A stretch of 54,714 nucleotides of DNA, from positions 1 to 54,714 of the forward strand of contig JANQJS010000010.1 of assembly GCA_028281535.1 (NCBI GenBank), in the 5' to 3' direction. The notes under the pieces were generated by a model. The model had not been told where the DNA came from, did not search any database, and worked only from the letters and a program-made list of their open reading frames with translations. Positions 1-54,714 of this stretch are shown here, one piece after another. How positions within the stretch are numbered: position 1 is the stretch's first letter; the number at the start of each line of letters is the position of its first letter. Both the position numbers and the translations under genes were made by a program. The DNA is from Sedimentisphaerales bacterium (lineage in GTDB: Bacteria; Planctomycetota; Phycisphaerae; Sedimentisphaerales; SM23-30).

Positions 1-33
1 TCTGATATTGTTGTCGCTACCATTAAGAAGTAA
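1..33 (+). CDS. C-terminal tail of a gene entering from the left (tentative)
   Basis: The first 33 bases read in frame 1 as ten codons, SDIVVATIKK, followed by TAA. This looks like the end of a protein whose body lies to the left of the window, but ten codons are too few to prove coding or identify a family. The hairpin-rich stretch after the stop is consistent with the end of a transcription unit. Confidence 0.3.
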   Translation, partial: SDIVVATIKK

Positions 34-66
34 TTAATCATTGGATTCCTGATGCATAATATAAAT

Positions 67-137
67 GGAATAATTAAAGATGCCATTATGTTTATACGGG
101 GTAATTAAATGTCCCAGGTACCTTTAATTATTCCCCG
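67..137. other. inverted repeats with two alternative pairings
   Basis: GGAATAATTAAAG at 67-79 is perfectly complementary to CTTTAATTATTCC at 122-134. A second arm, CGGGGTAATTAAA at 97-109, can pair with the same right arm (123-137, with a two-base bulge). The two stems exclude each other. No long T-run follows, so a simple terminator is not obvious. The rest of 34-215 shows nothing else. Confidence 0.45.
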
Positions 138-215
138 CTGTCGGACTACGAAGTCGATTCTGGCTACAAATAAACAATACTTTTTTTATCATAATTGAGT
201 TTCTCCTGCCAAACT

Positions 216-941
216 CTATATCCCACCTGATTCCGGCCAACTTCTCCAATGATTATTTGGTGGCAAACTAGGCTTAAACAAATTTAAATCACCTTCAGCA
301 ACAACATCTGCAATCAATTGATAGGTTTCAAAGTCACTTGGTTTAGCTTCGTAAGGTATTTGTTCATCATGATACCATTCATCAATAACACCTAGTATTG
401 GTAAATCATCTGGCAAGCAAGTCCTTAAATCTTTTTCTTTCGCTAGTAAAGCATCTTTTTGTGTTTCCCAAACATATCGAACAAAATCTTCTATGCCAGG
501 TTTACTTCTATAAGCTTCTATACCTAATTCTTTATACTTATTGATATCATGACAAATCTGAATTGTTTCTCCATTAATCTCAACTTGTTTGATTACAGGA
601 TTCAACAACTCATACTCACCTTCACTGTTATGGCATATATCATCCACCTTAAGAAGCTCTATGAACTTACCATTACAGACAAATCTATCATCCAAGCCGG
701 CTCTATCTAGGTTACTTAAACAATTACCATAATAATGTAGCTCAATCTCTAATCGACCAGCACGATTTGAAAACCCAGACTTTTCAAAAACGATGGCCCA
801 ACGCGAAGAATCCTTAAATAGATTAATTCTTGAACCAGCTAATGCAAAATACCCATGTCCTGGATCAAATAAAAAGTCATAATCTACATTGTAAGATTTA
901 TCTAGTTCATCCAATATCTCTTGCTTTAATGAATTCGCCAT
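216..941 (-). CDS. hypothetical protein, 241 aa
   Basis: I do not recognise this family with confidence. The protein is soluble-looking, acidic and rich in Trp, Tyr and His, with no signal peptide or membrane segment. A central stretch around residues 45-75 (WAIVFEKSGFSNRAGRLEIE) is the best-formed domain core, and the C-terminus ends in a Trp/Pro-rich tail. Stand-alone proteins of this size and composition are often polymorphic-toxin immunity proteins or phage-like accessory proteins, but no toxin is adjacent and that is only a guess. The start at 941 is preceded on the minus strand by AGGGTGAT, a plausible ribosome binding site. The gene is isolated between two repeat-bearing intergenic regions. 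Confidence 0.75.
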   Translation of the reverse strand: MANSLKQEILDELDKSYNVDYDFLFDPGHGYFALAGSRINLFKDSSRWAIVFEKSGFSNRAGRLEIELHYYGNCLSNLDRAGLDDRFVCNGKFIELLKVDDICHNSEGEYELLNPVIKQVEINGETIQICHDINKYKELGIEAYRSKPGIEDFVRYVWETQKDALLAKEKDLRTCLPDDLPILGVIDEWYHDEQIPYEAKPSDFETYQLIADVVAEGDLNLFKPSLPPNNHWRSWPESGGI

Positions 942-1025
942 AATGTAATCACCCTAAAAGTAATTTGCATTGTATTTCCCGTAATCTCAAAATAACCGTT
1001 GGATGAGATAATAAACTAAAATTAA

Positions 1026-1054
1026 ATCTGCGTCAATCTGCGAAATCTGTGGTT
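1026..1054. repeat. dispersed intergenic repeat fragment (ATCTGCG.. type)
   Basis: This stretch reads ATCTGCGTCAATCTGCG and then AAATCTGTGGTT. It resembles the low-complexity ATCTGCG/AATCTGTGG boilerplate often seen between genes in planctomycete and related genomes. A related fragment (GATTGCACAGGTTTTCACAG) sits at about 10070-10090. The region 942-1314 holds no gene: only this fragment, three hairpin repeats and the tkt terminator. Confidence 0.4.
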
Positions 1055-1097
1055 AAAACTTCGTAAGCTTCGTGCACTTCTTGGTTTAAAACACACT

Positions 1098-1118
1098 GTC
1101 AGGCATGGCCTGACCTAC
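1098..1118. repeat. REP-like repeat, GGCATGGCCTGACCTAC family
   Basis: GTCAGGCATGGCCTGACCTAC contains the palindrome TCAGGC-ATG-GCCTGA. The same unit recurs as both arms of a perfect 20-bp inverted repeat at 49499-49556, so it is a dispersed element present at least twice in this window. Confidence 0.65.
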
Positions 1119-1130
1119 GAGTTAAAGGCA

Positions 1131-1157
1131 TGGATTCCCGCCTCCGCGGGAATGACA
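1131..1157. repeat. REP-like hairpin repeat, GGATTCCCG..CGGGAATGACA family
   Basis: The unit has a stem of ATTCCCGC/CGCGGGAAT with a short loop (1134-1152). A second copy lies at 1284-1310. This is a widespread bacterial intergenic repeat whose conceptual translation (DSRLRGNDK) often creates false ORFs, as it does here at 1130-1318 on the plus strand. Confidence 0.7.
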
Positions 1158-1240
1158 AAGGGTGTCTCGCCAATATGCAGCGAACAACGGGAGCGAGTTC
1201 CTGTAAAAATGGTCGCGGCGGTAAAAGTGCCTATGGCACA

Positions 1241-1272
1241 AAAAAAGGGACCTGTATTAACAGATCCCTTTT
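1241..1272 (-). terminator. rho-independent terminator of tkt
   Basis: Read on the minus strand: AAAAGGGA, CTGT, a short loop, ACAG, TCCC, then a run of seven T. The stem pairs GGGA with TCCC and CTGT with ACAG. It lies 43 bases past the transketolase stop, and because the left arm starts with a run of A on the other strand it could act in both directions. Confidence 0.8.
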
Positions 1273-1283
1273 GGATTCAATTC

Positions 1284-1310
1284 TGGATTCCCGACTTCTC
1301 GGGAATGACA
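1284..1310. repeat. REP-like hairpin repeat, second copy
   Basis: The stem is ATTCCCGA/TCGGGAAT with loop CTTC, followed by GACA, closely matching the copy at 1131-1157. It sits between the tkt stop codon and the tkt terminator, so it is probably carried in the mRNA 3' end. Confidence 0.7.
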
Positions 1311-1314
1311 ACTT

Positions 1315-3375
1315 TTAAGACTTAGCGTTTTGAATACTTTCTTTCGCCGCGGCAACCACGTTTTCTGTGGTGATGCCGAACTGTTTGAAGCATTCTTTTG
1401 CTGGAGCAGATGCACCGTAGCCGGTCATACCGATGAATTTTCCGTTGTCACCGATATATTTTTCCCAGCCTTGTTGAATACCTGCTTCAACCGCTACGCG
1501 AGCTTTGACGCTTGGCGGTAAGACGCTATCTTTATAAGCTTGATCTTGTTGATCAAACAATTCCCAACATGGCATAGAAACCACGCTGGCTTTAACGCCC
1601 TCTTTTTCTAAGCTTTCAGCTGCTTCCATCGCCAGTGAAAGTTCTGAGCCAGTACCGATCAAGACAACATCAGGATTGTCACTGCCACAAACCACGTAAG
1701 CACCTTTGGCCACGTTAGCAGCAGACGCACATTTGGTTTGATCCAAGGTTGGACAACCTTGACGGGTCAGAACAATCAGGTGCGGCTGATTGCGATTTTC
1801 CAGCATGTACTTCCAAACCTGTGCGGTTTCATTCGCTTCGGCTGGACGGAAAATATTGACACCTGGAATCGCACGCATCGCGGCCATATGTTCCACCGGC
1901 TGGTGGGTTGGACCATCTTCACCCAAGCCAATACTATCGTGGGTAAAGACAAAGATCGTTGGATAATGCGACAAACCAGCCAATCGAATGGTCGGACGCA
2001 TGTAATCCGTAAAGCAGTAGAAGGTCGCACCGTAAGGAATCAACATATTGCTCACGGCAATCCCGTTCATCACAGCACCCATGCCATGCTCACGCACACC
2101 ATAACGCATGTAACGACCGCCCCACTGGCCCTTCTGAAAATCTTCCGCTCCTTTAAAGCGAGTATTGTTAGACGGAGTCAAGTCCGCCGAGCCACCGATC
2201 ACCATAGGAAGATGCGGCATAATCGCATCCAAGGTTTTACCCGACGCCTGACGTGTTGCCAAAGCTTCGCCACCAGGAAAGACTGGTAAATGATCATCTA
2301 AATTCACCGGCAATTTCTTCGCCGCGGCATCACGGAACTCTTTTGCGAGCTCTGGATGCGCTTTTTCATATTCGCCGAACTTGGCATCCCATTCGGTTTG
2401 CCACTGAGCACCACGCTCCTGGCACTTGGAAAATTCAGCTTTCGCTTCGTCAGGAACATGGAATGATTTTTCCGGATCCCAACCAGCGTTTTCTTTAATT
2501 AGTTTAATTTCATCATCACCCAGCGGTGCACCGTGAGCGGTATGTGTATCCTGGAAGTTTGGACTGCCATAACCAATGTGCGTACGCAATTGAATCATGG
2601 TTGGTTGTCCTGTGTGAGCTTGTGCCGCTTCGATTGCTTTTTCAAACGCGGCCATATCATTGCCATCACCATCAACGACAATCACATTCCAGCCATAAGA
2701 CTCATAACGCTTGGCGGTATCTTCGGTGAAACTTAAATCGGTATCACCATCAATCGTAATGCGATTGTCATCATACACCACGATCAAGTTATCCAAACCT
2801 AAGTGACCCGCAAGCGAACATGCTTCAGAAGAAACGCCTTCTTCCAAGCAACCATCACCGGCAATCACATAGATGTTGTAATCAATCACATCAAAACCAT
2901 CACGGTTGAAGTATTCAGCCAAATACTTTTCAGCCACCGCCATACCGACGGCATTTGAAATACCTTGACCTAAAGGACCGGTCGTGACTTCAACACCTTC
3001 GGTATATCCATACTCTGGATGGCCAGGTGTTTTACTTTCCCACTGACGAAAGTTTTTCAAATCATCCAACGTCATATCATAACCGCAAAGATGCAGCATC
3101 GAGTAGATAAGCATACTACCGTGCCCAGCAGACAAAACAAAACGATCACGATTGTGCCATTTTGCATTGGCTGGATTGTGTTTCATATATTTGGTCCAGA
3201 GCTTATACGCTGCAGGAGCCATGCCCATTGGCATACCAGGGTGACCTGATTTGGCCTTCTGCACACCTTCCATGGATAGAAAGCGAATCGTTTGAACACA
3301 CAGTTCGTCAAGTTCAGATAGACCGGGATGTTTCGAAGCGTTGGCCGCCATTTTTTCTAATACCTCTGTCGTCAT
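1315..3375 (-). CDS. tkt: transketolase
   Basis: Transketolase transfers two-carbon ketol units between sugar phosphates in the non-oxidative pentose phosphate pathway, using thiamine diphosphate. The 686-aa length is typical. Visible motifs are the N-terminal substrate-binding SGHPGMPMG (about residues 42-50), the thiamine-diphosphate motif starting GDGCLEEGVSSEA (about 173-185), the central GGSADLTPSN, and the pyrimidine-domain segment YGVREHGMGA with FVFTHDSIGLGEDGPTHQP. ATG at 3375 begins a normal N-terminus ending in the helix before LSMEGVQKAKSGHP. It is a single-gene unit with its own promoter (3444-3472) and terminator (1241-1272). Nothing in the protein is unusual. Confidence 0.97.
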   Translation of the reverse strand: MTTEVLEKMAANASKHPGLSELDELCVQTIRFLSMEGVQKAKSGHPGMPMGMAPAAYKLWTKYMKHNPANAKWHNRDRFVLSAGHGSMLIYSMLHLCGYDMTLDDLKNFRQWESKTPGHPEYGYTEGVEVTTGPLGQGISNAVGMAVAEKYLAEYFNRDGFDVIDYNIYVIAGDGCLEEGVSSEACSLAGHLGLDNLIVVYDDNRITIDGDTDLSFTEDTAKRYESYGWNVIVVDGDGNDMAAFEKAIEAAQAHTGQPTMIQLRTHIGYGSPNFQDTHTAHGAPLGDDEIKLIKENAGWDPEKSFHVPDEAKAEFSKCQERGAQWQTEWDAKFGEYEKAHPELAKEFRDAAAKKLPVNLDDHLPVFPGGEALATRQASGKTLDAIMPHLPMVIGGSADLTPSNNTRFKGAEDFQKGQWGGRYMRYGVREHGMGAVMNGIAVSNMLIPYGATFYCFTDYMRPTIRLAGLSHYPTIFVFTHDSIGLGEDGPTHQPVEHMAAMRAIPGVNIFRPAEANETAQVWKYMLENRNQPHLIVLTRQGCPTLDQTKCASAANVAKGAYVVCGSDNPDVVLIGTGSELSLAMEAAESLEKEGVKASVVSMPCWELFDQQDQAYKDSVLPPSVKARVAVEAGIQQGWEKYIGDNGKFIGMTGYGASAPAKECFKQFGITTENVVAAAKESIQNAKS

Positions 3376-3443
3376 GGTTTAGATCCCTATATTTGGTAAG
3401 TTTACATTTAACACACTCAGTGGATCCCACTTAATTCTGTCCG

Positions 3444-3472
3444 ATAATAATAGATACAAAAAGAAGCGTCAA
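3444..3472 (-). promoter_or_regulatory. sigma-70-type promoter of tkt
   Basis: On the minus strand TTGACG (3472-3467) and TATTAT (3449-3444) are separated by exactly 17 bases, with transcription expected to start near 3437 about 60 bases before the ATG. The bases after the -10 box, CGGACAGA, are shared with the region upstream of pilM (see findings). Confidence 0.7.
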
Positions 3473-3589
3473 GCGAAACCCTCGGTGCGCGTACTACACA
3501 CAATTAGACTTATATTTCATCGGGAGATTGGCTAAACAACTAAAGTAAGAAATCGCAACCACATCAAATTCTAGCAAGCAGACATTTGT

Positions 3590-3605
3590 AAAGTAAATTT
3601 ACTTT
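3590..3605 (-). terminator. 16-bp perfect palindrome after the kinase gene (possible weak terminator)
   Basis: AAAGTAAATTTACTTT is a perfect palindrome beginning 6 bases beyond the stop of the minus-strand gene at 3612. The stem is AT-rich and no proper T-run follows, so termination is uncertain; it could also be a protein-binding site. Confidence 0.35.
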
Positions 3606-3611
3606 CGCGTT

Positions 3612-4436
3612 TTACTTCCAACGTGATGGGTCTGTTTCTGGATTGTATTGCGACAAATCATCCGTCACCAACTTACCTTGACGATAGAGCATGCCTAAAA
3701 ACTTACGCCGCAATAGAAGAAATGGGCGAAATAACAATCGATGCCATTGAATCCATTGACTCTTTTTTCGTGATGCTTCGATTTCCTGCTCGGTCATCAG
3801 ATCAGGCCGTAAACGCCGCTTATGCTTGTATAAGTGATAGATATCCTCTTTCTGAAGATTCGCTAAAATCGGTTGATAAAACTTTTGAATCAACTTAAGT
3901 GGCGCATCGCCAATCCAGGAAATCTGAAAATCAATCATGTATGGCTTACCATCTTCGCCCAGCAAAATATTCCCACGCTTATTCATATCCACATAGGCCA
4001 CACGACGCTGATGAATCCGCTGAATCACATTTTCCAATTCATCAAAAAAAGTATCAGGCAAGAGAGGCTTTTCATCCAAAGACTCCCCTTCAACATATTC
4101 ATATAATAAACCAAATTCCCGATAGGGTCCTATAAGCTTTGGTATACCACGAATCCCCTGCAAACGCTTGAGCACCCCTTCTTCATGATCATTAATCAAC
4201 CGACCTAGCCATGCTAATGGAAATCCACAAAAATCTCTTTTTCGCGACCATTTCAAAATTACTTTAGGGGCAACGTGATCACCCCCTTCGCACTGACGAT
4301 CCAATTCATACATCGCCGTCGCGGCAAAGAAATCATGCTTATAGACCACACGCCTATTATATAAGAATCGATCAATCTCGATGGTCTTGGGCAAACCACT
4401 CTTGCCACATGCTTTTAATTGATAGCCGATTGACAT
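3612..4436 (-). CDS. small kinase-like protein (LPS-kinase/RIO-like fold)
   Basis: A 274-aa single-domain protein kinase-like fold. The candidate ATP-binding lysine is in VILK (K62), the hinge is LLYEYVEGESL (about 111-120), the catalytic-loop equivalent is AYVDMNKRGNILL with D150 and N156, and the metal-binding DFG equivalent is IDFQ (D169). This arrangement resembles the WaaP/KdkA lipopolysaccharide kinases and RIO/AarF-type small kinases rather than classical Ser/Thr kinases. The substrate cannot be told from sequence; a sugar or lipid of the envelope is possible. The C-terminal 80 residues are Arg/Lys/Trp-rich (HKRRLRPDLMTEQEIEASRK) and might face a membrane. There is no partner gene, and 3376-3611 upstream of tkt separates the two minus-strand units. 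Confidence 0.75.
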   Translation of the reverse strand: MSIGYQLKACGKSGLPKTIEIDRFLYNRRVVYKHDFFAATAMYELDRQCEGGDHVAPKVILKWSRKRDFCGFPLAWLGRLINDHEEGVLKRLQGIRGIPKLIGPYREFGLLYEYVEGESLDEKPLLPDTFFDELENVIQRIHQRRVAYVDMNKRGNILLGEDGKPYMIDFQISWIGDAPLKLIQKFYQPILANLQKEDIYHLYKHKRRLRPDLMTEQEIEASRKKSQWIQWHRLLFRPFLLLRRKFLGMLYRQGKLVTDDLSQYNPETDPSRWK

Positions 4437-4544
4437 AGACTTCTAAATTATTCCTGTAAAGAATCTCATTTGATTCTTGGTATATCAAAAAATTGTATTA
4501 CAAACTAATAAAATTCAAAATAGATACAAAATCGCTTTTAACAC

Positions 4545-4567
4545 CCAGGTATTATCGGGCCTACCTG
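4545..4567 (+). other. small inverted repeat in gene-free region 4437-5290
   Basis: CAGGTA and TACCTG flank TTATCGGGCC, giving a 6-bp stem with a 10-base loop. The remaining part of 4437-4753 is AT-rich and shows no gene. Confidence 0.3.
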
Positions 4568-4753
4568 CTCTCTTGTTTTAACTTATTGTAAAAAATATGG
4601 TTACAGAAACAACAATTAATCATTATTTATTTACCACATGCTATTTTCCTTAAATCTCATCTAACTTAACAAAAATATATTTTATTTAAACGACATATAC
4701 TTCTTATTTACAATAACTTACAAATTTACGCGTAATTTTAAGCCAGATAACAA

Positions 4754-4783
4754 TTGACAAAACAGGGGTAAATCGATTAATAT
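4754..4783 (+). promoter_or_regulatory. promoter of the GAGAG-hairpin RNA region
   Basis: A perfect -35 box TTGACA (4754-4759) is followed after 18 bases by TAATAT (4778-4783). A start near 4790 would put the first predicted hairpin (4796-4811) at the 5' end of the transcript. There is no open reading frame between here and the PEP-CTERM gene at 5291. Confidence 0.6.
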
Positions 4784-4789
4784 TAACTA

Positions 4790-5215
4790 CATAAAGGATA
4801 GTAAGATATCCGATATATGGAGAGAGTAAAAAGAGGAGAGAGCAACAGCCTGCCAAAGAACCGATAGCGGTTTTGGTTATTATTTAAGTGGAGAGATTTA
4901 AATAATAAAATACCCAAGTTCGCACAGGACGTTGAGATACTTTTTTTACTGTGACCCAATTAATGGTTAGTGAATGAGAGCACGCTAACTAACAATTAAA
5001 TATGACTAGGAAATTGTACCTGGGACGGAGAGAGAGAGATTTCCATCCCCTGTGTCTAATAAATTCCAAGAATTAATCACGCGCCGATGATTATGAGAGA
5101 GTCATCGAATATGCGCGAGATAATTTTTCATAGGAATGGGAGAGAGACAAATCACTAATTTCCAAATGAACGTATGATGAATATCCGTTTATACCACCAT
5201 TGGATATTCATTTGT
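4790..5215 (+). ncRNA. candidate structured RNA or long leader with repeated GAGAG loops
   Basis: No gene is present, yet the stretch is rich in hairpins, several with the sequence GGAGAG or GAGAG in the loop. Stems seen by eye: 4796-4811 (5 bp); 4853-4876 (CCG/CGG core, about 9 bp with bulges); 4877-4908 (11 bp perfect, loop GTGGAGAGAT); 4966-4989 (GTTAG/CTAAC, loop includes AATGAGAG); 5022-5049 (GGGACGG/CCATCCC with one mismatch, loop AGAGAGAGAT); 5080-5117 (CGCGC..CGATGA/TCATCG..GCGCG, loop TTATGAGAGAG); 5177-5211 (10 bp perfect ATGAATATCC/GGATATTCAT). Further GAGAG copies lie at 4819-4826, 4834-4841 and 5138-5146. The next gene's ribosome binding site, GGGAGAG at 5281-5287, carries the same motif. 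It may be a stand-alone RNA ending near 5215 or the leader of the PEP-CTERM mRNA. Multiple GGA loops recall CsrA-sequestering RNAs, but this is an analogy only. It does not look like RNase P RNA, tmRNA or 6S RNA. Confidence 0.55.
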
Positions 5216-5290
5216 AAAGATGTAACTTTTGCTCTTAAAAATTGTTTTTATGTGTCTTAGGTAAAATAATCTTATTCTAGGGAGAGAAAG

Positions 5291-6106
5291 ATGAGAGGAA
5301 TGTTGAAAAATTTAGCTTTAATTCTGTGTATCGTGGGAATGACATCTCAATTACAAGCTGGCGTCGCGCAAAACTTTCAGGAATTCTGTATAGATTTCCA
5401 GGCGGATGATTTTGGTACACCTCTGGTAAACGGTCAACATATTGATACATTTAACGGCCCAGGAACGCTCGAATTCGGAAACATCATGTCGATTACTTCC
5501 AATTTGGCAGAACAGCATCTTGGTGCCGCGATTTTTGATTCAACACCTGGCGGCGTAAATTCAGGCCCTGGTGCCCCAGATCCTGATCTTCTCGTTGATT
5601 TAGGCAACATCCTGATTTTGCAGGACGCCGAAAATCCACAGCAAACGGTCCCCGGTATTTTTGATTTGCCAGATGATGACTTTCCAGGCGGAACAATCAC
5701 CGTCCAATTCAATTACCCTGTTTATCTGACCAGCATTGACTTGGTAGATATTGACCAATTATTGGGTGCAGAAGTCACATTATTTGACAGTTTGGGCAAT
5801 ATCAGAAATTATGACGTATCCAACAACTGGACATTTGACATCAATGTTGATGGTCCAAGCGGATATGATACTTTGGATCTGACCACGCTTGCACCTCAAC
5901 AAGGTGAAGGTGGCGGAACCGCAATCGCAACTGAAATTGCCCCATTCGGAGGCTTCAATCCACAAGACGTCGTAGCGATGCAAATTGTTATTGAAGGTTC
6001 AGGTGGCATAGATAACATTAAAGGTACCGTAATCCCAGAACCTGTCACGATGACACTTCTCGGATTAGGTGGTCTGGGAATTCTGTCGAGACGTAAGAAA
6101 ATATAA
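5291..6106 (+). CDS. PEP-CTERM sorting-domain surface protein
   Basis: A secreted 271-aa protein. It starts with a signal peptide (MRGMLKNLALILCIVGMTSQ, cleavage probably after QAG) and ends in a PEP-CTERM sorting signal: PEPVTMTLLGLGGLGILSRR with a final KKI. Such tails are processed by an exosortase/archaeosortase-type transpeptidase and are typical of extracellular matrix or surface proteins. The body is acidic, Cys-poor and beta-rich (DDDFPGGTITVQFNYPVYL), with no catalytic motif that I recognise. ATG at 5291 is preceded by GGGAGAGAAAG, an ideal ribosome binding site with the same core as the loops of the upstream hairpin region. No exosortase gene is in this window. A strong terminator follows at 6136. 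Confidence 0.85.
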   Translation: MRGMLKNLALILCIVGMTSQLQAGVAQNFQEFCIDFQADDFGTPLVNGQHIDTFNGPGTLEFGNIMSITSNLAEQHLGAAIFDSTPGGVNSGPGAPDPDLLVDLGNILILQDAENPQQTVPGIFDLPDDDFPGGTITVQFNYPVYLTSIDLVDIDQLLGAEVTLFDSLGNIRNYDVSNNWTFDINVDGPSGYDTLDLTTLAPQQGEGGGTAIATEIAPFGGFNPQDVVAMQIVIEGSGGIDNIKGTVIPEPVTMTLLGLGGLGILSRRKKI

Positions 6107-6135
6107 ACTTAACATCTAAGATTTTACCTAGACAC

Positions 6136-6185
6136 GGCGCCTTTTTCGAGCTGTATGGTGGCACTCGCAAAAGGCGTCTTTTTTT
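6136..6185 (+). terminator. rho-independent terminator after the PEP-CTERM gene
   Basis: GGCGCCTTTTTCGAG (6136-6150) pairs with CTCGCAAAAGGCGTC (6164-6178) with few mismatches, followed by a T-run to 6185. It lies 30 bases past the stop and isolates this gene from valS. Confidence 0.85.
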
Positions 6186-6244
6186 GCGCCTGCTCCAGCG
6201 ATATCTCAGATAAATAGATTTAAAAACCGCCCTAAACCCCCTTA

Positions 6245-6272
6245 TTGACAAATAGTTTAAGCAATTTATAAT
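6245..6272 (+). promoter_or_regulatory. consensus sigma-70 promoter of valS
   Basis: TTGACA (6245-6250), 16 bases, TATAAT (6267-6272): both hexamers match the consensus exactly. The start would be near 6279, giving a leader of about 70 bases to the valS ATG, with AAGGAA as ribosome binding site at about 6331. No T-box or other leader element is evident. Confidence 0.85.
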
Positions 6273-6349
6273 CTATGGTTTAAATTGCATTTAACCTAAT
6301 AGACTGGCAAAACAAAGCCCTATTTTTACTAAGGAAACGAATATAATTC

Positions 6350-9300
6350 ATGGATATGCCCACAGTATACGACCCGACAGCTGTTGAGAAAAAAGCTTAT
6401 CAACGCTGGCTCGAACATAAATCTTTTCATGCCGATCCAAACGATAATCAAGCTGCCAAGGGGCCTTTTGCGATTGTGATTCCGCCGCCAAATGTAACGG
6501 GAGCACTTCACATGGGACACGCCTTGAATAATACGATTCAAGATATCTTGATACGTTGGCGGAATATGCAAGGCTACAATAGCATGTGGATGCCTGGAAC
6601 GGATCATGCGGGGATAGCAACGCAAACGGTCGTGGAAAAACGTGTACTTGCTGAAGAAGGGAAACGCAGGACGGACTTTGAGCGAGACGAGTTTGTCGAG
6701 AAAATAGTCGCCTGGAAAGATGAATATGAAAAACGAATTACCAATCAATTGCAGGCAATGGGCTGCAGCTGTGATTGGGATCGTCAGCGATTTACCATGG
6801 ATGACGTTTGTGCAAAAGCGGTTCGCGAAGCATTCTTTCAATTATTCAAAGATGGATTGATTTATCGTGGCAAGCGATTAGTGAATTGGGATCCAGCTAC
6901 GCGTACAGCATTAGCTGATGATGAAGTTGAAATGCAGGATGTGGATGGTCACTTCTGGTATATGAATTATCCACTTACTGAGCCAGTTGATTTTGAAGGA
7001 AAAACTCTTACGCACGTCACGGTTGCTACAACACGCCCTGAAACGATGCTGGGTGATACGGCAGTTGCGATCAATCCGAAAGATCCGCGTGCGGCGGTAC
7101 TTGCGGGCAAATCAGTGAAGCTACCAATTGTGGAACGAATTATTCCCATTGTTGCGGATGATTATGTTGTACTTCCCGATGCGGATAGTGATGATGCAAA
7201 AGCGCAATTTGCGACAGGCTTTTTGAAAGTAACACCAGCCCATGATCCGAATGACTGGGAAATTGGTTTGCGGCACGACCTTGGCATTATTAATGTCATG
7301 GCACCAGATGGAACGATCAGTAATGAGTTTGGCTGGAAGGATCAGGAAGAGAATATTCATGAAGGTGCTACGTTCTTAGGAATGGATCGCTATGAAGCTC
7401 GTGAAGCAATAGTTTGTTGGTTCCGTGATCACAATCTGCTGGAAGAAGTAAAACCTTATACGCATACGGTTGGTCATAGTTATCGCAGCCATGTTGCGAT
7501 TGAACCTTACCTATCGGATCAGTGGTATGTAAAAGTGACTGATGATCGCTTGGCGGGTGCAGCCCTTCGTGCAATGAAAAATGAGCAACGCAGCAACAGC
7601 GATGGCTGCGTTTGGAAAGATGGCGATAGCTTTGAAGGCCAAAACAAGGATTGGGAAGGTGGATTAAAATTTTATCCAGATCGTTACGCCAAGACGTTTC
7701 AGACCTGGCATGAGAATATTCGCGATTGGTGTATTAGTCGACAACTTTGGTGGGGACATCGGATACCCGTCTGGCGTCGTCCTGTAGCATTGGAGACTCC
7801 TCCTGATAATTTGGCTGAGATGGTTGAAGTATTAGCTGTCTGGCAAAATGAAGGCCGCGTGGCAATGCAGTATCGTGGCGAATTTGTTGAGCTGGCAAAA
7901 ATTGAAAAAGAAGACCTCGACCTTACAGCCTTTTTTGTTTGCGTAAAAGATCCGCAAGGTGAAGATAAAAAAATCGTCAAGGAACTTGAACACTGGGGAC
8001 TTGAACAAGACCCTGATGTTTTAGACACTTGGTTTAGCAGCGGTCTTTGGCCTTTGAGCACGATGGGATGGCCAGATGACAATGATGTTCTGAATACCTG
8101 GAATCCAAGCAGTGTGCTTTGTACAGCTCGTGAAATTATTACCCTTTGGGTAAGTCGTATGGTCATGTTCAATCTTTACTTTAGAGATTGCCTGCCCTTC
8201 AATGACGTTTTTATTCATGCGATGATTCAGGATGGCGAAGGCCAGAAGATGAGCAAAAGTTTGGGTAATGGTGTTGATCCGTTGGACATCATTCATAGCC
8301 ATGGCGCGGATGCGATGCGTTTCACATTGGCTTCGATGACAACGCAAACGCAGGATGTGCGAATGCCGGTGGATGTGGTTTGTCCATTTACGGATGAAGC
8401 GTTTGTACCAAAGATGACATCAACCAAGGCAGGTCACCGTGTGATGAAGCCACTGCAGAACTGTCCTTCTGATAAGGAAAAGAAATTTGCGACCTCCTAT
8501 GGCGTGATGTCTGGTGAAGTCACGCCATCGGATGAATTACCTTTAGCACGTAATACGAGTAGCAAGTTTGATATTGGTCGAAACTTTGCCAATAAACTCT
8601 GGAATGCGTCACGCTTTGCGATGACGAATCTGGAAGGTGCTGAATCTAAAGATATTTCAATCGAGGATTTGGCATGGGAAGATCGTTGGATACTCTCTCG
8701 TTTGGCTTTGACAGCTAAAGAAGTTAATGACCAGCTGGAAGAATACAAATTTAGCGAGCCGATAAATACGCTCTATAAATTCTTTTGGAATGATCTGTGT
8801 GATTGGTATCTTGAAATTGTTAAGCCACGAATGCGCGATGATGACAAGAAGCATATTTCGCAAAAGGTGCTTGCTTACATCTTGGATGTGACGCTTCGAT
8901 TGTTTCATCCTTTTACTCCTTTTATTACCGAAAGTATTTTTGAGCAGTTAAATGCGTTGTATCCTGATCGTGACATTAAAGGTTTACCTGCAAACGCTCA
9001 AGCTGACAATTTGATTGATGCTAACTGGCCAACAGACATGTCCAGCCTGATCGATGCTAAGTATGATTCGGATATGGAGCTTGTTCAATCTGTGGTTCGT
9101 ACAATTCGCGATATTCGGGCACATTATAAGGTCGCTCCTCGTGAACCGATTATGGTTTCGATTAAATCAACACAAGAGCAATGCGATATTTTATCTGAGC
9201 AGGCAAGTTTAATTTCTCACTTAACGAACTTAAGTGATTTTTCTGCCGCGATGGATGTTTCTAAACCAGATAATGCCGCGGTGAAGGTGATTGGGCAAAT

Positions 9301-9526
9301 GGACATTTATGTCCATGATGTGGTCAATGTGGAAGAAGAAAAGAAACGTTTGACCAAGCAGAAGGAAGAAATTGAAAAATTCATCGCTAATGCTGAGAAA
9401 AAACTCTCAAACGAAAATTTTGTTAGTCGTGCTAAACCTGAAGTCGTTCAACGCGAACGTGATAATCTGGAAGATTTGAAGCAGCAGCTTGATTCTGTTA
9501 ATAAAAACCTTACCGATTTGGGGTAA
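6350..9526 (+). CDS. valS: valine--tRNA ligase
   Basis: Charges tRNA-Val with valine in the cytoplasm. Class I signature HIGH appears as LHMGH in NVTGALHMGHALN (about residues 47-59), and KMSKS appears as GQKMSKSLGN (about 635-644). The CP1 editing domain has the usual TTRPETMLGDTAVAINP. The C-terminal 60 residues form the coiled-coil arm with many Lys/Glu (NVEEEKKRLTKQKEEIEKF). At 1058 aa it is about 100 aa longer than the E. coli enzyme; extra sequence sits in the editing domain, before the catalytic return and after KMSKS (about 665-735, PFTDEAFVPKMTSTKAGHRV). Two ATG codons lie close together at the start (6350 and 6356); either is possible. A consensus promoter precedes it. Confidence 0.97.
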   Translation: MDMPTVYDPTAVEKKAYQRWLEHKSFHADPNDNQAAKGPFAIVIPPPNVTGALHMGHALNNTIQDILIRWRNMQGYNSMWMPGTDHAGIATQTVVEKRVLAEEGKRRTDFERDEFVEKIVAWKDEYEKRITNQLQAMGCSCDWDRQRFTMDDVCAKAVREAFFQLFKDGLIYRGKRLVNWDPATRTALADDEVEMQDVDGHFWYMNYPLTEPVDFEGKTLTHVTVATTRPETMLGDTAVAINPKDPRAAVLAGKSVKLPIVERIIPIVADDYVVLPDADSDDAKAQFATGFLKVTPAHDPNDWEIGLRHDLGIINVMAPDGTISNEFGWKDQEENIHEGATFLGMDRYEAREAIVCWFRDHNLLEEVKPYTHTVGHSYRSHVAIEPYLSDQWYVKVTDDRLAGAALRAMKNEQRSNSDGCVWKDGDSFEGQNKDWEGGLKFYPDRYAKTFQTWHENIRDWCISRQLWWGHRIPVWRRPVALETPPDNLAEMVEVLAVWQNEGRVAMQYRGEFVELAKIEKEDLDLTAFFVCVKDPQGEDKKIVKELEHWGLEQDPDVLDTWFSSGLWPLSTMGWPDDNDVLNTWNPSSVLCTAREIITLWVSRMVMFNLYFRDCLPFNDVFIHAMIQDGEGQKMSKSLGNGVDPLDIIHSHGADAMRFTLASMTTQTQDVRMPVDVVCPFTDEAFVPKMTSTKAGHRVMKPLQNCPSDKEKKFATSYGVMSGEVTPSDELPLARNTSSKFDIGRNFANKLWNASRFAMTNLEGAESKDISIEDLAWEDRWILSRLALTAKEVNDQLEEYKFSEPINTLYKFFWNDLCDWYLEIVKPRMRDDDKKHISQKVLAYILDVTLRLFHPFTPFITESIFEQLNALYPDRDIKGLPANAQADNLIDANWPTDMSSLIDAKYDSDMELVQSVVRTIRDIRAHYKVAPREPIMVSIKSTQEQCDILSEQASLISHLTNLSDFSAAMDVSKPDNAAVKVIGQMDIYVHDVVNVEEEKKRLTKQKEEIEKFIANAEKKLSNENFVSRAKPEVVQRERDNLEDLKQQLDSVNKNLTDLG

Positions 9527-9626
9527 GCGACAAGCAATAAGAGAAAATAGTGGAATTTTTAATCTTTTCGGATATAATCTCTTTATATCAAGTCTTAATA
9601 ATTACACATAACGACCGAGGAGTGTC

Positions 9627-10052
9627 ATGGCACAAGAGATAGAAATGGAATTGAAACGGATTTTGATTCAGGAAACCTCTGGTCAGCAGTTTATCTTTCT
9701 CAAAGAACGTTATGGTGAACGCTCCTTTCCGATTGTGATTGGTACGGCTGAAGCGTATGCGATTGATCGTCGACTGAAAGGAATACAATCCCCCCGCCCT
9801 CTTACTCATGACTTAATCTTCAATGTCGTTACAGGTATGGGCGGTAAGTTAGAACGTATCGTGATTAATGATTTGCGGGAAGTGATGGTCAATGGCCGGC
9901 CGGAATTTACTTACTTTGCACAACTAGTCATTCAACAAAATAATGAAACGGTTTTTATTGATTCGCGGCCGAGCGATGCGATTGCATTGGGGATTGTCAA
10001 TAGCACGCCGATTTATATTAATGAAAAAGTATTGAATGATGCTACGAAGTAA
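9627..10052 (+). CDS. bifunctional nuclease (BFN/DUF151) domain protein
   Basis: A compact 141-aa protein consisting almost wholly of the BFN/DUF151 domain. The family hallmarks are visible: LPIVIG-like FPIVIGTAEAYAI (residues about 34-46), RPLTHDL (about 56-62) and the strongly conserved DSRPSDAIALG (about 113-123). Members have been reported to have DNase/RNase activity, but the biochemical role in bacteria is not settled. GAGGAG lies just before the ATG. It is 100 bases after valS, with a TATAAT-like element at 9573-9578 that could give it its own promoter; no terminator separates it from valS. Confidence 0.9.
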   Translation: MAQEIEMELKRILIQETSGQQFIFLKERYGERSFPIVIGTAEAYAIDRRLKGIQSPRPLTHDLIFNVVTGMGGKLERIVINDLREVMVNGRPEFTYFAQLVIQQNNETVFIDSRPSDAIALGIVNSTPIYINEKVLNDATK

Positions 10053-10118
10053 ATACATATTTTAACTGAAGATTGCACAGGTTTTCACAGATTTAAATTC
10101 AAATCACATTAAATTTCA

Positions 10119-10520
10119 TTACGGTCTACGACCACCATACTTTTTAATAAGTGCTCTTAAATCCTTTTGTGTTTTTATATCAGAGTGAAAATATACATCG
10201 CAGCAGAAATAGCCTTCCATGATTGTTTCTTGCCCATCTGGGAATGAAAAAAGAGTATATCCATAGTCGTTCGTACAATGATGTGTCTTAAACCAAAATT
10301 CTGCATGTCTTCCATTCGCAAATAGTATTTTACCACACTGTAAACACTCTTCTCTTAACAGAGTAGTACGATAATTTTTATATTCATTGTCAAGCTTAAG
10401 GGTATCTATTGGGTATTTAATCTTTGCTTGCCTAAGCTCCTCAATCGTTTTGTCATCTTCTGAGAAATGAAAGACGAAAGGAATGATTAATAAAACCGCT
10501 AGAAATTTAAAATACTTCAT
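10119..10520 (-). CDS. small secreted or membrane-anchored protein of unknown function, 133 aa
   Basis: The first 18 residues (MKYFKFLAVLLIIPFVFH) form a signal peptide or signal anchor. The rest is a polar domain of about 110 residues with six Cys, including ECLQCG (about residues 58-63) and a CC pair (EGYFCCDVYF), suggesting a disulfide-rich or metal-binding periplasmic domain. No family recognised. The downstream (3') end of the upstream minus-strand gene is 30 bases away, so it may be co-transcribed with the agmatine-deiminase-like gene. Confidence 0.65.
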   Translation of the reverse strand: MKYFKFLAVLLIIPFVFHFSEDDKTIEELRQAKIKYPIDTLKLDNEYKNYRTTLLREECLQCGKILFANGRHAEFWFKTHHCTNDYGYTLFSFPDGQETIMEGYFCCDVYFHSDIKTQKDLRALIKKYGGRRP

Positions 10521-10550
10521 GTTATAAAAAACCTATAGATATCCTATCTT

Positions 10551-11597
10551 TTAGTTTTTTGCTGCTATATTTAAAAGTTTTTCAGCGTTTTTTCCAGATT
10601 GCTGCCATACAAGACATCGAGCGCTGCCACCCATGAAACAAACATTTTTACTGGGGATAGGAATAACAGTTTTGGTGGTATTATTGCGAACGAGATCCAA
10701 TACCTCTTGATCGATGGGGAGATCAAATTGAGGCAAGTAGATGGCTTGATTTGTCACAACAGCGTTGACGTAAACGCCACAGGCTGAACTGAATGCAGGA
10801 TCCCAAATTTCTTTGTCCCATTGGACAGGACATTCAATTATCGTTATATCATCAAAGGCACGTTGCAATTCAGCCATAACATGGGTTCGAAATGGTTCGT
10901 CGTATTGATTGACAAATAAGGTATTTTCATCGGTGAACATGACCATGCCATCGACGTGGGCCAAACCTTCAGGATCATCATTTGGGATGATGGCTATTTG
11001 CGATGTTTTGAATAACTTGCGCAATACTCTAAGTCCCCTTCCTTTATCCCGATTGTTATCTTCTAAGAAACGATCGGTAACAATAATTTTATCTTTATTG
11101 TTCGAAACAAAATTACCGCCATCAAGAATATATCTTTTCTTTTTGTAAGAGACTTTTGCTCGTTTTGCCATTTTTCGAAACTGTTTTTGCACATAATCTG
11201 CATCACGTTGGCTTCCTGCTTGCGCAGCAGATGCATAGCGAAATTGTAATGGAGAGGATGGCATAACTGAGGAAAAATCTCGGATCCAAATATCTTCCAT
11301 AGGTTGCAATAACAAATGTTTATCAGGGAGATGCTGAGCCATGAGATTATGGGCTTTCTGGTCAACCAAAATAACAACGTTATCCAGATCTTGTTCTATG
11401 ATGGCTTTGGAATAGGCGATTTGATAATCAATAATGTCTTGATAGACATTAGCGTAGTAGGCCTCGTCTTTTTTTGGTGCTGCAAGAACCAGAACCATTT
11501 TAGGAGAAATGGCCTGCTCTTTTTTCTTGGCGTATGAAGGTTCGACACTCAACAAACAAACGCTAAAACAAAAAAGAGTTATACCAATCCATCTCAT
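10551..11597 (-). CDS. exported agmatine deiminase-family protein (porphyromonas-type PAD fold)
   Basis: Agmatine/peptidylarginine deiminase family enzymes hydrolyse guanidino groups to ureido groups. The fold's motifs are present: WIRDFSSV (substrate Asp), DGGNFV, GLAHVDGMVMF (catalytic His) and GGSARCLVWQQ with the catalytic Cys near the C-terminus. Unlike cytosolic agmatine deiminase, this protein has a signal peptide (MRWIGITLFCFSVCLLSVEP, cleavage near SYA), so it acts outside the cytoplasm. I prefer ATG at 11597 over GTG at 11606 because GGAG sits 8 bases before that ATG; the GTG itself lies inside this ribosome binding region. The physiological substrate is unknown. Confidence 0.85.
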   Translation of the reverse strand: MRWIGITLFCFSVCLLSVEPSYAKKKEQAISPKMVLVLAAPKKDEAYYANVYQDIIDYQIAYSKAIIEQDLDNVVILVDQKAHNLMAQHLPDKHLLLQPMEDIWIRDFSSVMPSSPLQFRYASAAQAGSQRDADYVQKQFRKMAKRAKVSYKKKRYILDGGNFVSNNKDKIIVTDRFLEDNNRDKGRGLRVLRKLFKTSQIAIIPNDDPEGLAHVDGMVMFTDENTLFVNQYDEPFRTHVMAELQRAFDDITIIECPVQWDKEIWDPAFSSACGVYVNAVVTNQAIYLPQFDLPIDQEVLDLVRNNTTKTVIPIPSKNVCFMGGSARCLVWQQSGKNAEKLLNIAAKN

Positions 11598-11842
11598 TAT
11601 ACACACTCCATTTTATGCTTAATTACATTCAACATTGATTCATGTTTTCAAACAGTCAATATCGTCTGCATTATAGCACTATTGTTCTCTAAAGAGATTA
11701 AGAAATTTTCCTGATGACTAAAATCGATTCTGATATAGAGAAAAATGGAGCTCAGTCGTAATTTATCAGTAAAATGTAACAATTTATGTATGAAAATGTG
11801 ACCTAAATCGTCTATATTAATGTTCTGTAAGGTCGACACCAC
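11598..11842. other. gene-free stretch upstream of the tRNA-like genes
   Basis: AT-rich sequence with no convincing ORF on either strand. It separates the divergent agmatine-deiminase-like gene and the tRNA-like unit, so it presumably carries the promoter of the former; no consensus promoter for it could be picked with confidence. Confidence 0.4.
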
Positions 11843-11870
11843 TTGATTTGACGCCATTCTGATATATAAT
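11843..11870 (+). promoter_or_regulatory. promoter of the tandem tRNA-like unit
   Basis: TTGATT (11843-11848), 16 bases, TATAAT (11865-11870). Predicted start near 11877, about 30 bases before the first tRNA-like element. Confidence 0.6.
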
Positions 11871-11908
11871 TAAGCTAAAATCACATATGTTTGACCAAAA
11901 ATCTCAAT

Positions 11909-11980
11909 GAGACTGTAGCTCAGCTGGAAGAGCGTCGGCCGGCAAGCTGAAGGACGGAGGTTCGAACCCTCCCAGTCTCA
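11909..11980 (+). tRNA. tRNA-like element 1, abnormal anticodon arm
   Basis: Acceptor GAGACTG (11909-11915)/CAGTCTC (11973-11979), D arm GCTC-AGCTGGAA-GAGC (11918-11933), variable AGGAC, T arm GGAGG-TTCGAAC-CCTCC (11956-11972): a textbook tRNA cloverleaf. The anticodon arm is not normal. Between base 26 and the variable loop there are 16 bases instead of 17: stem TCGGC/GCTGA and a six-base loop CGGCAA. The universal U33 is absent. An Ala (GGC) or Cys (GCA) reading is conceivable but neither fits. Base 73 (A11980) can pair with T11908, extending the acceptor stem to 8 bp. No CCA is encoded. Confidence 0.7.
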
Positions 11981-11982
11981 AT

Positions 11983-12070
11983 CGTCGAGGTTGTAGCTCA
12001 GCTGGAAGAGCACGAGAGAATCAAATCTCAAGGACGCTGGTTCGATCCCAGCCAACCTCGACGCTTTTTT
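11983..12070 (+). terminator. terminator-like end of the tRNA-like unit
   Basis: The extended 11-bp outer stem of element 2 (11983-11993 with 12053-12063) is followed directly by C and six T (12065-12070). This could serve as the 3' end of the transcript, or fold as the tRNA-like body; read-through would continue into the gene at 12083. Confidence 0.4.
11987..12060 (+). tRNA. tRNA-like element 2, abnormal anticodon arm
   Basis: Begins 6 bases after element 1. Acceptor GAGGTTG/CAACCTC (12053-12059), D arm identical to element 1 (11996-12011), variable AGGAC identical, T arm GCTGG-TTCGATC-CCAGC (12036-12052). The anticodon arm has 18 bases instead of 17: GAGA/TCTC with an outer C-A mismatch and an eight-base loop GAATCAAA (12018-12025). 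A normal position 33 T followed by a seven-base loop cannot be built. The acceptor stem extends outward by CGTC/GACG to 11 bp (11983-12063), so base 73 is paired. No CCA is encoded. Possible anticodon readings (TCA or CAA) are speculative. Confidence 0.7.
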
Positions 12071-12082
12071 GAAAGTTAACAA

Positions 12083-12772
12083 ATGACTATTGAATATCGA
12101 CATTACAAAATATGCATTGACATCTTACGAAGAGAAATCGAAACACCTACTCATTTTATTTCTACGCGTGATGGCCAATTATTGGTGGCAGCTTATAAAG
12201 CACTTGCGAAGCAACGCTACCACTGGCAAGCATTGCATGCAAAAGCAGCAAAATCCAATATCCCAGAATTACACTTTCACAATTTCTATTGCGCCTGCGT
12301 CTTGTTACACAACATTAATAAAGGTGAACTAAGCAAAGTTCATTTATCCTCTAAAATGCATAAGAAAATAGCGAAAGCTTGTAAAATGGCTCCGCAAAGA
12401 AAGCAAATCACCGCACCAGAGATCAAAGCAACAAAAGGATGTAGTGATATAGAGATTACAAAACAGGTCCTTAAATCTATCCCTAAAATAAAACATCATC
12501 AATATGATATGGACAGCATTTTTCATTATTGCAAAGTGTTATACAAAAAACATCTCAATAAAAATACATACGCATTTAAAGATGATAAACGTTATATAGG
12601 TGTAGAAAGTTATTGGACAAAAAGATTTTTATACAACTACACAAAAGATTGGGACAATAACAATATATCGAAAGTACTTGATGCAATGATGATGAATCCC
12701 TACTCAATTCCAGACATGACCTTATTTAAAGGTTTGCTAGTAAAGGCAAATAAAATTATAAATAATAAATAA
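12083..12772 (+). CDS. hypothetical basic protein, 229 aa
   Basis: I do not recognise this family. The protein is soluble-looking and strongly basic, with many Lys, His and Tyr, for example HLSSKMHKKIAKACK and APQRKQ in the middle, which would suit nucleic-acid binding. It appears helical, with no signal peptide or membrane segment. ATG at 12083 is the first possible start, because an in-frame TAA lies two codons upstream, and only a weak GAAAG precedes it. It lies 13 bases past the T-run that ends the tRNA-like unit and 26 bases before the SDR-like gene, so it probably heads a three-gene operon. Overlapping shorter ORFs in other frames were judged to be shadows. Confidence 0.7.
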   Translation: MTIEYRHYKICIDILRREIETPTHFISTRDGQLLVAAYKALAKQRYHWQALHAKAAKSNIPELHFHNFYCACVLLHNINKGELSKVHLSSKMHKKIAKACKMAPQRKQITAPEIKATKGCSDIEITKQVLKSIPKIKHHQYDMDSIFHYCKVLYKKHLNKNTYAFKDDKRYIGVESYWTKRFLYNYTKDWDNNNISKVLDAMMMNPYSIPDMTLFKGLLVKANKIINNK

Positions 12773-12798
12773 TTTTACTCATAGTAAATAAACGAATC

Positions 12799-14151
12799 AT
12801 GAAATCAGACCAATATACTTCTATGTTAGACACATTACAAAAATGGGCAGACAACCCCCATTTGATTGATGATCAGGATCAGATTAAATCCTTAATTACC
12901 AAAATCTATAAATCTGCCAGAAAAAGTCGTCGGTTTGATAAGCATATAAAACGAAAAACGCATGACCAGCTCGCTTGTGAAACAACCTCACGCTGTAGCG
13001 CAGAACGATTGATCTCAGATACCGCAGGAGATAGAGTTGAAGCGTTAGAAATCAATAACCCAACTCCGCTACAGGGCACATTAAAATGCTACATCTGCAA
13101 ACAGCCTTACAGTTCGCTCGATAGCCATTATCACATGCTTTGCCCAACCTGTGCTCAGGAAAATCGAGACAAACGCATTCAACGAACCGACCTGTCTGGC
13201 CGCAAGGCATTGCTCACTGGCGGACGAATCAAAATTGGTTTTTATTTGGCTTTAAAAATGCTGCGTGATGGCGCAGAGGTTTGGGCAACAACGCGATTTC
13301 CTGTGGATGCAGTAAAACGGTTTTCGGCACAAGATGATTATGACCATTGGGCCCATCGGCTGCATATCATAGAACTGAATTTATTGAATCTTCCTTTTGT
13401 TGAACAATTGGCTCATAAATTAACGAGTCAGGAGATTTACTTTGATATCATTATTAACAATGCCGCACAGACCATCAAACGTCCTGAAGCCTATTACCAT
13501 CAACTAACCCAGAATGAGAAGCAACATCAACTGAATGACCATCAACAGAAATTAATCTCAACACTTGATAGCCCTCCCCTACAAACATCAACGGATATTA
13601 TGGGAGACATATCACGCTATTTTCCTGAAGGGCTCTATAGTGCTGATGGCCAACCACTTGATCTGCGTGAACAAAATAGTTGGACATTAAAACAAGAAGA
13701 TGTGACGATGCAGGAATTGCTTGAAGTTCATATTATTAATAGTTTTTCTCCCTATGTTTTAATTAATGTTCTGAAAGCAGGCATGTTAAAATCTTCGAAT
13801 CGTCCTCGATTTATTGTAAATGTCTCGGCAATGGAAGGTAGTTTTAGTCGCCATAATAAAACAGCCAACCATCCACACACCAACATGGCCAAAGCCGCCA
13901 TGAATATGATCACTCGCACCAGCGCGTCTGATTTCGTCAAAGATGATATTTATATGAATAGCGTTGATACAGGTTGGATTACCGAAGAAAATCCCTTTCC
14001 GCGTAAAAAGGCGAAACGCGAAAAAGGTTTTGTTCCTCCACTGGATGAGATTGATGGTGCTGCGAGAATCTATGCACCGATTGTAGAAGGTTTGAATCAC
14101 AAGGCTGAGTATGGCAAGTTCCTCAAAGATTATAAGGAATATCCATGGTAG
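12799..14151 (+). CDS. SDR-fold protein with N-terminal zinc ribbon and no catalytic Tyr
   Basis: A 450-aa protein. Residues 1-90 are unrecognised. Residues 97-118 hold CYIC and CPTC (C97, C100, C115, C118), a probable zinc ribbon. From about 131 a Rossmann-fold short-chain dehydrogenase/reductase domain follows: nucleotide-binding LLTGGRIKIG (about 138-147), INNAA (219-223), and the active-site strand with S343 in NVSAMEG. The usual Y-x-x-x-K is TNMAK here: K365 is kept but position 361 is Thr, so ordinary dehydrogenase chemistry is doubtful. An insertion of about 80 residues (225-305) separates INNAA from the active-site strand. No ribosome binding site is visible. The stop overlaps the start of the LRR gene by 7 bases, so the two are translationally coupled. 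Confidence 0.85.
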   Translation: MKSDQYTSMLDTLQKWADNPHLIDDQDQIKSLITKIYKSARKSRRFDKHIKRKTHDQLACETTSRCSAERLISDTAGDRVEALEINNPTPLQGTLKCYICKQPYSSLDSHYHMLCPTCAQENRDKRIQRTDLSGRKALLTGGRIKIGFYLALKMLRDGAEVWATTRFPVDAVKRFSAQDDYDHWAHRLHIIELNLLNLPFVEQLAHKLTSQEIYFDIIINNAAQTIKRPEAYYHQLTQNEKQHQLNDHQQKLISTLDSPPLQTSTDIMGDISRYFPEGLYSADGQPLDLREQNSWTLKQEDVTMQELLEVHIINSFSPYVLINVLKAGMLKSSNRPRFIVNVSAMEGSFSRHNKTANHPHTNMAKAAMNMITRTSASDFVKDDIYMNSVDTGWITEENPFPRKKAKREKGFVPPLDEIDGAARIYAPIVEGLNHKAEYGKFLKDYKEYPW

Positions 14152-15290
14152 CACCAGAAAAAGTACAATGCAAAATATATCCACTGGACACTTTTGTTCC
14201 TTGTGATCCGGTTGAATTAGTTGAAATAAAAGAGGCCCTTGCTGCGTCCTTTTCAGGTAAAAAGACTTGCCAACGTGGCACTATTACTCAAGACCAGCGT
14301 CTTGATATGTGTAAACAAAATCTAGGTCCAGAAGGTCTGGCAACTTTAATCCCCCAACTCAAAGACAATAACTTTATCAAAACCATTCTTCTGGGAACCA
14401 ATGGACTGGGAAATGAAGGCGTCGAAAATGTTGCATCGATTATTCAAGGTAATCAGAAAATCGAGACCATCTATCTAGGTTGCAACGGTATTACCGCAGA
14501 AGGTATAGATCATCTTGGCAAGGCAATTGCCATAAACAATAGTATAAAAAGCCTTTGGCTTAAACGAAATCCTATTGGCGATGCAGGTGCAGCGGCTCTT
14601 GCCAAACATTTTACTAAAGGTACGAACTTGAGAACCTTAGACTTAGTTCATACCGCCCTAAGTACAACTGGTTTATCACAGATTATCGATTCACTCATAA
14701 ATGGAAAATCTCCCATCGAAAGACTCTTTTTGGGTGCTAACAATTTTACTGCCGAGATTATCCCCATCTTGATACGATTTATCAACCAAACCCCCTCACT
14801 TAAAGAACTTTATCTACCCGTTAATGAACTTTATGATAGTGGCATAGAACAACTTCTCAATCATCCAGCCACCCAACAACTCACAACATTAGGACTTGGT
14901 GCCAACGGACTAACGGACAACGTCATTGCTTCAATCAACACAAAGAATCTTCCTAACTTAATTTATTTAGATCTATCCAATCCTATATCAACTAAAAAAC
15001 TTCAAGGTAAATCCAACGTCATTACAGACCAAGGAGCTATCCATTTTTCTAATGATATTGCTCATTGGAAAAAAATCGAGACCATCAACCTTACCCTCGA
15101 GGATATATCATACCATGGAGCTCAAACACTGATTGAAGCGGCCATAGATTCAAGCTCACTGAAAAGATTATATTTACATCACCTCAATCTAACCAGCCAT
15201 CAAATAACTCTTTTGAATACATTTCATCAACACAGAGAAGCACCCAATATTCCACAGGATATTATAGCTATAAAAAGTGTTTACCGGTAA
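14145..15290 (+). CDS. leucine-rich repeat (RNI-like) protein
   Basis: A 381-aa protein. After about 65 N-terminal residues it is built of ribonuclease-inhibitor-type leucine-rich repeats of 27-29 residues with the pattern LxLxxNxLxxxGxxxL, for example IKTILLGTNGLGNEGVENV, IETIYLGCNGITAEGIDHL and IKSLWLKRNPIGDAGAAAL, continuing to about residue 365. Such folds bind proteins; no enzymatic motif is visible and there is no signal peptide, so it acts inside the cell. AAGGA lies 7 bases before the ATG, inside the end of the SDR-like gene, which it overlaps by 7 bases. The coupling suggests that the two proteins work together. Last gene of the plus-strand cluster. Confidence 0.88.
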   Translation: MVAPEKVQCKIYPLDTFVPCDPVELVEIKEALAASFSGKKTCQRGTITQDQRLDMCKQNLGPEGLATLIPQLKDNNFIKTILLGTNGLGNEGVENVASIIQGNQKIETIYLGCNGITAEGIDHLGKAIAINNSIKSLWLKRNPIGDAGAAALAKHFTKGTNLRTLDLVHTALSTTGLSQIIDSLINGKSPIERLFLGANNFTAEIIPILIRFINQTPSLKELYLPVNELYDSGIEQLLNHPATQQLTTLGLGANGLTDNVIASINTKNLPNLIYLDLSNPISTKKLQGKSNVITDQGAIHFSNDIAHWKKIETINLTLEDISYHGAQTLIEAAIDSSSLKRLYLHHLNLTSHQITLLNTFHQHREAPNIPQDIIAIKSVYR

Positions 15291-15429
15291 AAGGAATAGA
15301 GAATAATATCTTTTAAAGATTTAATAGACGAATAAATATACCTATGACTTTTAATCTATTCGATGGATTTAAGATTTCTTTCTCTCGACGTTGCTCGGAC
15401 AAGCTATGTGGCTTCGCCTTAGTCGAAAC

Positions 15430-15448
15430 GACTATTCTTTAAATAGTC
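15430..15448. other. hairpin between convergent units
   Basis: GACTATT-cttta-AATAGTC, a 7-bp perfect stem between the LRR gene (plus) and the pilin-like gene (minus). No T-run follows on either strand, so it is only a possible terminator or binding site. The rest of 15291-15471 shows nothing. Confidence 0.35.
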
Positions 15449-15471
15449 ATTAGTAAGTGCCCTTGCCCTAC

Positions 15472-16041
15472 CTAAGAACCGTAGAGAATATTTCGAGGGA
15501 CGGCGGCGGCGGAGATGGTTCGGCTGAGGCCTTCTTGGGAGACCATGAAACGGACTTCTACTCGAGAGATGGTGTTGTTCGGCCCATCGGTTTTAGTGAA
15601 AATGGGTTGGCCAACGGTAACAGGGAAAACATTATCGACCATCACGTGCCAATCGGCTCCACCGTTAATGTTGACTTGCAATTCGTCAGTATCTGGATTG
15701 TAGCGATAGATGACATCGCGATCGTCAGCATCGCGCAGACTGCAGCTGAGACCATCTCCAGAGACATCGATTTCATACCCAGGGTCTGTTGTCGGATCAA
15801 GGTTCCAAGCGGATCGAATCGTGCTGGTCATTTGGTAGAGTGCGTTTCGGGCTGAGACGGAAACCGTTGCCATGTCGTGATTAACTTTGTAGTTGTCGAG
15901 TGCAGCGTCAAAGGCAATTCCCGTAGCGGTTAATAACAATGCAACAATGGCCAATGAAATAAGTACCTCAACGAGTGACAGACCTTTGCTGCGATGCTTA
16001 CGAAATCGAATGGGCATTTGTTTTGTTATTTTATCTAACAT
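15472..16041 (-). CDS. type IV pilin-like minor pseudopilin (PilW/GspJ-like)
   Basis: Carries a prepilin N-terminal signal: basic leader RFRKHRSKG, then the cleavage site before LSLVEVLISLAIVALLLTAT (mature residue 5 is the conserved Glu), processed by a prepilin peptidase. The remaining globular domain of about 130 residues is beta-rich and resembles minor pseudopilins that cap the pilus. I start at 16041 rather than 16047 because AGAGG is 9 bases from this ATG and only 3 from the other. Last gene of the pilus operon, 12 bases after the preceding stop. Confidence 0.8.
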   Translation of the reverse strand: MLDKITKQMPIRFRKHRSKGLSLVEVLISLAIVALLLTATGIAFDAALDNYKVNHDMATVSVSARNALYQMTSTIRSAWNLDPTTDPGYEIDVSGDGLSCSLRDADDRDVIYRYNPDTDELQVNINGGADWHVMVDNVFPVTVGQPIFTKTDGPNNTISRVEVRFMVSQEGLSRTISAAAVPRNILYGS

Positions 16042-16053
16042 ATTCATACACCT

Positions 16054-17679
16054 CTAAAGCTCGACATAGGAATTGCCGTCGGCACTTCCAATAACAATGG
16101 GCGTGGTAATACCGCTGGGCAATTTACGATCAGGCTCAGGTTCAATAATAATGGTACCGACGTCATCGATGGTCGTGGTTTCGCTACCACCATCATTTAA
16201 TGTTGCACCAATATTGGTCACATAACCGCTGGTATACATGGTGGTATCTGCCATGGAAATAATCGTACCTTCAATATTGGCATTGCCCCGCACATCAACG
16301 ATACCACCGACAATCGCACCGGTGAGCTGATTGGTTTCACCCGCGGTAGAGTTACTGTTACCAAGATTGACGTTGAAATGCGGAGCAAGGATAGTAGCTT
16401 CTTCGGAAAAATTATTCTGAAATGTCGCACTGCCTGTAAAGTAAAGTGCATTATGACGCCATTTGAATTGCTGCGGTACATCTGTCACAATCATACCATT
16501 AAAGGTACAATCTTCAAAACGAACGTTGTTGTATCGCGAACTCCCACTTTTATAAACATCGATATAAAGGACATCATCAAAGGTGCAATTAATAAATAGT
16601 GCGTTGTAATTATCTGGCAAACGCACATTACTGAAATGCTGATTTTCATAGACGCGTCGTTCGAGGCGACGGTTCCAGGTACTACTGGGTGAGCCATCAC
16701 GTGGGTAATTATAATTACCACTGGCGTGTGGAAAATATTCGACCTGAATATTACTGGTATTGGAAATATTGGTCAGGCTGTTATTGTAGAGATCCGTATT
16801 GTAATCGGAGATATCCATACCCGGAACACCGGAATATTGATCGTAGTTGATGCCTTCATGTTCGCCTTGGACTTCATCATCTGAACTGTAAATTCGATCA
16901 CCATTTTCATCGAACATGGCCTCACCGTTTTCGTCCCAGGTTTCCATCTGCCAACTGGAATTACCCACATCAGTATGACTCATCACGGTATTAATCGTAC
17001 CATTGATATCTGTTTCGCTGGTAGTATTAAAGGGGGCACGAGCGAGGTTGTCGTAATCACTGAAGACATCGCCCTCAACCGTTGTGTCACCCGTTACCCA
17101 AATACGGCCTCGGCTGGCAATGGCATATTCCAGCACATCAGATTCTTTTTTAATGGGGAATGAGATTCGGGTTTGGCGTTGAATGTCGCCAGCTGTTCCC
17201 GTGCTGGTCGCAATGAGCAAATGGTTCTCGCCTACACCACCGGCCTGAAAGGTGAATTCAAGTGAGAAACCATTATCTGTACCAGCAATGGTATTCACAT
17301 TGCCTGTTGCAGGAATTTGGATGAAATAAAGGTCTGAATCGTAGCTGATTCCTTCGCCACTTAGTATGGAAGCACCATTTAGATAGTCCGACACGTGATC
17401 GTAAAAAAAGTCAAAAGTTGCCTCTGCTTCAGATTGACTGACATCTTTGTTCGCGGACTGCGCAGCTGGTGGCGGTGTATAGGTATTGACCAAAAGGCGG
17501 GCATATTCCAACCCAGACTCTGAGGCAGCCTGGGCTGCAGACATATCATGATGATTTTTTGCCATCTGTACATTCACATTGGTCATGCTGGTAAAGGAAA
17601 TCGCCAATACCGAAAACAGACTGACAAAAAATACTGCAAGAATCGAGCTGCCACCTCTTTGTTTATTAAAATGCTTCAT
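16054..17679 (-). CDS. PilX-like pilus assembly protein
   Basis: A 541-aa protein with a PilX-type N-terminus: a single hydrophobic helix SSILAVFFVSLFSVLAISFT (about 11-30) followed by AAQAASESGLEYAR, the conserved PilX_N segment. No classical prepilin Glu5. The large exported part contains polar beta-rich sequence with many Asn, Tyr and Ser (SNTSNIQVEYFPHASGNY), consistent with a parallel beta-helix (about residues 320-480). It is far longer than the usual PilX of 150-200 aa, so it may be a tip adhesin-like component. GGAG lies 8 bases before the ATG. Located between two pilin-like genes in the operon. Confidence 0.8.
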   Translation of the reverse strand: MKHFNKQRGGSSILAVFFVSLFSVLAISFTSMTNVNVQMAKNHHDMSAAQAASESGLEYARLLVNTYTPPPAAQSANKDVSQSEAEATFDFFYDHVSDYLNGASILSGEGISYDSDLYFIQIPATGNVNTIAGTDNGFSLEFTFQAGGVGENHLLIATSTGTAGDIQRQTRISFPIKKESDVLEYAIASRGRIWVTGDTTVEGDVFSDYDNLARAPFNTTSETDINGTINTVMSHTDVGNSSWQMETWDENGEAMFDENGDRIYSSDDEVQGEHEGINYDQYSGVPGMDISDYNTDLYNNSLTNISNTSNIQVEYFPHASGNYNYPRDGSPSSTWNRRLERRVYENQHFSNVRLPDNYNALFINCTFDDVLYIDVYKSGSSRYNNVRFEDCTFNGMIVTDVPQQFKWRHNALYFTGSATFQNNFSEEATILAPHFNVNLGNSNSTAGETNQLTGAIVGGIVDVRGNANIEGTIISMADTTMYTSGYVTNIGATLNDGGSETTTIDDVGTIIIEPEPDRKLPSGITTPIVIGSADGNSYVEL

Positions 17680-17720
17680 TTTAACAGCTCCAATCTCTAA
17701 CTACGCACCTGAAAGATAAT

Positions 17721-18173
17721 TTAAAAACTTCGTAACCAACTCATACTGGTAATGGTTTCGTTATTATAAATAACATTGGCCGTCAATCGAATCACATCAG
17801 GATCGGGCCCAACATATATAGTCATATCATCCGGGTCGACAGCCTGAACAACAAACTGCTGCTGAAATTCTTGCAAACCAGCAACGGCATTGCCTTGAGC
17901 ATCGACACCATTGAAGGTTTGCCCGTTGAACCCTAATAGATCCGCAAAGACAATATCATCCGTCATCGCTCGACATTCTTCTGCAAGGAAGACGGCTTTC
18001 GACAAGTTATCGCCATAACCATTAACCATGGTTCCTGCACTGAAAACCTGCATCAACGCAGCAATGCCAATACCAACCAGCATGACAGCCAGCATCGCTT
18101 CCATCAGGGTAAACCCTTTTTGTGAACGTCGTAGTTTTTTTCTCTGCTTTTTCATCATTATCATCCTCATCAA
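17721..18173 (-). CDS. type IV pilin-like protein (PilV/GspI-like)
   Basis: 150 aa with a class III signal: basic leader ending in RRSQKG, then FTLMEAMLAVMLVGIGIAAL, with Glu at mature position 5. The domain after it is short, as in GspI/PilV minor pseudopilins. Several in-frame ATGs lie at the start (MMRMIMMKK); AAAGGG, formed by the end of pilC, is 9 bases before the first ATG (18173) and AGGA is 5 bases before a later one, so the start is uncertain by up to five codons. Three bases separate it from pilC. Confidence 0.8.
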   Translation of the reverse strand: MMRMIMMKKQRKKLRRSQKGFTLMEAMLAVMLVGIGIAALMQVFSAGTMVNGYGDNLSKAVFLAEECRAMTDDIVFADLLGFNGQTFNGVDAQGNAVAGLQEFQQQFVVQAVDPDDMTIYVGPDPDVIRLTANVIYNNETITSMSWLRSF

Positions 18174-18176
18174 CGA

Positions 18177-19403
18177 TTACCCTTTGACCAGGCTAGACAA
18201 TTTAAAGATCGGTAAGATAATACTCATCGCGATGAAACCTACAATAACCCCCATAATAACGATCATGAGTGGTTCGATCATGGCAGTCACCGTTCGAATA
18301 ACATTCTTCAATTCTTTCTGATAATATGAGCTGATATCTTGCAGAACCTCTGCAAGTTTACCACTTTCTTCGCCACTACCGATCATTTGAACAACGCTTT
18401 TGGGTAGCAGTGATGATTGGCTCAATGGCGCAGAGATTTTTTTACCTTGTTTGACAGAAACATACACTTGTCGCCACATGTCTTTAAATTTTGTGTTACC
18501 AGAAATATTGGCAGTAATACTTATCGTATCAAGCATCGGCACACCAGCATTAACCAATTCACCCATGGTGTGGAGTGACCGGGAGATATACAAACAGCGA
18601 CAAAGCTTTCGGAATATCGGAATGCGCAGCTTGGTTTGATCCCACCACTTTCGCCCTACTGGAATATTAATAAACCAGAAGAATGCCCAGCTAGCTGCGA
18701 CAAGTATACCGAGTAAATAATACCAATAGGTTCGCATAACATGACTGACCGCGAGAATAACTTTGGTTGGACCTGGCAAAGCCGCTTCTTTCCCTTCAAA
18801 AATTGCAACGAATTTTGGCAAAACAAATGTTAAAAGAAACACAGTCGTACTAATCGCCATGAAAGCAATAATAATCGGGTAGATCATGGCACCACGAACC
18901 TGGGCGCGCGTTTCTATCTGCTGGCCCAGGTAATCAGCGATACGAATTAACATATCGGCAAACGATCCACTCAGTTCTGAAGCCTTGACCATATTGACAT
19001 ATAGCGGACTAAACACTTTTGGATATTTCATTAATGCATCCGAAAATGGTTTACCCGCTTCAACATCTAAACGAATTTTCTGGAGGATGGCACGGAACTT
19101 TTGATTTTCCACTTGATCAGCAATGCCTTCCAAAGCCGCACGAATACTGATACCGGCTTTGATCATCACCGCTAATTGATTGGTGAAGTTCAAAACATCT
19201 TTGGCCGATGGTCCAGTTTGAATATTAATAGCAAGCAGTCCTTGAATCCCTCTGGTTTTCTTAGAGACGACTTCAGATAACGAGAGGATATAACCGCCCT
19301 GGCTGCGCAGATTATTTGCAGCTGCGAGTGGCGAATCTGCGGCAATAACGCCGGACGCCACTTTTCCTGTTTGCTGTTTCAATTCATATCGATAATTTGG
19401 CAT
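18177..19403 (-). CDS. pilC: type IV pilus inner-membrane platform protein (GspF/PilC)
   Basis: The 408-aa length is typical. It has two T2SSF domains: the first around residues 70-195 (LAVMIKAGISIRAALEGIAD, FSDALMKYPKVFSPLYVNMV) and the second around 275-395 (LHTMGELVNAGVPMLDTISI, MIGSGEESGKLAEVLQDISS). Three membrane helices are visible, near 170-190, 218-240 and the C-terminal VMIVIMGVIVGFIAMSI-like segment. It forms the membrane platform that PilB and PilT act on. 41 bases after pilT. Confidence 0.93.
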   Translation of the reverse strand: MPNYRYELKQQTGKVASGVIAADSPLAAANNLRSQGGYILSLSEVVSKKTRGIQGLLAINIQTGPSAKDVLNFTNQLAVMIKAGISIRAALEGIADQVENQKFRAILQKIRLDVEAGKPFSDALMKYPKVFSPLYVNMVKASELSGSFADMLIRIADYLGQQIETRAQVRGAMIYPIIIAFMAISTTVFLLTFVLPKFVAIFEGKEAALPGPTKVILAVSHVMRTYWYYLLGILVAASWAFFWFINIPVGRKWWDQTKLRIPIFRKLCRCLYISRSLHTMGELVNAGVPMLDTISITANISGNTKFKDMWRQVYVSVKQGKKISAPLSQSSLLPKSVVQMIGSGEESGKLAEVLQDISSYYQKELKNVIRTVTAMIEPLMIVIMGVIVGFIAMSIILPIFKLSSLVKG

Positions 19404-19444
19404 AATACGTTTCCTGGCTGAATTAACTTCCTAACCTCTATCGA

Positions 19445-20503
19445 CTACGCACACAATGCACGTTCTAGTTTGTCTGGTTGAGCTGCATGGGCCAGTGCAT
19501 CATCACGCGAGATCTGGCCATTAAAATATAATTGACTAATACATGTATCCAACGTCTGCATGCCGGCGGCACGTGATGTTTCGATGACGTTGGGAATTTC
19601 AAAAATTCGATTTTCGCGAATACAGTTTCGAATCGCAGGATTACAGACCATCACTTCGACACCGGGAATCATACCGGGTACATCGGTTCGCTTAAAGAGT
19701 GTCTGGCTAATGACGGCTTCAAGGGTATTTGCAAGCATTGAGCGAATCTGGTTCTGTTCACCGGTTGGATAAATATCAATAATACGTTCAATCGTTTGGG
19801 AAGTATTAATTGTATGCAGTGTACTTAAAACAAGGTGACCTGTTTCCGCCGCGGTAATTGCTGCAGAGGTCGTTTCCAAATCTCGCATTTCACCCACGAG
19901 AATGATATCTGGGTCCTGACGTAAAGCATATTTAAGACCTGATGAAAAGGACAAACAGTCGCTACCGATTTCACGCTGCTCGATGGCACACTTATTACTG
20001 GTAAGTACATACTCGATGGGATCTTCCAAGGTAATAATGTGCTTGCGATATTTTGAATTGATCGCATCAATGATACTGGCCAGTGAAGTACTTTTACCTG
20101 AACCGGTATCTCCGGTAACTAAAACCAACCCTCTGGTCATATTCACCACTTTTTGAACTGCGTCAGGCAGATTTAATTTTTCAAGCGGTAAGGCTTCATC
20201 AGGAATGGTTCGAAACGCAATCGCAATCGACCCCCTTTGATAGTGAGCATTGACACGGAAACGTCCTTTTTCAGGTGCTTCCGTTGAAAAGTCTATATCA
20301 CGCTGCTCAAGGAACTGATTGAATCTCTGTTCACTGAGCATTTCACGAACCATCTGTTCGGCGATCTCTTCATTAACAACAGGATAATCGGTTTCCTGCA
20401 AAACGGTATGGATACGCAACAGTGGCGGCGATCCTACCATGACATGAATATCAGACGCTCCGCAATCGACCGCCGTTCTTAATAAGTCTTGTAAATATGA
20501 CAC
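19445..20503 (-). CDS. pilT: twitching motility retraction ATPase PilT
   Basis: A 352-aa hexameric ATPase that depolymerises pili. Seen: N-terminal DCGASDIHVMVGSPPLLRI (about 13-31), Walker A GDTGSGKST (about 129-137), Asp box EDPIEYV, Walker B DPDIILVGEMRD (about 194-205) and the His box GHLVLSTLHT. The family signature AIRNCIRENR-like segment (NPAIRNCIRENRIFEIPNVI) near residue 290 separates PilT from PilB. It has no N-terminal MshEN domain, unlike the neighbour. Immediately downstream of pilB in the operon. Confidence 0.95.
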   Translation of the reverse strand: MSYLQDLLRTAVDCGASDIHVMVGSPPLLRIHTVLQETDYPVVNEEIAEQMVREMLSEQRFNQFLEQRDIDFSTEAPEKGRFRVNAHYQRGSIAIAFRTIPDEALPLEKLNLPDAVQKVVNMTRGLVLVTGDTGSGKSTSLASIIDAINSKYRKHIITLEDPIEYVLTSNKCAIEQREIGSDCLSFSSGLKYALRQDPDIILVGEMRDLETTSAAITAAETGHLVLSTLHTINTSQTIERIIDIYPTGEQNQIRSMLANTLEAVISQTLFKRTDVPGMIPGVEVMVCNPAIRNCIRENRIFEIPNVIETSRAAGMQTLDTCISQLYFNGQISRDDALAHAAQPDKLERALCA

Positions 20504-20542
20504 GTTGTTTTCTCCTTACAATCTGCCTGTCGGCTTTTCTCT

Positions 20543-22387
20543 CTACACGGCCGCCGCGGTGACTCGCATCACTTCTTCGACGGTAGTATATCCCTGTTGT
20601 ACTTTTTGAAATCCATCATCACGTAAAGTGACCATGCCACGTTCTTTGCAGAGGCGGCGCAATTCACTGACCGTTGGATTATTGGTTATAATATCACGAT
20701 AGGTATCATCGATCGTCAGTAGTTCATAGAGACCAATTCGACCTTGGAAACCGGTATGGCGACACTGATCACACCCTTTGCCATGCGTTAGATCGGATGC
20801 ATTAAACCCATACATTTCCAGAAAACTGACATATTCGTAATCGGGGGTATAATTTTCCTGACAATGTGGACATATTTTTCGAACCAGACGCTGGGCTAAA
20901 ACACCATTGGTGGACGCAGCAATCAAATATGGCTCAACACCTATGTTGATCAATCGCGTAATACTACTGGGGGCATCATTGGTATGCAGAGTCGATAGCA
21001 CCAAGTGACCGGTTAATGAAGCTTGTACAGCGATTCGTGCCGTTTCTTCATCTCGAATTTCACCGAGCATAACCACGTCAGGATCCTGACGTAATAAAGA
21101 TCGTAGTGCGGCAGAAAAACTCATGCCAATACGATCATGCACCTGAACCTGGGTCACACCATCCAAATTAAATTCAACGGGATCTTCGACGGTTGAGATA
21201 TTGAGGCGATTAAAATCCATACATCTCAGGCAGGAATATAACGTTGTACTTTTACCACTTCCCGTTGGTCCCGTTACTAGAACAATACCATGAGGTTCAT
21301 GGATCTGACTTTCTAATATAGACAGGGTATTATCATCCATCCCCAAATCGGTTAATGTTAATTTGGTTTGGCCTAAGTCCATGATTCGAATTACGACTTT
21401 TTCGCCATGAGAGGTTGGCAACGTAGATACACGCATATCAACATCACGACCATGAATCACAACTTTGAGTCGACCATCTTGAGGAAGACGGCGTTCTGCA
21501 ATATCAAGGTTCGCCATAATTTTAATACGTGAGACCACAGCAGCATGCATGGAATGTGGTGGAGAAAGCCCTTCAAACAAAATGCCATCGATACGATAAC
21601 GAATTTTAAATTTCTTCTCACCCGGTTCCATGTGAATATCGGAAGCCCCTTCTTTCACCGCATTAAAAATCACATAGTTTACAAATTTAATGATCGGCGA
21701 ATCGCCAGCAGCTTGTTCGAGATCGGCTATATCTTCTTCTTTGGTATCAACCACTTCCACGGCATCTTCAGAAATATCCTGAATGATGCTATCGACATGA
21801 AATTCGCTTGAAGAGGATTCTTTTAGTGAGTTAAGTGCATTTGTAATATCATCAGAAGGACAGACATGGACTACGATTTGTTTTTTAGTCTTTCGACGAA
21901 TCTCGTCCAGTAAAAAGATATTCGTAGGATCGGTCGTTGCGACCATTAAACGATCGTCTTCTAATCTAAATGGGATGATATTATGAGACTCGATAAATTC
22001 TGCTTCAAGAAGTTCAACGGCTTCCATGTCAATATTTGATTTGTCTAGCCGAATAAATGGCAAGTCATATTGTTTTGCAACACATGCTAAAAGATCGGCC
22101 TCATCTACAACTCCCATTTCCAACAGTATCTGCCCTAGACGTTTTCTGGGAGTTTTTTCATGCAGGTTACGAGCCTGTTCCATCTGCTCAATGGTAATAA
22201 CTCCCTGCTCGCATAGCTGTTGTTCGACGGGGACTTTAGCGGTTTTGGTTTTTTGCTCCTCTGGCTGCCAAAGATCAGAAAGACCATTGCTATCTAACGA
22301 GACATCGTCAATCTCATAGGATGGTTCAAGATCAACGCTCGTTTGAGAAAGCTCTTTATCTAGTTCATTTTTATTAACATTAAACAT
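20543..22387 (-). CDS. pilB: type IV pilus extension ATPase PilB with MshEN domain
   Basis: A 614-aa GspE/PilB ATPase that drives pilus polymerisation. An N-terminal MshEN/T2SSE_N domain (about residues 55-190) contains RLGQILLEMGVVDEADLLAC, matching the RLG..L...G......L pattern of domains known to bind cyclic di-GMP. The catalytic core has ASDIHMEP, Walker A GPTGSGKST (about 372-380), Asp box VEDPVEF, Walker B DPDVVMLGEIRD and a tetracysteine zinc site CPHC...CDQC near 500-540. The first 50 residues are an acidic, low-complexity leader. Start at 22387 is an ATG giving MFNVNKNELDKE. Confidence 0.95.
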   Translation of the reverse strand: MFNVNKNELDKELSQTSVDLEPSYEIDDVSLDSNGLSDLWQPEEQKTKTAKVPVEQQLCEQGVITIEQMEQARNLHEKTPRKRLGQILLEMGVVDEADLLACVAKQYDLPFIRLDKSNIDMEAVELLEAEFIESHNIIPFRLEDDRLMVATTDPTNIFLLDEIRRKTKKQIVVHVCPSDDITNALNSLKESSSSEFHVDSIIQDISEDAVEVVDTKEEDIADLEQAAGDSPIIKFVNYVIFNAVKEGASDIHMEPGEKKFKIRYRIDGILFEGLSPPHSMHAAVVSRIKIMANLDIAERRLPQDGRLKVVIHGRDVDMRVSTLPTSHGEKVVIRIMDLGQTKLTLTDLGMDDNTLSILESQIHEPHGIVLVTGPTGSGKSTTLYSCLRCMDFNRLNISTVEDPVEFNLDGVTQVQVHDRIGMSFSAALRSLLRQDPDVVMLGEIRDEETARIAVQASLTGHLVLSTLHTNDAPSSITRLINIGVEPYLIAASTNGVLAQRLVRKICPHCQENYTPDYEYVSFLEMYGFNASDLTHGKGCDQCRHTGFQGRIGLYELLTIDDTYRDIITNNPTVSELRRLCKERGMVTLRDDGFQKVQQGYTTVEEVMRVTAAAV

Positions 22388-22424
22388 ATCGTTCTCCGCC
22401 CATGGAACACACCCACTAGCTGCA

Positions 22425-23129
22425 TTACATTTTTAACTTAAAACTAATGCCTTCGGCTTCCAGAGTCACTTGACTCTCATCAATATCTTTCACCGTGAAT
22501 GTTTTTATTACTTTTTGCCCCGCACTATAAACTTGCCCATTAATGAGACACTTGCCCCCTGATGGTCCTTGTAAAATTGATTGCAATTTAAGAGCTTGTA
22601 CTTTTTGCGTTAAGGATTCACGTAATTTTTTCAAGCGAATCGCTTCAGTATCCTCGGTGGGCTGATTGGTAGCAGCATGATTAAAGGGATCACGATGAAG
22701 TTCATCCAAAGCCACTTGTTGTTTTGCTGGATATTCATAAAATGACTTAATCATATTCTCAGTATCTCTAAAAAGCTTTTGTGCTTTTTCTTTTTCACTT
22801 TTCTGGGTAAATTTTTGCAGTGCAACTTCGATTTTTTGCTCAACTTCTTTATCATCTGCAGAGACTTCTTGAGGTTTATTTTTCATACCAAACATAAAGA
22901 TGCCACCGACCCCCAAAAGACATGTCACCATCAACAAGATAGTACTTTTCTGAATAGAATTTTTTGTAAAACCAGCATAAGCCGTTTCTGCGGTTTGAGC
23001 CTCCAGCAAGTCGCTATCTGTCATACCGTCAACTGGCAAGTTTGTCTCAATCTCATTCTCTGCAAGAAAACCATCTTGAGATTGTTGATTAAATGTATTT
23101 TCATCGGGTCTATTGAGTTCATTATTCAT
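22425..23129 (-). CDS. PilP/GspC-like pilus assembly protein
   Basis: A 234-aa bitopic protein. Residues 1-55 are acidic and cytoplasmic, followed by one membrane helix (STILLMVTCLLGVGGIFMFG, about 62-81), a Lys/Glu-rich coiled region and a C-terminal domain of about 60 residues: LQSILQGPSGGKCLINGQVY, AGQKVIKTFTVKDI and VTLEAEGISFKLKM. The ING..y..G..V....V..I....V.L pattern is that of the PilP/GspC HR domain, which links the inner-membrane complex to the secretin. It lacks a lipobox, unlike typical PilP. Position between pilO and pilB supports the assignment. No pilQ secretin gene is in the window. Confidence 0.75.
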   Translation of the reverse strand: MNNELNRPDENTFNQQSQDGFLAENEIETNLPVDGMTDSDLLEAQTAETAYAGFTKNSIQKSTILLMVTCLLGVGGIFMFGMKNKPQEVSADDKEVEQKIEVALQKFTQKSEKEKAQKLFRDTENMIKSFYEYPAKQQVALDELHRDPFNHAATNQPTEDTEAIRLKKLRESLTQKVQALKLQSILQGPSGGKCLINGQVYSAGQKVIKTFTVKDIDESQVTLEAEGISFKLKM

Positions 23130-23141
23130 TGTGTTATACCC

Positions 23142-23696
23142 TTATTTTTTCGCTACTTTGTTCTTCGCGGAATTATCAAAATAAATACTCATGGTCATCG
23201 TCGCTTGGACCACACCTGGTTGCTTATTATCTTTCTTAACATCCATCTCTTTGATCTTGGTAATCCGTGGCATCTTTTCCAGATCCAAGAGGAATTGATA
23301 ATAGGCATCAAAGCCCCCTTTAACTTTCATCTTGATGGGTTGCTCTGAATAAGCGGCAAAAGGTTTAGATTTAAGTGTTTCAAACAACTTTGTATCCAAC
23401 CCATGTTCCTTTGCAATCTTGGTGACTTTTTCCAGCACTTTATGAATTTCATGCTTTGGCGGTAATTTATTTTCAAAAAATTCAACCGCATCACCCAGTT
23501 TTTGAACTTCTTCATTTAAATCACTAATACCCACCATGGCTTTGTTAAGGCTAACAAGCTTTTTCTCTTTTTGCTCAATCTCTAATCGCTGTTTATCAAT
23601 ATGCTGATTAGCAGGTTTAAACACCCAGACATAAGCACCTAAGGGTATTGCCAATAAAAGCACCACAAACAATAATTCTCGTACACCAAATTTCAT
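23142..23696 (-). CDS. pilO: PilO-like pilus assembly protein
   Basis: A 184-aa inner-membrane protein with one N-terminal helix (RELLFVVLLLAIPLGAYVWV, about 6-25), a coiled coil (about 28-80, ending LGDAVEFFENKLPP) and a ferredoxin-like C-terminal domain (IKMKVKGGFDAYYQFLLDLE, about 121-140). This is the PilO layout; it pairs with PilN in the alignment complex. 12 bases after pilN and 12 before the PilP-like gene. Confidence 0.85.
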   Translation of the reverse strand: MKFGVRELLFVVLLLAIPLGAYVWVFKPANQHIDKQRLEIEQKEKKLVSLNKAMVGISDLNEEVQKLGDAVEFFENKLPPKHEIHKVLEKVTKIAKEHGLDTKLFETLKSKPFAAYSEQPIKMKVKGGFDAYYQFLLDLEKMPRITKIKEMDVKKDNKQPGVVQATMTMSIYFDNSAKNKVAKK

Positions 23697-23708
23697 TCGC
23701 GACTTCTC

Positions 23709-24425
23709 CTACATGCCAGTTACACGCATATCTTTGACCAAAGCAACATCTTCTTCGCTAGCTTTAGCATCAACATTTAGTGAAACCAGTAATTTAAAAC
23801 GACGCATAATTTGCTCTTTATTTTCATGTTCCTCTGAGAAAATAAGATTGATCTGTTCAAACATGGAACATCGATTCAATTGCGCAATAAACTTTGCAAC
23901 TTGCAAATCCGTGCCTGCCAAACCTTCAATTTCTATAGATGTTTCATATTTCTCAGGCTTAATTTCTTTTTTAGGCTCTTCAGCTTTGGATTGATTTGAC
24001 CGTTTTTTACTTCGAGATTTTGATTGTTTAGATTTCCTGACAACCTTTTGCTTTTGAACTTTTGAAACCATCTCATAATTTAATAATGAAACACCACTTG
24101 GAAGGTCATTGGTCACCGTGGCAACTAGCAATGAACGAGGCACAGTCTCCATCAATGATGCACTAACCAATGCCTTATCCATCATTTGCTTTTTCTTTTT
24201 CTCAAGGGTTTCCAGTTTTTTCAGCGACTCTGTTGCTTTGACAAACTTCTTCTTAACCGTCTCCTGTCGAATATTCATGGTCTTTTGGCGTTTTTCAGTC
24301 ACCAGCATACCACCAGCAACTCCAGCCATGACTAAGAAGAAAAGTGCCAGGCAGATAAAATTTGTACGTTGTTGAGCTTTTTTCTCGACGTAATCTTCTG
24401 GTAGAAAATTCACATCACTCATCAT
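23709..24425 (-). CDS. pilN: PilN-like pilus assembly protein
   Basis: 238 aa. The cytoplasmic N-terminus (VNFLPEDYVEKKAQQR) corresponds to the PilM-binding motif of PilN (INLLP..), followed by a membrane helix (FICLALFFLVMAGVAGGMLV, about 23-42), a coiled coil and a ferredoxin-like domain. A Lys/Ser/Arg-rich insertion (KSKQSKSRSKKRSNQSK, about residues 130-147) is unusual for the family. Works with PilM and PilO. Confidence 0.85.
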   Translation of the reverse strand: MMSDVNFLPEDYVEKKAQQRTNFICLALFFLVMAGVAGGMLVTEKRQKTMNIRQETVKKKFVKATESLKKLETLEKKKKQMMDKALVSASLMETVPRSLLVATVTNDLPSGVSLLNYEMVSKVQKQKVVRKSKQSKSRSKKRSNQSKAEEPKKEIKPEKYETSIEIEGLAGTDLQVAKFIAQLNRCSMFEQINLIFSEEHENKEQIMRRFKLLVSLNVDAKASEEDVALVKDMRVTGM

Positions 24426-24438
24426 TCACCATCTCTTT

Positions 24439-25623
24439 CTAATGACTGCCCAAACTTAAACCAAAGGCAACCGCCCAATCGGAATAAGATTGTCCTTGTT
24501 CTAAATCACTATGGCGACCTGTTCGAGATGCGGGTAAAACGCGAGCTAATGGATCTCCCAATTGAGCGGGAAGTGATAAACCACGAGCTAATTTCTGACA
24601 GATGCCTTTATTTTTTGACAATCCCCCCAAGAAGATCACTTTATTTATGGGGGAAGTTGAAAACATTAAATCATGATATCGAACACAATTTCGTATTTCA
24701 TCACAGAGATATTGCAATGTTGGTTCGATGATGCTTTGTATATCATCCGTTGTCTTGACTTGAGTCTCCTGCAAAACAGCAGTCGCAGCTTGCCCCCCAT
24801 CAGCTGTATCTATATCTTGTGTTTCATGCGATTCAGCATCATGGCTTGCCGGAGAATTGGAGGTTTGATTTTGGCTTTGAAGTTCAAGTTCAAGATATTT
24901 TTGTAACGCTTGTTCGTATTCCAATCCCAACTTATCCATAATGGATTGGATCATATGTTTAGCCGCAATACTCACATTGCGGCAAAAAACGATATCTTTT
25001 CCATGCGTCACAACGACCGTACTACAATGATAACCCAGATCAACCAGCATCGTCACTGATGGTTCTTGGTTATTTTGTTCAAGTAAATGTTTAAAGCAAT
25101 TGACAATTGCTGATGATTCGATATTGATTTGACCAACTTGTAATTTGGTGCGTTCGATAAGATGCATATGCTGCTGGACGGCATGATTGGAAGCTGCCAT
25201 GAGAATGACTTCTAATTTACTTTCATCCCCTTCGTAAACTTCTCCGGCGATAATATGTCTCAGCAAGGCTTGGTTGATATCAAAAGGGACTTTACCTTGT
25301 GCTTCCCAGGGTAAGGCTTTGACGAGTTCATCATCAGCCATTTTATTGATTCTTAAATGCTGGACTAGCATTTCTCTGGAAGACAGGCAGGTGATGGCTT
25401 GTTTGCCTCTGAAGGGTTTTTCATGAAGAATATCTTTGATGGTTTTGGTGTACCATTCGGCTAATGCGGTTGCATGCCCTTGAACATAAGCAGGTACATC
25501 CTCTCTAGCTGCTGCCACCAGACCCAGTCCACCATCCATTTCCATTAACTGGATCATTTTTAGACTGGAGCTACCTAAATCAATTCCAATAGGATAAGCT
25601 TTATTTCTGAGTAGCTTTAACAT
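24439..25623 (-). CDS. pilM: PilM, actin-like pilus assembly ATPase
   Basis: Actin-fold protein on the cytoplasmic side of the pilus machine. Phosphate-1 loop IGIDLGSSSLKMIQL near the N-terminus, then the PilM pattern LPWEAQGKVPFDI, the second phosphate motif MLVDLGYHCSTVVV and the adenosine motif VIFLGGLSKNKGICQKLA near the C-terminus. An acidic Gln/Asp-rich insertion (about residues 252-285) lies before the last subdomain. The longest frame reaches 25716, but I start at ATG 25623, which gives the usual dozen residues before IGIDLG and has GAGG 10 bases upstream. First gene of the operon pilM-N-O-P-B-T-C-pilins. Confidence 0.9.
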   Translation of the reverse strand: MLKLLRNKAYPIGIDLGSSSLKMIQLMEMDGGLGLVAAAREDVPAYVQGHATALAEWYTKTIKDILHEKPFRGKQAITCLSSREMLVQHLRINKMADDELVKALPWEAQGKVPFDINQALLRHIIAGEVYEGDESKLEVILMAASNHAVQQHMHLIERTKLQVGQINIESSAIVNCFKHLLEQNNQEPSVTMLVDLGYHCSTVVVTHGKDIVFCRNVSIAAKHMIQSIMDKLGLEYEQALQKYLELELQSQNQTSNSPASHDAESHETQDIDTADGGQAATAVLQETQVKTTDDIQSIIEPTLQYLCDEIRNCVRYHDLMFSTSPINKVIFLGGLSKNKGICQKLARGLSLPAQLGDPLARVLPASRTGRHSDLEQGQSYSDWAVAFGLSLGSH

Positions 25624-25644
25624 ATGTTTACTGCCTCTCCATTC

Positions 25645-25658
25645 TCTGTCCGATAGTA
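25645..25658 (-). promoter_or_regulatory. TACTATCGGACAGA box upstream of pilM
   Basis: Read on the minus strand TACTATCGGACAGA ends 21 bases before the pilM ATG. It matches the -10 and following bases at tkt (TATTATCGGACAGA, 3449-3436). TACTAT is a plausible -10 box; the -35 region is poor (TTGTAT, 18-base spacer). Confidence 0.45.
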
Positions 25659-26184
25659 AAAATCCTTTTCTCAACCATACAACGAGCTTAAATCTTGCAA
25701 ATTCATTTATTTGCATCGCTTAAAAACGATGGTACTTAAAAGCTAAATTACAAGCAGAAGTGAGTCAAATTGAGTAACAAAGATTATAGAAGGATAATTT
25801 ACACAAACACACTTTGAGAGTTAATTGATCATCATAACCTTTACACCCCACCTATTTATTATAAATTAACATGCATGGCATAACTGGGCCGCCCTTATTC
25901 CCTGTCATATAGATCTTACCCAGCCAGAGATGAAAATAGAATTTGTATCAACATCCAATTTGTTAGGAAATGTCTTAGAAAATCAAGATTCGATAAATTT
26001 TCCTGAGTGAATATCCAATGATTTAGCCTGTAAATCATATAGAAATCACAGATAAGGAAAAACCATAAACCCTAGCATAGCAAAGACATATCTTATTACA
26101 ACTATGCAAGTTATAAGTTACACGAATTGATTACAATCAAAAATCATGGGGAAATAAAGGGTGTAATTCGCTAGAAATTTAAGA
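25659..26184. other. gene-free AT-rich stretch between pilM and parA
   Basis: No credible ORF or clear stem-loop was found on either strand. It presumably holds upstream control elements for the divergent pilus operon and ParA operon. Confidence 0.4.
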
Positions 26185-26225
26185 TTCGTCCGATAAAAGT
26201 AAAGTTTTCAGTATGATCGGACCGA
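26185..26225. promoter_or_regulatory. pair of ATCGGAC boxes upstream of parA
   Basis: TATGATCGGACCGA on the plus strand (26212-26225) and TTTTATCGGACGAA on the minus strand (26198-26185) face away from each other, 13 bases apart. Both share the TATNATCGGACNGA core seen at tkt and pilM. The plus-strand copy is about 77 bases before the small ORF at 26302, suitable for a parA-operon promoter; no consensus -35 accompanies it. Confidence 0.4.
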
Positions 26226-26301
26226 CTATTCTATTGTTTAGGTTCCATATTAATATTAAAAACAGCTTGAAAAAAATCTAACATCAGTTCTGGAAAAAGT
26301 A

Positions 26302-26451
26302 ATGGATTACTTATATCAGTTGATAGCCTGTAGAAATCTCTACAACATTGGTTACCGTGCAAAGGAGTTGCGCGATCTTCCCACACAACAGGCCGAAAAC
26401 CAATACCTATTTCAGGTTGGGGCAGGTGAGGTGCAAAAATGCGGACAATAG
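26302..26451 (+). CDS. possible small protein, 49 aa, overlapping parA
   Basis: An ATG preceded by GGAAAA at good spacing opens a 49-codon frame beginning MDYLYQLIACRNLYNIGYRA and ending at TAG 26449-26451, overlapping the first 13 bases of parA in another frame. The frame is already open from 26260. The composition is protein-like (Leu, Tyr, charged residues mixed) and the overlap would couple it to parA, but the length is short and no family is recognised. Confidence 0.35.
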   Translation: MDYLYQLIACRNLYNIGYRAKELRDLPTQQAENQYLFQVGAGEVQKCGQ

Positions 26452-27650
26452 CTGTAATTAACCAAAAAGGTGGATGTGGCAAAACAACTGTATCCATTAA
26501 TTTATCAGCGACTCTTGCCAGCAAAGGTTTTCGAACCCTACTCATTGACATGGACCCTCAGGGTCATTGCGCAGTGGGATTAGCGGTCCCCGAAGAACAA
26601 ATTGAAAAAAGCATCTATGATGTTCTTATATCCAACTATTCCGATAGTAAAACAGAGTTTAATCATATCGTTTGGCAAATTTCACAAAATTATGACTTGG
26701 CCCCAGCTTCTATAGAGCTAGCAGCTCTGGAACCTCAATTGGCGGGTCAGGAAAATCGTGAAGCTTGCCTGCAAAAAGCATTGGCCGAATGTGAAGATAA
26801 ATATGAATATGTTATTATTGACTGCCCTCCAAGCGTTGGCATTTTAACATTTAATGCACTTCGAGCAAGCGATGAAGTCATTATCCCTGTGGAAACAGGC
26901 TATTTCGCCCTACACGGATTAGGCCGTGAGCTCGAAACACTCGATGTCCTGAAACAACAGTGTGATCAAGATATCAAAATTCGCATATTGGCAAACATGT
27001 ATGATGTCAGAACAAAGCTGGCCAGAGAAGTCTTTAATGAACTCAAAATGAACTTCAATGCCTTTATGTTTGATTCACCGATTAATTTCAATACAAAATT
27101 AAAAGAAGCAGCTAGCTTTGGTCAACCTATTACGGAATATGACCCAGTGAGCAAAGGCATGAAAGACTTCATGGCACTGGTTGATGAAATCACAGAAAAC
27201 AGATCTGCCCAAACCATCGTCAAACAACAAGTCGAATCTGTGACAGCACAACTGGACCGCATCTCAAAAAGTGCAGACGATCTTATCGCTGAATCCAACA
27301 AAATGATTGGGCAACCTGCTACAATTTTGCAAAAACCTGAAAACTCGATTGAAGAGAAAATCGATAATTTCTATGGCATACGTCAAAAACAAGGGCGTGT
27401 TGAGTTTGCCGTTTTGTATCCAAAAGCACAAACCGTACAACTTGCTGGTGATTTTAATAATTGGAAACCAGAAAACACCCCCTTATTAAAATCTGATCCC
27501 AATGGCCGATGGAACATTGAACTCGAGCTTGATGGTGGTGTTTACCATTACCGCTATGTTGTAGATGGTCGATGGCAACAAGACCCCTATAACAATAATG
27601 TCGAGACCAACCCATACGGCGAATTAAATTCCGTTCTTGAAGTGAGCTAA
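26439..27650 (+). CDS. ParA/MinD-type ATPase fused to a C-terminal CBM48 (AMPK glycogen-binding) domain
   Basis: 403 aa. Residues 1-245 are a ParA-family ATPase: deviant Walker A INQKGGCGKTT (about 7-17) with the signature Lys in KGGCGKT, Walker A' LLIDMDPQGH (about 35-44), Walker B YVIIDCPPSVG. A linker with a likely amphipathic helix (about 250-310) follows. Residues about 315-400 form a CBM48/AMPK1-type domain: VQLAGDFNNWKPENTPLLKS, GRWNIELEL and GGVYHYRYVVDGRWQQDP, with the carbohydrate-contacting Trp residues in place. ParA proteins position cellular cargo; the added domain suggests glycogen or another glucan as cargo or signal. This is inference. AGGTGAGGTG precedes the ATG. Six bases before the next gene. 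Confidence 0.92.
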   Translation: MRTIAVINQKGGCGKTTVSINLSATLASKGFRTLLIDMDPQGHCAVGLAVPEEQIEKSIYDVLISNYSDSKTEFNHIVWQISQNYDLAPASIELAALEPQLAGQENREACLQKALAECEDKYEYVIIDCPPSVGILTFNALRASDEVIIPVETGYFALHGLGRELETLDVLKQQCDQDIKIRILANMYDVRTKLAREVFNELKMNFNAFMFDSPINFNTKLKEAASFGQPITEYDPVSKGMKDFMALVDEITENRSAQTIVKQQVESVTAQLDRISKSADDLIAESNKMIGQPATILQKPENSIEEKIDNFYGIRQKQGRVEFAVLYPKAQTVQLAGDFNNWKPENTPLLKSDPNGRWNIELELDGGVYHYRYVVDGRWQQDPYNNNVETNPYGELNSVLEVS

Positions 27651-27656
27651 GCATCT

Positions 27657-29093
27657 ATGGCAGATATCCCTAAAAATCGCGAGGGAAGAGGCATCTCTTC
27701 AATCGCACATCATTTTTTGTCTAACATACATCCACAACGGGAAACATCAGAACGAAAGAAGCCTAATCCTCACCAAGATTCAAATCAATCAGATCAGAAT
27801 ACACAGCATCAACTTCACGAATCACAAAACAGTGAACATGCATTTTCCAAAATCGCTATTTTATGCGATCATTTAGAATGTCCTGAAAATCAAATCACAC
27901 GCTTTGTAAAACAAACGGTATTTCACGATGGCAGTGCCGGCCTGGTTCAAACCAAAAATCATCATACAAAGCTCAAATATTATTCAATACCAAATGAAAC
28001 CAACGACCACACTATTATCAATGACAACACCCCTATTGATGGTGCCTGGCAAGAACTCTTTGGTCAAAACCAATCAGGAGATTATTCTGAATTCTATCGT
28101 TGCTTAAGTAGCATTTCGAAGACGATTGAAACCATTTTCTTAGAAATCCCTCGCAAAGGACCTGCGGATTACTCCGACATCATTGGCTATTGCGACCAAA
28201 CACTCATCTTATGCCAAAACAACGATAAGCAAATTGTCCAGGCTTATAAGCAAATTAAATGGCTCATTGAAAATAATATCACAGAACACATCTCTGTTTT
28301 TGTCGTAGGAAACCACCAGGAAGAGGACGCGATTGAGATCTATGAAAAACTTTCATCAACAACGATGAAGTTTTTATCAAAACAAATAGAGTGGTTTGGG
28401 TGCGACGATAACAGCCTTGCCATAGAGGATATTAAGGAACAGCAATTATTCGAATGTGAAGGGCCACTCACTGATATTATTTCACACTGGCCAACTCAAG
28501 CACAACCTGCTCCAATTATTGAACAAGTAGATCCTACACCAGCCGACCAACCTAGTCCCGGTTTATTTACGGAAGAAATACTTGAAGAGGACTCTGTAGA
28601 TATTGACCTACCACAGGCGATGCAAGAAGTCCCCTCGAAATCCTTACCGAGAATCCACACGCCAATGGCTGTTGACTCTCTCCCAACCAATGATAATCAA
28701 TTGAGCCAACAGCTCATACAGACGTTAGACCAATGGATGCCATCAACCCACTTAGACATCCCCATATCGTGCGACCTCGATCCAACCATTAAAGTATTAT
28801 TAGACAGTAATAATTGCCTACAGATCCTAGCATGCAGCTTAACAGAGTCAGATTCATTAATCACAAAAGCCATAGCAACAAAATCATGGATCAAAAAACA
28901 TGACAAATTACTTTTAGGATACTTTAATAATATTAATTTGAATATCCAGCATGAACCTTCTTATATTTTCGTGACTGGCTGCGAATCATCTAGAATCCCT
29001 GCATTTATTGACGAGTTTTCTTTAAACAGCTCACATATTTATAAGTTGTTATTATTGCAAAGCAAAGGTAACAGCTCACTCCTATTATTGTAA
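27657..29093 (+). CDS. degenerate MinD/FlhG-like protein, partner of ParA-CBM48
   Basis: 478 aa, unrecognised as a whole. The middle (about residues 65-275) resembles a MinD/FlhG-type P-loop ATPase without its P-loop: IIGYCDQTLILCQNNDKQIV matches the position of the Walker B-to-switch region, and EEDAIEIYEKLSSTTMKFLS with KQIEWFG matches the FlhG segment following it. There is no GKT motif, so it cannot hydrolyse ATP by the usual mechanism. The first 60 residues are polar (Gln, His, Asn-rich), and residues 280-345 are a Pro/acidic linker. Last 110 residues form an unidentified domain. It directly follows the ParA-CBM48 gene, so the two probably form an active/inactive ATPase pair. Confidence 0.7.
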   Translation: MADIPKNREGRGISSIAHHFLSNIHPQRETSERKKPNPHQDSNQSDQNTQHQLHESQNSEHAFSKIAILCDHLECPENQITRFVKQTVFHDGSAGLVQTKNHHTKLKYYSIPNETNDHTIINDNTPIDGAWQELFGQNQSGDYSEFYRCLSSISKTIETIFLEIPRKGPADYSDIIGYCDQTLILCQNNDKQIVQAYKQIKWLIENNITEHISVFVVGNHQEEDAIEIYEKLSSTTMKFLSKQIEWFGCDDNSLAIEDIKEQQLFECEGPLTDIISHWPTQAQPAPIIEQVDPTPADQPSPGLFTEEILEEDSVDIDLPQAMQEVPSKSLPRIHTPMAVDSLPTNDNQLSQQLIQTLDQWMPSTHLDIPISCDLDPTIKVLLDSNNCLQILACSLTESDSLITKAIATKSWIKKHDKLLLGYFNNINLNIQHEPSYIFVTGCESSRIPAFIDEFSLNSSHIYKLLLLQSKGNSSLLLL

Positions 29094-29147
29094 TTTCACT
29101 TGCAATTTCTTGTAAATCTATTTAGTATAAAATAGAGGTCGAACAAT

Positions 29148-29906
29148 ATGGCTGATAATTCATCAATTGAGTGGACAGAGGCTACATGGAATCCTGTAAC
29201 TGGATGCACAAAAATAAGTGCTGGTTGCAAGAATTGTTATGCAGAACGTATGGCAAAACGCCTGCAAGCAATGAGAATCCCGCAATACAAAGATGGATTC
29301 AAAGTAACTCTCCAAGAACGTGCTCTTGAAATCCCTCGAACCTGGATAAAACCCAGAACAATATTTGTTAATTCCATGAGTGATTTATTCCATAAAGATG
29401 TTCCTTTAACATACATCAAAAAAGTCTTTCAAGTAATGAATGACTGCCCGCAACATATTTTTCAAGTTCTTACAAAGCGACCAGAAACAGCGGCTAAATA
29501 TTCATCTTCACTGAATTGGTCAGAAAATATCTGGATGGGTACAAGTGTTGAAGATTCAAAGGTAATCGAAAGAATTAAACACTTAAAAAATATTGACGCA
29601 AAAATTCGTTTTTTATCTATAGAACCCCTCCTAGGACCATTACCACGACTCGCATTAAAAAACATTCACTGGGTTATTGTAGGTGGAGAATCTGGGCCAA
29701 AAGCTCGCCCAATGAAAAAAATATGGGTTGACCAAATTAAAACTCAATGCTTAAATAAAGGGGTCCCCTTCTTTTTCAAGCAATGGGGAGGAGTTAACAA
29801 GAAAAAAACAGGGAGGCTTCTTGATAACCAAACATGGGATCAAATGCCTACATATACGTCAAAGGTTGAGACAATTGACAGAAATAGATACTCAAGAGTT
29901 TTTTAA
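29148..29906 (+). CDS. DUF5131 (phage Gp37/Gp68-like) three-Cys-motif protein
   Basis: 252 aa, full length for the family. The N-terminus has [20 protein letters not shown] followed by [10 protein letters not shown], giving C20, C27 and C30 (Cx6Cx2C), the metal- or iron-sulfur-binding three-Cys motif of this family. Later family motifs are [10 protein letters not shown] (about 69-78), FQVLTKRPE (about 105-113), WMGTSVED (128-135), [10 protein letters not shown] (about 152-161), [13 protein letters not shown] (176-188) and PFFFKQWG (about 208-215). The chemistry is not established; the cluster suggests a radical-SAM-like relative. Its end overlaps the TcmP gene, its usual partner. Confidence 0.92.
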
Positions 29907-31002
29907 TCAAAAAAATAGTTGGTCGAAATACAAAGATTTAATCCTATCATACTATCTAAAACCTTACCTTCCTAAAGTTGCATCTTTACAAAAACCAATA
30001 GCAATTATTGATTGCTTCGCAGGTCCAGGTATGTTTGAAGATGGCGAACCTGGCAGCCCCCAAATAATTATCGAGCACCTAGATACATTTTCCAGTAAAT
30101 CGGAAAACATACGAGGTTTATTTATTGAAGCTGACCCAGAACTACATGAAAAACTTAAATCAAATGCAACATCGTCAAAAATTAATGTAGATGTAAGATT
30201 AGGCAACTTCCAAGATCACATTGAAGAAATCGTTGATATAGCCAACACTCATACAACGTTTCTTTTTGTTGATCCTATAAAACCAACACAACTAAAATTC
30301 AATGACCTAAACCAAGTTTACTCAAAATTAAAAGTCAACCAAAGCATCGAAACCCTGATCAATTTTTTAAGCAATGGCTTCTTAAGAGGAATTCTTGGCA
30401 TTCGAGATAAAATCACAAAAGATGGATCCATAATGCCAAATCATGACCTGACTATCTGCAACGACAATATAGCCGGAGGCAGTTACTGGCATGATATAAT
30501 CCTTAATGATCAACTGTCACACGAAATGAAAGCAAATTCAATTGCCGAGGGGTATACTAAAACACTAGAGGATACACATGGTTTTAATTACGTCCTTAAT
30601 TACCCTATTAAAGAAAAATACAGCCATGGATATCCGAAATACCATCTTATTTTCGGATCAAGACATCCTGATGCATTCGAGCTAATGAATAGAGGAATGG
30701 TAAAGGCGAGAAGGGAGTTTGTTCGGACGGAATTTAAAGAAGATACACTGTTTGACATTGAACCAAAAGAAGAGGTTGTATCTAAGAATGATGTCATAAA
30801 AATTATAGTGGAGACTTCAAAAATAATAGGAAATACTTCATGGAAATACTTGAGAATCTCTGCCACACAAAATTCTCCTTGCAAATATACTGATTCTGAT
30901 TACAACTCGGCGATAAAGGATTCTATAAAAAAGGGCTTATTGCTGAGTAATAGCAAAGGAAATAAAATTGAAGAAAACGCTAATATCTGGCCACAAACTT
31001 AA
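29875..31002 (+). CDS. tcmP: three-Cys-motif partner protein TcmP
   Basis: TcmP-family protein, normally found next to a DUF5131 gene as here. Visible family features: [20 protein letters not shown] near the N-terminus and [20 protein letters not shown], a methyltransferase-like motif I with the aspartate and the GPG loop, then [13 protein letters not shown] and TTFLFVDP, the equivalents of motifs II and IV. It therefore looks like a Rossmann-fold enzyme, perhaps SAM-dependent. The reading frame is open from 29821, but TTG at 29875 has AAAGG exactly 9 bases upstream and gives the normal N-terminus, so I place the start there (375 aa, overlapping DUF5131 by 32 bases). The 3' end overlaps the convergent ThiF/MoeB gene by 4 bases. 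Confidence 0.85.
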
Positions 31003-32054
31003 TGCCCTACAAATTTTGCATATAATGCTCTTGCAACATCAGTCTCTTCTGTTCCTTTTATAATGGCTCTAGCATCTGGGAATATAGTAATCTCGTAGTC
31101 ATCCACATTAAGTTTGATCATAAATTCATTAACTGATAATTTACCAAAATTCACTAATCTCTTAGAGAACTCTTGCAATTCTAATTTTATGCCGCGTACA
31201 CGTGGCCGTATCTGAACAGAATTTCTCCCACATAGGGCAACAGTTGACAGTGACGATTTCCCTTTGAGAAATTCAAGTTTGCCATCATTGCAACATGGAC
31301 ATCCTTGCTTTAACGTCTCCATCGACATTTGATGAAAACGATTCTGCCAAGGTTCAATATTAATCAATCCTGAATTCACATCATCAAGATTACCAGTAAG
31401 AATTTTCAAAGCTTCTAACGCCTGATAACTTGCGACCATATTTACTACTGGCCCTAGCACCCCAGCAGTTTCGCACGTCTCCAGCTCTCCCGGTGCTGGT
31501 GGAGAATCAAATAAACATCGAAGACAGGGCTTGCCACCAGCCAGAAAAACGGCCACCATACCTACTGCCCCCTGGCAAGCACCATAGATCCAAGGAATAT
31601 TTTGTTTGATCGCAACATCATTAATCAAATATCGCGTCAATAAATTGTCGGTACCATCTAGAATCAAATCAACATCTTCAGTGAAATATTCAATACTCTC
31701 ATGATTGGCATCTGCAATAAATGGCGTTATCTCAATATCTGAATTCATTAAACTCAACTTGCGAGCAGCGGCCTCAGCTTTGGGCAACCCTTCTTTTATG
31801 TCATTCTCATCATAAAGCATTTGCCGCTGAAGATTACTCAGCTCGACAAAATCTCGATCAACGATGTGGAGATGACCAACCCCGGCACGTGTCATGGTTT
31901 CTGCCAGAACAGACCCCAGTGCCCCACACCCAATGATGACCACTCGACTTTTTGATAATTTGTTCTGTCCCTCAGGGCCAATCGGCGCAAATCGAATTTG
32001 CCGCGAGTAACGCTCCTGAGCGTCGTTATTTACGTTTTTTTCACTTTGAGACAT
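30999..32054 (-). CDS. ThiF/MoeB-type E1 adenylyltransferase
   Basis: 351 aa. E1-like enzymes adenylate the C-terminal glycine of ThiS/MoaD-type sulfur carriers. Seen: YSRQI near residue 17, nucleotide motif VVIIGCGALGS (about 40-50), VDRDFVELSNLQRQ, DGTDNLLTRYLIND, and the zinc cysteines CLRC and CPCC. In place of a rhodanese domain there is a C-terminal segment of about 75 residues (RPRVRGIKLELQEFSKRLVN) that resembles the beta-grasp-like tail of other MoeB/ThiF variants. The longest frame extends to 32366, through the promoter and hisD; ATG 32054 has AGGA 7 bases upstream and starts a normal protein. The sulfur carrier partner is not in the window, so thiamine or molybdopterin cannot be decided. 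Confidence 0.88.
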   Translation of the reverse strand: MSQSEKNVNNDAQERYSRQIRFAPIGPEGQNKLSKSRVVIIGCGALGSVLAETMTRAGVGHLHIVDRDFVELSNLQRQMLYDENDIKEGLPKAEAAARKLSLMNSDIEITPFIADANHESIEYFTEDVDLILDGTDNLLTRYLINDVAIKQNIPWIYGACQGAVGMVAVFLAGGKPCLRCLFDSPPAPGELETCETAGVLGPVVNMVASYQALEALKILTGNLDDVNSGLINIEPWQNRFHQMSMETLKQGCPCCNDGKLEFLKGKSSLSTVALCGRNSVQIRPRVRGIKLELQEFSKRLVNFGKLSVNEFMIKLNVDDYEITIFPDARAIIKGTEETDVARALYAKFVGH

Positions 32055-32076
32055 CGAATTTCCTATGAACCTATCC

Positions 32077-32120
32077 TTTACTAAATCGTTATTATAGCGT
32101 ATAATAGCAATTTCGGCCAA
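32077..32120. promoter_or_regulatory. overlapping divergent promoters of hisD and the ThiF/MoeB gene
   Basis: Plus strand: TTTACT (32077-32082), 17 bases, TATAAT (32100-32105), driving hisD. Minus strand: TTGGCC (32120-32115), 18 bases, TATAAT (32096-32091), driving the E1 gene. The two consensus -10 boxes are mirror images 3 bases apart in the palindrome ATTATA-GCG-TATAAT, so polymerases would compete for this site. Confidence 0.65.
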
Positions 32121-32142
32121 ATGAATTGGAGATGAATTTAAC

Positions 32143-33456
32143 ATGCCCAGCCTGAAAATAATTAAAACCTCCCAGAGTGATTTTAACGAGAAATGGAACG
32201 AATTACTCAAACACTTGAGCTTGGAATCCGCTCTTCTGGGAAACACCGACCGCCTGTCAAAAGTCAGACAGATTATAGAAAAAGTACGTACGGGTGGCGA
32301 CGCCGCGATCTCAAATATGACTCGAGAATTTGATGGTGTTGAACTTGCTGGCCAGGATTTTCGCATTCCCCAAGAACAGCTAAAGCTCGCTCATGAAAAC
32401 ATGGATCCTGACTTACTGACGGCATTGCGAGAATCTATTGCGAATGTTAGAGACTATCAGGAAAAAATATCCATCAACACCCCTGACAACTGGACCAACG
32501 ACGGAGCGACATTGGGTGTTCGCTATACGCCGATTCGCCGAGCAGGACTTTGCATACCAGGCGCATCGGCCCCATTGGTTTCCACCGTTATTATGACCGC
32601 GGTACCTGCACAAGTCGCAGGTGTTGAAGAAATTGCCGTTATCAGTTCGCCAAGTTACCAAGGATCGATTCATCCAAGTGTCTTAGGGCTTTGTTACGAA
32701 CTCAACATTTCAGAAGTCTATCGTATCAGTGGTGCTCAGGCAGTGGCCGCATTAGCATTTGGAACCGAAACCATTAAGAAAGTTGACAAGGTTGTTGGCC
32801 CGAGCAGTTGGTGGGGTCAGTTGGCTAAAAAAGAATTATATGGCCTCATTGATATCGATAGTTTTGCAGGCCCAAGTGAAGTCCTTGTACTGGCTGATGA
32901 GTCTGGAAGTCCAAATTGGATCGCTGCGGATATGCTAAGCCAGGCTGAACATGATCCCGGAAGCGCTATTCTAGTAACAGACAGCGACTCACTAGCTCAA
33001 GCTGTGGTGGAAAAAGTAGATCAACAACTTAAACAATTAAGCAGAAGCGAAGGCACACAAAGATGCATCGAAGCTTACAGTGCTATTGTCGTAACAGATA
33101 ATTTTGATCAAGCCATTGATATTACCAATGACTTTGCAGTAGAACACTTACAAATTCAATGCAAGGATAATGAGTCCGTATTGAACCGTATTGAAAATGC
33201 TGGAGCGATCTTCATAGGCGATCACACACCAGTCGCTGTTGGCGATTATTTTGCTGGGCCTTCACACACACTACCAACAGGTTCATCCGCAAAGTTTTTT
33301 GGAGCACTAAATGTTAATGATTTCAAAAAACAAACGAGTATCATTCAATATAATAGAGATGCTTTAAAACGTTCATCGCAATCTATATGCAAAATTGCCG
33401 ATGCAGAAGGGTTAGATGCTCACGCCAATAGTGTGCAGATTCGTGTTGATGAATAA
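32143..33456 (+). CDS. hisD: histidinol dehydrogenase
   Basis: Catalyses the last two steps of histidine synthesis, histidinol to histidine, with NAD and zinc. 437 aa, normal length. Motifs: [15 protein letters not shown]-like (about 46-60), [20 protein letters not shown] (about 127-146), [15 protein letters not shown] (244-258), [11 protein letters not shown] with the zinc Gln and His (266-276), [20 protein letters not shown] (about 366-385) and the C-terminal LDAHANSV with the zinc His. GGAG lies 11 bases before the ATG. First gene of hisD-hisC-hisB-HAD. Confidence 0.96.
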
Positions 33457-33475
33457 TCAATTAAAGAGATAAATC

Positions 33476-34519
33476 GTGGAAAAGTTTCGTAAAAACATAA
33501 ATGCAATGACAGGCTATGTCCCTGGATTTCAGCCAGACGATGCGGATGTCGTCAAACTGAATACCAATGAGAATCCCTATCCACCATCACCTAAAGTTAT
33601 GGAAGCAATTGCATCGATTTCAACAGACTCATTACGACGATACCCCCCTGTTTATTGGGACACATTCCGACAAGCTGCTGGCAACGTTTTAAAAATTGAT
33701 CCCAATTCAATTGTTTGCGGCAATGGCGGTGATGAAATTTTAACGATCCTGGTACGCTGCTGCTGTGATAATCAACGCCCATTGGCTTATCCTGTTAGCA
33801 CCTATTCTCTTTATCCAATTTTAGCAAATATCCAAGATTGCCAAACCATCGAAATCCCATTTACATCTGATGGCCAAATTCCAGATAAGCTTTTTGATAT
33901 AGATGCAGGACTTACGATTTTGTGTAATCCAAACGCCCCGTCGACGACTTTAGTTGCCAAAGAAGATGTCGCAAGACTGACGGAAAGTTTATCGGGAGTC
34001 TTACTGATTGATGAGGCCTATGTTGATTTCGCTGATGGGCACTGCTTAGATCTGGTAGAAAGATTTGATAATGTTGCGATCTTACGCAGTATGAGTAAAG
34101 GCTATTCGCTGGCGGGCTTGCGGTTTGGCTATTGCGTCGCATCCAAACCAATTGTCGAAGCGATGTGTAAAGTAAAGGATTCTTACAATCTAAATGCCAT
34201 CACCCAAGCGGCCGCGACGGCAGCCATTATGGATCAAGATTGGCTAAATACCAATGTCCAAAAAGTCAAAGAACAGCGAACCCGCCTAACTATCGAATTG
34301 CGAAAATTAGGCCTGGTAATACCAGATAGTCAAACCAATTTCCTGCTGGCGAAAGTAGTTCAAACTGAAGCCAAAAAGATCTATCAGAAACTACTGGAAC
34401 GAAAAATATTTATCCGCTATTTTGAACAAGCCGATTTAGCCGATAAAATAAGAATAACCATTGGTACTGAAGAGCAGAACACCCTGCTAATCAATGCTTT
34501 AAGCGAGATTTTATCATAA
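33476..34519 (+). CDS. hisC: histidinol-phosphate aminotransferase
   Basis: PLP enzyme converting imidazole-acetol phosphate to histidinol phosphate. 347 aa. Motifs: KLNTNENPYPPSPKV (about 27-41), GNGGDEIL (81-88), LCNPNAPSTTL (148-158), LLIDEAYVDFA (175-185) and the PLP lysine in RSMSKGYSLAGLRFGYC (about 203-219, Lys near 207). It starts with GTG at 33476 after a weak AAAGAGAT; no better in-frame start fits the conserved N-terminus. 19 bases after hisD. Confidence 0.95.
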   Translation: MEKFRKNINAMTGYVPGFQPDDADVVKLNTNENPYPPSPKVMEAIASISTDSLRRYPPVYWDTFRQAAGNVLKIDPNSIVCGNGGDEILTILVRCCCDNQRPLAYPVSTYSLYPILANIQDCQTIEIPFTSDGQIPDKLFDIDAGLTILCNPNAPSTTLVAKEDVARLTESLSGVLLIDEAYVDFADGHCLDLVERFDNVAILRSMSKGYSLAGLRFGYCVASKPIVEAMCKVKDSYNLNAITQAAATAAIMDQDWLNTNVQKVKEQRTRLTIELRKLGLVIPDSQTNFLLAKVVQTEAKKIYQKLLERKIFIRYFEQADLADKIRITIGTEEQNTLLINALSEILS

Positions 34520-34528
34520 GGAGCCTCT

Positions 34529-35119
34529 ATGGCAGATCGAATTGCCAAAATTGTGCGAAATACAAATGAAACCCAGATCGAACTGGAAATTAACCTGGAT
34601 GGCAAAGGAAAAACCAACATCCAAACTGGATGCGGATTTTTTGACCACATGCTGGATCACATTGGTCGCCATGGTCTATTCGATTTGACGGTCAAAGCAA
34701 CGGGGGATCTGCACATCGACGCGCACCATACAGTTGAAGACGTTGGGATCTGTCTGGGCCAGGCGATAGACCAGGCACTAGGTGACAAAAAAGGGATCGT
34801 ACGATTTGGCAGCAGCTCACTTCCGATGGAAGATGCCCTGGCAAACATTTCGATCGATCTTTGTGGCAGAGCTTACTGCGTCTATAATGCATCCTATGGA
34901 ACCGATAAAATTGGTGAATTTGATGTGGAACTCGTAGAAGAATTTTCGCGAAGTCTCTCAAATAATGCCAAGATGAATCTACACGTAAATGTCGCTTATG
35001 GTACAAACAGCCACCACATTGCCGAAGCGATTTGCAAAGGCATCGGCCGCGCTTTATCGAATGCTGTTGCCAAAGATGATCGCATCACAGACGTGCCTAG
35101 CACCAAAGGAATTCTCTAA
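34529..35119 (+). CDS. hisB: imidazoleglycerol-phosphate dehydratase
   Basis: 196 aa, the monofunctional form without the phosphatase domain found in enterobacteria. Manganese-binding motifs GFFDHMLDHIGRHG, DLHIDAHHTVEDVGICLGQA and NSHHIAEAICKGIGRAL are all present. AAGGAG is 6 bases before the ATG. Nine bases separate it from hisC and three from the next gene, so it is tightly coupled. Confidence 0.96.
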   Translation: MADRIAKIVRNTNETQIELEINLDGKGKTNIQTGCGFFDHMLDHIGRHGLFDLTVKATGDLHIDAHHTVEDVGICLGQAIDQALGDKKGIVRFGSSSLPMEDALANISIDLCGRAYCVYNASYGTDKIGEFDVELVEEFSRSLSNNAKMNLHVNVAYGTNSHHIAEAICKGIGRALSNAVAKDDRITDVPSTKGIL

Positions 35120-35122
35120 ACC

Positions 35123-35818
35123 ATGGACAAGTTACCTGAGCACATTAAAGCTTTGGTATTTGATCTGGATGACACACTTTATCCAGAAGTCAATTATGTT
35201 TATAGTGGTTTTCGTTCAGTTTCGCGGCAAATTGCTTTGCATGATCCTAACCTTGAAGGTCAAACAGTCTACGAACTTCTTGTTGATGAATTTGAAAATG
35301 GCCAGGATCGCCGCAGGGTATTTAATATCGTACTTGAAAAACTCAATCAGCGAAGTGACGACCAGGTCATAGCTGAGCTCGTAAGCCTTTACCGCTGCCA
35401 TAGACCAACAATTGACCTGGAACCATCCATCCGAGATATGCTTGAAAAATTACGATATCACTTCCGCCTGGGATTAATTACTGACGGAACATTACCCGGA
35501 CAAAAATTAAAAGTCGAAGCCCTTGGTATTCAAGATTTATTTGACCATATTATCTATACAGAATTACTGGGTAGAGAAAACTGGAAACCATCGTCTCTTC
35601 CATTTGAAAATATGTCTAAAGCATTGGCGTGTCAATCTAATGAATGTGTTTACATCGGAGATAACCCCGCAAAAGATTTTGTCGCACCCAATCAACTAGG
35701 ATGGCATACAATTGAAGTACATTCTCCCCAGAAAGTACACACCCATGTTGACATTCCTGAAAATGGGTCCGCTAAAAATCAATTACCCTCCATACATGAA
35801 TTTATGAACTTGGTTTAA
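35123..35818 (+). CDS. HAD-superfamily (subclass IA) phosphatase, candidate histidinol-phosphatase
   Basis: 231 aa. HAD motif I VFDLDDTLYP (about 12-21), motif II LGLITDGT, motif III with Lys in GRENWKPSSLPFENMSKALA, and motif IV YIGDNPAKDFVAP. The alpha-helical cap between motifs I and II has type IA size. The best general relatives are YjjG-like and GmhB-unlike HAD hydrolases with broad phosphatase activity. Because the bacterium's hisB lacks the phosphatase domain and this gene follows hisB after only 3 bases, it is a candidate for the missing histidinol-phosphate phosphatase; this is inference from position only. Confidence 0.85.
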   Translation: MDKLPEHIKALVFDLDDTLYPEVNYVYSGFRSVSRQIALHDPNLEGQTVYELLVDEFENGQDRRRVFNIVLEKLNQRSDDQVIAELVSLYRCHRPTIDLEPSIRDMLEKLRYHFRLGLITDGTLPGQKLKVEALGIQDLFDHIIYTELLGRENWKPSSLPFENMSKALACQSNECVYIGDNPAKDFVAPNQLGWHTIEVHSPQKVHTHVDIPENGSAKNQLPSIHEFMNLV

Positions 35819-35900
35819 CTAACAATTGTTTCAGCATGATTTTTTGAAAACACCCATTTATTCAAACAATTGGCGGTCTGCTCCTCCCTTTTTATAGGAC

Positions 35901-35938
35901 AAAAAAAGACCTGCGATATATTTGTATATCACAGGCCT
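35901..35938 (-). terminator. terminator of the dockerin-like protein gene (possibly bidirectional)
   Basis: On the minus strand, a stem pairing GATATA/TATATC and CCTG/CAGG (with single mismatches) is followed by TCTTTTTTT. It lies 26 bases past the stop at 35964. On the plus strand the stem lacks a T-run, so it serves mainly the minus-strand gene. Confidence 0.8.
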
Positions 35939-35963
35939 GATCAGCAATTCAATTTTTAACTGG

Positions 35964-38900
35964 TTAAATACAACTTGGATTACCAATCTCTGTACACATC
36001 ATCCATTGTTCGTTAAAGAGTGAGAAATCAAGGAGATCAACCACAGTGTCTTCATTTTGATCAGTACCATTGCAATAGTTCGGTGTTTTATGACAATTAA
36101 ATTGCAACCAGTTTTCAGTAAATTCTATGTAATCATCGATATCAACAAAACAATCTTTATCAAAATCAGATTCAAGGTATTGCGTCCCAGAAATACCACA
36201 CCCCACTGAGATCAACTGGAAGTTGGTCAAAATAACCGAGCTTGGCGTATAAACAATATCAAATGACCCACTGGTTGTTCCACCAAAGGTACTAACTTTA
36301 ACCCCAGCAACAACAAAACCACCAGAAAATTGTCCAGTGACACTTCCAGTCGGATCCATAATAACAAATTGATCACTTGGTGAAGGAATGAAATTATCAT
36401 GAACTGCAACGCGTAATGTTCCATTTAATAGAACGTCACCAAAGACAAACAACTGGTCATATCCCGTTCCTAGATTTGGATCATGAATATCAATATCCAA
36501 AGTCCCTTGGTGGTTGTAATCATCATTGATAGTCAAAATACCAGGAGATAATCCTGGAGCGATCGTTCCATAATTATTAAAGGTCGTCAAACTAGCAACC
36601 CCCAAAGTTCCAACGCCAGAAATTGTTCCTTCAATCGCATTCACGAATGAACTACCAGAAAATGTCGCACTGGCTATCGGGCTGGTAATTTTTATCTCAC
36701 CAGAATTGACATGATTACGATTAGTCGTCCCAATTAATGTATCTTTATTAACAATAATGTCGCCACGATTGTCTAAATTGACGGTCATCGTACGAGATCC
36801 GCCCGCACCTGGCAACACATTGACCGTACCATGGTTCGTAAATGTTTCCGAAGAACTAACCACTAATCGGGACGTGTGTGATGTCAGAGACGTAAAATTG
36901 AGAATCCCATCATTACTGAATGCCCCCGAAGTGTTAAGCGTAGCAGTTGTTCCAGAACCACGAATAGTCACTTCCTGATTGGTTTTAATATCTCCAATAA
37001 TGTTTGATGTTCCTTGCGTTGTCACGTTTCCAATCCCAGTTGAGTTTGGATCGATTTCTAAATTTGCCGAAGTTAATACTGGCTCATTAGGGCCCGTAAT
37101 TTCACCACCATTAAAATGGAATCGTCCTCCAGAAATAGTAAATGCGCCATCCACATCTAAAATACCATCTTCCTGGAAAAACTCTTCACTGGAAATCGTC
37201 ATCGTTAATGTGGCATCAGAAGCAATATTGAAATTACCTTGATTAATATAATCAGAACTCCCCTTAGATAATCCGGTCGTTGTGTTTACATTAAATTCAC
37301 CCTGGTTGATCAAATTAGCACCAAACGTCCTGGCACCACCAGCTCCAGGCTCAAAATTAATCGTGCCCGCATTGACTAATGGATCTGCTGTGACAAGAAT
37401 TCGCGAGGTATTAGCTGTAGCTGATGTCACATTGATTGTTCCATCATTAATAAATCCATTTGCAGCACTAAGTGTTGCCGTTGTGCCATCGGCTTGAACA
37501 TTGATCGTTTGATTAGGATCTACATCACCACTATAGACACACGTGGATTTTAAATTAAACTTCCCAAATCCTTTTGAACCAGGTCCAATGTTCAATGTCG
37601 CACCGGTTAAATTGATTGGATTGCCAGTGATATCCCCACCATTAAAATAAAATTTACCCCCACTAATATTATATTGCCCAGAGTTCGATAGAACGCCAGC
37701 ATCTTGAAAGAATTCCTCACTACTGATAGTCATCGTTAAGGTTGTTAATGGTTTAATATTAAATTGTCCTTGATTAATATAATCCGAACTTCCCTTTGAC
37801 AATGCCGTGTCTGTATTCACATTAAATTCACCTTGATTGGTTAAATTCGCAGCAAAGGTTCTCGCTCCGCCTGCTCCTGGTTCAAAATTAATGGTTCCCG
37901 TATTAACTAATGGATCCGCTGTGACAAACAAACGTGAGGAATTTGAAGTATCAGAAGTCACATTAATCGTTCCACCATTCGTAAAACCATTGGCAGCGGT
38001 CATAGTTCCTGTCACACCATCTGCAATCACATCAATCGTTTGATTAGGATCAAGATCCCCACTATAAAGACAAGAAGACCTCATCTCAAAAACACCCGTT
38101 CCCTGTGAACCTGGCCCGATATTCAAAGTCGCTCCTGACAACTTAATGGGATTACCAGCAAATTCGCCACCATTAAAATGAAATTTTGCAGCAGAAAGAC
38201 TAAATTCACCTTGATTGTCAAACAAACCATCTTCCTGAAAGACTTCTTCACTGCTTAAAGCAACAGTAACACTTGTAGCAGGTGCAATATGAATATTGGC
38301 ATGGTTAATGTAATCAGCACTTCCTTTCGATAATGCGGTGTCATAATTAAAATTCATATCACCATGATTAATGAAAGCGGTTCCAATGGTTCTTGTACCA
38401 CCAGCACCCGGTTCAATATTCACAGTGTTATTATTGGTCATCGATCCTGTCGTCACGTTAAGTCGCGACAAGTTGGTCGTATCTGCTGTAATATTGATAA
38501 CACCATCATTAGTGAATGAGGCGGCTGAGGTGGCCGTAGCAGTCACACCATTAGCTCGTACATTCATCGTTTGATTCGCTTTAATATCGCCTAACAACGT
38601 TGATGTACTAGATAAGGTCACTTCGCCAACACCTGTTGAGTTAGGTTCAATGACTAATGTACCCGCAGAAAGGACAGGCTCATTCGGCCCACTAATGGTG
38701 CCACCATCAAAATGAAACTTGCCGCCTGAAATATTGAACGCCCCTTGAATATCTAAGACACCAGCCTCTTGAAAAAATTCTTCAGAAGAAAGTGACATCG
38801 TCAATGTGGCATCCGTAGCGATATTAAATGCATTATTATTAATATAATCTGCACTACCTTTCGATAACGCCGTTGTTCCGTTAATGTTAAAAGTACCATT

Positions 38901-39569
38901 ATTCTCAAATGCGCCACCAATAGTACGTGATCCACCAGGCAGAACAGTCACTATCCCGGAACCAGAATTGGTCATTGAACCTGAAGAGATATTTAACCTT
39001 GAAAGATTATTGGTTTGGGATTCTAAACGGATCAAACCATGGTTGGTAAAACCATCACCATCCGCTATGGTCAATGTTGCACCTAGACCATCCGCTAAAA
39101 CGTGAAATGTTCCATTCTGCACGACTGATGCAATTGAAATAGTACTATTGCCTTGAAAGGTCACATTCGTCAAATTGTTAGTCAATGTACCACTGCCAGC
39201 AAAAGCTGACGATATCCAGCTAACCGAACCCGCATCCAAATCCAATGGCCCATTCACCGTGAAAGTTCTACCGGAAGCAGTAAAAGTAGTACCACTATTG
39301 TTTAATAGAAATTGATCCAAAGTAATATTTTGATTTAGCGCCACTGGGTAGCTGCCCAACAAAACAATACTCGCCGAATCGCCAGCACCACTGGGAACAC
39401 CATTCGGACTCCAATTCGTCGCCAGATTCCAATTACCACCCAACACATTGTTCCAGGTAAACGCTTGAGCAAATAGTTGTGATGTCAAACAACTTGACAG
39501 ACAAAACACTAGAAAAAGCAGTTTAAATTGAAAACGAGACAGAAAGCGATGTGAACAAACAATTCCCAT
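35964..39569 (-). CDS. secreted repeat protein (beta-solenoid-like) with dockerin-like C-terminus
   Basis: 1201 aa. The signal peptide runs from MGIVCSHRFLSRFQFKLLFL through FCLSSCLTSQLFAQA. I start at ATG 39569, which has GGAGG 7 bases upstream; the frame continues to 39659 but without a signal peptide first. After an N-terminal WNNVLGGNWNLATNW module, typical of pectin-lyase-like or autotransporter-type proteins, come about four and a half repeats of roughly 178 residues (39115-36640), beta-rich and full of Asn, Thr and Gly. The last 70 residues hold two Ca-binding-like motifs (DFDKDCFVDIDDYIEF and DQNEDTVVDLLDFSLF), the dockerin-like end common in planctomycete secreted proteins. No enzymatic motif recognised; likely a surface or matrix protein. 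Confidence 0.88.
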   Translation of the reverse strand: MGIVCSHRFLSRFQFKLLFLVFCLSSCLTSQLFAQAFTWNNVLGGNWNLATNWSPNGVPSGAGDSASIVLLGSYPVALNQNITLDQFLLNNSGTTFTASGRTFTVNGPLDLDAGSVSWISSAFAGSGTLTNNLTNVTFQGNSTISIASVVQNGTFHVLADGLGATLTIADGDGFTNHGLIRLESQTNNLSRLNISSGSMTNSGSGIVTVLPGGSRTIGGAFENNGTFNINGTTALSKGSADYINNNAFNIATDATLTMSLSSEEFFQEAGVLDIQGAFNISGGKFHFDGGTISGPNEPVLSAGTLVIEPNSTGVGEVTLSSTSTLLGDIKANQTMNVRANGVTATATSAASFTNDGVINITADTTNLSRLNVTTGSMTNNNTVNIEPGAGGTRTIGTAFINHGDMNFNYDTALSKGSADYINHANIHIAPATSVTVALSSEEVFQEDGLFDNQGEFSLSAAKFHFNGGEFAGNPIKLSGATLNIGPGSQGTGVFEMRSSCLYSGDLDPNQTIDVIADGVTGTMTAANGFTNGGTINVTSDTSNSSRLFVTADPLVNTGTINFEPGAGGARTFAANLTNQGEFNVNTDTALSKGSSDYINQGQFNIKPLTTLTMTISSEEFFQDAGVLSNSGQYNISGGKFYFNGGDITGNPINLTGATLNIGPGSKGFGKFNLKSTCVYSGDVDPNQTINVQADGTTATLSAANGFINDGTINVTSATANTSRILVTADPLVNAGTINFEPGAGGARTFGANLINQGEFNVNTTTGLSKGSSDYINQGNFNIASDATLTMTISSEEFFQEDGILDVDGAFTISGGRFHFNGGEITGPNEPVLTSANLEIDPNSTGIGNVTTQGTSNIIGDIKTNQEVTIRGSGTTATLNTSGAFSNDGILNFTSLTSHTSRLVVSSSETFTNHGTVNVLPGAGGSRTMTVNLDNRGDIIVNKDTLIGTTNRNHVNSGEIKITSPIASATFSGSSFVNAIEGTISGVGTLGVASLTTFNNYGTIAPGLSPGILTINDDYNHQGTLDIDIHDPNLGTGYDQLFVFGDVLLNGTLRVAVHDNFIPSPSDQFVIMDPTGSVTGQFSGGFVVAGVKVSTFGGTTSGSFDIVYTPSSVILTNFQLISVGCGISGTQYLESDFDKDCFVDIDDYIEFTENWLQFNCHKTPNYCNGTDQNEDTVVDLLDFSLFNEQWMMCTEIGNPSCI
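36640..39115 (-). repeat. coding tandem repeats of about 535 bases
   Basis: Five units, the last incomplete, with boundaries near 39115, 38575, 38041, 37502 and 36976. Each unit ends with a protein segment like GDxxxNQ (GDIKANQ, GDLDPNQ, GDVDPNQ) and contains ALSKGSADYIN or ALSKGSSDYIN, SSEEFFQE and FHFNGG. Units 3 and 4 are the closest in sequence. Confidence 0.8.
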
Positions 39570-39929
39570 AGTAATCCTCCAAATGATTAGGGCATACACT
39601 AACGAATTCAAAATAACACTAGATAAAGAAAGAGACAAGCCGGATGGCTCTGCAAGCATCTTAGTGGCAATTGAGAATTTTTCAAATCAAAGTTGGATAA
39701 TTTCGAACCTTTTTCTTCTATATTTCACTTCATCTTAACCATTTAAACAGTTAAGATAACTTTCGTAAGGGCTTAAAAAAAACATGGACATCCGACTGTC
39801 ATTTATGTAACCTGTGTTTCCCCAAGGTATTTACGGCTTAAGTTGCCTGCTGAATCACCTTATTTGTGGCTCACAGCAAGGCGGCTGTGACGATTTAATT
39901 TAACATAAGACTCGGAGAGAAAAGCTCTT
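39570..39929. other. gene-free region upstream of the PPOX/pdh cluster
   Basis: The only clear structure is CACAGC-aaggcg-GCTGTG at 39872-39889, a perfect 6-bp hairpin. Just before the PPOX-like gene, AGAG-aaaag-CTCT overlaps the ribosome binding site GGAGAG (39915-39920), so this site may be partly hidden. No consensus promoter or known riboswitch pattern was seen. Confidence 0.35.
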
Positions 39930-40370
39930 ATGAATCAACATGAAATGTTAACTAAAATTGAGGCCTTAATAGAAGAGTCCAAGGTCGGCCTTTTGGCGAC
40001 CACCGATTCCCAAGGCAAACCACGCGTTCGCTGGATGACCCCCACCATTATTCCCAATCGAGGTAATGCCATCTACTGCTTTTCAGAAGAAGACGCCATG
40101 AAGATTCTCGATATTCAGCATGAAGCCGAAGTTAAATGGCTTATCCAAACCAATGACCTAACCGAAGTGGTCTCCGCTCGGGGCGAAACTTATATCGCCA
40201 ATAACCCGGCCCTGAAATCGGAAGTACTCGAAATTCTGATTCCACAAACCACCAAGTTATGGACACCCAATATTAGTGAAACTGAAACAGTCGTACTCGA
40301 AACAGTGATTCGTGAAGCAACCTATTACCGTCCTCGCGAAAACATGCAGGTAACCGTAAAATTTGAATAA
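39930..40370 (+). CDS. pyridoxamine 5'-phosphate oxidase-like (general stress) flavoprotein
   Basis: 146 aa, the size of small FMN-binding split-barrel proteins. The PPOX-like start VGLLATTDSQGKPRVRWMTP (about 19-38) and the segment IYCFSEEDAMKILDIQHEAE (about 49-68) are typical. Such proteins are often stress proteins with no established substrate. GGAGAG precedes the ATG. Twelve bases separate the stop from the TTG alternative start of the pdh E1alpha gene, so the genes are probably transcribed together. Confidence 0.85.
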   Translation: MNQHEMLTKIEALIEESKVGLLATTDSQGKPRVRWMTPTIIPNRGNAIYCFSEEDAMKILDIQHEAEVKWLIQTNDLTEVVSARGETYIANNPALKSEVLEILIPQTTKLWTPNISETETVVLETVIREATYYRPRENMQVTVKFE

Positions 40371-40415
40371 GGGAACATCACGTTGACACAAGCAACTAAA
40401 TCTCAAGGAAAGAAA

Positions 40416-41405
40416 ATGGCCAAAACCAAAACAAAACTGAGTGATACCTATGACACTCAGTTCCTAACCGATCTACTGGAAGAAATGATTCTCATCCGAC
40501 GGTTCGAAGAGAAAGCAGGACAATGCTATGGACTTCGTAAGATTGGCGGCTTTTGCCACCTATACATTGGACAAGAAGCTGTCTGTGTAGGTGCCTATGC
40601 TGCACTGGACAAAAAGAAAGATTACGTTTATACCACCTACCGCGATCACGGTCATGCCCTATCCGCTGGCATGGATCCGGGCGTACTGATGGCTGAACTC
40701 TTCGGCAAAGTCACCGGTTGCAGCAAAGGTAAAGGTGGATCGATGCACTTATTCGACGTCGACAAAAATTTCTACGGCGGACACGGTATCGTCGGAGCCC
40801 ACATCCCTCTGGCAACCGGAACCGCACTAAAAATTAAATACATGGAAGAAGATGGCGTGGTCCTATGCTTCTTTGGTGATGGTGCTATTCACAATGGTGC
40901 TTTCCACGAAAGTGTGAACCTGGCCAAAATCTGGGATTTACCTGTGATCTTCATTTGCGAAAATAATCAATATGGCATGGGAACCGACTTCCGTCGCGTT
41001 TCATCTGTTGAAGATTTTTCCAAAAAGGCAGTCGGCTACGGCATCCCTGGCCAACAGATTGATGGTATGGATGTTCTGACCGTTTATGAAGAAATGAAAA
41101 AGTATGTTGATCTCGCTCGCAACGAACGCACCCCTTCGCTTCTGGAGATTAAAACCTACCGCTACGTCGGCCACTCCATGAGTGACCCAGCGACCTACCG
41201 AAGCAAAGATGAGCTTAAAGAATACAAAGAACAGGATCCCATTGTCATCCTGAAAGAAAAAATGATTAGCGAAAAAATTATTACGGATGAACAGTACAGC
41301 GAAATGGATGCGAAATATAAAGCCATCGCTAAAGATGCGGAAAAATTCGCTGAAGAGAGTCCTGAACCTGGATTAGAAACTTTACACGAAGACGTGTTTG
41401 CATAA
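40416..41405 (+). CDS. pdhA: pyruvate dehydrogenase E1 alpha subunit
   Basis: Thiamine-diphosphate enzyme decarboxylating pyruvate (or a related 2-oxo acid). 329 aa from ATG 40416. Motifs: MILIRRFEEKAGQCYGLRKI, GFCHLYIGQEAV, YRDHGHALSAGMDP, KGKGGSMHLFD, the ThDP motif FFGDGAIHNGAFHES and the phosphorylation-loop-like YRYVGHSMSDPATYRSK. The frame also has TTG at 40383 preceded by AAGGGA; I prefer the ATG because AAGGA lies 6 bases before it. Heads the pdhA-pdhB-pdhC series. Confidence 0.94.
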   Translation: MAKTKTKLSDTYDTQFLTDLLEEMILIRRFEEKAGQCYGLRKIGGFCHLYIGQEAVCVGAYAALDKKKDYVYTTYRDHGHALSAGMDPGVLMAELFGKVTGCSKGKGGSMHLFDVDKNFYGGHGIVGAHIPLATGTALKIKYMEEDGVVLCFFGDGAIHNGAFHESVNLAKIWDLPVIFICENNQYGMGTDFRRVSSVEDFSKKAVGYGIPGQQIDGMDVLTVYEEMKKYVDLARNERTPSLLEIKTYRYVGHSMSDPATYRSKDELKEYKEQDPIVILKEKMISEKIITDEQYSEMDAKYKAIAKDAEKFAEESPEPGLETLHEDVFA

Positions 41406-41420
41406 TTTTTGGAGAAACCA

Positions 41421-42401
41421 ATGCGTGAAATTACCATGCGAGACGCTTTAAGAGAAGCGATCGATGAAGAAATGGCCCGAGACGAAACTGTCTTTCTTAT
41501 GGGCGAAGAAGTTGCAGAATACCACGGTGCCTACAAAGTCAGTCGTGGATTATTAGATAAGTATGGCGCCAAACGCGTCATCGATACCCCAATTACCGAA
41601 AACGGATTTACCGGTGTTGGTATTGGTGCAGCGATGTCAGGCTTACGACCGATCGTTGAATGGATGACCTTTAACTTCGCATTCCAGGCAATTGACCAAG
41701 TCATTAACAACGCTGCCAAGACTCGCTATATGTCGGGCGGACAATTCAAAGTACCTATCGTTTTCCGTGGCCCCAATGGTCCGGCAGAATGGTTAGGTGC
41801 TCAGCACTCACAATCATGTGGTTCGTTCTATGCACACGTTCCTGGACTGAAAGTCGTTGCGCCATCAACGCCCTACGATGCCAAAGGATTGTTAAAAACC
41901 GCTATCCGTGATGATAATCCAGTTATCTTTATGGAAGGTGAGTTGGCTTACGGTAACAAGGGCGAAGTGCCTGAAGAAGAATACACTATCGATTTTGGTA
42001 AAGCCGATATCAAACGCCAGGGTAAAGATGTTACTATCATCACCTATGGCAACTGCATCAAACATGTCTTGCCTGCCCTTACTGAGTTAGAGTCTCGCGG
42101 CATTGATGCGGAATTCATTGACCTTCGCAGCTTGAACCCAATCGACGAACAAACCATTTACGATTCCATCATCAAAACCAACTGCTGTGTGGTTGTAGAT
42201 GAAGCCTGGCCGATTGCCAGCGTAGGATCTTATGTTGCATGGCTCATTAGTAAAAACTGCTTCGATGAACTGGACGCCCAGGTAGAATTGGTTGCCAGCG
42301 AAGAAGTCCCTATGCCCTACAACCACACATTGGAATTGGCCGTTCAACCAACCGTCGAAAAAGTCATCGAAGCGGTTGAAAAAGTGATGTACCTGAATTA
42401 A
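41421..42401 (+). CDS. pdhB: pyruvate dehydrogenase E1 beta subunit
   Basis: 326 aa. Pairs with E1 alpha to bind ThDP. Motifs: MRDALREAIDEEMARDETVF, MGEEVAEYHGAYKVSRGL, IDTPITENGFTGVGIGAAMS, PIVFRGPNGPAEWLGAQHSQ and the C-terminal VELVASEEVPMPYNHTLE. I start at ATG 41421 with TTGGAG 8 bases upstream; TTG 41409 would put the ribosome site inside the gene. 15 bases after pdhA. Confidence 0.95.
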   Translation: MREITMRDALREAIDEEMARDETVFLMGEEVAEYHGAYKVSRGLLDKYGAKRVIDTPITENGFTGVGIGAAMSGLRPIVEWMTFNFAFQAIDQVINNAAKTRYMSGGQFKVPIVFRGPNGPAEWLGAQHSQSCGSFYAHVPGLKVVAPSTPYDAKGLLKTAIRDDNPVIFMEGELAYGNKGEVPEEEYTIDFGKADIKRQGKDVTIITYGNCIKHVLPALTELESRGIDAEFIDLRSLNPIDEQTIYDSIIKTNCCVVVDEAWPIASVGSYVAWLISKNCFDELDAQVELVASEEVPMPYNHTLELAVQPTVEKVIEAVEKVMYLN

Positions 42402-42408
42402 TTAAAAA

Positions 42409-42460
42409 GTAGGTCGGGTTTTACTCGACATTGATACCGGCGGGTAGAACCCGCCCTACC
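42409..42460. repeat. REP-like hairpin inside the pdh operon
   Basis: GTAGGTCGGGTT (42409-42420) pairs with AACCCGCCCTAC (42448-42459) with one mismatch, enclosing a second perfect 7-bp hairpin GGCGGGT-aga-ACCCGCC (42439-42455). It fills the gap between pdhB and pdhC and begins with GTAGGTC like the element at 49499. Confidence 0.65.
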
Positions 42461-42480
42461 TTAAAGGATTGAATAAAAAG

Positions 42481-43764
42481 ATGGCTGAAAAACTTCAGAT
42501 GTTAGCGCTTTCACCCACCATGGAAGAAGGCACAATTGTCAAATGGCTTGTAAAAGAAGGTGACACGATTAGCGGCGGTGATGCACTTTGCGAAGTGGAA
42601 ACCGATAAAGCAGTGATGGAATATGCCAGCCCCGCTGATGGCACCCTTTTGAAAATTGTTGTCGGTGAAGGTGGCGGAGCAAAAATTGGTGACGTCATTG
42701 GCGTTGCTGGCGAACCAGGTGAAGATATTGCAGATCTTCTAGCAGAGGCCTCTGCACCTGCAGCTGCCCCCGCGGCTCCTACCCCCGAAGCTAAACCTGC
42801 GGCCCCTCCTGCCGCACCAGCCCCTGCTCCAACTCCTGCAGCTGCGGCCCCAACGCCTACACCTGCACCTACATCAGTATCAGCTCCTCCTGCACCGGAA
42901 GGTAAGGATGGCAAAATTCGTTCAACCCCAATTGCTCGCCGCATGGCTGAACAACACGATCTGGATCTTCGTCAAATCGAAGGCTCAGGCCCACTGGGAC
43001 GAATCACCAAACGTGATGTCCAAAAAGCGATAGACAATAACACGGCAAGAATAGTAGCAGGACAAGGTTCCGCAGCTCCTGCAGAAACCGTAACCATTCC
43101 AGTTTCCAATGCTCGCCGCGTGATTGCAGAACGCTTGACACAATCAAAATACAACTCGCCTCACTTCTACATGAAAGTGACTGCGATTATGGATGAATTG
43201 ATGAATGCTCGTAAAATGCTAAACCAACGCATGAAATTGAAAGTCTCTTTCAATGCCTTCATCGTTAAACTTGTTGCAATGGCACTGAAGCATCACAAAC
43301 TCATCAACGCCTCCTGGACCGAAGATAAAATCATCCAGCATGGTCGCGTTGATATTGCTCTGGCGGTTGCCTTGGAAGATGGACTTATCACCCCAGTGGT
43401 GCGCAACTGTGCCAACAAAGGTATTCTCGAAATCGACGAAGAACTGCAAGACCTCATTGCACGTGCTCGCGAACGCCGCCTGGATCCTTCTGAATACCAA
43501 AACTCAACCTTTACTATCAGCAACCTAGGGTCTTATGGCATTGAGGAATTTTCAGCAATTATCAATCCGCCAAACTCAGCGATCCTCGCATTGGGAACCA
43601 CCCAACGTACACCGATTGTTGGTGAAAACGATGAAATCAAAATCCATTCAGCGATGCAGATGACCATGTCCTACGACCACCGCGTCATCGACGGCGTCGT
43701 CGGCGCAGCCTTTCTGACCGATCTGAAAGGCATGTTGGAATACCCTGTACAATCTTTATACTAA
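42481..43764 (+). CDS. pdhC: pyruvate dehydrogenase E2, dihydrolipoamide acetyltransferase
   Basis: 427 aa. Residues about 1-80 are the lipoyl domain with the lipoyl Lys in EVETDKAVMEY. An Ala/Pro-rich swinging linker (about 92-140) follows, then the peripheral subunit-binding domain RSTPIARRMAEQHDLDLRQI (about 150-170) with GRITKRDV, and the catalytic domain ending MTMSYDHRVIDGVVGAAFLT with the catalytic DHR-x-x-DG. ATG 42481 gives the canonical start MAEKLQMLALSPTMEEGTI; TTG at 42469 is an alternative. The E3 dihydrolipoamide dehydrogenase is not in the window. Confidence 0.95.
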   Translation: MAEKLQMLALSPTMEEGTIVKWLVKEGDTISGGDALCEVETDKAVMEYASPADGTLLKIVVGEGGGAKIGDVIGVAGEPGEDIADLLAEASAPAAAPAAPTPEAKPAAPPAAPAPAPTPAAAAPTPTPAPTSVSAPPAPEGKDGKIRSTPIARRMAEQHDLDLRQIEGSGPLGRITKRDVQKAIDNNTARIVAGQGSAAPAETVTIPVSNARRVIAERLTQSKYNSPHFYMKVTAIMDELMNARKMLNQRMKLKVSFNAFIVKLVAMALKHHKLINASWTEDKIIQHGRVDIALAVALEDGLITPVVRNCANKGILEIDEELQDLIARARERRLDPSEYQNSTFTISNLGSYGIEEFSAIINPPNSAILALGTTQRTPIVGENDEIKIHSAMQMTMSYDHRVIDGVVGAAFLTDLKGMLEYPVQSLY

Positions 43765-43786
43765 ACTATCAATCCTAAAAAATTCT

Positions 43787-43826
43787 AAGCCATCTTAAAT
43801 AAACAATTTGAGATGGCTTTTTTATT
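43787..43826 (+). terminator. rho-independent terminator of the pdh operon
   Basis: AAGCCATCTTAAAT pairs with ATTTGAGATGGCTT (one mismatch), loop AAACA, followed by TTTTTATTT. Lies 22 bases past the pdhC stop. Confidence 0.9.
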
Positions 43827-43932
43827 TAGAACAACACTTCCCTACGAAATAGAAGAATCTAAGAGCAACACCAAACCTTGCTTGATGCTAATCCTTGAGA
43901 TTTTTTCTGTCCAAGCCAAATCTCTTTTTGCA

Positions 43933-44454
43933 TTAATTTAAAAGATAAGGCTTTTGGACTTGAGGCTGAGGCTTGGGAGAAATAAATTCTTTCGTTGAGA
44001 TATACTTGCAACGCTTTTTTAATTCTTTACTCGCGATTTTAGGATCCAGCATCGTCGCAAAGGTGTCCATTTTATAATTTTTGGCGTCAATGACGTCAAA
44101 CGTCCCTGTTAACTTAATATAATAAATTCGTCCAGGCGTCACCGAAAATTGATAGTCCAGATTGTCTACTCCAGCCTGCTTGGGCCATCGCGTCGAAAAC
44201 TGATGTATCCCCTCAGGTAAAAGAATTTTAGTATATCCTTTTTCTGGTAATTCTAGAACCGATTGCTTATCCACCAGAATTTCAGGGGCAATCATCCTTG
44301 GGTAAGCCTCCAGTCGATAAATATAGACCAATGCATACTGCTTTTGAGGCTTTGAAGACAAACCAAAGGAAGAATTATTTCCCGTGGTGCCTGAGCACCC
44401 ATTAAACAACACCAAAACAACGACTAAAAAGAATTGCTGCAAGATACGAGGCAT
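43933..44454 (-). CDS. lipoprotein with DUF2846-like domain
   Basis: 173 aa from ATG 44454 (the frame extends to a TTG at 44472; CAGG lies 8 bases before the ATG). A lipoprotein signal peptide ends in the lipobox LFNGC. The domain has YALVYIYRLEAYPRMIAPEI, then VDKQSVLELPEKGYTKILLP, then a PGRIYYIKL segment, the pattern of DUF2846 proteins that carry an Ala/Tyr-rich beta sandwich. Function unknown; probably anchored in a membrane facing the periplasm. The C-terminus is Pro/Gln-rich. Confidence 0.8.
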   Translation of the reverse strand: MPRILQQFFLVVVLVLFNGCSGTTGNNSSFGLSSKPQKQYALVYIYRLEAYPRMIAPEILVDKQSVLELPEKGYTKILLPEGIHQFSTRWPKQAGVDNLDYQFSVTPGRIYYIKLTGTFDVIDAKNYKMDTFATMLDPKIASKELKKRCKYISTKEFISPKPQPQVQKPYLLN

Positions 44455-44729
44455 AAGCAACCTGAAAACCAATCAATACTTATATTTCTTATAGACATTA
44501 ATGCACTGACAGGGATATTGGCCTAAAAACAGCATAAGCGTCAGTGTCGTACTGTCAGTATATATTTTTTTTACTGTTTAGCTACGATTTATTTTAGTTC
44601 ATGACAGAAACTTATTGAATTTATACCACCTCCCTAATAAAAATTTGAGAATTCTTACAATTTGACATGATCATTAAATCAGATAAAATATTTGTAAACT
44701 TAATCATGAACCATTTGGGAAGTTTTCAC

Positions 44730-45557
44730 ATGAAACAAAGATTCGTTACTATTCAAATCCTTTGCTTATGCCTTATTTCATCGACCCTCTTGCTCACTGG
44801 GTGCGACACCGTGCCTATCAGTGGCCGGCGGCAACTGAATTATGTACCCGACAGCTATATAAATTCAATGAGCTTTGATTCGTATCGCGAGTTTTTGTCA
44901 AAAAGCAAGGTCAGCACCGACCCAAAAGGTACGGCCATGGTCAAACGCGTCGGTGAGAATATCCAAAAAGCCGTTGAGCGATACTTTGAAATGGAAAACC
45001 AAAGTGAATTGCTTGAAGGATACGAATGGGAATTTAACCTCGTCGATGACCCTGCAGCCAATGCCTGGGCCATGGCAGGTGGAAAAGTTGTGGTCTACAC
45101 GGGTCTTCTAAAGATAGCCAAAACCGATGAACAGCTTGCCGTCGTCGTGGGTCATGAAATTGCTCATGCTGTCGCACGTCATGGCAGCGAACGATTAAGT
45201 CAGCAATTGATCTATACCTTCGGTGGTGTTGCACTCGATAAAGCCCTGGAAGATCAACCCGGAAAAACGAAAGAACTCATCATGACAGCTTATGGCGCTG
45301 GTGGTCAATATGGGGTATTACTACCTTATAGTCGCCTGCACGAAACGGAAGCTGATCATTTAGGTATGATTTTCATGGCACTTGCCGGCTACAATCCTGA
45401 AGCCGCAGTGAGCTTCTGGGAGAATATGTCCGCCAACAACAAAGGCAAAGAGCCGCCGGAATTTCTCAGTACCCACCCTTCTCACTCAACTCGAATTGAG
45501 AAAATCAAAGAATTTATGCCCAAGGCCATGTTCTACTATACTGGAAAGCCCAGATAG
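44730..45557 (+). CDS. M48-family zinc metalloprotease lipoprotein
   Basis: 275 aa from ATG 44730 (GGGAAG lies 7 bases upstream; the longer frame to 44667 lacks a signal peptide at its start). Lipobox LLLTGC, then a peptidase M48 domain with AWAMAGGKVVVYTGLL and the zinc motif VVGHEIAHAVARHGSE, the third ligand Glu in RLHETEADHLGM, and the C-terminal FLSTHPSHSTRIEKI. The protein resembles LoiP/YcaL and BepA-type periplasmic quality-control proteases but lacks TPR repeats. Probably followed by the amidase as a two-gene unit (41-base gap). Confidence 0.93.
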   Translation: MKQRFVTIQILCLCLISSTLLLTGCDTVPISGRRQLNYVPDSYINSMSFDSYREFLSKSKVSTDPKGTAMVKRVGENIQKAVERYFEMENQSELLEGYEWEFNLVDDPAANAWAMAGGKVVVYTGLLKIAKTDEQLAVVVGHEIAHAVARHGSERLSQQLIYTFGGVALDKALEDQPGKTKELIMTAYGAGGQYGVLLPYSRLHETEADHLGMIFMALAGYNPEAAVSFWENMSANNKGKEPPEFLSTHPSHSTRIEKIKEFMPKAMFYYTGKPR

Positions 45558-45598
45558 CCACTGGATGAATCTTCCTGCATGTGCCGATAAATATCTGC

Positions 45599-46306
45599 AT
45601 GAAGATGATAAAGTGTTTATATCTGCTTTTAATACTGATATTCGTTGGCTGTAGCCAATCAAATCAGTATAAACCTCTTCCAACGATCAAGCCCGTCTGG
45701 AATCAGGCCAAACCGCAACCTATGGTTGCTCAATCCTCCACTGCTCCACTCCGATCGATGCAACTCCAGGGAAAAACCTTTGTCGTCGACCCAGGTCATG
45801 GAGGTAAAGATCCCGGAGCCGGTGAATTTGGCTTTTCCAGAATTCCTGAGAAAGTGCTGGTGCTTGATATCGCTAACAAAGTCGCTCAGAAGTTGCAATC
45901 CAAAGGCGCCACTGTTTACATGACTCGCTCTGAGGATATTTTCATTCCGCTGGATGATCGGGCTGCGATGGCAACGCAAACCAATGCAGATGCATTAATC
46001 TCAATTCATGTCGATGCCCATGAGAGTATTTCCATCAGTGGAGCAACTTTTTATATTGCGCGAAATGCATCTAAAACCAGCCAATCAATGGCTCGGAATC
46101 TTCAATCGACCTTTATCGATGCCGGGATTGCGACGCGTGGGATTCGCCGCAAGAACTTTCGGGTATTAGCTGCCCATAGCCGCCCTTCTATCCTCATTGA
46201 ATGCGGCTACATCACTCACCAGAACGAAGCCAGACAACTCAACTCAGCAGAATACCGATCGATTCTCGCCAGCCTCATCAGCCGGGCGATTACGAAATCA
46301 TTTTGA
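45599..46306 (+). CDS. N-acetylmuramoyl-L-alanine amidase (Amidase_3)
   Basis: 235 aa. Cleaves the amide between muramic acid and the peptide in peptidoglycan. A lipoprotein signal peptide ends ILIFVGC. The amidase domain has the zinc motif FVVDPGHGGKDPGAGEFGFS (His), KVLVLDIANKVAQKL with Glu in EFGFSRIPEKV, ISIHVDAHESI with the second His, and the catalytic Glu in ILIECGYITHQNEA. I start at ATG 45599, which begins the lipoprotein signal peptide; no clear ribosome site is visible. Confidence 0.92.
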   Translation: MKMIKCLYLLLILIFVGCSQSNQYKPLPTIKPVWNQAKPQPMVAQSSTAPLRSMQLQGKTFVVDPGHGGKDPGAGEFGFSRIPEKVLVLDIANKVAQKLQSKGATVYMTRSEDIFIPLDDRAAMATQTNADALISIHVDAHESISISGATFYIARNASKTSQSMARNLQSTFIDAGIATRGIRRKNFRVLAAHSRPSILIECGYITHQNEARQLNSAEYRSILASLISRAITKSF

Positions 46307-46395
46307 TAATCTTAACGTTTATCCTATTCTACCATCCCCATCTCAACAAGTTGAGCTGAGGCTGCCACCCCGGATCTACAAGAAGACGTATCCAA

Positions 46396-46510
46396 GTCAT
46401 TTCGATCGGAACGAAGTGAAACGGAGAAATCTATTAACGCTCCTTAATAAAACACGCCTAACCTATTCTAATGTCTTGAGATCTCTCCGCTCGGCTTTGC
46501 CTTCCGCTTT
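46396..46510. repeat. dispersed repeat remnant (GTCATTTCGA..AGAAATCT family)
   Basis: GTCATTTCGATCGGAACGAA and the following CGGAGAAATCT (46396-46432) resemble a widespread bacterial intergenic repeat whose inverted partner, here AGATCTCTCCGCTCGG (46489-46504), follows at a distance. The copy is degenerate. The region 46307-46757 has no gene. Confidence 0.5.
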
Positions 46511-46584
46511 CACATGTTTCGGCGTGATAGGCGGTCGAGTGGACTTGGGAAACTTAGCTCCTTTTACTTGATGATCCCGAAACG

Positions 46585-46606
46585 CATGGGGCACAGCCCC
46601 ACCCTA
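46585..46606. repeat. REP-like hairpin GGGGC-aca-GCCCC
   Basis: CATGGGGCACAGCCCCACCC contains a 5-bp GC-rich stem with a 3-base loop. Its ending, CACCCTAC on the plus strand, reads GTAGGGTG on the other strand, like the GTAGG starts of the elements at 42409 and 49499. Confidence 0.45.
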
Positions 46607-46757
46607 CTCAAGATGGTGATTTGTGGCTTTACGGACGGGTAAATTCAAGGTAGACTCTTTGCAGGACCGATAAGTATTACATCGTGTGTCAATCATGCGA
46701 TGTTTTCGGTTTTGGCCGGAATAGAATGGATTTTAACTGGCAGGATAGCAAACACTT

Positions 46758-48230
46758 ATGAAAAAACGACGCTTCATACCCCGATTTGACGTCAAAGGCC
46801 CCAACGTCGTGAAAGGCATCCAACTCGAAGGACTCCGAGTGGTTGGCAAACCGGCCGAATTTGCCCGTAAATACTACGAGCAAGGCGCTGACGAAATCAT
46901 CTACATCGACATTGTCGCCAGTCTCTACGAACGAAACAATCTCCTGGACGTGATTAAGGAAGCCGCATCACTGGGAATTTGCATTCCGATGACAGTCGGA
47001 GGCGGGATCCGTAAGCTAGAAGATATTACCCAAATCCTTCGTGCTGGTGCGGACAAAGTGGCGATTAATACCGCCGCGACGCGCAATCCTGACTTTATCA
47101 AACAAGCGGTCAAAATGTTTGGCTCGCAATGCATCGTCGGATCAATCCATGCCAAAAAACAACCTGAAGGCAACTGGGAAGCGTATGTGGATAATGGGCG
47201 GGAAGTGACCGGACTGAATGTCATCGAATGGGCACAACAACTTGCCGAGCTGGGCGTCGGCGAATTGCTTGTCACAAGCGTTGACAAAGACGGCACAAAA
47301 AAAGGATTCGATACCGAACTCATTGCAAAAATTACTAAACTGGTATCTATTCCTGTCATTGCATGCGGCGGCGCTAAGACGCCACAGGATGTCGCTGATT
47401 GTTTTACCCAAACAAACTGTGACGCGATCAGTTTTGCAACCATGTTGCATTACGATACGACTACGATTCAGGAAGTGAAAGAAACCTGCGCGAATCAAAA
47501 CATTCTGGTTCGTCAAACCAAAGCTCCCAAGGAGATTATCGTAGAAGAACAACACAAAATTGACTTTTCTGTGATTGATTATGGCCTTGGGAACCTGCGA
47601 AGTGTTTTTAATGCATTTGAAAGCCTTGGTCATAATGTAAAAGCCATTAGCCAACCCAATGAAATTCTAGAATCTGAATTTCTCATCTTACCTGGTGTTG
47701 GTGCTTTTGGCGATGGCATGAAAGGCCTCAATGACCGTGGACTAATTGATCCTATTCGCGAATTTACCGATGCAGGCAACCCTATTCTAGGCATTTGCCT
47801 TGGTATGCAGCTACTCATGAGCGAAAGCGAAGAATTTGGATCACACAAAGGACTTAATTTAATTGAAGGTCGTGTAATTTCATTTGATTCCCAAGACGTC
47901 GTTAATGAAGACAATTATCTGGTACCGCATGTCGGCTGGAATAATCTTGTGATTCCTGATGGTCATTTATGGAACAACAGCTTACTAGAAGATATTCCAG
48001 AACATTCAGATGCTTATTTTGTCCATTCATTTAAAGTGATCCCCGACGACCCTCAATGGTCGCTGGCCAATGCAATCTATGGCAAACAGATCTTCTGCGC
48101 CGCAATAAAAAAGAACAACATTCTGGGCACGCAATTTCATCCTGAAAAAAGCGGATGCCTGGGCATGCAAATGATAGAAAAACTATGCCAACTTCATATA
48201 AAGGAAAATGACTATGTCTCAACCACTTGA
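46758..48230 (+). CDS. HisF-HisH fusion protein, likely ammonia donor for sugar amidotransfer
   Basis: 490 aa. Residues 1-256 are a HisF-type TIM barrel (RFDVKGPNVVKGIQLEGL, IDIVASLYERNN, TVGGGIRKLEDI, DKVAINTAA, DGTKKGFDTELI, ACGGAKTPQDV). Residues about 268-485 are a HisH-type class I glutaminase with nucleophile C347 in GICLGMQLL and H461/E463 in FHPEK. The order is HisF then HisH, the reverse of the yeast HIS7 fusion. Of the two HisF catalytic aspartates, D11 is kept but the second (Asp130 in the Thermotoga enzyme) is H131, in SIHAKK, so cyclase activity in histidine synthesis is unlikely. The next gene overlaps it and encodes an N-acetyl sugar amidotransferase, the known client of HisH2/HisF2 pairs, so the fusion probably supplies ammonia to it. 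Confidence 0.9.
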   Translation: MKKRRFIPRFDVKGPNVVKGIQLEGLRVVGKPAEFARKYYEQGADEIIYIDIVASLYERNNLLDVIKEAASLGICIPMTVGGGIRKLEDITQILRAGADKVAINTAATRNPDFIKQAVKMFGSQCIVGSIHAKKQPEGNWEAYVDNGREVTGLNVIEWAQQLAELGVGELLVTSVDKDGTKKGFDTELIAKITKLVSIPVIACGGAKTPQDVADCFTQTNCDAISFATMLHYDTTTIQEVKETCANQNILVRQTKAPKEIIVEEQHKIDFSVIDYGLGNLRSVFNAFESLGHNVKAISQPNEILESEFLILPGVGAFGDGMKGLNDRGLIDPIREFTDAGNPILGICLGMQLLMSESEEFGSHKGLNLIEGRVISFDSQDVVNEDNYLVPHVGWNNLVIPDGHLWNNSLLEDIPEHSDAYFVHSFKVIPDDPQWSLANAIYGKQIFCAAIKKNNILGTQFHPEKSGCLGMQMIEKLCQLHIKENDYVSTT

Positions 48231-49473
48231 AGCGTATTACGGATTGCCTAGCGAAGTAAAATTCTGCAAAAAGTGCGTAATGTCCAATCAACGCCCCAGT
48301 TCAAAATCAGAATTTAATCATGGCAAAGAAACCAAAACAGTTGCCATCAACTTTGATGAAAATGGTGTTTGTGATGCTTGCCGCTATCATGAAGTAAAAG
48401 CTCAAACAATTGACTGGTCTCAGCGAGCTAAAGAATTGGAACAACTTTGTGACAAATACCGTCGTAATGATGGTTACTACGACTGTGTCGTTCCAGGAAG
48501 CGGCGGTAAAGACAGCATCATGGCTGCTCATATCCTGAAATATCAATATGGCATGCACCCACTAACGGTGACATGGGCTCCGCACATGTATACCGATGTA
48601 GGAAAACGTAACCATCAAAAATGGGTCGATTCTGGTTTTGACAACATCCTATTTTCACCCAATGGAAAAGTGCATCAGCTACTAACGCGTTTGGCATTTA
48701 AAAACCTACTGCACCCTTTCCAGACATTCATTCTGGGACAAAAAAATATTGGTGCAAAATTTGCCGCACTCTACAATATCCCACTCGTTTTTTACGGTGA
48801 ATCAGAAGCAGAATATGGCAATCCAATTGCAACAACTGTTTCTTCATTACGTGAAGCCAAATATCATGTGGGTGACAATTATGAAAAAATGATTCTGGGC
48901 GGCGTCTCTGTCAAAGAACTGATTGAAAAACATGCTGTACAACTTAACGAACTCAAACCTTACCTACCGATGGACCCGGATGAATTTGAACAAAAGCAAA
49001 TCCAGGTTCATTACACAGGCTATTATGTTAAATGGGACCCACAAGAAGCCTATTACTTTGCTGTCGACAATAGCGGATTTGAAGCCAACGAACAACGTAC
49101 TGAAGGAACCTATTCGAAATATAATAGTATTGATGACAAAGCAGACCCTTTCCACTACTACACGACTCGCATTAAATTTGGTATTGGCAGAGCGACCTAT
49201 GATGCTTCTCAAGAAATTCGCAATGAAAAAATCACACGCGAAGAAGGCGTGGCATTAGTCAAGAAATTCGATCATGAATTTCCAAAAAAGTATTTTCCTG
49301 ATTTCCTTGAATACATCAATATGTCTGAAGATGAATTCTTTGAAACGGTTGACAAAGCACGTTCACCTCACTTGTGGGTAAAAGAAGGCAGTGAGTGGAA
49401 ACTTCGTCATACGGTCTACGAGGCTCAGCAGGCTGAAGTGGAAAGTATGAATAAGACAAAAGAAACGGTGTAA
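48214..49473 (+). CDS. N-acetyl sugar amidotransferase (WbpG/PseA type)
   Basis: 419 aa. Enzymes of this family convert the acetamido group of a nucleotide-activated or lipid-linked sugar to an acetamidino group, using ammonia from a HisH/HisF-like pair. Motifs: Cys pairs FCKKCVMSNQRPS and CDACRYHE (probable zinc site), and the ATP-pyrophosphatase P-loop DCVVPGSGGKDSIMAA. The family segment ESEAEYGNP and GRATYDASQEIRN are also seen. ATG 48214 has AAGGAA 8 bases upstream, within the last codons of the HisF-HisH gene, so translation is coupled. The sugar-synthesis and glycosyltransferase genes expected around it are absent from this window. Confidence 0.92.
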   Translation: MSQPLEAYYGLPSEVKFCKKCVMSNQRPSSKSEFNHGKETKTVAINFDENGVCDACRYHEVKAQTIDWSQRAKELEQLCDKYRRNDGYYDCVVPGSGGKDSIMAAHILKYQYGMHPLTVTWAPHMYTDVGKRNHQKWVDSGFDNILFSPNGKVHQLLTRLAFKNLLHPFQTFILGQKNIGAKFAALYNIPLVFYGESEAEYGNPIATTVSSLREAKYHVGDNYEKMILGGVSVKELIEKHAVQLNELKPYLPMDPDEFEQKQIQVHYTGYYVKWDPQEAYYFAVDNSGFEANEQRTEGTYSKYNSIDDKADPFHYYTTRIKFGIGRATYDASQEIRNEKITREEGVALVKKFDHEFPKKYFPDFLEYINMSEDEFFETVDKARSPHLWVKEGSEWKLRHTVYEAQQAEVESMNKTKETV

Positions 49474-49498
49474 TAGTTAGCTTTATGATTAGATTCAA

Positions 49499-49556
49499 GT
49501 AGGTCAGGCCATGCCTGACAGGTATTAAATTCAATATCAGGCATGGCCTGACCTAC
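49499..49556. repeat. perfect 20-bp inverted repeat
   Basis: GTAGGTCAGGCCATGCCTGA (49499-49518) and its exact complement (49537-49556) are separated by 18 bases. Each arm itself contains the palindrome TCAGGCATGGCCTGA, as in the single copy at 1098-1118. Could fold into a long hairpin or cruciform; looks like a non-autonomous REP/BIME-like element. Confidence 0.75.
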
Positions 49557-49580
49557 CATAAGACTAATTTCAGTAAATAA

Positions 49581-49612
49581 AAAAAGGGCAGGTTTTCAGG
49601 CCTGCCCTTTTC
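49581..49612. terminator. bidirectional terminator
   Basis: A run of A, GGGCAGG (49586-49592), loop TTTTCAGG, CCTGCCC (49601-49607), then TTTTC. It can terminate the sugar-amidotransferase transcript on the plus strand and the giant surface protein transcript on the minus strand. Confidence 0.85.
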
Positions 49613-49635
49613 TATTCTTTATGTAAACCGTGACA

Positions 49636-52600
49636 TTAGTCAGAGGTTTTGAATTTAACTTTACCTAATTCACCAGTGATGTGATCCTGGAAAGTATCCG
49701 TTGCCAGTGTATCAGGATTGATGTAGGTATCAGCATTTCTCAGAATCTCTTTGATCGCTCCGTTGGCAACAATGTCACCAAGAACTTCTTCGATCAAGAT
49801 TCGATCAATACCGCCAGCGGTACTGGTAATCGTGGCATCTTCACCCAAGCTACCCGTTGAAGAAATCGTACCTAACTTGGTATTGGCAGTAATATCACCT
49901 AAGATATCACCAAAGATGTTCACCGTTTTAATACCCAGATCAGCTGACAATTCACCTAACAGGTCACCGTCGTTGGTTGCTGAACCAATCGTCACGGCTT
50001 TGATTGAACCATCCACATTCATGGTTTCAACATCCCAGTCACCACCAGATCTCACGGTACCCACTTTACCTTTGCCAGAGCCGGTTACAGCAATCATGTC
50101 AGAGGTGACATCCCCTTCAACATCAATCGTCTTAATGCTCTTAACAGCGGTTAAGTCGGCACTCATGTTACCATCGACATCGACAGCACCAATCGCACCT
50201 TTAGCACCAGAGGTTGTCACAGAACCATCAAAGTTACCTGAGACATCAAGCCCTTTGACGCTTGTGGCTGTAATATCAATGTCAGCATTACCTGTCACAT
50301 CAACAGCACCAACTGAACCTTTACCGCTCGATACAATCAAATCACTATCAGTAACATCACCTGTGATATTAACAGACTTGATACTACCCGTTGTGATATT
50401 TAACCCATCAACAGAACCTGTTACATTAACAGCACCCAGAGAGGCTTTCGCTCCTTGAGTGGTGATATCAAACTCATTGACATTACCTGTGATGGTTAAT
50501 GCTTTGATGGTTTCAGTGGTAATTGAACCATTGCTGACATTACCATTAATGGCAAGTGATTTAAATGAGGTTGCATCAAAATCACCATTCAAGCCACCGA
50601 TGGTTGCAGCCCCGACAGCACCATTGATATCAACATTATCGACAGAACCATCAACCGTAATTGTTTTCACAGCACCATCAACATCTATACTATCAACGCT
50701 ACCATCAACATCAATCGTACCAAAGCCTGTTTCAGCGATATCGATTTCATCAATATTAACAACACCGTCACCATTAACTTCGGTTACATTTACCAGTAAC
50801 TTGCCGCCAGTAGATCCACCCGTCACAGCAATACCACTCAGGTCAGATCCTTCAGCAGAACTACCGTTAAAGGTTAGTTCAGCAGATCCACTACCAGAGT
50901 ATTGAACATTAACGACATCACCATCTGAATCGGTAAAGCTAAAGCTGCTGCCAGCACCAACGGTTTGTGTTAATGCCTGAACCGCTTGACCGGTTAAGGT
51001 AAACTGCATTGCAGGCGTATCTAAATCATCACTATTAACAGTCATTGTATCAACAAAACTACCGTTTGCGATTGGGTCAAATGTAATATTAGCAGAAACG
51101 GTTTCACCTGCAGCGATAGTTAATCCATCTAAGGCCGCACCTGTTAAACTAAATGGCGAATCTGTTTCACCGAAAGTGATTGAACTGATTGTCAATGTGC
51201 TGGTTCCCGTATTAACAAGATTAATCGGGAAGGTTGCTACTTGACCATTTTCACCATCATTGATCGCTTGTCCAAAGTTTACGGTTGGATCAACCGCATT
51301 TTCAACATCCGAATCGGTTGGTGTTAAGTCAACCACCAGGTTACCTTCTGTTGAAGAACCAGCCAGATTAATCACGGTTGTGGTTTCATCTGGATCATTA
51401 CTGGTTAATGTCAAGACGGCATTCAAGCTACCACTTTCAATTGGTTTGAAAGCCACTTGAATACTACGTTGGCCATCAGCGGCAATGCTGTAGTCATCGC
51501 TGGTCTTATTGGCCAGGTTCGCAAAAACAAGTTCAAAGTTGTCGGCATCATCACCAGAAATCACCGCAGAGGTCACTGTCAGTGATGATGAGCCATCGTT
51601 GTTGATCAAGAAAGTCTTGATAGATTCACCGTCAACATTGGTATTATCAAATGTCAGCGTACTCAGAGCAGAAGCACTGGTGTCGGTGACATTAATATCT
51701 GGCTTGGAGGAGCTGACAGAACCGGTACCGGTCAATGTCATTGCATAGGTTCCTTCGTCGCTGTCATCATTGTTCAGCGTCAAGGTGGCATCACTATAAA
51801 GTTGTGTTGCCGTCGGCGTAAATGTGACAGCTATTTCTTTTGACTGACCGGCAGGAATCGTCACACTTCCTGAAGAACCATCAACCCAGGCTGTCGTAAA
51901 GACAGAACTATCGGTACCGCTTAGTGCGACACTTGAAACTGTCAGGTCAGAACCACCGATGTTCAAGACATCGATATTAAAGGTTAATGAAGTACCTACT
52001 GGCGTGGTACCGAATGACAAATCATCATCATTGGCACCTGCGACTTCTTCAACTACAACGATTTCAGCAGGTGAACCATTGGCTAGAATCGCACTACTTG
52101 GCAAGGCCAATGGATCCAGATCTACAGGTGTCACTTCAACAGTAGGTTGCTGTGCGGCTGCTGTTGCAGTTAACAGAGGTGTTACAACATTCATTTCATA
52201 GCTGCCGGTAGAGCCCCAACCATTGACATCAATATAATAGGTTTGACCAGCAACCAACCCAGTCAGAGACAAGGTTTCACTTTCGCCTGCACCATTGGCA
52301 TCAACCGATGTAATCGCTGTACCAGCACTATCGAGCACTTTTAACGAAGCATTAAGAGTGCTGTCCGTGTCTGTTGCCTTCAGCGAAACGGTTGCAGTGC
52401 CATCCGTATCTGCAGGAGCGATGAAGCTATAGAAATCACGATCTTCACTGTCAGTAACTGACAAGTCAATCAACTTCACACGATCATCTTGGATTTCTAA
52501 TGGGAAGGCAGATACATAACTTTCGTTAGGTTCTGACAAGTCACCCGCAGCTTCATTGCCATAATTGAATTCAAGACTGTAAGGTCCAGTGGTATCATTT

Positions 52601-54714
52601 TTACCAGAGACAGAAACAAACAACTGTTGACCACCGGTTAAGCCATCAACACTGATCGTTTCATTTTCATTGACACCATTACGATCTGACATTCTTAATT
52701 CAGTTCCATCTGCATCAAAGACCTGAATAGTTGCATCCAAGGTTTCTGAACCGAATAGCTTAGCTTCAAGGCTGGTGTTGCCTTCAGGAACCGTAATTGA
52801 ATAGTAATCAACATCATCTTTATGGATCGATGGATCACTCAGAACAGTTTTTGTTGTTGCTTCAGCACCAGCGATATCTTCGTTAGGTTCGAAAGTATCA
52901 GGCAATTGTGCATCTTCAAAATCAACATCCAGATCATAGCCACCAGTACTACCTGCCCAAGCTGTGACTTTAACGAAGTAGTTATCACCAACGTCGCCTT
53001 CAATGATCAGGCTTTCAGCACCATCGGCACCCGCGGCATCGCTGCTAGCAACCAGGTTGCCCTGATCATCGTAGACTTGCAACACAGCATCCAAGGTTGG
53101 ATCTGGGTTCAAATCAATTTCAACGGTACCATCTGAGGTCGCAGGAATCGCGAATTGATAGAAATCGGTATCATCAGCTGTGTGAATGTTTGGATCTTCC
53201 AGTTCAACATCTTCGCTACCTAGATATTTCGCATCATCTTGCGTTTCATTGTTTCCGCTGCCTTCATGAACGTCACCTGCGGTGCCTAATCCCATTTCAA
53301 CATCAATGGTATATTCACCGAAAGATTCACCCATAGGTTTAACCATGATAGAGTAGGTTCGTCCTGGAGCCAATTCAAAAGTACTGAAGACTTCTTCACC
53401 ACCAAAATCAGGGCTCACATCAGAACCACCAATCAAGGTACCATTATTATCATAAACCAGAACCGCGGCATTCAAGGTTTCATCCGGATCAACAGTGATT
53501 CGGCCAAAACCATTCGCGGTTGACGGGGTTGTAAATTCAAAATAATCAACATCATCATTATTGTGAATCGATGCTGAGATTTCATCGACGGTTGCTGTAG
53601 TATTTCCTGATGCAGCGAACTGTTCACTTGCTCCGCTATTCACGGTCATGGTTGTTGCCGTTCCAGTCGTGTTATCAGGTTCGTTGCTATCTGGATTGAC
53701 AGTAACCGTTTTGACTTTCAATGGATTCGTTGAGTAAATCGTATTGTTGGTTTCTGAGGTTTCATCCACATCATCAAAACGATCTACGACCATTGCGATA
53801 TAGTAATCACCATCTTCAACATTGGCAGGAACAGACAAATCTGTCATCGTCCAGTTGACATTACCCGCCGTCAATGCTGTGATGCTGCGACTACCTAATA
53901 AAGTATCGTTGGTTGTATCAACTGAGGTGTTGGTACTGGTTAGATAGAAGTAGACATCGAAGTTTGTGGTATCAATCGATCCATAGTTAGAGACAGAGTT
54001 GAAAGCTTCAAATGTTTCACCCGCTGCGACCTGTGGAATACCAGAAATTTCCAGTGCAAACAGGTCAGACTTGCCACTACCAATATTGATGGTGGTTTGC
54101 TGTTGGTTATTGGTTTCATCACTTTCTTTCAACGCATCATCTGAATCCGCAACGATAATTAATTGGAAATCACCGTCACGACCAAATGGGCTTGATTCAG
54201 GTAAGATTAAACTTAAGTTACCTGTAGTGCCATCGACATCTTCCACAGAGAATTCAGTTAATTTAGAAGCACCAACTGTGGTACCATCTTGTGATAGATA
54301 TACAGCCGCTTTGATCGAACCATCGATTTCACCGCTACCATTCAATTGATAAGTTGCTGTGACGGTATCGCCCCAGTTTGCGGTTGTATCACCTGTAATA
54401 CTGATAGCTGAGACATCGATGGTAATAGGTTCTTCTAATGTGATGTTACTGAACGAAAGTACTTTGTTGTTTTCAGAGGTTTTCTCTTCAACAGCACTGT
54501 CAGAATTCACTCGCATTTCAACACTGAATGTTTGACCAACAGAACCAGACAACGATTCAGGAACGGTCAAGGTCACTTCACCAGCATCAAATTCACCGCC
54601 ACCCAAACTTGCCAGATTACGAGAACCTAACAATGTTTCAGTTTGCGTTTCATCATTGCTGATTAGATAGAAATCAACAGTAAATGCACCAGCAGCACTG
54701 GTACCTGAGTTGTA
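49636..54714 (-). CDS. giant multidomain surface protein, N-terminus outside the window
   Basis: 1692 codons plus stop visible; the frame is still open at the window edge (position 54714), so the N-terminus is missing. Order from the N-terminal side: CARDB-type beta-sandwich repeats (about 54714-53650; LLGSRSITALTAGNVNWTMT, ETNN motifs), four bacterial pre-peptidase C-terminal (PPC) domains (about 53650-52180; DVDYYSITVPEGNTS, QDDAKYLGS), three choice-of-anchor-D/HYDIN-like repeats (about 52050-50960; FGTTPVGTSLTFNI, DINVTD, SNDPDE), and a C-terminal beta-solenoid of short VDGSVDS, INGNVSN, VTGSVDG units (about 50940-49660). All domains are extracellular and adhesive in known proteins; no protease domain is visible. 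The C-terminal end has no PEP-CTERM or dockerin signal. Confidence 0.9.
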   Translation of the reverse strand, partial: YNSGTSAAGAFTVDFYLISNDETQTETLLGSRNLASLGGGEFDAGEVTLTVPESLSGSVGQTFSVEMRVNSDSAVEEKTSENNKVLSFSNITLEEPITIDVSAISITGDTTANWGDTVTATYQLNGSGEIDGSIKAAVYLSQDGTTVGASKLTEFSVEDVDGTTGNLSLILPESSPFGRDGDFQLIIVADSDDALKESDETNNQQQTTINIGSGKSDLFALEISGIPQVAAGETFEAFNSVSNYGSIDTTNFDVYFYLTSTNTSVDTTNDTLLGSRSITALTAGNVNWTMTDLSVPANVEDGDYYIAMVVDRFDDVDETSETNNTIYSTNPLKVKTVTVNPDSNEPDNTTGTATTMTVNSGASEQFAASGNTTATVDEISASIHNNDDVDYFEFTTPSTANGFGRITVDPDETLNAAVLVYDNNGTLIGGSDVSPDFGGEEVFSTFELAPGRTYSIMVKPMGESFGEYTIDVEMGLGTAGDVHEGSGNNETQDDAKYLGSEDVELEDPNIHTADDTDFYQFAIPATSDGTVEIDLNPDPTLDAVLQVYDDQGNLVASSDAAGADGAESLIIEGDVGDNYFVKVTAWAGSTGGYDLDVDFEDAQLPDTFEPNEDIAGAEATTKTVLSDPSIHKDDVDYYSITVPEGNTSLEAKLFGSETLDATIQVFDADGTELRMSDRNGVNENETISVDGLTGGQQLFVSVSGKNDTTGPYSLEFNYGNEAAGDLSEPNESYVSAFPLEIQDDRVKLIDLSVTDSEDRDFYSFIAPADTDGTATVSLKATDTDSTLNASLKVLDSAGTAITSVDANGAGESETLSLTGLVAGQTYYIDVNGWGSTGSYEMNVVTPLLTATAAAQQPTVEVTPVDLDPLALPSSAILANGSPAEIVVVEEVAGANDDDLSFGTTPVGTSLTFNIDVLNIGGSDLTVSSVALSGTDSSVFTTAWVDGSSGSVTIPAGQSKEIAVTFTPTATQLYSDATLTLNNDDSDEGTYAMTLTGTGSVSSSKPDINVTDTSASALSTLTFDNTNVDGESIKTFLINNDGSSSLTVTSAVISGDDADNFELVFANLANKTSDDYSIAADGQRSIQVAFKPIESGSLNAVLTLTSNDPDETTTVINLAGSSTEGNLVVDLTPTDSDVENAVDPTVNFGQAINDGENGQVATFPINLVNTGTSTLTISSITFGETDSPFSLTGAALDGLTIAAGETVSANITFDPIANGSFVDTMTVNSDDLDTPAMQFTLTGQAVQALTQTVGAGSSFSFTDSDGDVVNVQYSGSGSAELTFNGSSAEGSDLSGIAVTGGSTGGKLLVNVTEVNGDGVVNIDEIDIAETGFGTIDVDGSVDSIDVDGAVKTITVDGSVDNVDINGAVGAATIGGLNGDFDATSFKSLAINGNVSNGSITTETIKALTITGNVNEFDITTQGAKASLGAVNVTGSVDGLNITTGSIKSVNITGDVTDSDLIVSSGKGSVGAVDVTGNADIDITATSVKGLDVSGNFDGSVTTSGAKGAIGAVDVDGNMSADLTAVKSIKTIDVEGDVTSDMIAVTGSGKGKVGTVRSGGDWDVETMNVDGSIKAVTIGSATNDGDLLGELSADLGIKTVNIFGDILGDITANTKLGTISSTGSLGEDATITSTAGGIDRILIEEVLGDIVANGAIKEILRNADTYINPDTLATDTFQDHITGELGKVKFKTSD

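Follow-up and report, generated by a model that had tools for sequence, protein, structure and literature searches.

The leader at 4754 to 5290 and its gene

Positions 4754 to 5290 of the window, which is the whole 54,714-nucleotide stretch of DNA that was analyzed, hold a promoter-like sequence and a structured leader with eight separate GAGAG sites, the last ending at 5286. The gene for a PEP-CTERM (exosortase-sorted) secreted protein follows directly (Table 1). The first-pass annotation had placed a TTGACA-18-TAATAT promoter at the start of this region, and that sequence is present; promoter-like matches in the region around it occur at chance level. Judging from the position of this promoter, transcription probably starts near 4790. 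The same annotation had counted at least seven GGAGAG or GAGAG copies, in agreement with the eight sites found here, and the hairpins that it named were recovered at 4878 to 4907 (12 pairs), 4966 to 4989, and 5080 to 5117, the last two with GAGAG in their loops.

Table 1. Features of the leader region and the downstream gene (window positions)
Feature	Position	Strand	Basis
Sigma-70-type promoter, TTGACA-18-TAATAT (function inferred)	4754..4783	+	Consensus scan, 10/12 matches
Structured 5' leader, ~500 nt	4790..5290	+	RNA fold z -5.45, 0/100 shuffles
GGAGAGAG, copy 1, close to the transcript's 5' end (GAGAG site 4820-4826)	4819..4826	+	Sequence
GGAGAGAG, copy 2 (GAGAG site 4836-4842)	4835..4842	+	Sequence
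12-bp hairpin, loop is copy 3, GGAGAG 4890-4895 (GAGAG site 4891-4895)	4878..4907	+	Fold; loop unpaired probability 1.0
9-bp hairpin, copy 4, GAGAG 4976-4980, in loop	4964..4991	+	Fold; unpaired 0.82-0.89
Weak hairpin with copy 5, GGAGAGAGAGAG 5027-5038 (GAGAG site 5028-5038)	5022..5049	+	Local fold only; unpaired 0.63
Hairpin, copy 6, GAGAGAG 5095-5101, in loop	5080..5117	+	Fold; unpaired 0.72
GGAGAGAG, copy 7, partly paired (GAGAG site 5140-5146)	5139..5146	+	Unpaired 0.28-0.48
Long perfect hairpin without U-tract	5177..5211	+	Sequence and fold
GGAGAG, copy 8 (GAGAG site 5282-5286), Shine-Dalgarno position, 4 nt before start codon	5281..5286	+	Sequence
PEP-CTERM (exosortase-sorted) secreted protein gene	5291..6106	+	Pfam PF07589, 23.1 bits (cut-off 20.7); paralogue 49% identical

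The predicted folding energy of the leader was -130 kcal/mol, compared with -99.6 ± 5.6 kcal/mol for its shuffles. When the RNA was folded locally and the flanks were shuffled with the motifs held fixed, the mean exposure of the GAGAG bases was 0.68 in the leader and 0.49 ± 0.07 in the shuffles, and 0 of 200 shuffles reached the observed value. The recurrence of the motif in loops, which the first-pass annotation considered unlikely to arise by chance, is therefore upheld. Several copies do lie in loops as it described, but not all of them, since partial or alternative pairing involves the sites at 5028 to 5038 and 5140 to 5146 and also the two 5' copies. The window contains 9 GAGAGAG (3.3 expected), 7 of them inside the leader stretch. 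Over the whole window GGAGAG is at the chance level (13 observed versus 13.4 expected), and 6 of the 13 fall within these 470 nt.

The perfect hairpin that was thought to close the region is present, but without a U-tract it is not an intrinsic terminator. It is followed by the ribosome-binding site of the PEP-CTERM gene and then by the gene, and no terminator ends the stretch. Copy 8, in the context GGGAGAG, is likely the Shine-Dalgarno sequence of this gene. Because the stretch runs into the PEP-CTERM gene, it reads as a leader. The first-pass annotation had left the choice between a stand-alone protein-sponge RNA and a regulatory leader; the first finds no support, and the second agrees with a position directly between promoter and gene. 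At the gathering score, Rfam matched two tRNAs only in the whole window, and a search of 12 leader loci at E values up to 0.5 gave no leader match.

DNA homologues of the window leader were not found in 58 relatives, and the multi-hairpin GAGAG leader was present in 0 of the 10 real relatives of the protein identified in GTDB genomes. The paralogue, in the same genome (G000:C27), has a leader (L041) consisting of a promoter, AGAGAGAGAGC, a hairpin, and GCUCUCUUUUUUU, and this arrangement is a predicted intrinsic terminator in which the GAGAG word forms the 5' arm. That layout is absent from the window leader, and no part of the window matches the covariance model of the terminator class (R1). 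One leader only among the ten GTDB homologues (L087) carries GAGAGAG opposite a CUCUCU arm plus a U-tract; this distant homologue shares the layout of the terminator leader of the paralogue, and model R1 gives it no score. The named homologues come from Phycisphaerae or Planctomycetota metagenome-assembled genomes (MAGs), except for L087, which is in a MAG labeled Alphaproteobacteria that may have been wrongly binned or labeled.

The GAGAG word among the PEP-CTERM genes of the genome

The genome contains 57 candidate PEP-CTERM C-termini, and 50 PEP-CTERM genes, with starts assigned by one rule, were compared with 253 control genes taken from 380 kb on two contigs plus the window. GAGAGAG was found within 350 nt upstream of 25/50 PEP-CTERM genes and 2/253 control genes (Fisher's test, P = 1.5e-20). 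GAGAGA followed by a U-run was upstream of 13/50 and 1/253 genes, respectively (P = 2e-10), and the 25 nt immediately before the start contained GAGAG in 14/50 and 10/253 (P = 1e-6). The word is also strand specific. In 54 leaders, a set slightly biased because four were added after the motif had led to them, a count that included overlapping matches gave 49 sense GAGAGAG, where genome-wide density predicts 0.4, and 4 CTCTCTC. Among the first 100 GAGAGAG places listed for the genome, 35 were in PEP-CTERM leaders and most of the others were inside open reading frames (ORFs). About half of the PEP-CTERM genes are without the word, and some of these are downstream genes of operons. The motif thus marks the leaders of roughly half of the PEP-CTERM genes of this genome as well as leaders in other genera, as would be expected of a regulatory leader.

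The word occurs in three layouts: in the 5' arm of a terminator, at the ribosome-binding site, and in the loops of multi-hairpin leaders. The terminator layout is the commonest. It lies between a promoter-like sequence and the gene, and it consists of a stem, for example ACCCAGCUA / UAGCUGGG, that runs on into GAGAGAG and is followed by UUUUUUU. Copies of this class read CUAGAGAGAG and contain no GGA. In 13 of the 18 leaders flagged as terminator type, a promoter-like sequence (at least 9/12 matches) was located 17 to 59 nt upstream of the word. Leader peptides were also sought behind the GAGAG sites, and no consistent start codon or short ORF was found. The multi-hairpin class comprises the window leader and the leader at G000:C60:245066, where GAGAGAG is likewise in hairpin loops; the leader at C23:43642, with several copies, was grouped with them.

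Searching by GAGAG terminators led to three further PEP-CTERM genes lying behind them, one of which encodes 49 residues only. The leader L238 (G000:C20:165735), with its own promoter and GAGAGAG terminator, precedes the gene of a roughly 49-residue PEP-CTERM protein that comprises little beyond a signal peptide and the sorting signal. At L207 (G000:C54:52714), a short ORF resembling a signal peptide comes after a promoter and a GAGAGAG terminator; this ORF ends prematurely and is possibly a decayed PEP-CTERM gene. In a terminator subgroup of five leaders (L189, L191, L196, L151, and L192), a small conserved GGGA...UCCC hairpin lies upstream of the terminator; this hairpin could be part of the switch, and no antiterminator pairing was established in the subgroup. 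Two neighboring PEP-CTERM genes (leaders L222, G000:C8:33371, and L169, C8:30398) share a similar GGGUAGAGAGAGG hairpin at the starts of their leaders, one of which is about 830 nt long.

Stem covariation and distribution among genomes

The stem of the terminator class has undergone compensatory change. Across 19 distinct members, double changes occurred in 7 of 11 pairs, with 31 double-changed cells versus 12.3 ± 2.5 in shuffles and a score of 0.435 versus 0.157, in an alignment of distinct covariance-model matches (three other genera included) that leans toward structure because it was fitted to the model. Slid registers scored far lower. An independent MAFFT alignment of eleven terminator-class leaders (A3) had double changes in 5 of 11 pairs, with 11 cells versus 4.5. 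Covariation in the stems had been named in the first-pass annotation as a check on its proposal, and it was found in the terminator class, of which several leaders could be aligned; for the window leader there was no homologous leader to align.

Of 397 genomes of the class searched with the covariance model, 5 had matches, all of them in one family, and the other 392 had none. Seven matches were outside the genome studied here. Four precede confirmed PEP-CTERM genes (two each in G005 and G007), two (in G007 and G001, one each) stand before genes of secreted proteins truncated at the C-terminus by the end of the sequence, and the remaining one, in G009, belongs to a different element. Besides the genus of this genome, three others in the family have the terminator layout. 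An independent pattern search identified multi-GAGAG leaders of PEP-CTERM genes in G001 (L051 and L070) and G005 (L069). An initial search for clusters of three GAGAG within 70 nt, which in G008 mostly returned GAGAGTA-type repeats, missed the window leader because its copies are spread out. Conservation of the GAGAG copies in relatives, a second point raised by the first-pass annotation, thus holds at the level of the regulon. In PEP-CTERM leaders sampled from other families of the order, the word was mostly absent. Since the model matches are confined to one family and the leaders of the wider order mostly do not have the word, these genomes indicate that the GAGAG element is characteristic of the family rather than of PEP-CTERM genes in general.

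Five other genera of the family (L113, L116, L117, L118, and L120) have a conserved intergenic element, CAUUUUCCUCCUCCUUUGGGCGAGAGAGAG...CUUUCUCUCGCUUUUUUU, that combines an anti-Shine-Dalgarno-like CCUCCUCC with a GAGAGAG terminator; upstream of it, L116 has a second copy that is similar. This element looks like a small RNA, and Rfam had no match to it at the two loci searched (L113 and L116).

A proposed shared reader of the word, its alternatives, and known systems

We consider it probable that the stretch is the 5' leader of the PEP-CTERM gene and belongs to a family of GAGAG leaders that marks the PEP-CTERM regulon in a Phycisphaerae-like planctomycete lineage, with a shared trans-acting factor reading GAGAGAG in the RNA. 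The broader proposal, that a single posttranscriptional system serves the exosortase-sorted surface proteome of this planctomycete family through one putative factor and one 7-nt RNA word placed in terminators, ribosome-binding sites, and multi-loop arrays, seems to us about evenly balanced. GAGAGAG would be the recognition word, and its reader is most likely an RNA-binding protein, because the word is also found in exposed loops and at ribosome-binding sites. In the terminator class, where terminators stand just behind promoters, transcription would often abort unless folding were prevented, and a factor bound to the word would keep the terminator unfolded and allow the polymerase to read through (attenuation). 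In the ribosome-binding-site and window layouts, its target would be translation or the stability of the message; in the window leader, the eighth copy, at the Shine-Dalgarno position, is preceded by seven others, the majority exposed in hairpin loops. Occupancy of the word should favor expression in the terminator class and lead to repression at the ribosome-binding site. We infer from these contexts that the word acts as RNA, that one factor serves all layouts, that this factor is a protein, and that control runs in these directions. Several points argue against this model: the window leader has neither a clear terminator nor a homologous counterpart, about half of the PEP-CTERM genes and most leaders sampled in other families of the order are without the word, opposite effects of a single factor would be expected from the terminator-arm and Shine-Dalgarno layouts, and GAGAG near a start codon is itself a weak Shine-Dalgarno sequence, carried there by control genes as well. 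Among known RNA-binding proteins, TRAP (TrpBP, PF02081) was rejected as the reader, with no match in this genome, and so was Hfq (PF17209), with no match in 31 genomes (this one and 30 relatives) in which the controls were matched.

The partner could instead be a small RNA with a CUCUC seed that pairs with GAGAG and thereby opens the arm of the terminator or masks the ribosome-binding site, the loops of the window leader then being kissing sites. A (GA)n word lends itself to such pairing, and several genera of the family have the intergenic element, similar to a terminator, that contains CCUCCUCC and has CUUUCUCUC as its 3' arm. However, that element itself carries GAGAGAG and was not found in the searched parts of this genome, no RNA with a CUCUC seed was identified, and the 31 genomes yielded no Hfq. 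We regard this explanation as unlikely.

GAGAG could also be a ribosome-loading element, a pseudo Shine-Dalgarno sequence or standby site at which a 30S subunit blocks the terminator or starts translation, so that the effect is always activating and no dedicated factor is needed. One sign would then cover all layouts, and the word does sit at the Shine-Dalgarno position in the 14 PEP-CTERM genes counted above. Against this, the terminator-class CUAGAGAGAG contains no GGAG and matches the anti-Shine-Dalgarno sequence at three bases only, no consistent short ORF follows the copies of that class, and the specificity for PEP-CTERM genes is left unexplained. Ribosome loading is therefore an improbable account, a little more so than a small RNA.

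CsrA was the analogy raised by the first-pass annotation, in which the leader would be a CsrA target or a CsrB/RsmZ-like sponge that presents GGA in its loops. The genome does encode a canonical CsrA (91.5 bits), the presence of which that annotation had proposed to check, and 5 of the 7 leader copies upstream of the Shine-Dalgarno sequence read GGAGAG or GGGAGAG, the other two being UGAGAG. The invariant word of the regulon is nevertheless GAGAGAG rather than GGA, the stretch passes into the PEP-CTERM gene with no terminator to close it, and csrA lies between fliW and a flagellin gene (L076, G000:C45). In the fliW-csrA-flagellin arrangement, CsrA is known to be antagonized by FliW rather than by a CsrB-type RNA. 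On the grounds of the regulon-wide word and the fliW-flagellin locus, CsrA was rejected as the main explanation, and we rate it very unlikely. We rate as equally unlikely that a transcription factor reads the word as a DNA operator lying beyond the promoter, a role to which the distance of 17 to 59 nt from promoters would be suited: the word is strongly strand specific, is part of covarying RNA terminators, is displayed in hairpin loops, and is also found at ribosome-binding sites hundreds of nucleotides from the promoter.

PEP-CTERM genes are known for long noncoding upstream regions, and a regulon-wide RNA word with premature terminators is a concrete candidate for their regulator. If the proposed system operates, these bacteria should switch their set of surface proteins jointly at the level of RNA, and the GAGAG word offers an RNA bait with which to isolate the factor. 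The sequence evidence suggests an RNA-level switch for bacterial surface proteins that has not been described before. Our literature search, which extended to open-access and not to subscription papers, found no paper that connects RNA leaders or attenuation with PEP-CTERM or exosortase, and little turned up on the RNA biology of the phylum.

The known control of PEP-CTERM genes, the PrsK/PrsR-sigma-54 system, acts through a DNA element (a sigma-54 -24/-12 promoter plus an activator site) and is limited to Proteobacteria; motifs outside that proteobacterial class were still to be found (Haft et al. 2006, PMC1569441). As in that system, a shared cis element precedes many single PEP-CTERM genes with long noncoding upstream regions, whereas here the promoters appear to be of a sigma-70-like type and the word comes after them, within terminators, loops, and ribosome-binding sites. 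The leaders also resemble the protein-read terminator leaders of LicT/BglG RAT, TRAP, ANTAR, and LoaP in having a short RNA element that overlaps an intrinsic terminator, where a trans-acting factor, in our case a proposed one, sets read-through. RAT and ANTAR sites are structured bipartite elements, and TRAP reads 11 spaced (G/U)AG triplets, whereas here one 7-nt word is in the terminator arm itself. With CsrB/RsmZ sponges and CsrA-bound leaders, the window leader shares purine-rich words repeated in hairpin loops, and it differs from CsrB/RsmZ in its GAGAG instead of GGA, in being a cis leader, in having no terminal terminator, and in the FliW locus that holds csrA. The distal face of Hfq of the Gram-positive type binds (AG)n, a target that resembles the GAGAGAG word, although Hfq itself was not found here. 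A leader RNA read by a trans-acting factor is thus a known kind of control; what appears to be new is the word, the three layouts in which it is used, and the regulon.

What the first reader, a model, noticed from the sequence alone, without database searches (positions are those of the whole stretch)
11909..12060. Two tandem tRNA-like genes with six- and eight-base anticodon loops and no U33
Acceptor, D and T arms are orthodox and share identical D arms and variable loops, but the anticodon arms are one base short (element 1, loop CGGCAA) and one base long (element 2, loop GAATCAAA). Neither loop is a normal seven-base one with U33, base 73 is paired in both, and the acceptor stem of element 2 extends to 11 bp. 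Such RNAs are unlikely to decode normally. They have their own promoter (TTGATT-16-TATAAT) and a T-run end. They may be regulatory tRNA mimics, precursors for a non-ribosomal use, or decayed tRNAs.
Basis: seen in the sequence. Interest (0 to 1): 0.7.

Follow-up and report, generated by a model that had tools for sequence, protein, structure and literature searches.

The report
Two tRNA-like genes unable to decode
A bacterium carries two side-by-side genes that look like intact transfer RNAs except that the loop which should read the genetic code is one base too short in one and one base too long in the other, so they probably do something other than build protein, or are the remains of imported tRNAs.

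Summary
Two cloverleaf tRNA-like genes lie in tandem at 11909-11980 and 11987-12060. Their anticodon loops are CGGCAA (6 nt) and GAATCAAA (8 nt); neither has U33. Both pass Rfam's tRNA threshold; ARAGORN gives neither an isotype. All other arms are intact apart from C27-A43 in element 2. The genome has 44 other full-length tRNA genes covering all amino acids, so the pair is not needed for decoding. No counterpart was found in 161 genomes of the order; 42 viral contigs with the same D arm all have a normal-sized anticodon region. The pair lies in a 5.4-kb stretch not seen at this place in family genomes, 22 nt ahead of a three-gene operon headed by an orphan ORF. I find non-decoding tRNA-like RNAs slightly likelier than relics of imported tRNAs; one genome cannot settle it. 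The promoter claim is weak; a paired base 73 and a following T-run are ordinary here; the 11-bp acceptor helix of element 2 is not. In passing I found a conserved, covarying tRNA-like gene (loop AAATACAC, no U33), always between an XrtA/PEP-CTERM FemAB-family gene and a glycosyltransferase gene, in Planctomycetota and one Acidobacteria contig.

The parts
11909..11980 (+). Element 1: tRNA-like gene, 6-nt anticodon loop CGGCAA (11940-11945), A73, no encoded CCA
11987..12060 (+). Element 2: tRNA-like gene, 8-nt anticodon loop GAATCAAA (12018-12025), C27-A43 mismatch, G73, no encoded CCA
11983..11986 (+). CGTC, 5' half of the 4-bp extension of the acceptor helix of element 2 (pairs with 12060-12063)
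   Evidence: (I5); at most 2 extra pairs in 44 ordinary tRNA genes
12060..12070 (+). GACG, 3' half of the extension, then C and TTTTTT
11843..11870 (+). Promoter-like site TTGATT-16-TATAAT upstream of element 1; not above chance by the scan
12083..12772 (+). Orphan ORF of 229 aa, 22 nt after element 2; in-frame TAA at 12077-12079 means it cannot start earlier
12799..14151 (+). 450-aa protein with two separated short-chain-dehydrogenase segments; C-terminal part also matches phrog_3142
14145..15290 (+). 381-aa leucine-rich-repeat protein, overlaps the previous gene by 7 nt
10053..15471 (.). Extra stretch of about 5.4 kb between the bifunctional-nuclease gene and the pseudopilin gene; in three family genomes the two genes are about 75-100 nt apart

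Best explanation
Two tRNA-derived genes that make stable, folded RNAs not used for decoding. Shown: intact acceptor, D and T arms, abnormal anticodon loops without U33, a full ordinary tRNA set elsewhere, and a position in a lineage-specific stretch 22 nt ahead of a three-gene operon whose first ORF cannot start earlier. Inferred: they are transcribed together with that operon from a promoter upstream of element 1, recognised as pre-tRNAs by RNase P and 3' nucleases through the intact acceptor/T/D part, cut out (leaving a short leader on the operon mRNA) and CCA-tailed, but kept out of the ribosome's decoding site by the loop. Constraint would then rest on the elbow and acceptor and not on the anticodon loop. 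Most likely use, by inference only: tRNA mimics or processing signals belonging to this operon; an amino-acid-donor role outside translation is possible but has no known partner enzyme here.
For: All pairs of acceptor, D and T stems are Watson-Crick in both elements; the differences between the two in the acceptor (2 pairs) and T stems (2 pairs) are compensated on both sides. The anticodon loops are the altered part; if each change had fallen at random along the gene, one of one (element 1) and three of three (element 2, number of changes is my estimate) falling in the loop would have probabilities of about 0.1 and 0.001 (crude). 44 other full-length tRNA genes cover all amino acids. Odd loop sizes are rare: with the same D arm, 42 viral contigs have the normal 18-nt anticodon region and none 17 or 19 nt; in 161 genomes of the order the 8-nt-type pattern hits only this gene, and the 6-nt-type pattern hits only this gene besides seven sequences that read as ordinary tRNAs, six of tRNA-His type. 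Precedent in the same class: tRNA-like genes with an invariant AAATACAC loop without U33 are conserved with covarying stems.
Against: Only one genome, so conservation of the odd loops cannot be shown. No expression data. The promoter is not above chance. Element 2 has one stem mismatch. The extended acceptor helix of element 2 may hinder RNase P and 3' processing (general knowledge). No gene of the stretch is a known aminoacyl-tRNA user, and the genome has no TIGR03019 match. The compensated differences may predate the loop changes, or reflect two different parental tRNAs.
Confidence: 0.45

Rival explanations
1. Relics: two ordinary tRNAs brought in with the 5.4-kb stretch (phage or other mobile origin), redundant with the host set, that lost decoding by small changes in the anticodon loop and are on their way out.
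For: Lineage-specific stretch with an orphan gene; the operon's second gene matches a viral family; the host set is complete without them; element 1's loop can be read as CTGGCAA minus U33, and its closest phylum matches that were inspected are ordinary Ala(GGC) and Arg tRNAs; C27-A43 mismatch in element 2.
Against: All other helices perfect in both genes; several changes in the loop of element 2 but almost none elsewhere; no long flanking repeats; no viral relative of the pair.
Confidence: 0.38
2. Cis-acting leader: the tandem tRNA-like folds act in the 5' leader of the operon mRNA, with the 11-bp helix plus TTTTTT of element 2 working as a terminator or attenuator.
For: Only 22 nt between element 2 and the start codon, so the operon transcript very probably contains the elements; helix extension beyond anything in 44 ordinary tRNA genes; T6 run directly after it.
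Against: The terminator scan finds none; the helix closes a four-way junction rather than a hairpin; T-rich flanks are common after ordinary tRNAs here.
Confidence: 0.08
3. Unusual but decoding tRNAs, for example frameshift suppressors (8-nt loop) or a tRNA with a compact 6-nt loop.
For: An extra loop base is typical of +1 suppressor tRNAs (general knowledge); acceptor and elbow are intact.
Against: U33 is absent in both, whereas suppressor loops keep it (general knowledge); a complete ordinary set exists.
Confidence: 0.05
4. Sequencing or assembly error in the loops of normal tRNAs.
For: Draft assembly of 67 contigs.
Against: No long homopolymer in either loop; two neighbouring loops would have to be wrong in opposite directions; the loop of element 2 needs several changes to become normal.
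Confidence: 0.03

Closest known systems
Pseudo-tRNA tRNAOther of Bacillus cereus (PMC3399842)
   Same: tRNA-like gene not needed for translation, next to imported DNA, possibly part of a larger transcript.
   Different: tRNAOther has a Trp (CCA) anticodon, is known in several related strains and has expression data and deletion phenotypes; here the anticodon loops are the wrong size, the genes are two in tandem, and nothing is known experimentally.
FemAB-linked tRNA-like gene of Planctomycetota and Acidobacteria (found here)
   Same: Eight-base anticodon loop without U33 in an otherwise tRNA-like cloverleaf; lies tightly inside an operon.
   Different: That family has loop AAATACAC, a bulged base in the T stem, and sits between TIGR03019-type femAB and TIGR03087-type glycosyltransferase genes; none of this holds for the window elements.
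Staphylococcal tRNA-Gly isoacceptors for peptidoglycan (cited in PMC3399842)
   Same: tRNAs withdrawn from translation by their sequence and used by an aminoacyl-tRNA-dependent enzyme.
   Different: No such enzyme is known to be linked here, and the loop anatomy differs.
Yeast mitochondrial tRNA-Thr with 8-nt anticodon loop (PMC7609411)
   Same: Enlarged 8-nt anticodon loop in a natural tRNA.
   Different: It decodes and has a recognisable UAG anticodon; the window's 8-nt loop has no U33.

Membership tests
tRNA-derived gene (Rfam RF00005) | Score above the curated gathering score over the whole model | tested here: met
   56.1 and 50.4 bits against 29, model positions 1-71 of 71
Decoding tRNA | Seven-base anticodon loop | tested here: not met
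   6 and 8 bases
Decoding tRNA | U33 before the anticodon | tested here: not met
   Loops CGGCAA and GAATCAAA
Decoding tRNA | 7-bp acceptor, 5-bp T stem, GG in D loop, TTCRA in T loop | tested here: met
Allo-tRNA (8/5 or 9/3 acceptor/T stems) | Acceptor and T stems of 8/5 or 9/3 bp with a long variable arm | tested here: not met
   7/5 with a 5-nt variable loop
FemAB-linked tRNA-like family | Loop AAATACAC (or AATACAC) and a bulged base in the T stem | tested here: not met
FemAB-linked tRNA-like family | Location between TIGR03019-type and TIGR03087-type genes | tested here: not met
   No TIGR03019 match in the genome
Pseudo-tRNA like B. cereus tRNAOther | Does not function in translation | not testable with these tools
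   Needs polysome and charging data; loop anatomy makes it likely
Pseudo-tRNA like B. cereus tRNAOther | Associated with an imported genomic stretch | tested here: inconclusive
   The 5.4-kb stretch is not found at this place in family genomes, but no mobile-element gene or flanking repeat proves import
+1 frameshift suppressor tRNA | Eight-base loop that keeps U33 | tested here: not met
   Element 2 has the size but no U33; element 1 has 6 bases

The most novel reading that the evidence does not exclude
The pair are dedicated non-decoding tRNAs that are charged with an amino acid for use outside the ribosome, one local instance of a wider, unrecognised practice in this phylum, of which the FemAB-linked AAATACAC tRNA-like family is a conserved example.
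Probability: 0.12. Interest if true: 0.85.

Novelty: new variant of a known kind. Interest (0 to 1): 0.45.

Why it matters
If the RNAs are made and kept, they would be a rare case of tRNAs freed from decoding while keeping the parts that processing enzymes and synthetases read, which makes it testable what holds a tRNA's shape once the anticodon no longer matters. If they are relics, they record an import into one lineage. The FemAB-linked family found on the way is the stronger lead: it suggests tRNAs reserved for an enzyme family related to aminoacyl-tRNA-dependent transferases in exopolysaccharide/XrtA loci.

Tried and rejected
The patterns had an off-by-one in the T arm and do not match the window elements; nevertheless found the FemAB-linked family because that family has an extra base there. 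BLAST hits of the pair in relatives, phages and plasmids that were checked are ordinary tRNAs, mostly Ala, Ile, Arg, Val, Lys. The orphan ORF has no homologue in 148 relatives, phages, plasmids or viral contigs, no NCBIfam or PADLOC match and no significant Pfam match, and its single-sequence structure prediction is useless (mean pLDDT 38), so no fold search was made. G014:C96 (L125), the only good relative of the SDR-like protein, is masked and looks chimeric, so it gives no context. Alternative pairings of the anticodon arms giving seven-base loops were tried by hand and need mismatches. No paper joining PEP-CTERM, FemAB and tRNA is in the library; the two papers with exosortase, XrtA and tRNA concern sponge-associated bacteria.

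Full report
What was checked. ARAGORN finds both but calls them 'tRNA-???' with anticodons 'gc' and 'atca'. Rfam's tRNA model accepts both over its full length, 56.1 and 50.4 bits with a gathering score of 29, at the low end of this genome's set. Segmenting gives, for element 1: GAGACTG-TA-GCTC-AGCTGGAA-GAGC-G-TCGGC-CGGCAA-GCTGA-AGGAC-GGAGG-TTCGAAC-CCTCC-CAGTCTC-A; for element 2: GAGGTTG-TA-GCTC-AGCTGGAA-GAGC-A-CGAGA-GAATCAAA-TCTCA-AGGAC-GCTGG-TTCGATC-CCAGC-CAACCTC-G. Acceptor, D and T stems are fully Watson-Crick in both; the anticodon stem has one G-U in element 1 and one C-A mismatch in element 2. Element 2 folds to the cloverleaf by energy alone; element 1 has a different unmodified optimum.

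The loop sizes and the missing U33 are. Base 73 pairing is not odd: 17 of the 44 ordinary tRNA genes of the genome pair base 73 with base -1. The 4-bp extension of the acceptor helix of element 2 is odd: the ordinary genes extend by at most 2. The promoter-like site matches 10 of 12 positions, but the scan expects about two such sites by chance in this stretch. T-rich flanks follow many ordinary tRNAs here.

Are they needed? The genome (4.44 Mb, 67 contigs, 99.4% complete) has 44 other full-length tRNA genes with assignable anticodons covering all twenty amino acids, among them Ala GGC and TGC and four Arg anticodons. So the pair is not needed for decoding.

Are they found elsewhere? With patterns of the right spacing, 161 genomes of the order give the 8-nt type only here and the 6-nt type only here besides seven sequences that read as ordinary tRNAs, six of them of tRNA-His type. 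BLAST of the pair in 148 relatives, 129 genomes of the phylum, phages and plasmids finds partial matches; those checked are ordinary tRNAs. In 2.9 million viral contigs, the same D arm followed by a normal 18-nt anticodon region occurs in 42 contigs, with 17 or 19 nt in none. Of 355 tRNAs on those viral stretches ARAGORN leaves one without an isotype. Odd arms are therefore rare, and this pair is so far private to this genome. No other genome of the same genus was among those searched, so a genus-wide presence is untested.

Neighbourhood. In three family genomes the bifunctional-nuclease gene and the convergent pseudopilin gene of the secretion cluster are 74-101 nt apart (L118, L119, L120); in a fourth (L121) the cluster follows after 87 nt in a different internal order; in a fifth (L117) they are 2.5 kb apart with no tRNA found. 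In the window the same genes are separated by 5.4 kb (10053-15471) holding a small ORF, a PAD_porph (agmatine/peptidyl-arginine deiminase-like) gene, the tRNA-like pair, an orphan 229-aa ORF, an SDR-like 450-aa protein and an LRR protein. The place may therefore take up extra DNA readily. The orphan ORF starts 22 nt after element 2 and has an in-frame stop just upstream of its ATG, so its transcript very probably starts at or before the tRNA-like genes. I infer, but have not shown, that pair and operon are co-transcribed.

How it may work. The pattern of constraint is what one would expect if processing enzymes, CCA addition and perhaps a synthetase still see the RNA while the ribosome does not: elbow and acceptor kept, anticodon loop free. 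The stem differences between the two elements are compensated. A crude count says that loop-only changes are unlikely if changes fell at random (about 0.1 for element 1, about 0.001 for element 2 with three assumed changes). But one genome cannot distinguish 'kept' from 'not yet decayed', and loop changes may have been selected merely to silence a harmful imported tRNA. I give 0.45 to non-decoding functional RNAs and 0.38 to relics.

A conserved precedent found on the way. A mis-spaced pattern hit five genomes of the same class in a tRNA-like gene with loop AAATACAC, eight bases, no U33. A scan of one genome per species found six contigs, five labelled Planctomycetota or Planctomycetales and one Acidobacteria. 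In all six the gene lies between a relative of the TIGR03019 protein (FemAB family XrtA/PEP-CTERM system-associated) and a relative of the TIGR03087 glycosyltransferase; in the Acidobacteria case the two proteins are 37% and 39% identical to the planctomycete ones. A seventh, found by ARAGORN among 30 femAB loci, has a seven-base loop AATACAC. Across seven sequences all 21 pairs are kept, six with changes on both sides against 1.8 on average in shuffles, and the T stem has a bulged base in all. Of the 30 femAB loci read, 11 have the glycosyltransferase next door and 5 of those carry the tRNA-like gene. FemAB-type enzymes use aminoacyl-tRNA as donor (general knowledge), so a dedicated non-decoding donor tRNA is the obvious idea; it is untested. 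The papers searched do not mention it. The window elements are not members: different loops, no bulge, different neighbours, and no TIGR03019 match in this genome.

Verdict. Observation confirmed; interpretation partly supported; either a new variant of the known kind 'tRNA-like genes outside translation', or relics of imported tRNAs.

Noticed in passing
L082-L086, L087-L092, L131-L133, L135, L153 (e.g. L085:1486-1560, minus strand): Conserved tRNA-like gene with 8-nt loop AAATACAC (7-nt AATACAC in L153), no U33, bulged T stem, always between a TIGR03019-type femAB gene and a TIGR03087-type glycosyltransferase gene in Planctomycetota and one Acidobacteria contig; stems covary. Possibly a dedicated aminoacyl donor for the FemAB-type enzyme.
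   Followed up: partly
G000:C27:28372-30926 (L043, L079): tRNA copies outside the main set: Leu(TAG) of unusual shape, Ile(GAT) with imperfect acceptor, Phe with anticodon AAA, Lys(TTT), spaced over 2.5 kb; may be another imported array.
   Followed up: no
G000:C23:89102-109025 (L046, L078): A 57-nt-long partial copy of tRNA-Thr(TGT), 3' part, about 20 kb from the intact gene on the same strand, as left by an element integrated into the tRNA gene.
   Followed up: no
window 12799-14151: 450-aa protein with two separated short-chain-dehydrogenase segments; best viral family match phrog_3142 (FabG-like, E 7e-36) over its C-terminal part.
   Followed up: partly
L117 (G012:C108), about 2430-4965: At the same place between nuclease and pseudopilin genes another family member has 2.5 kb of extra DNA without a tRNA, so the spot may be a recurrent insertion site.
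   Followed up: no
L125 (G014:C96): Contig with masked stretches in which an SDR-like frame runs into valS on the other strand; looks like a mis-assembly.
   Followed up: no
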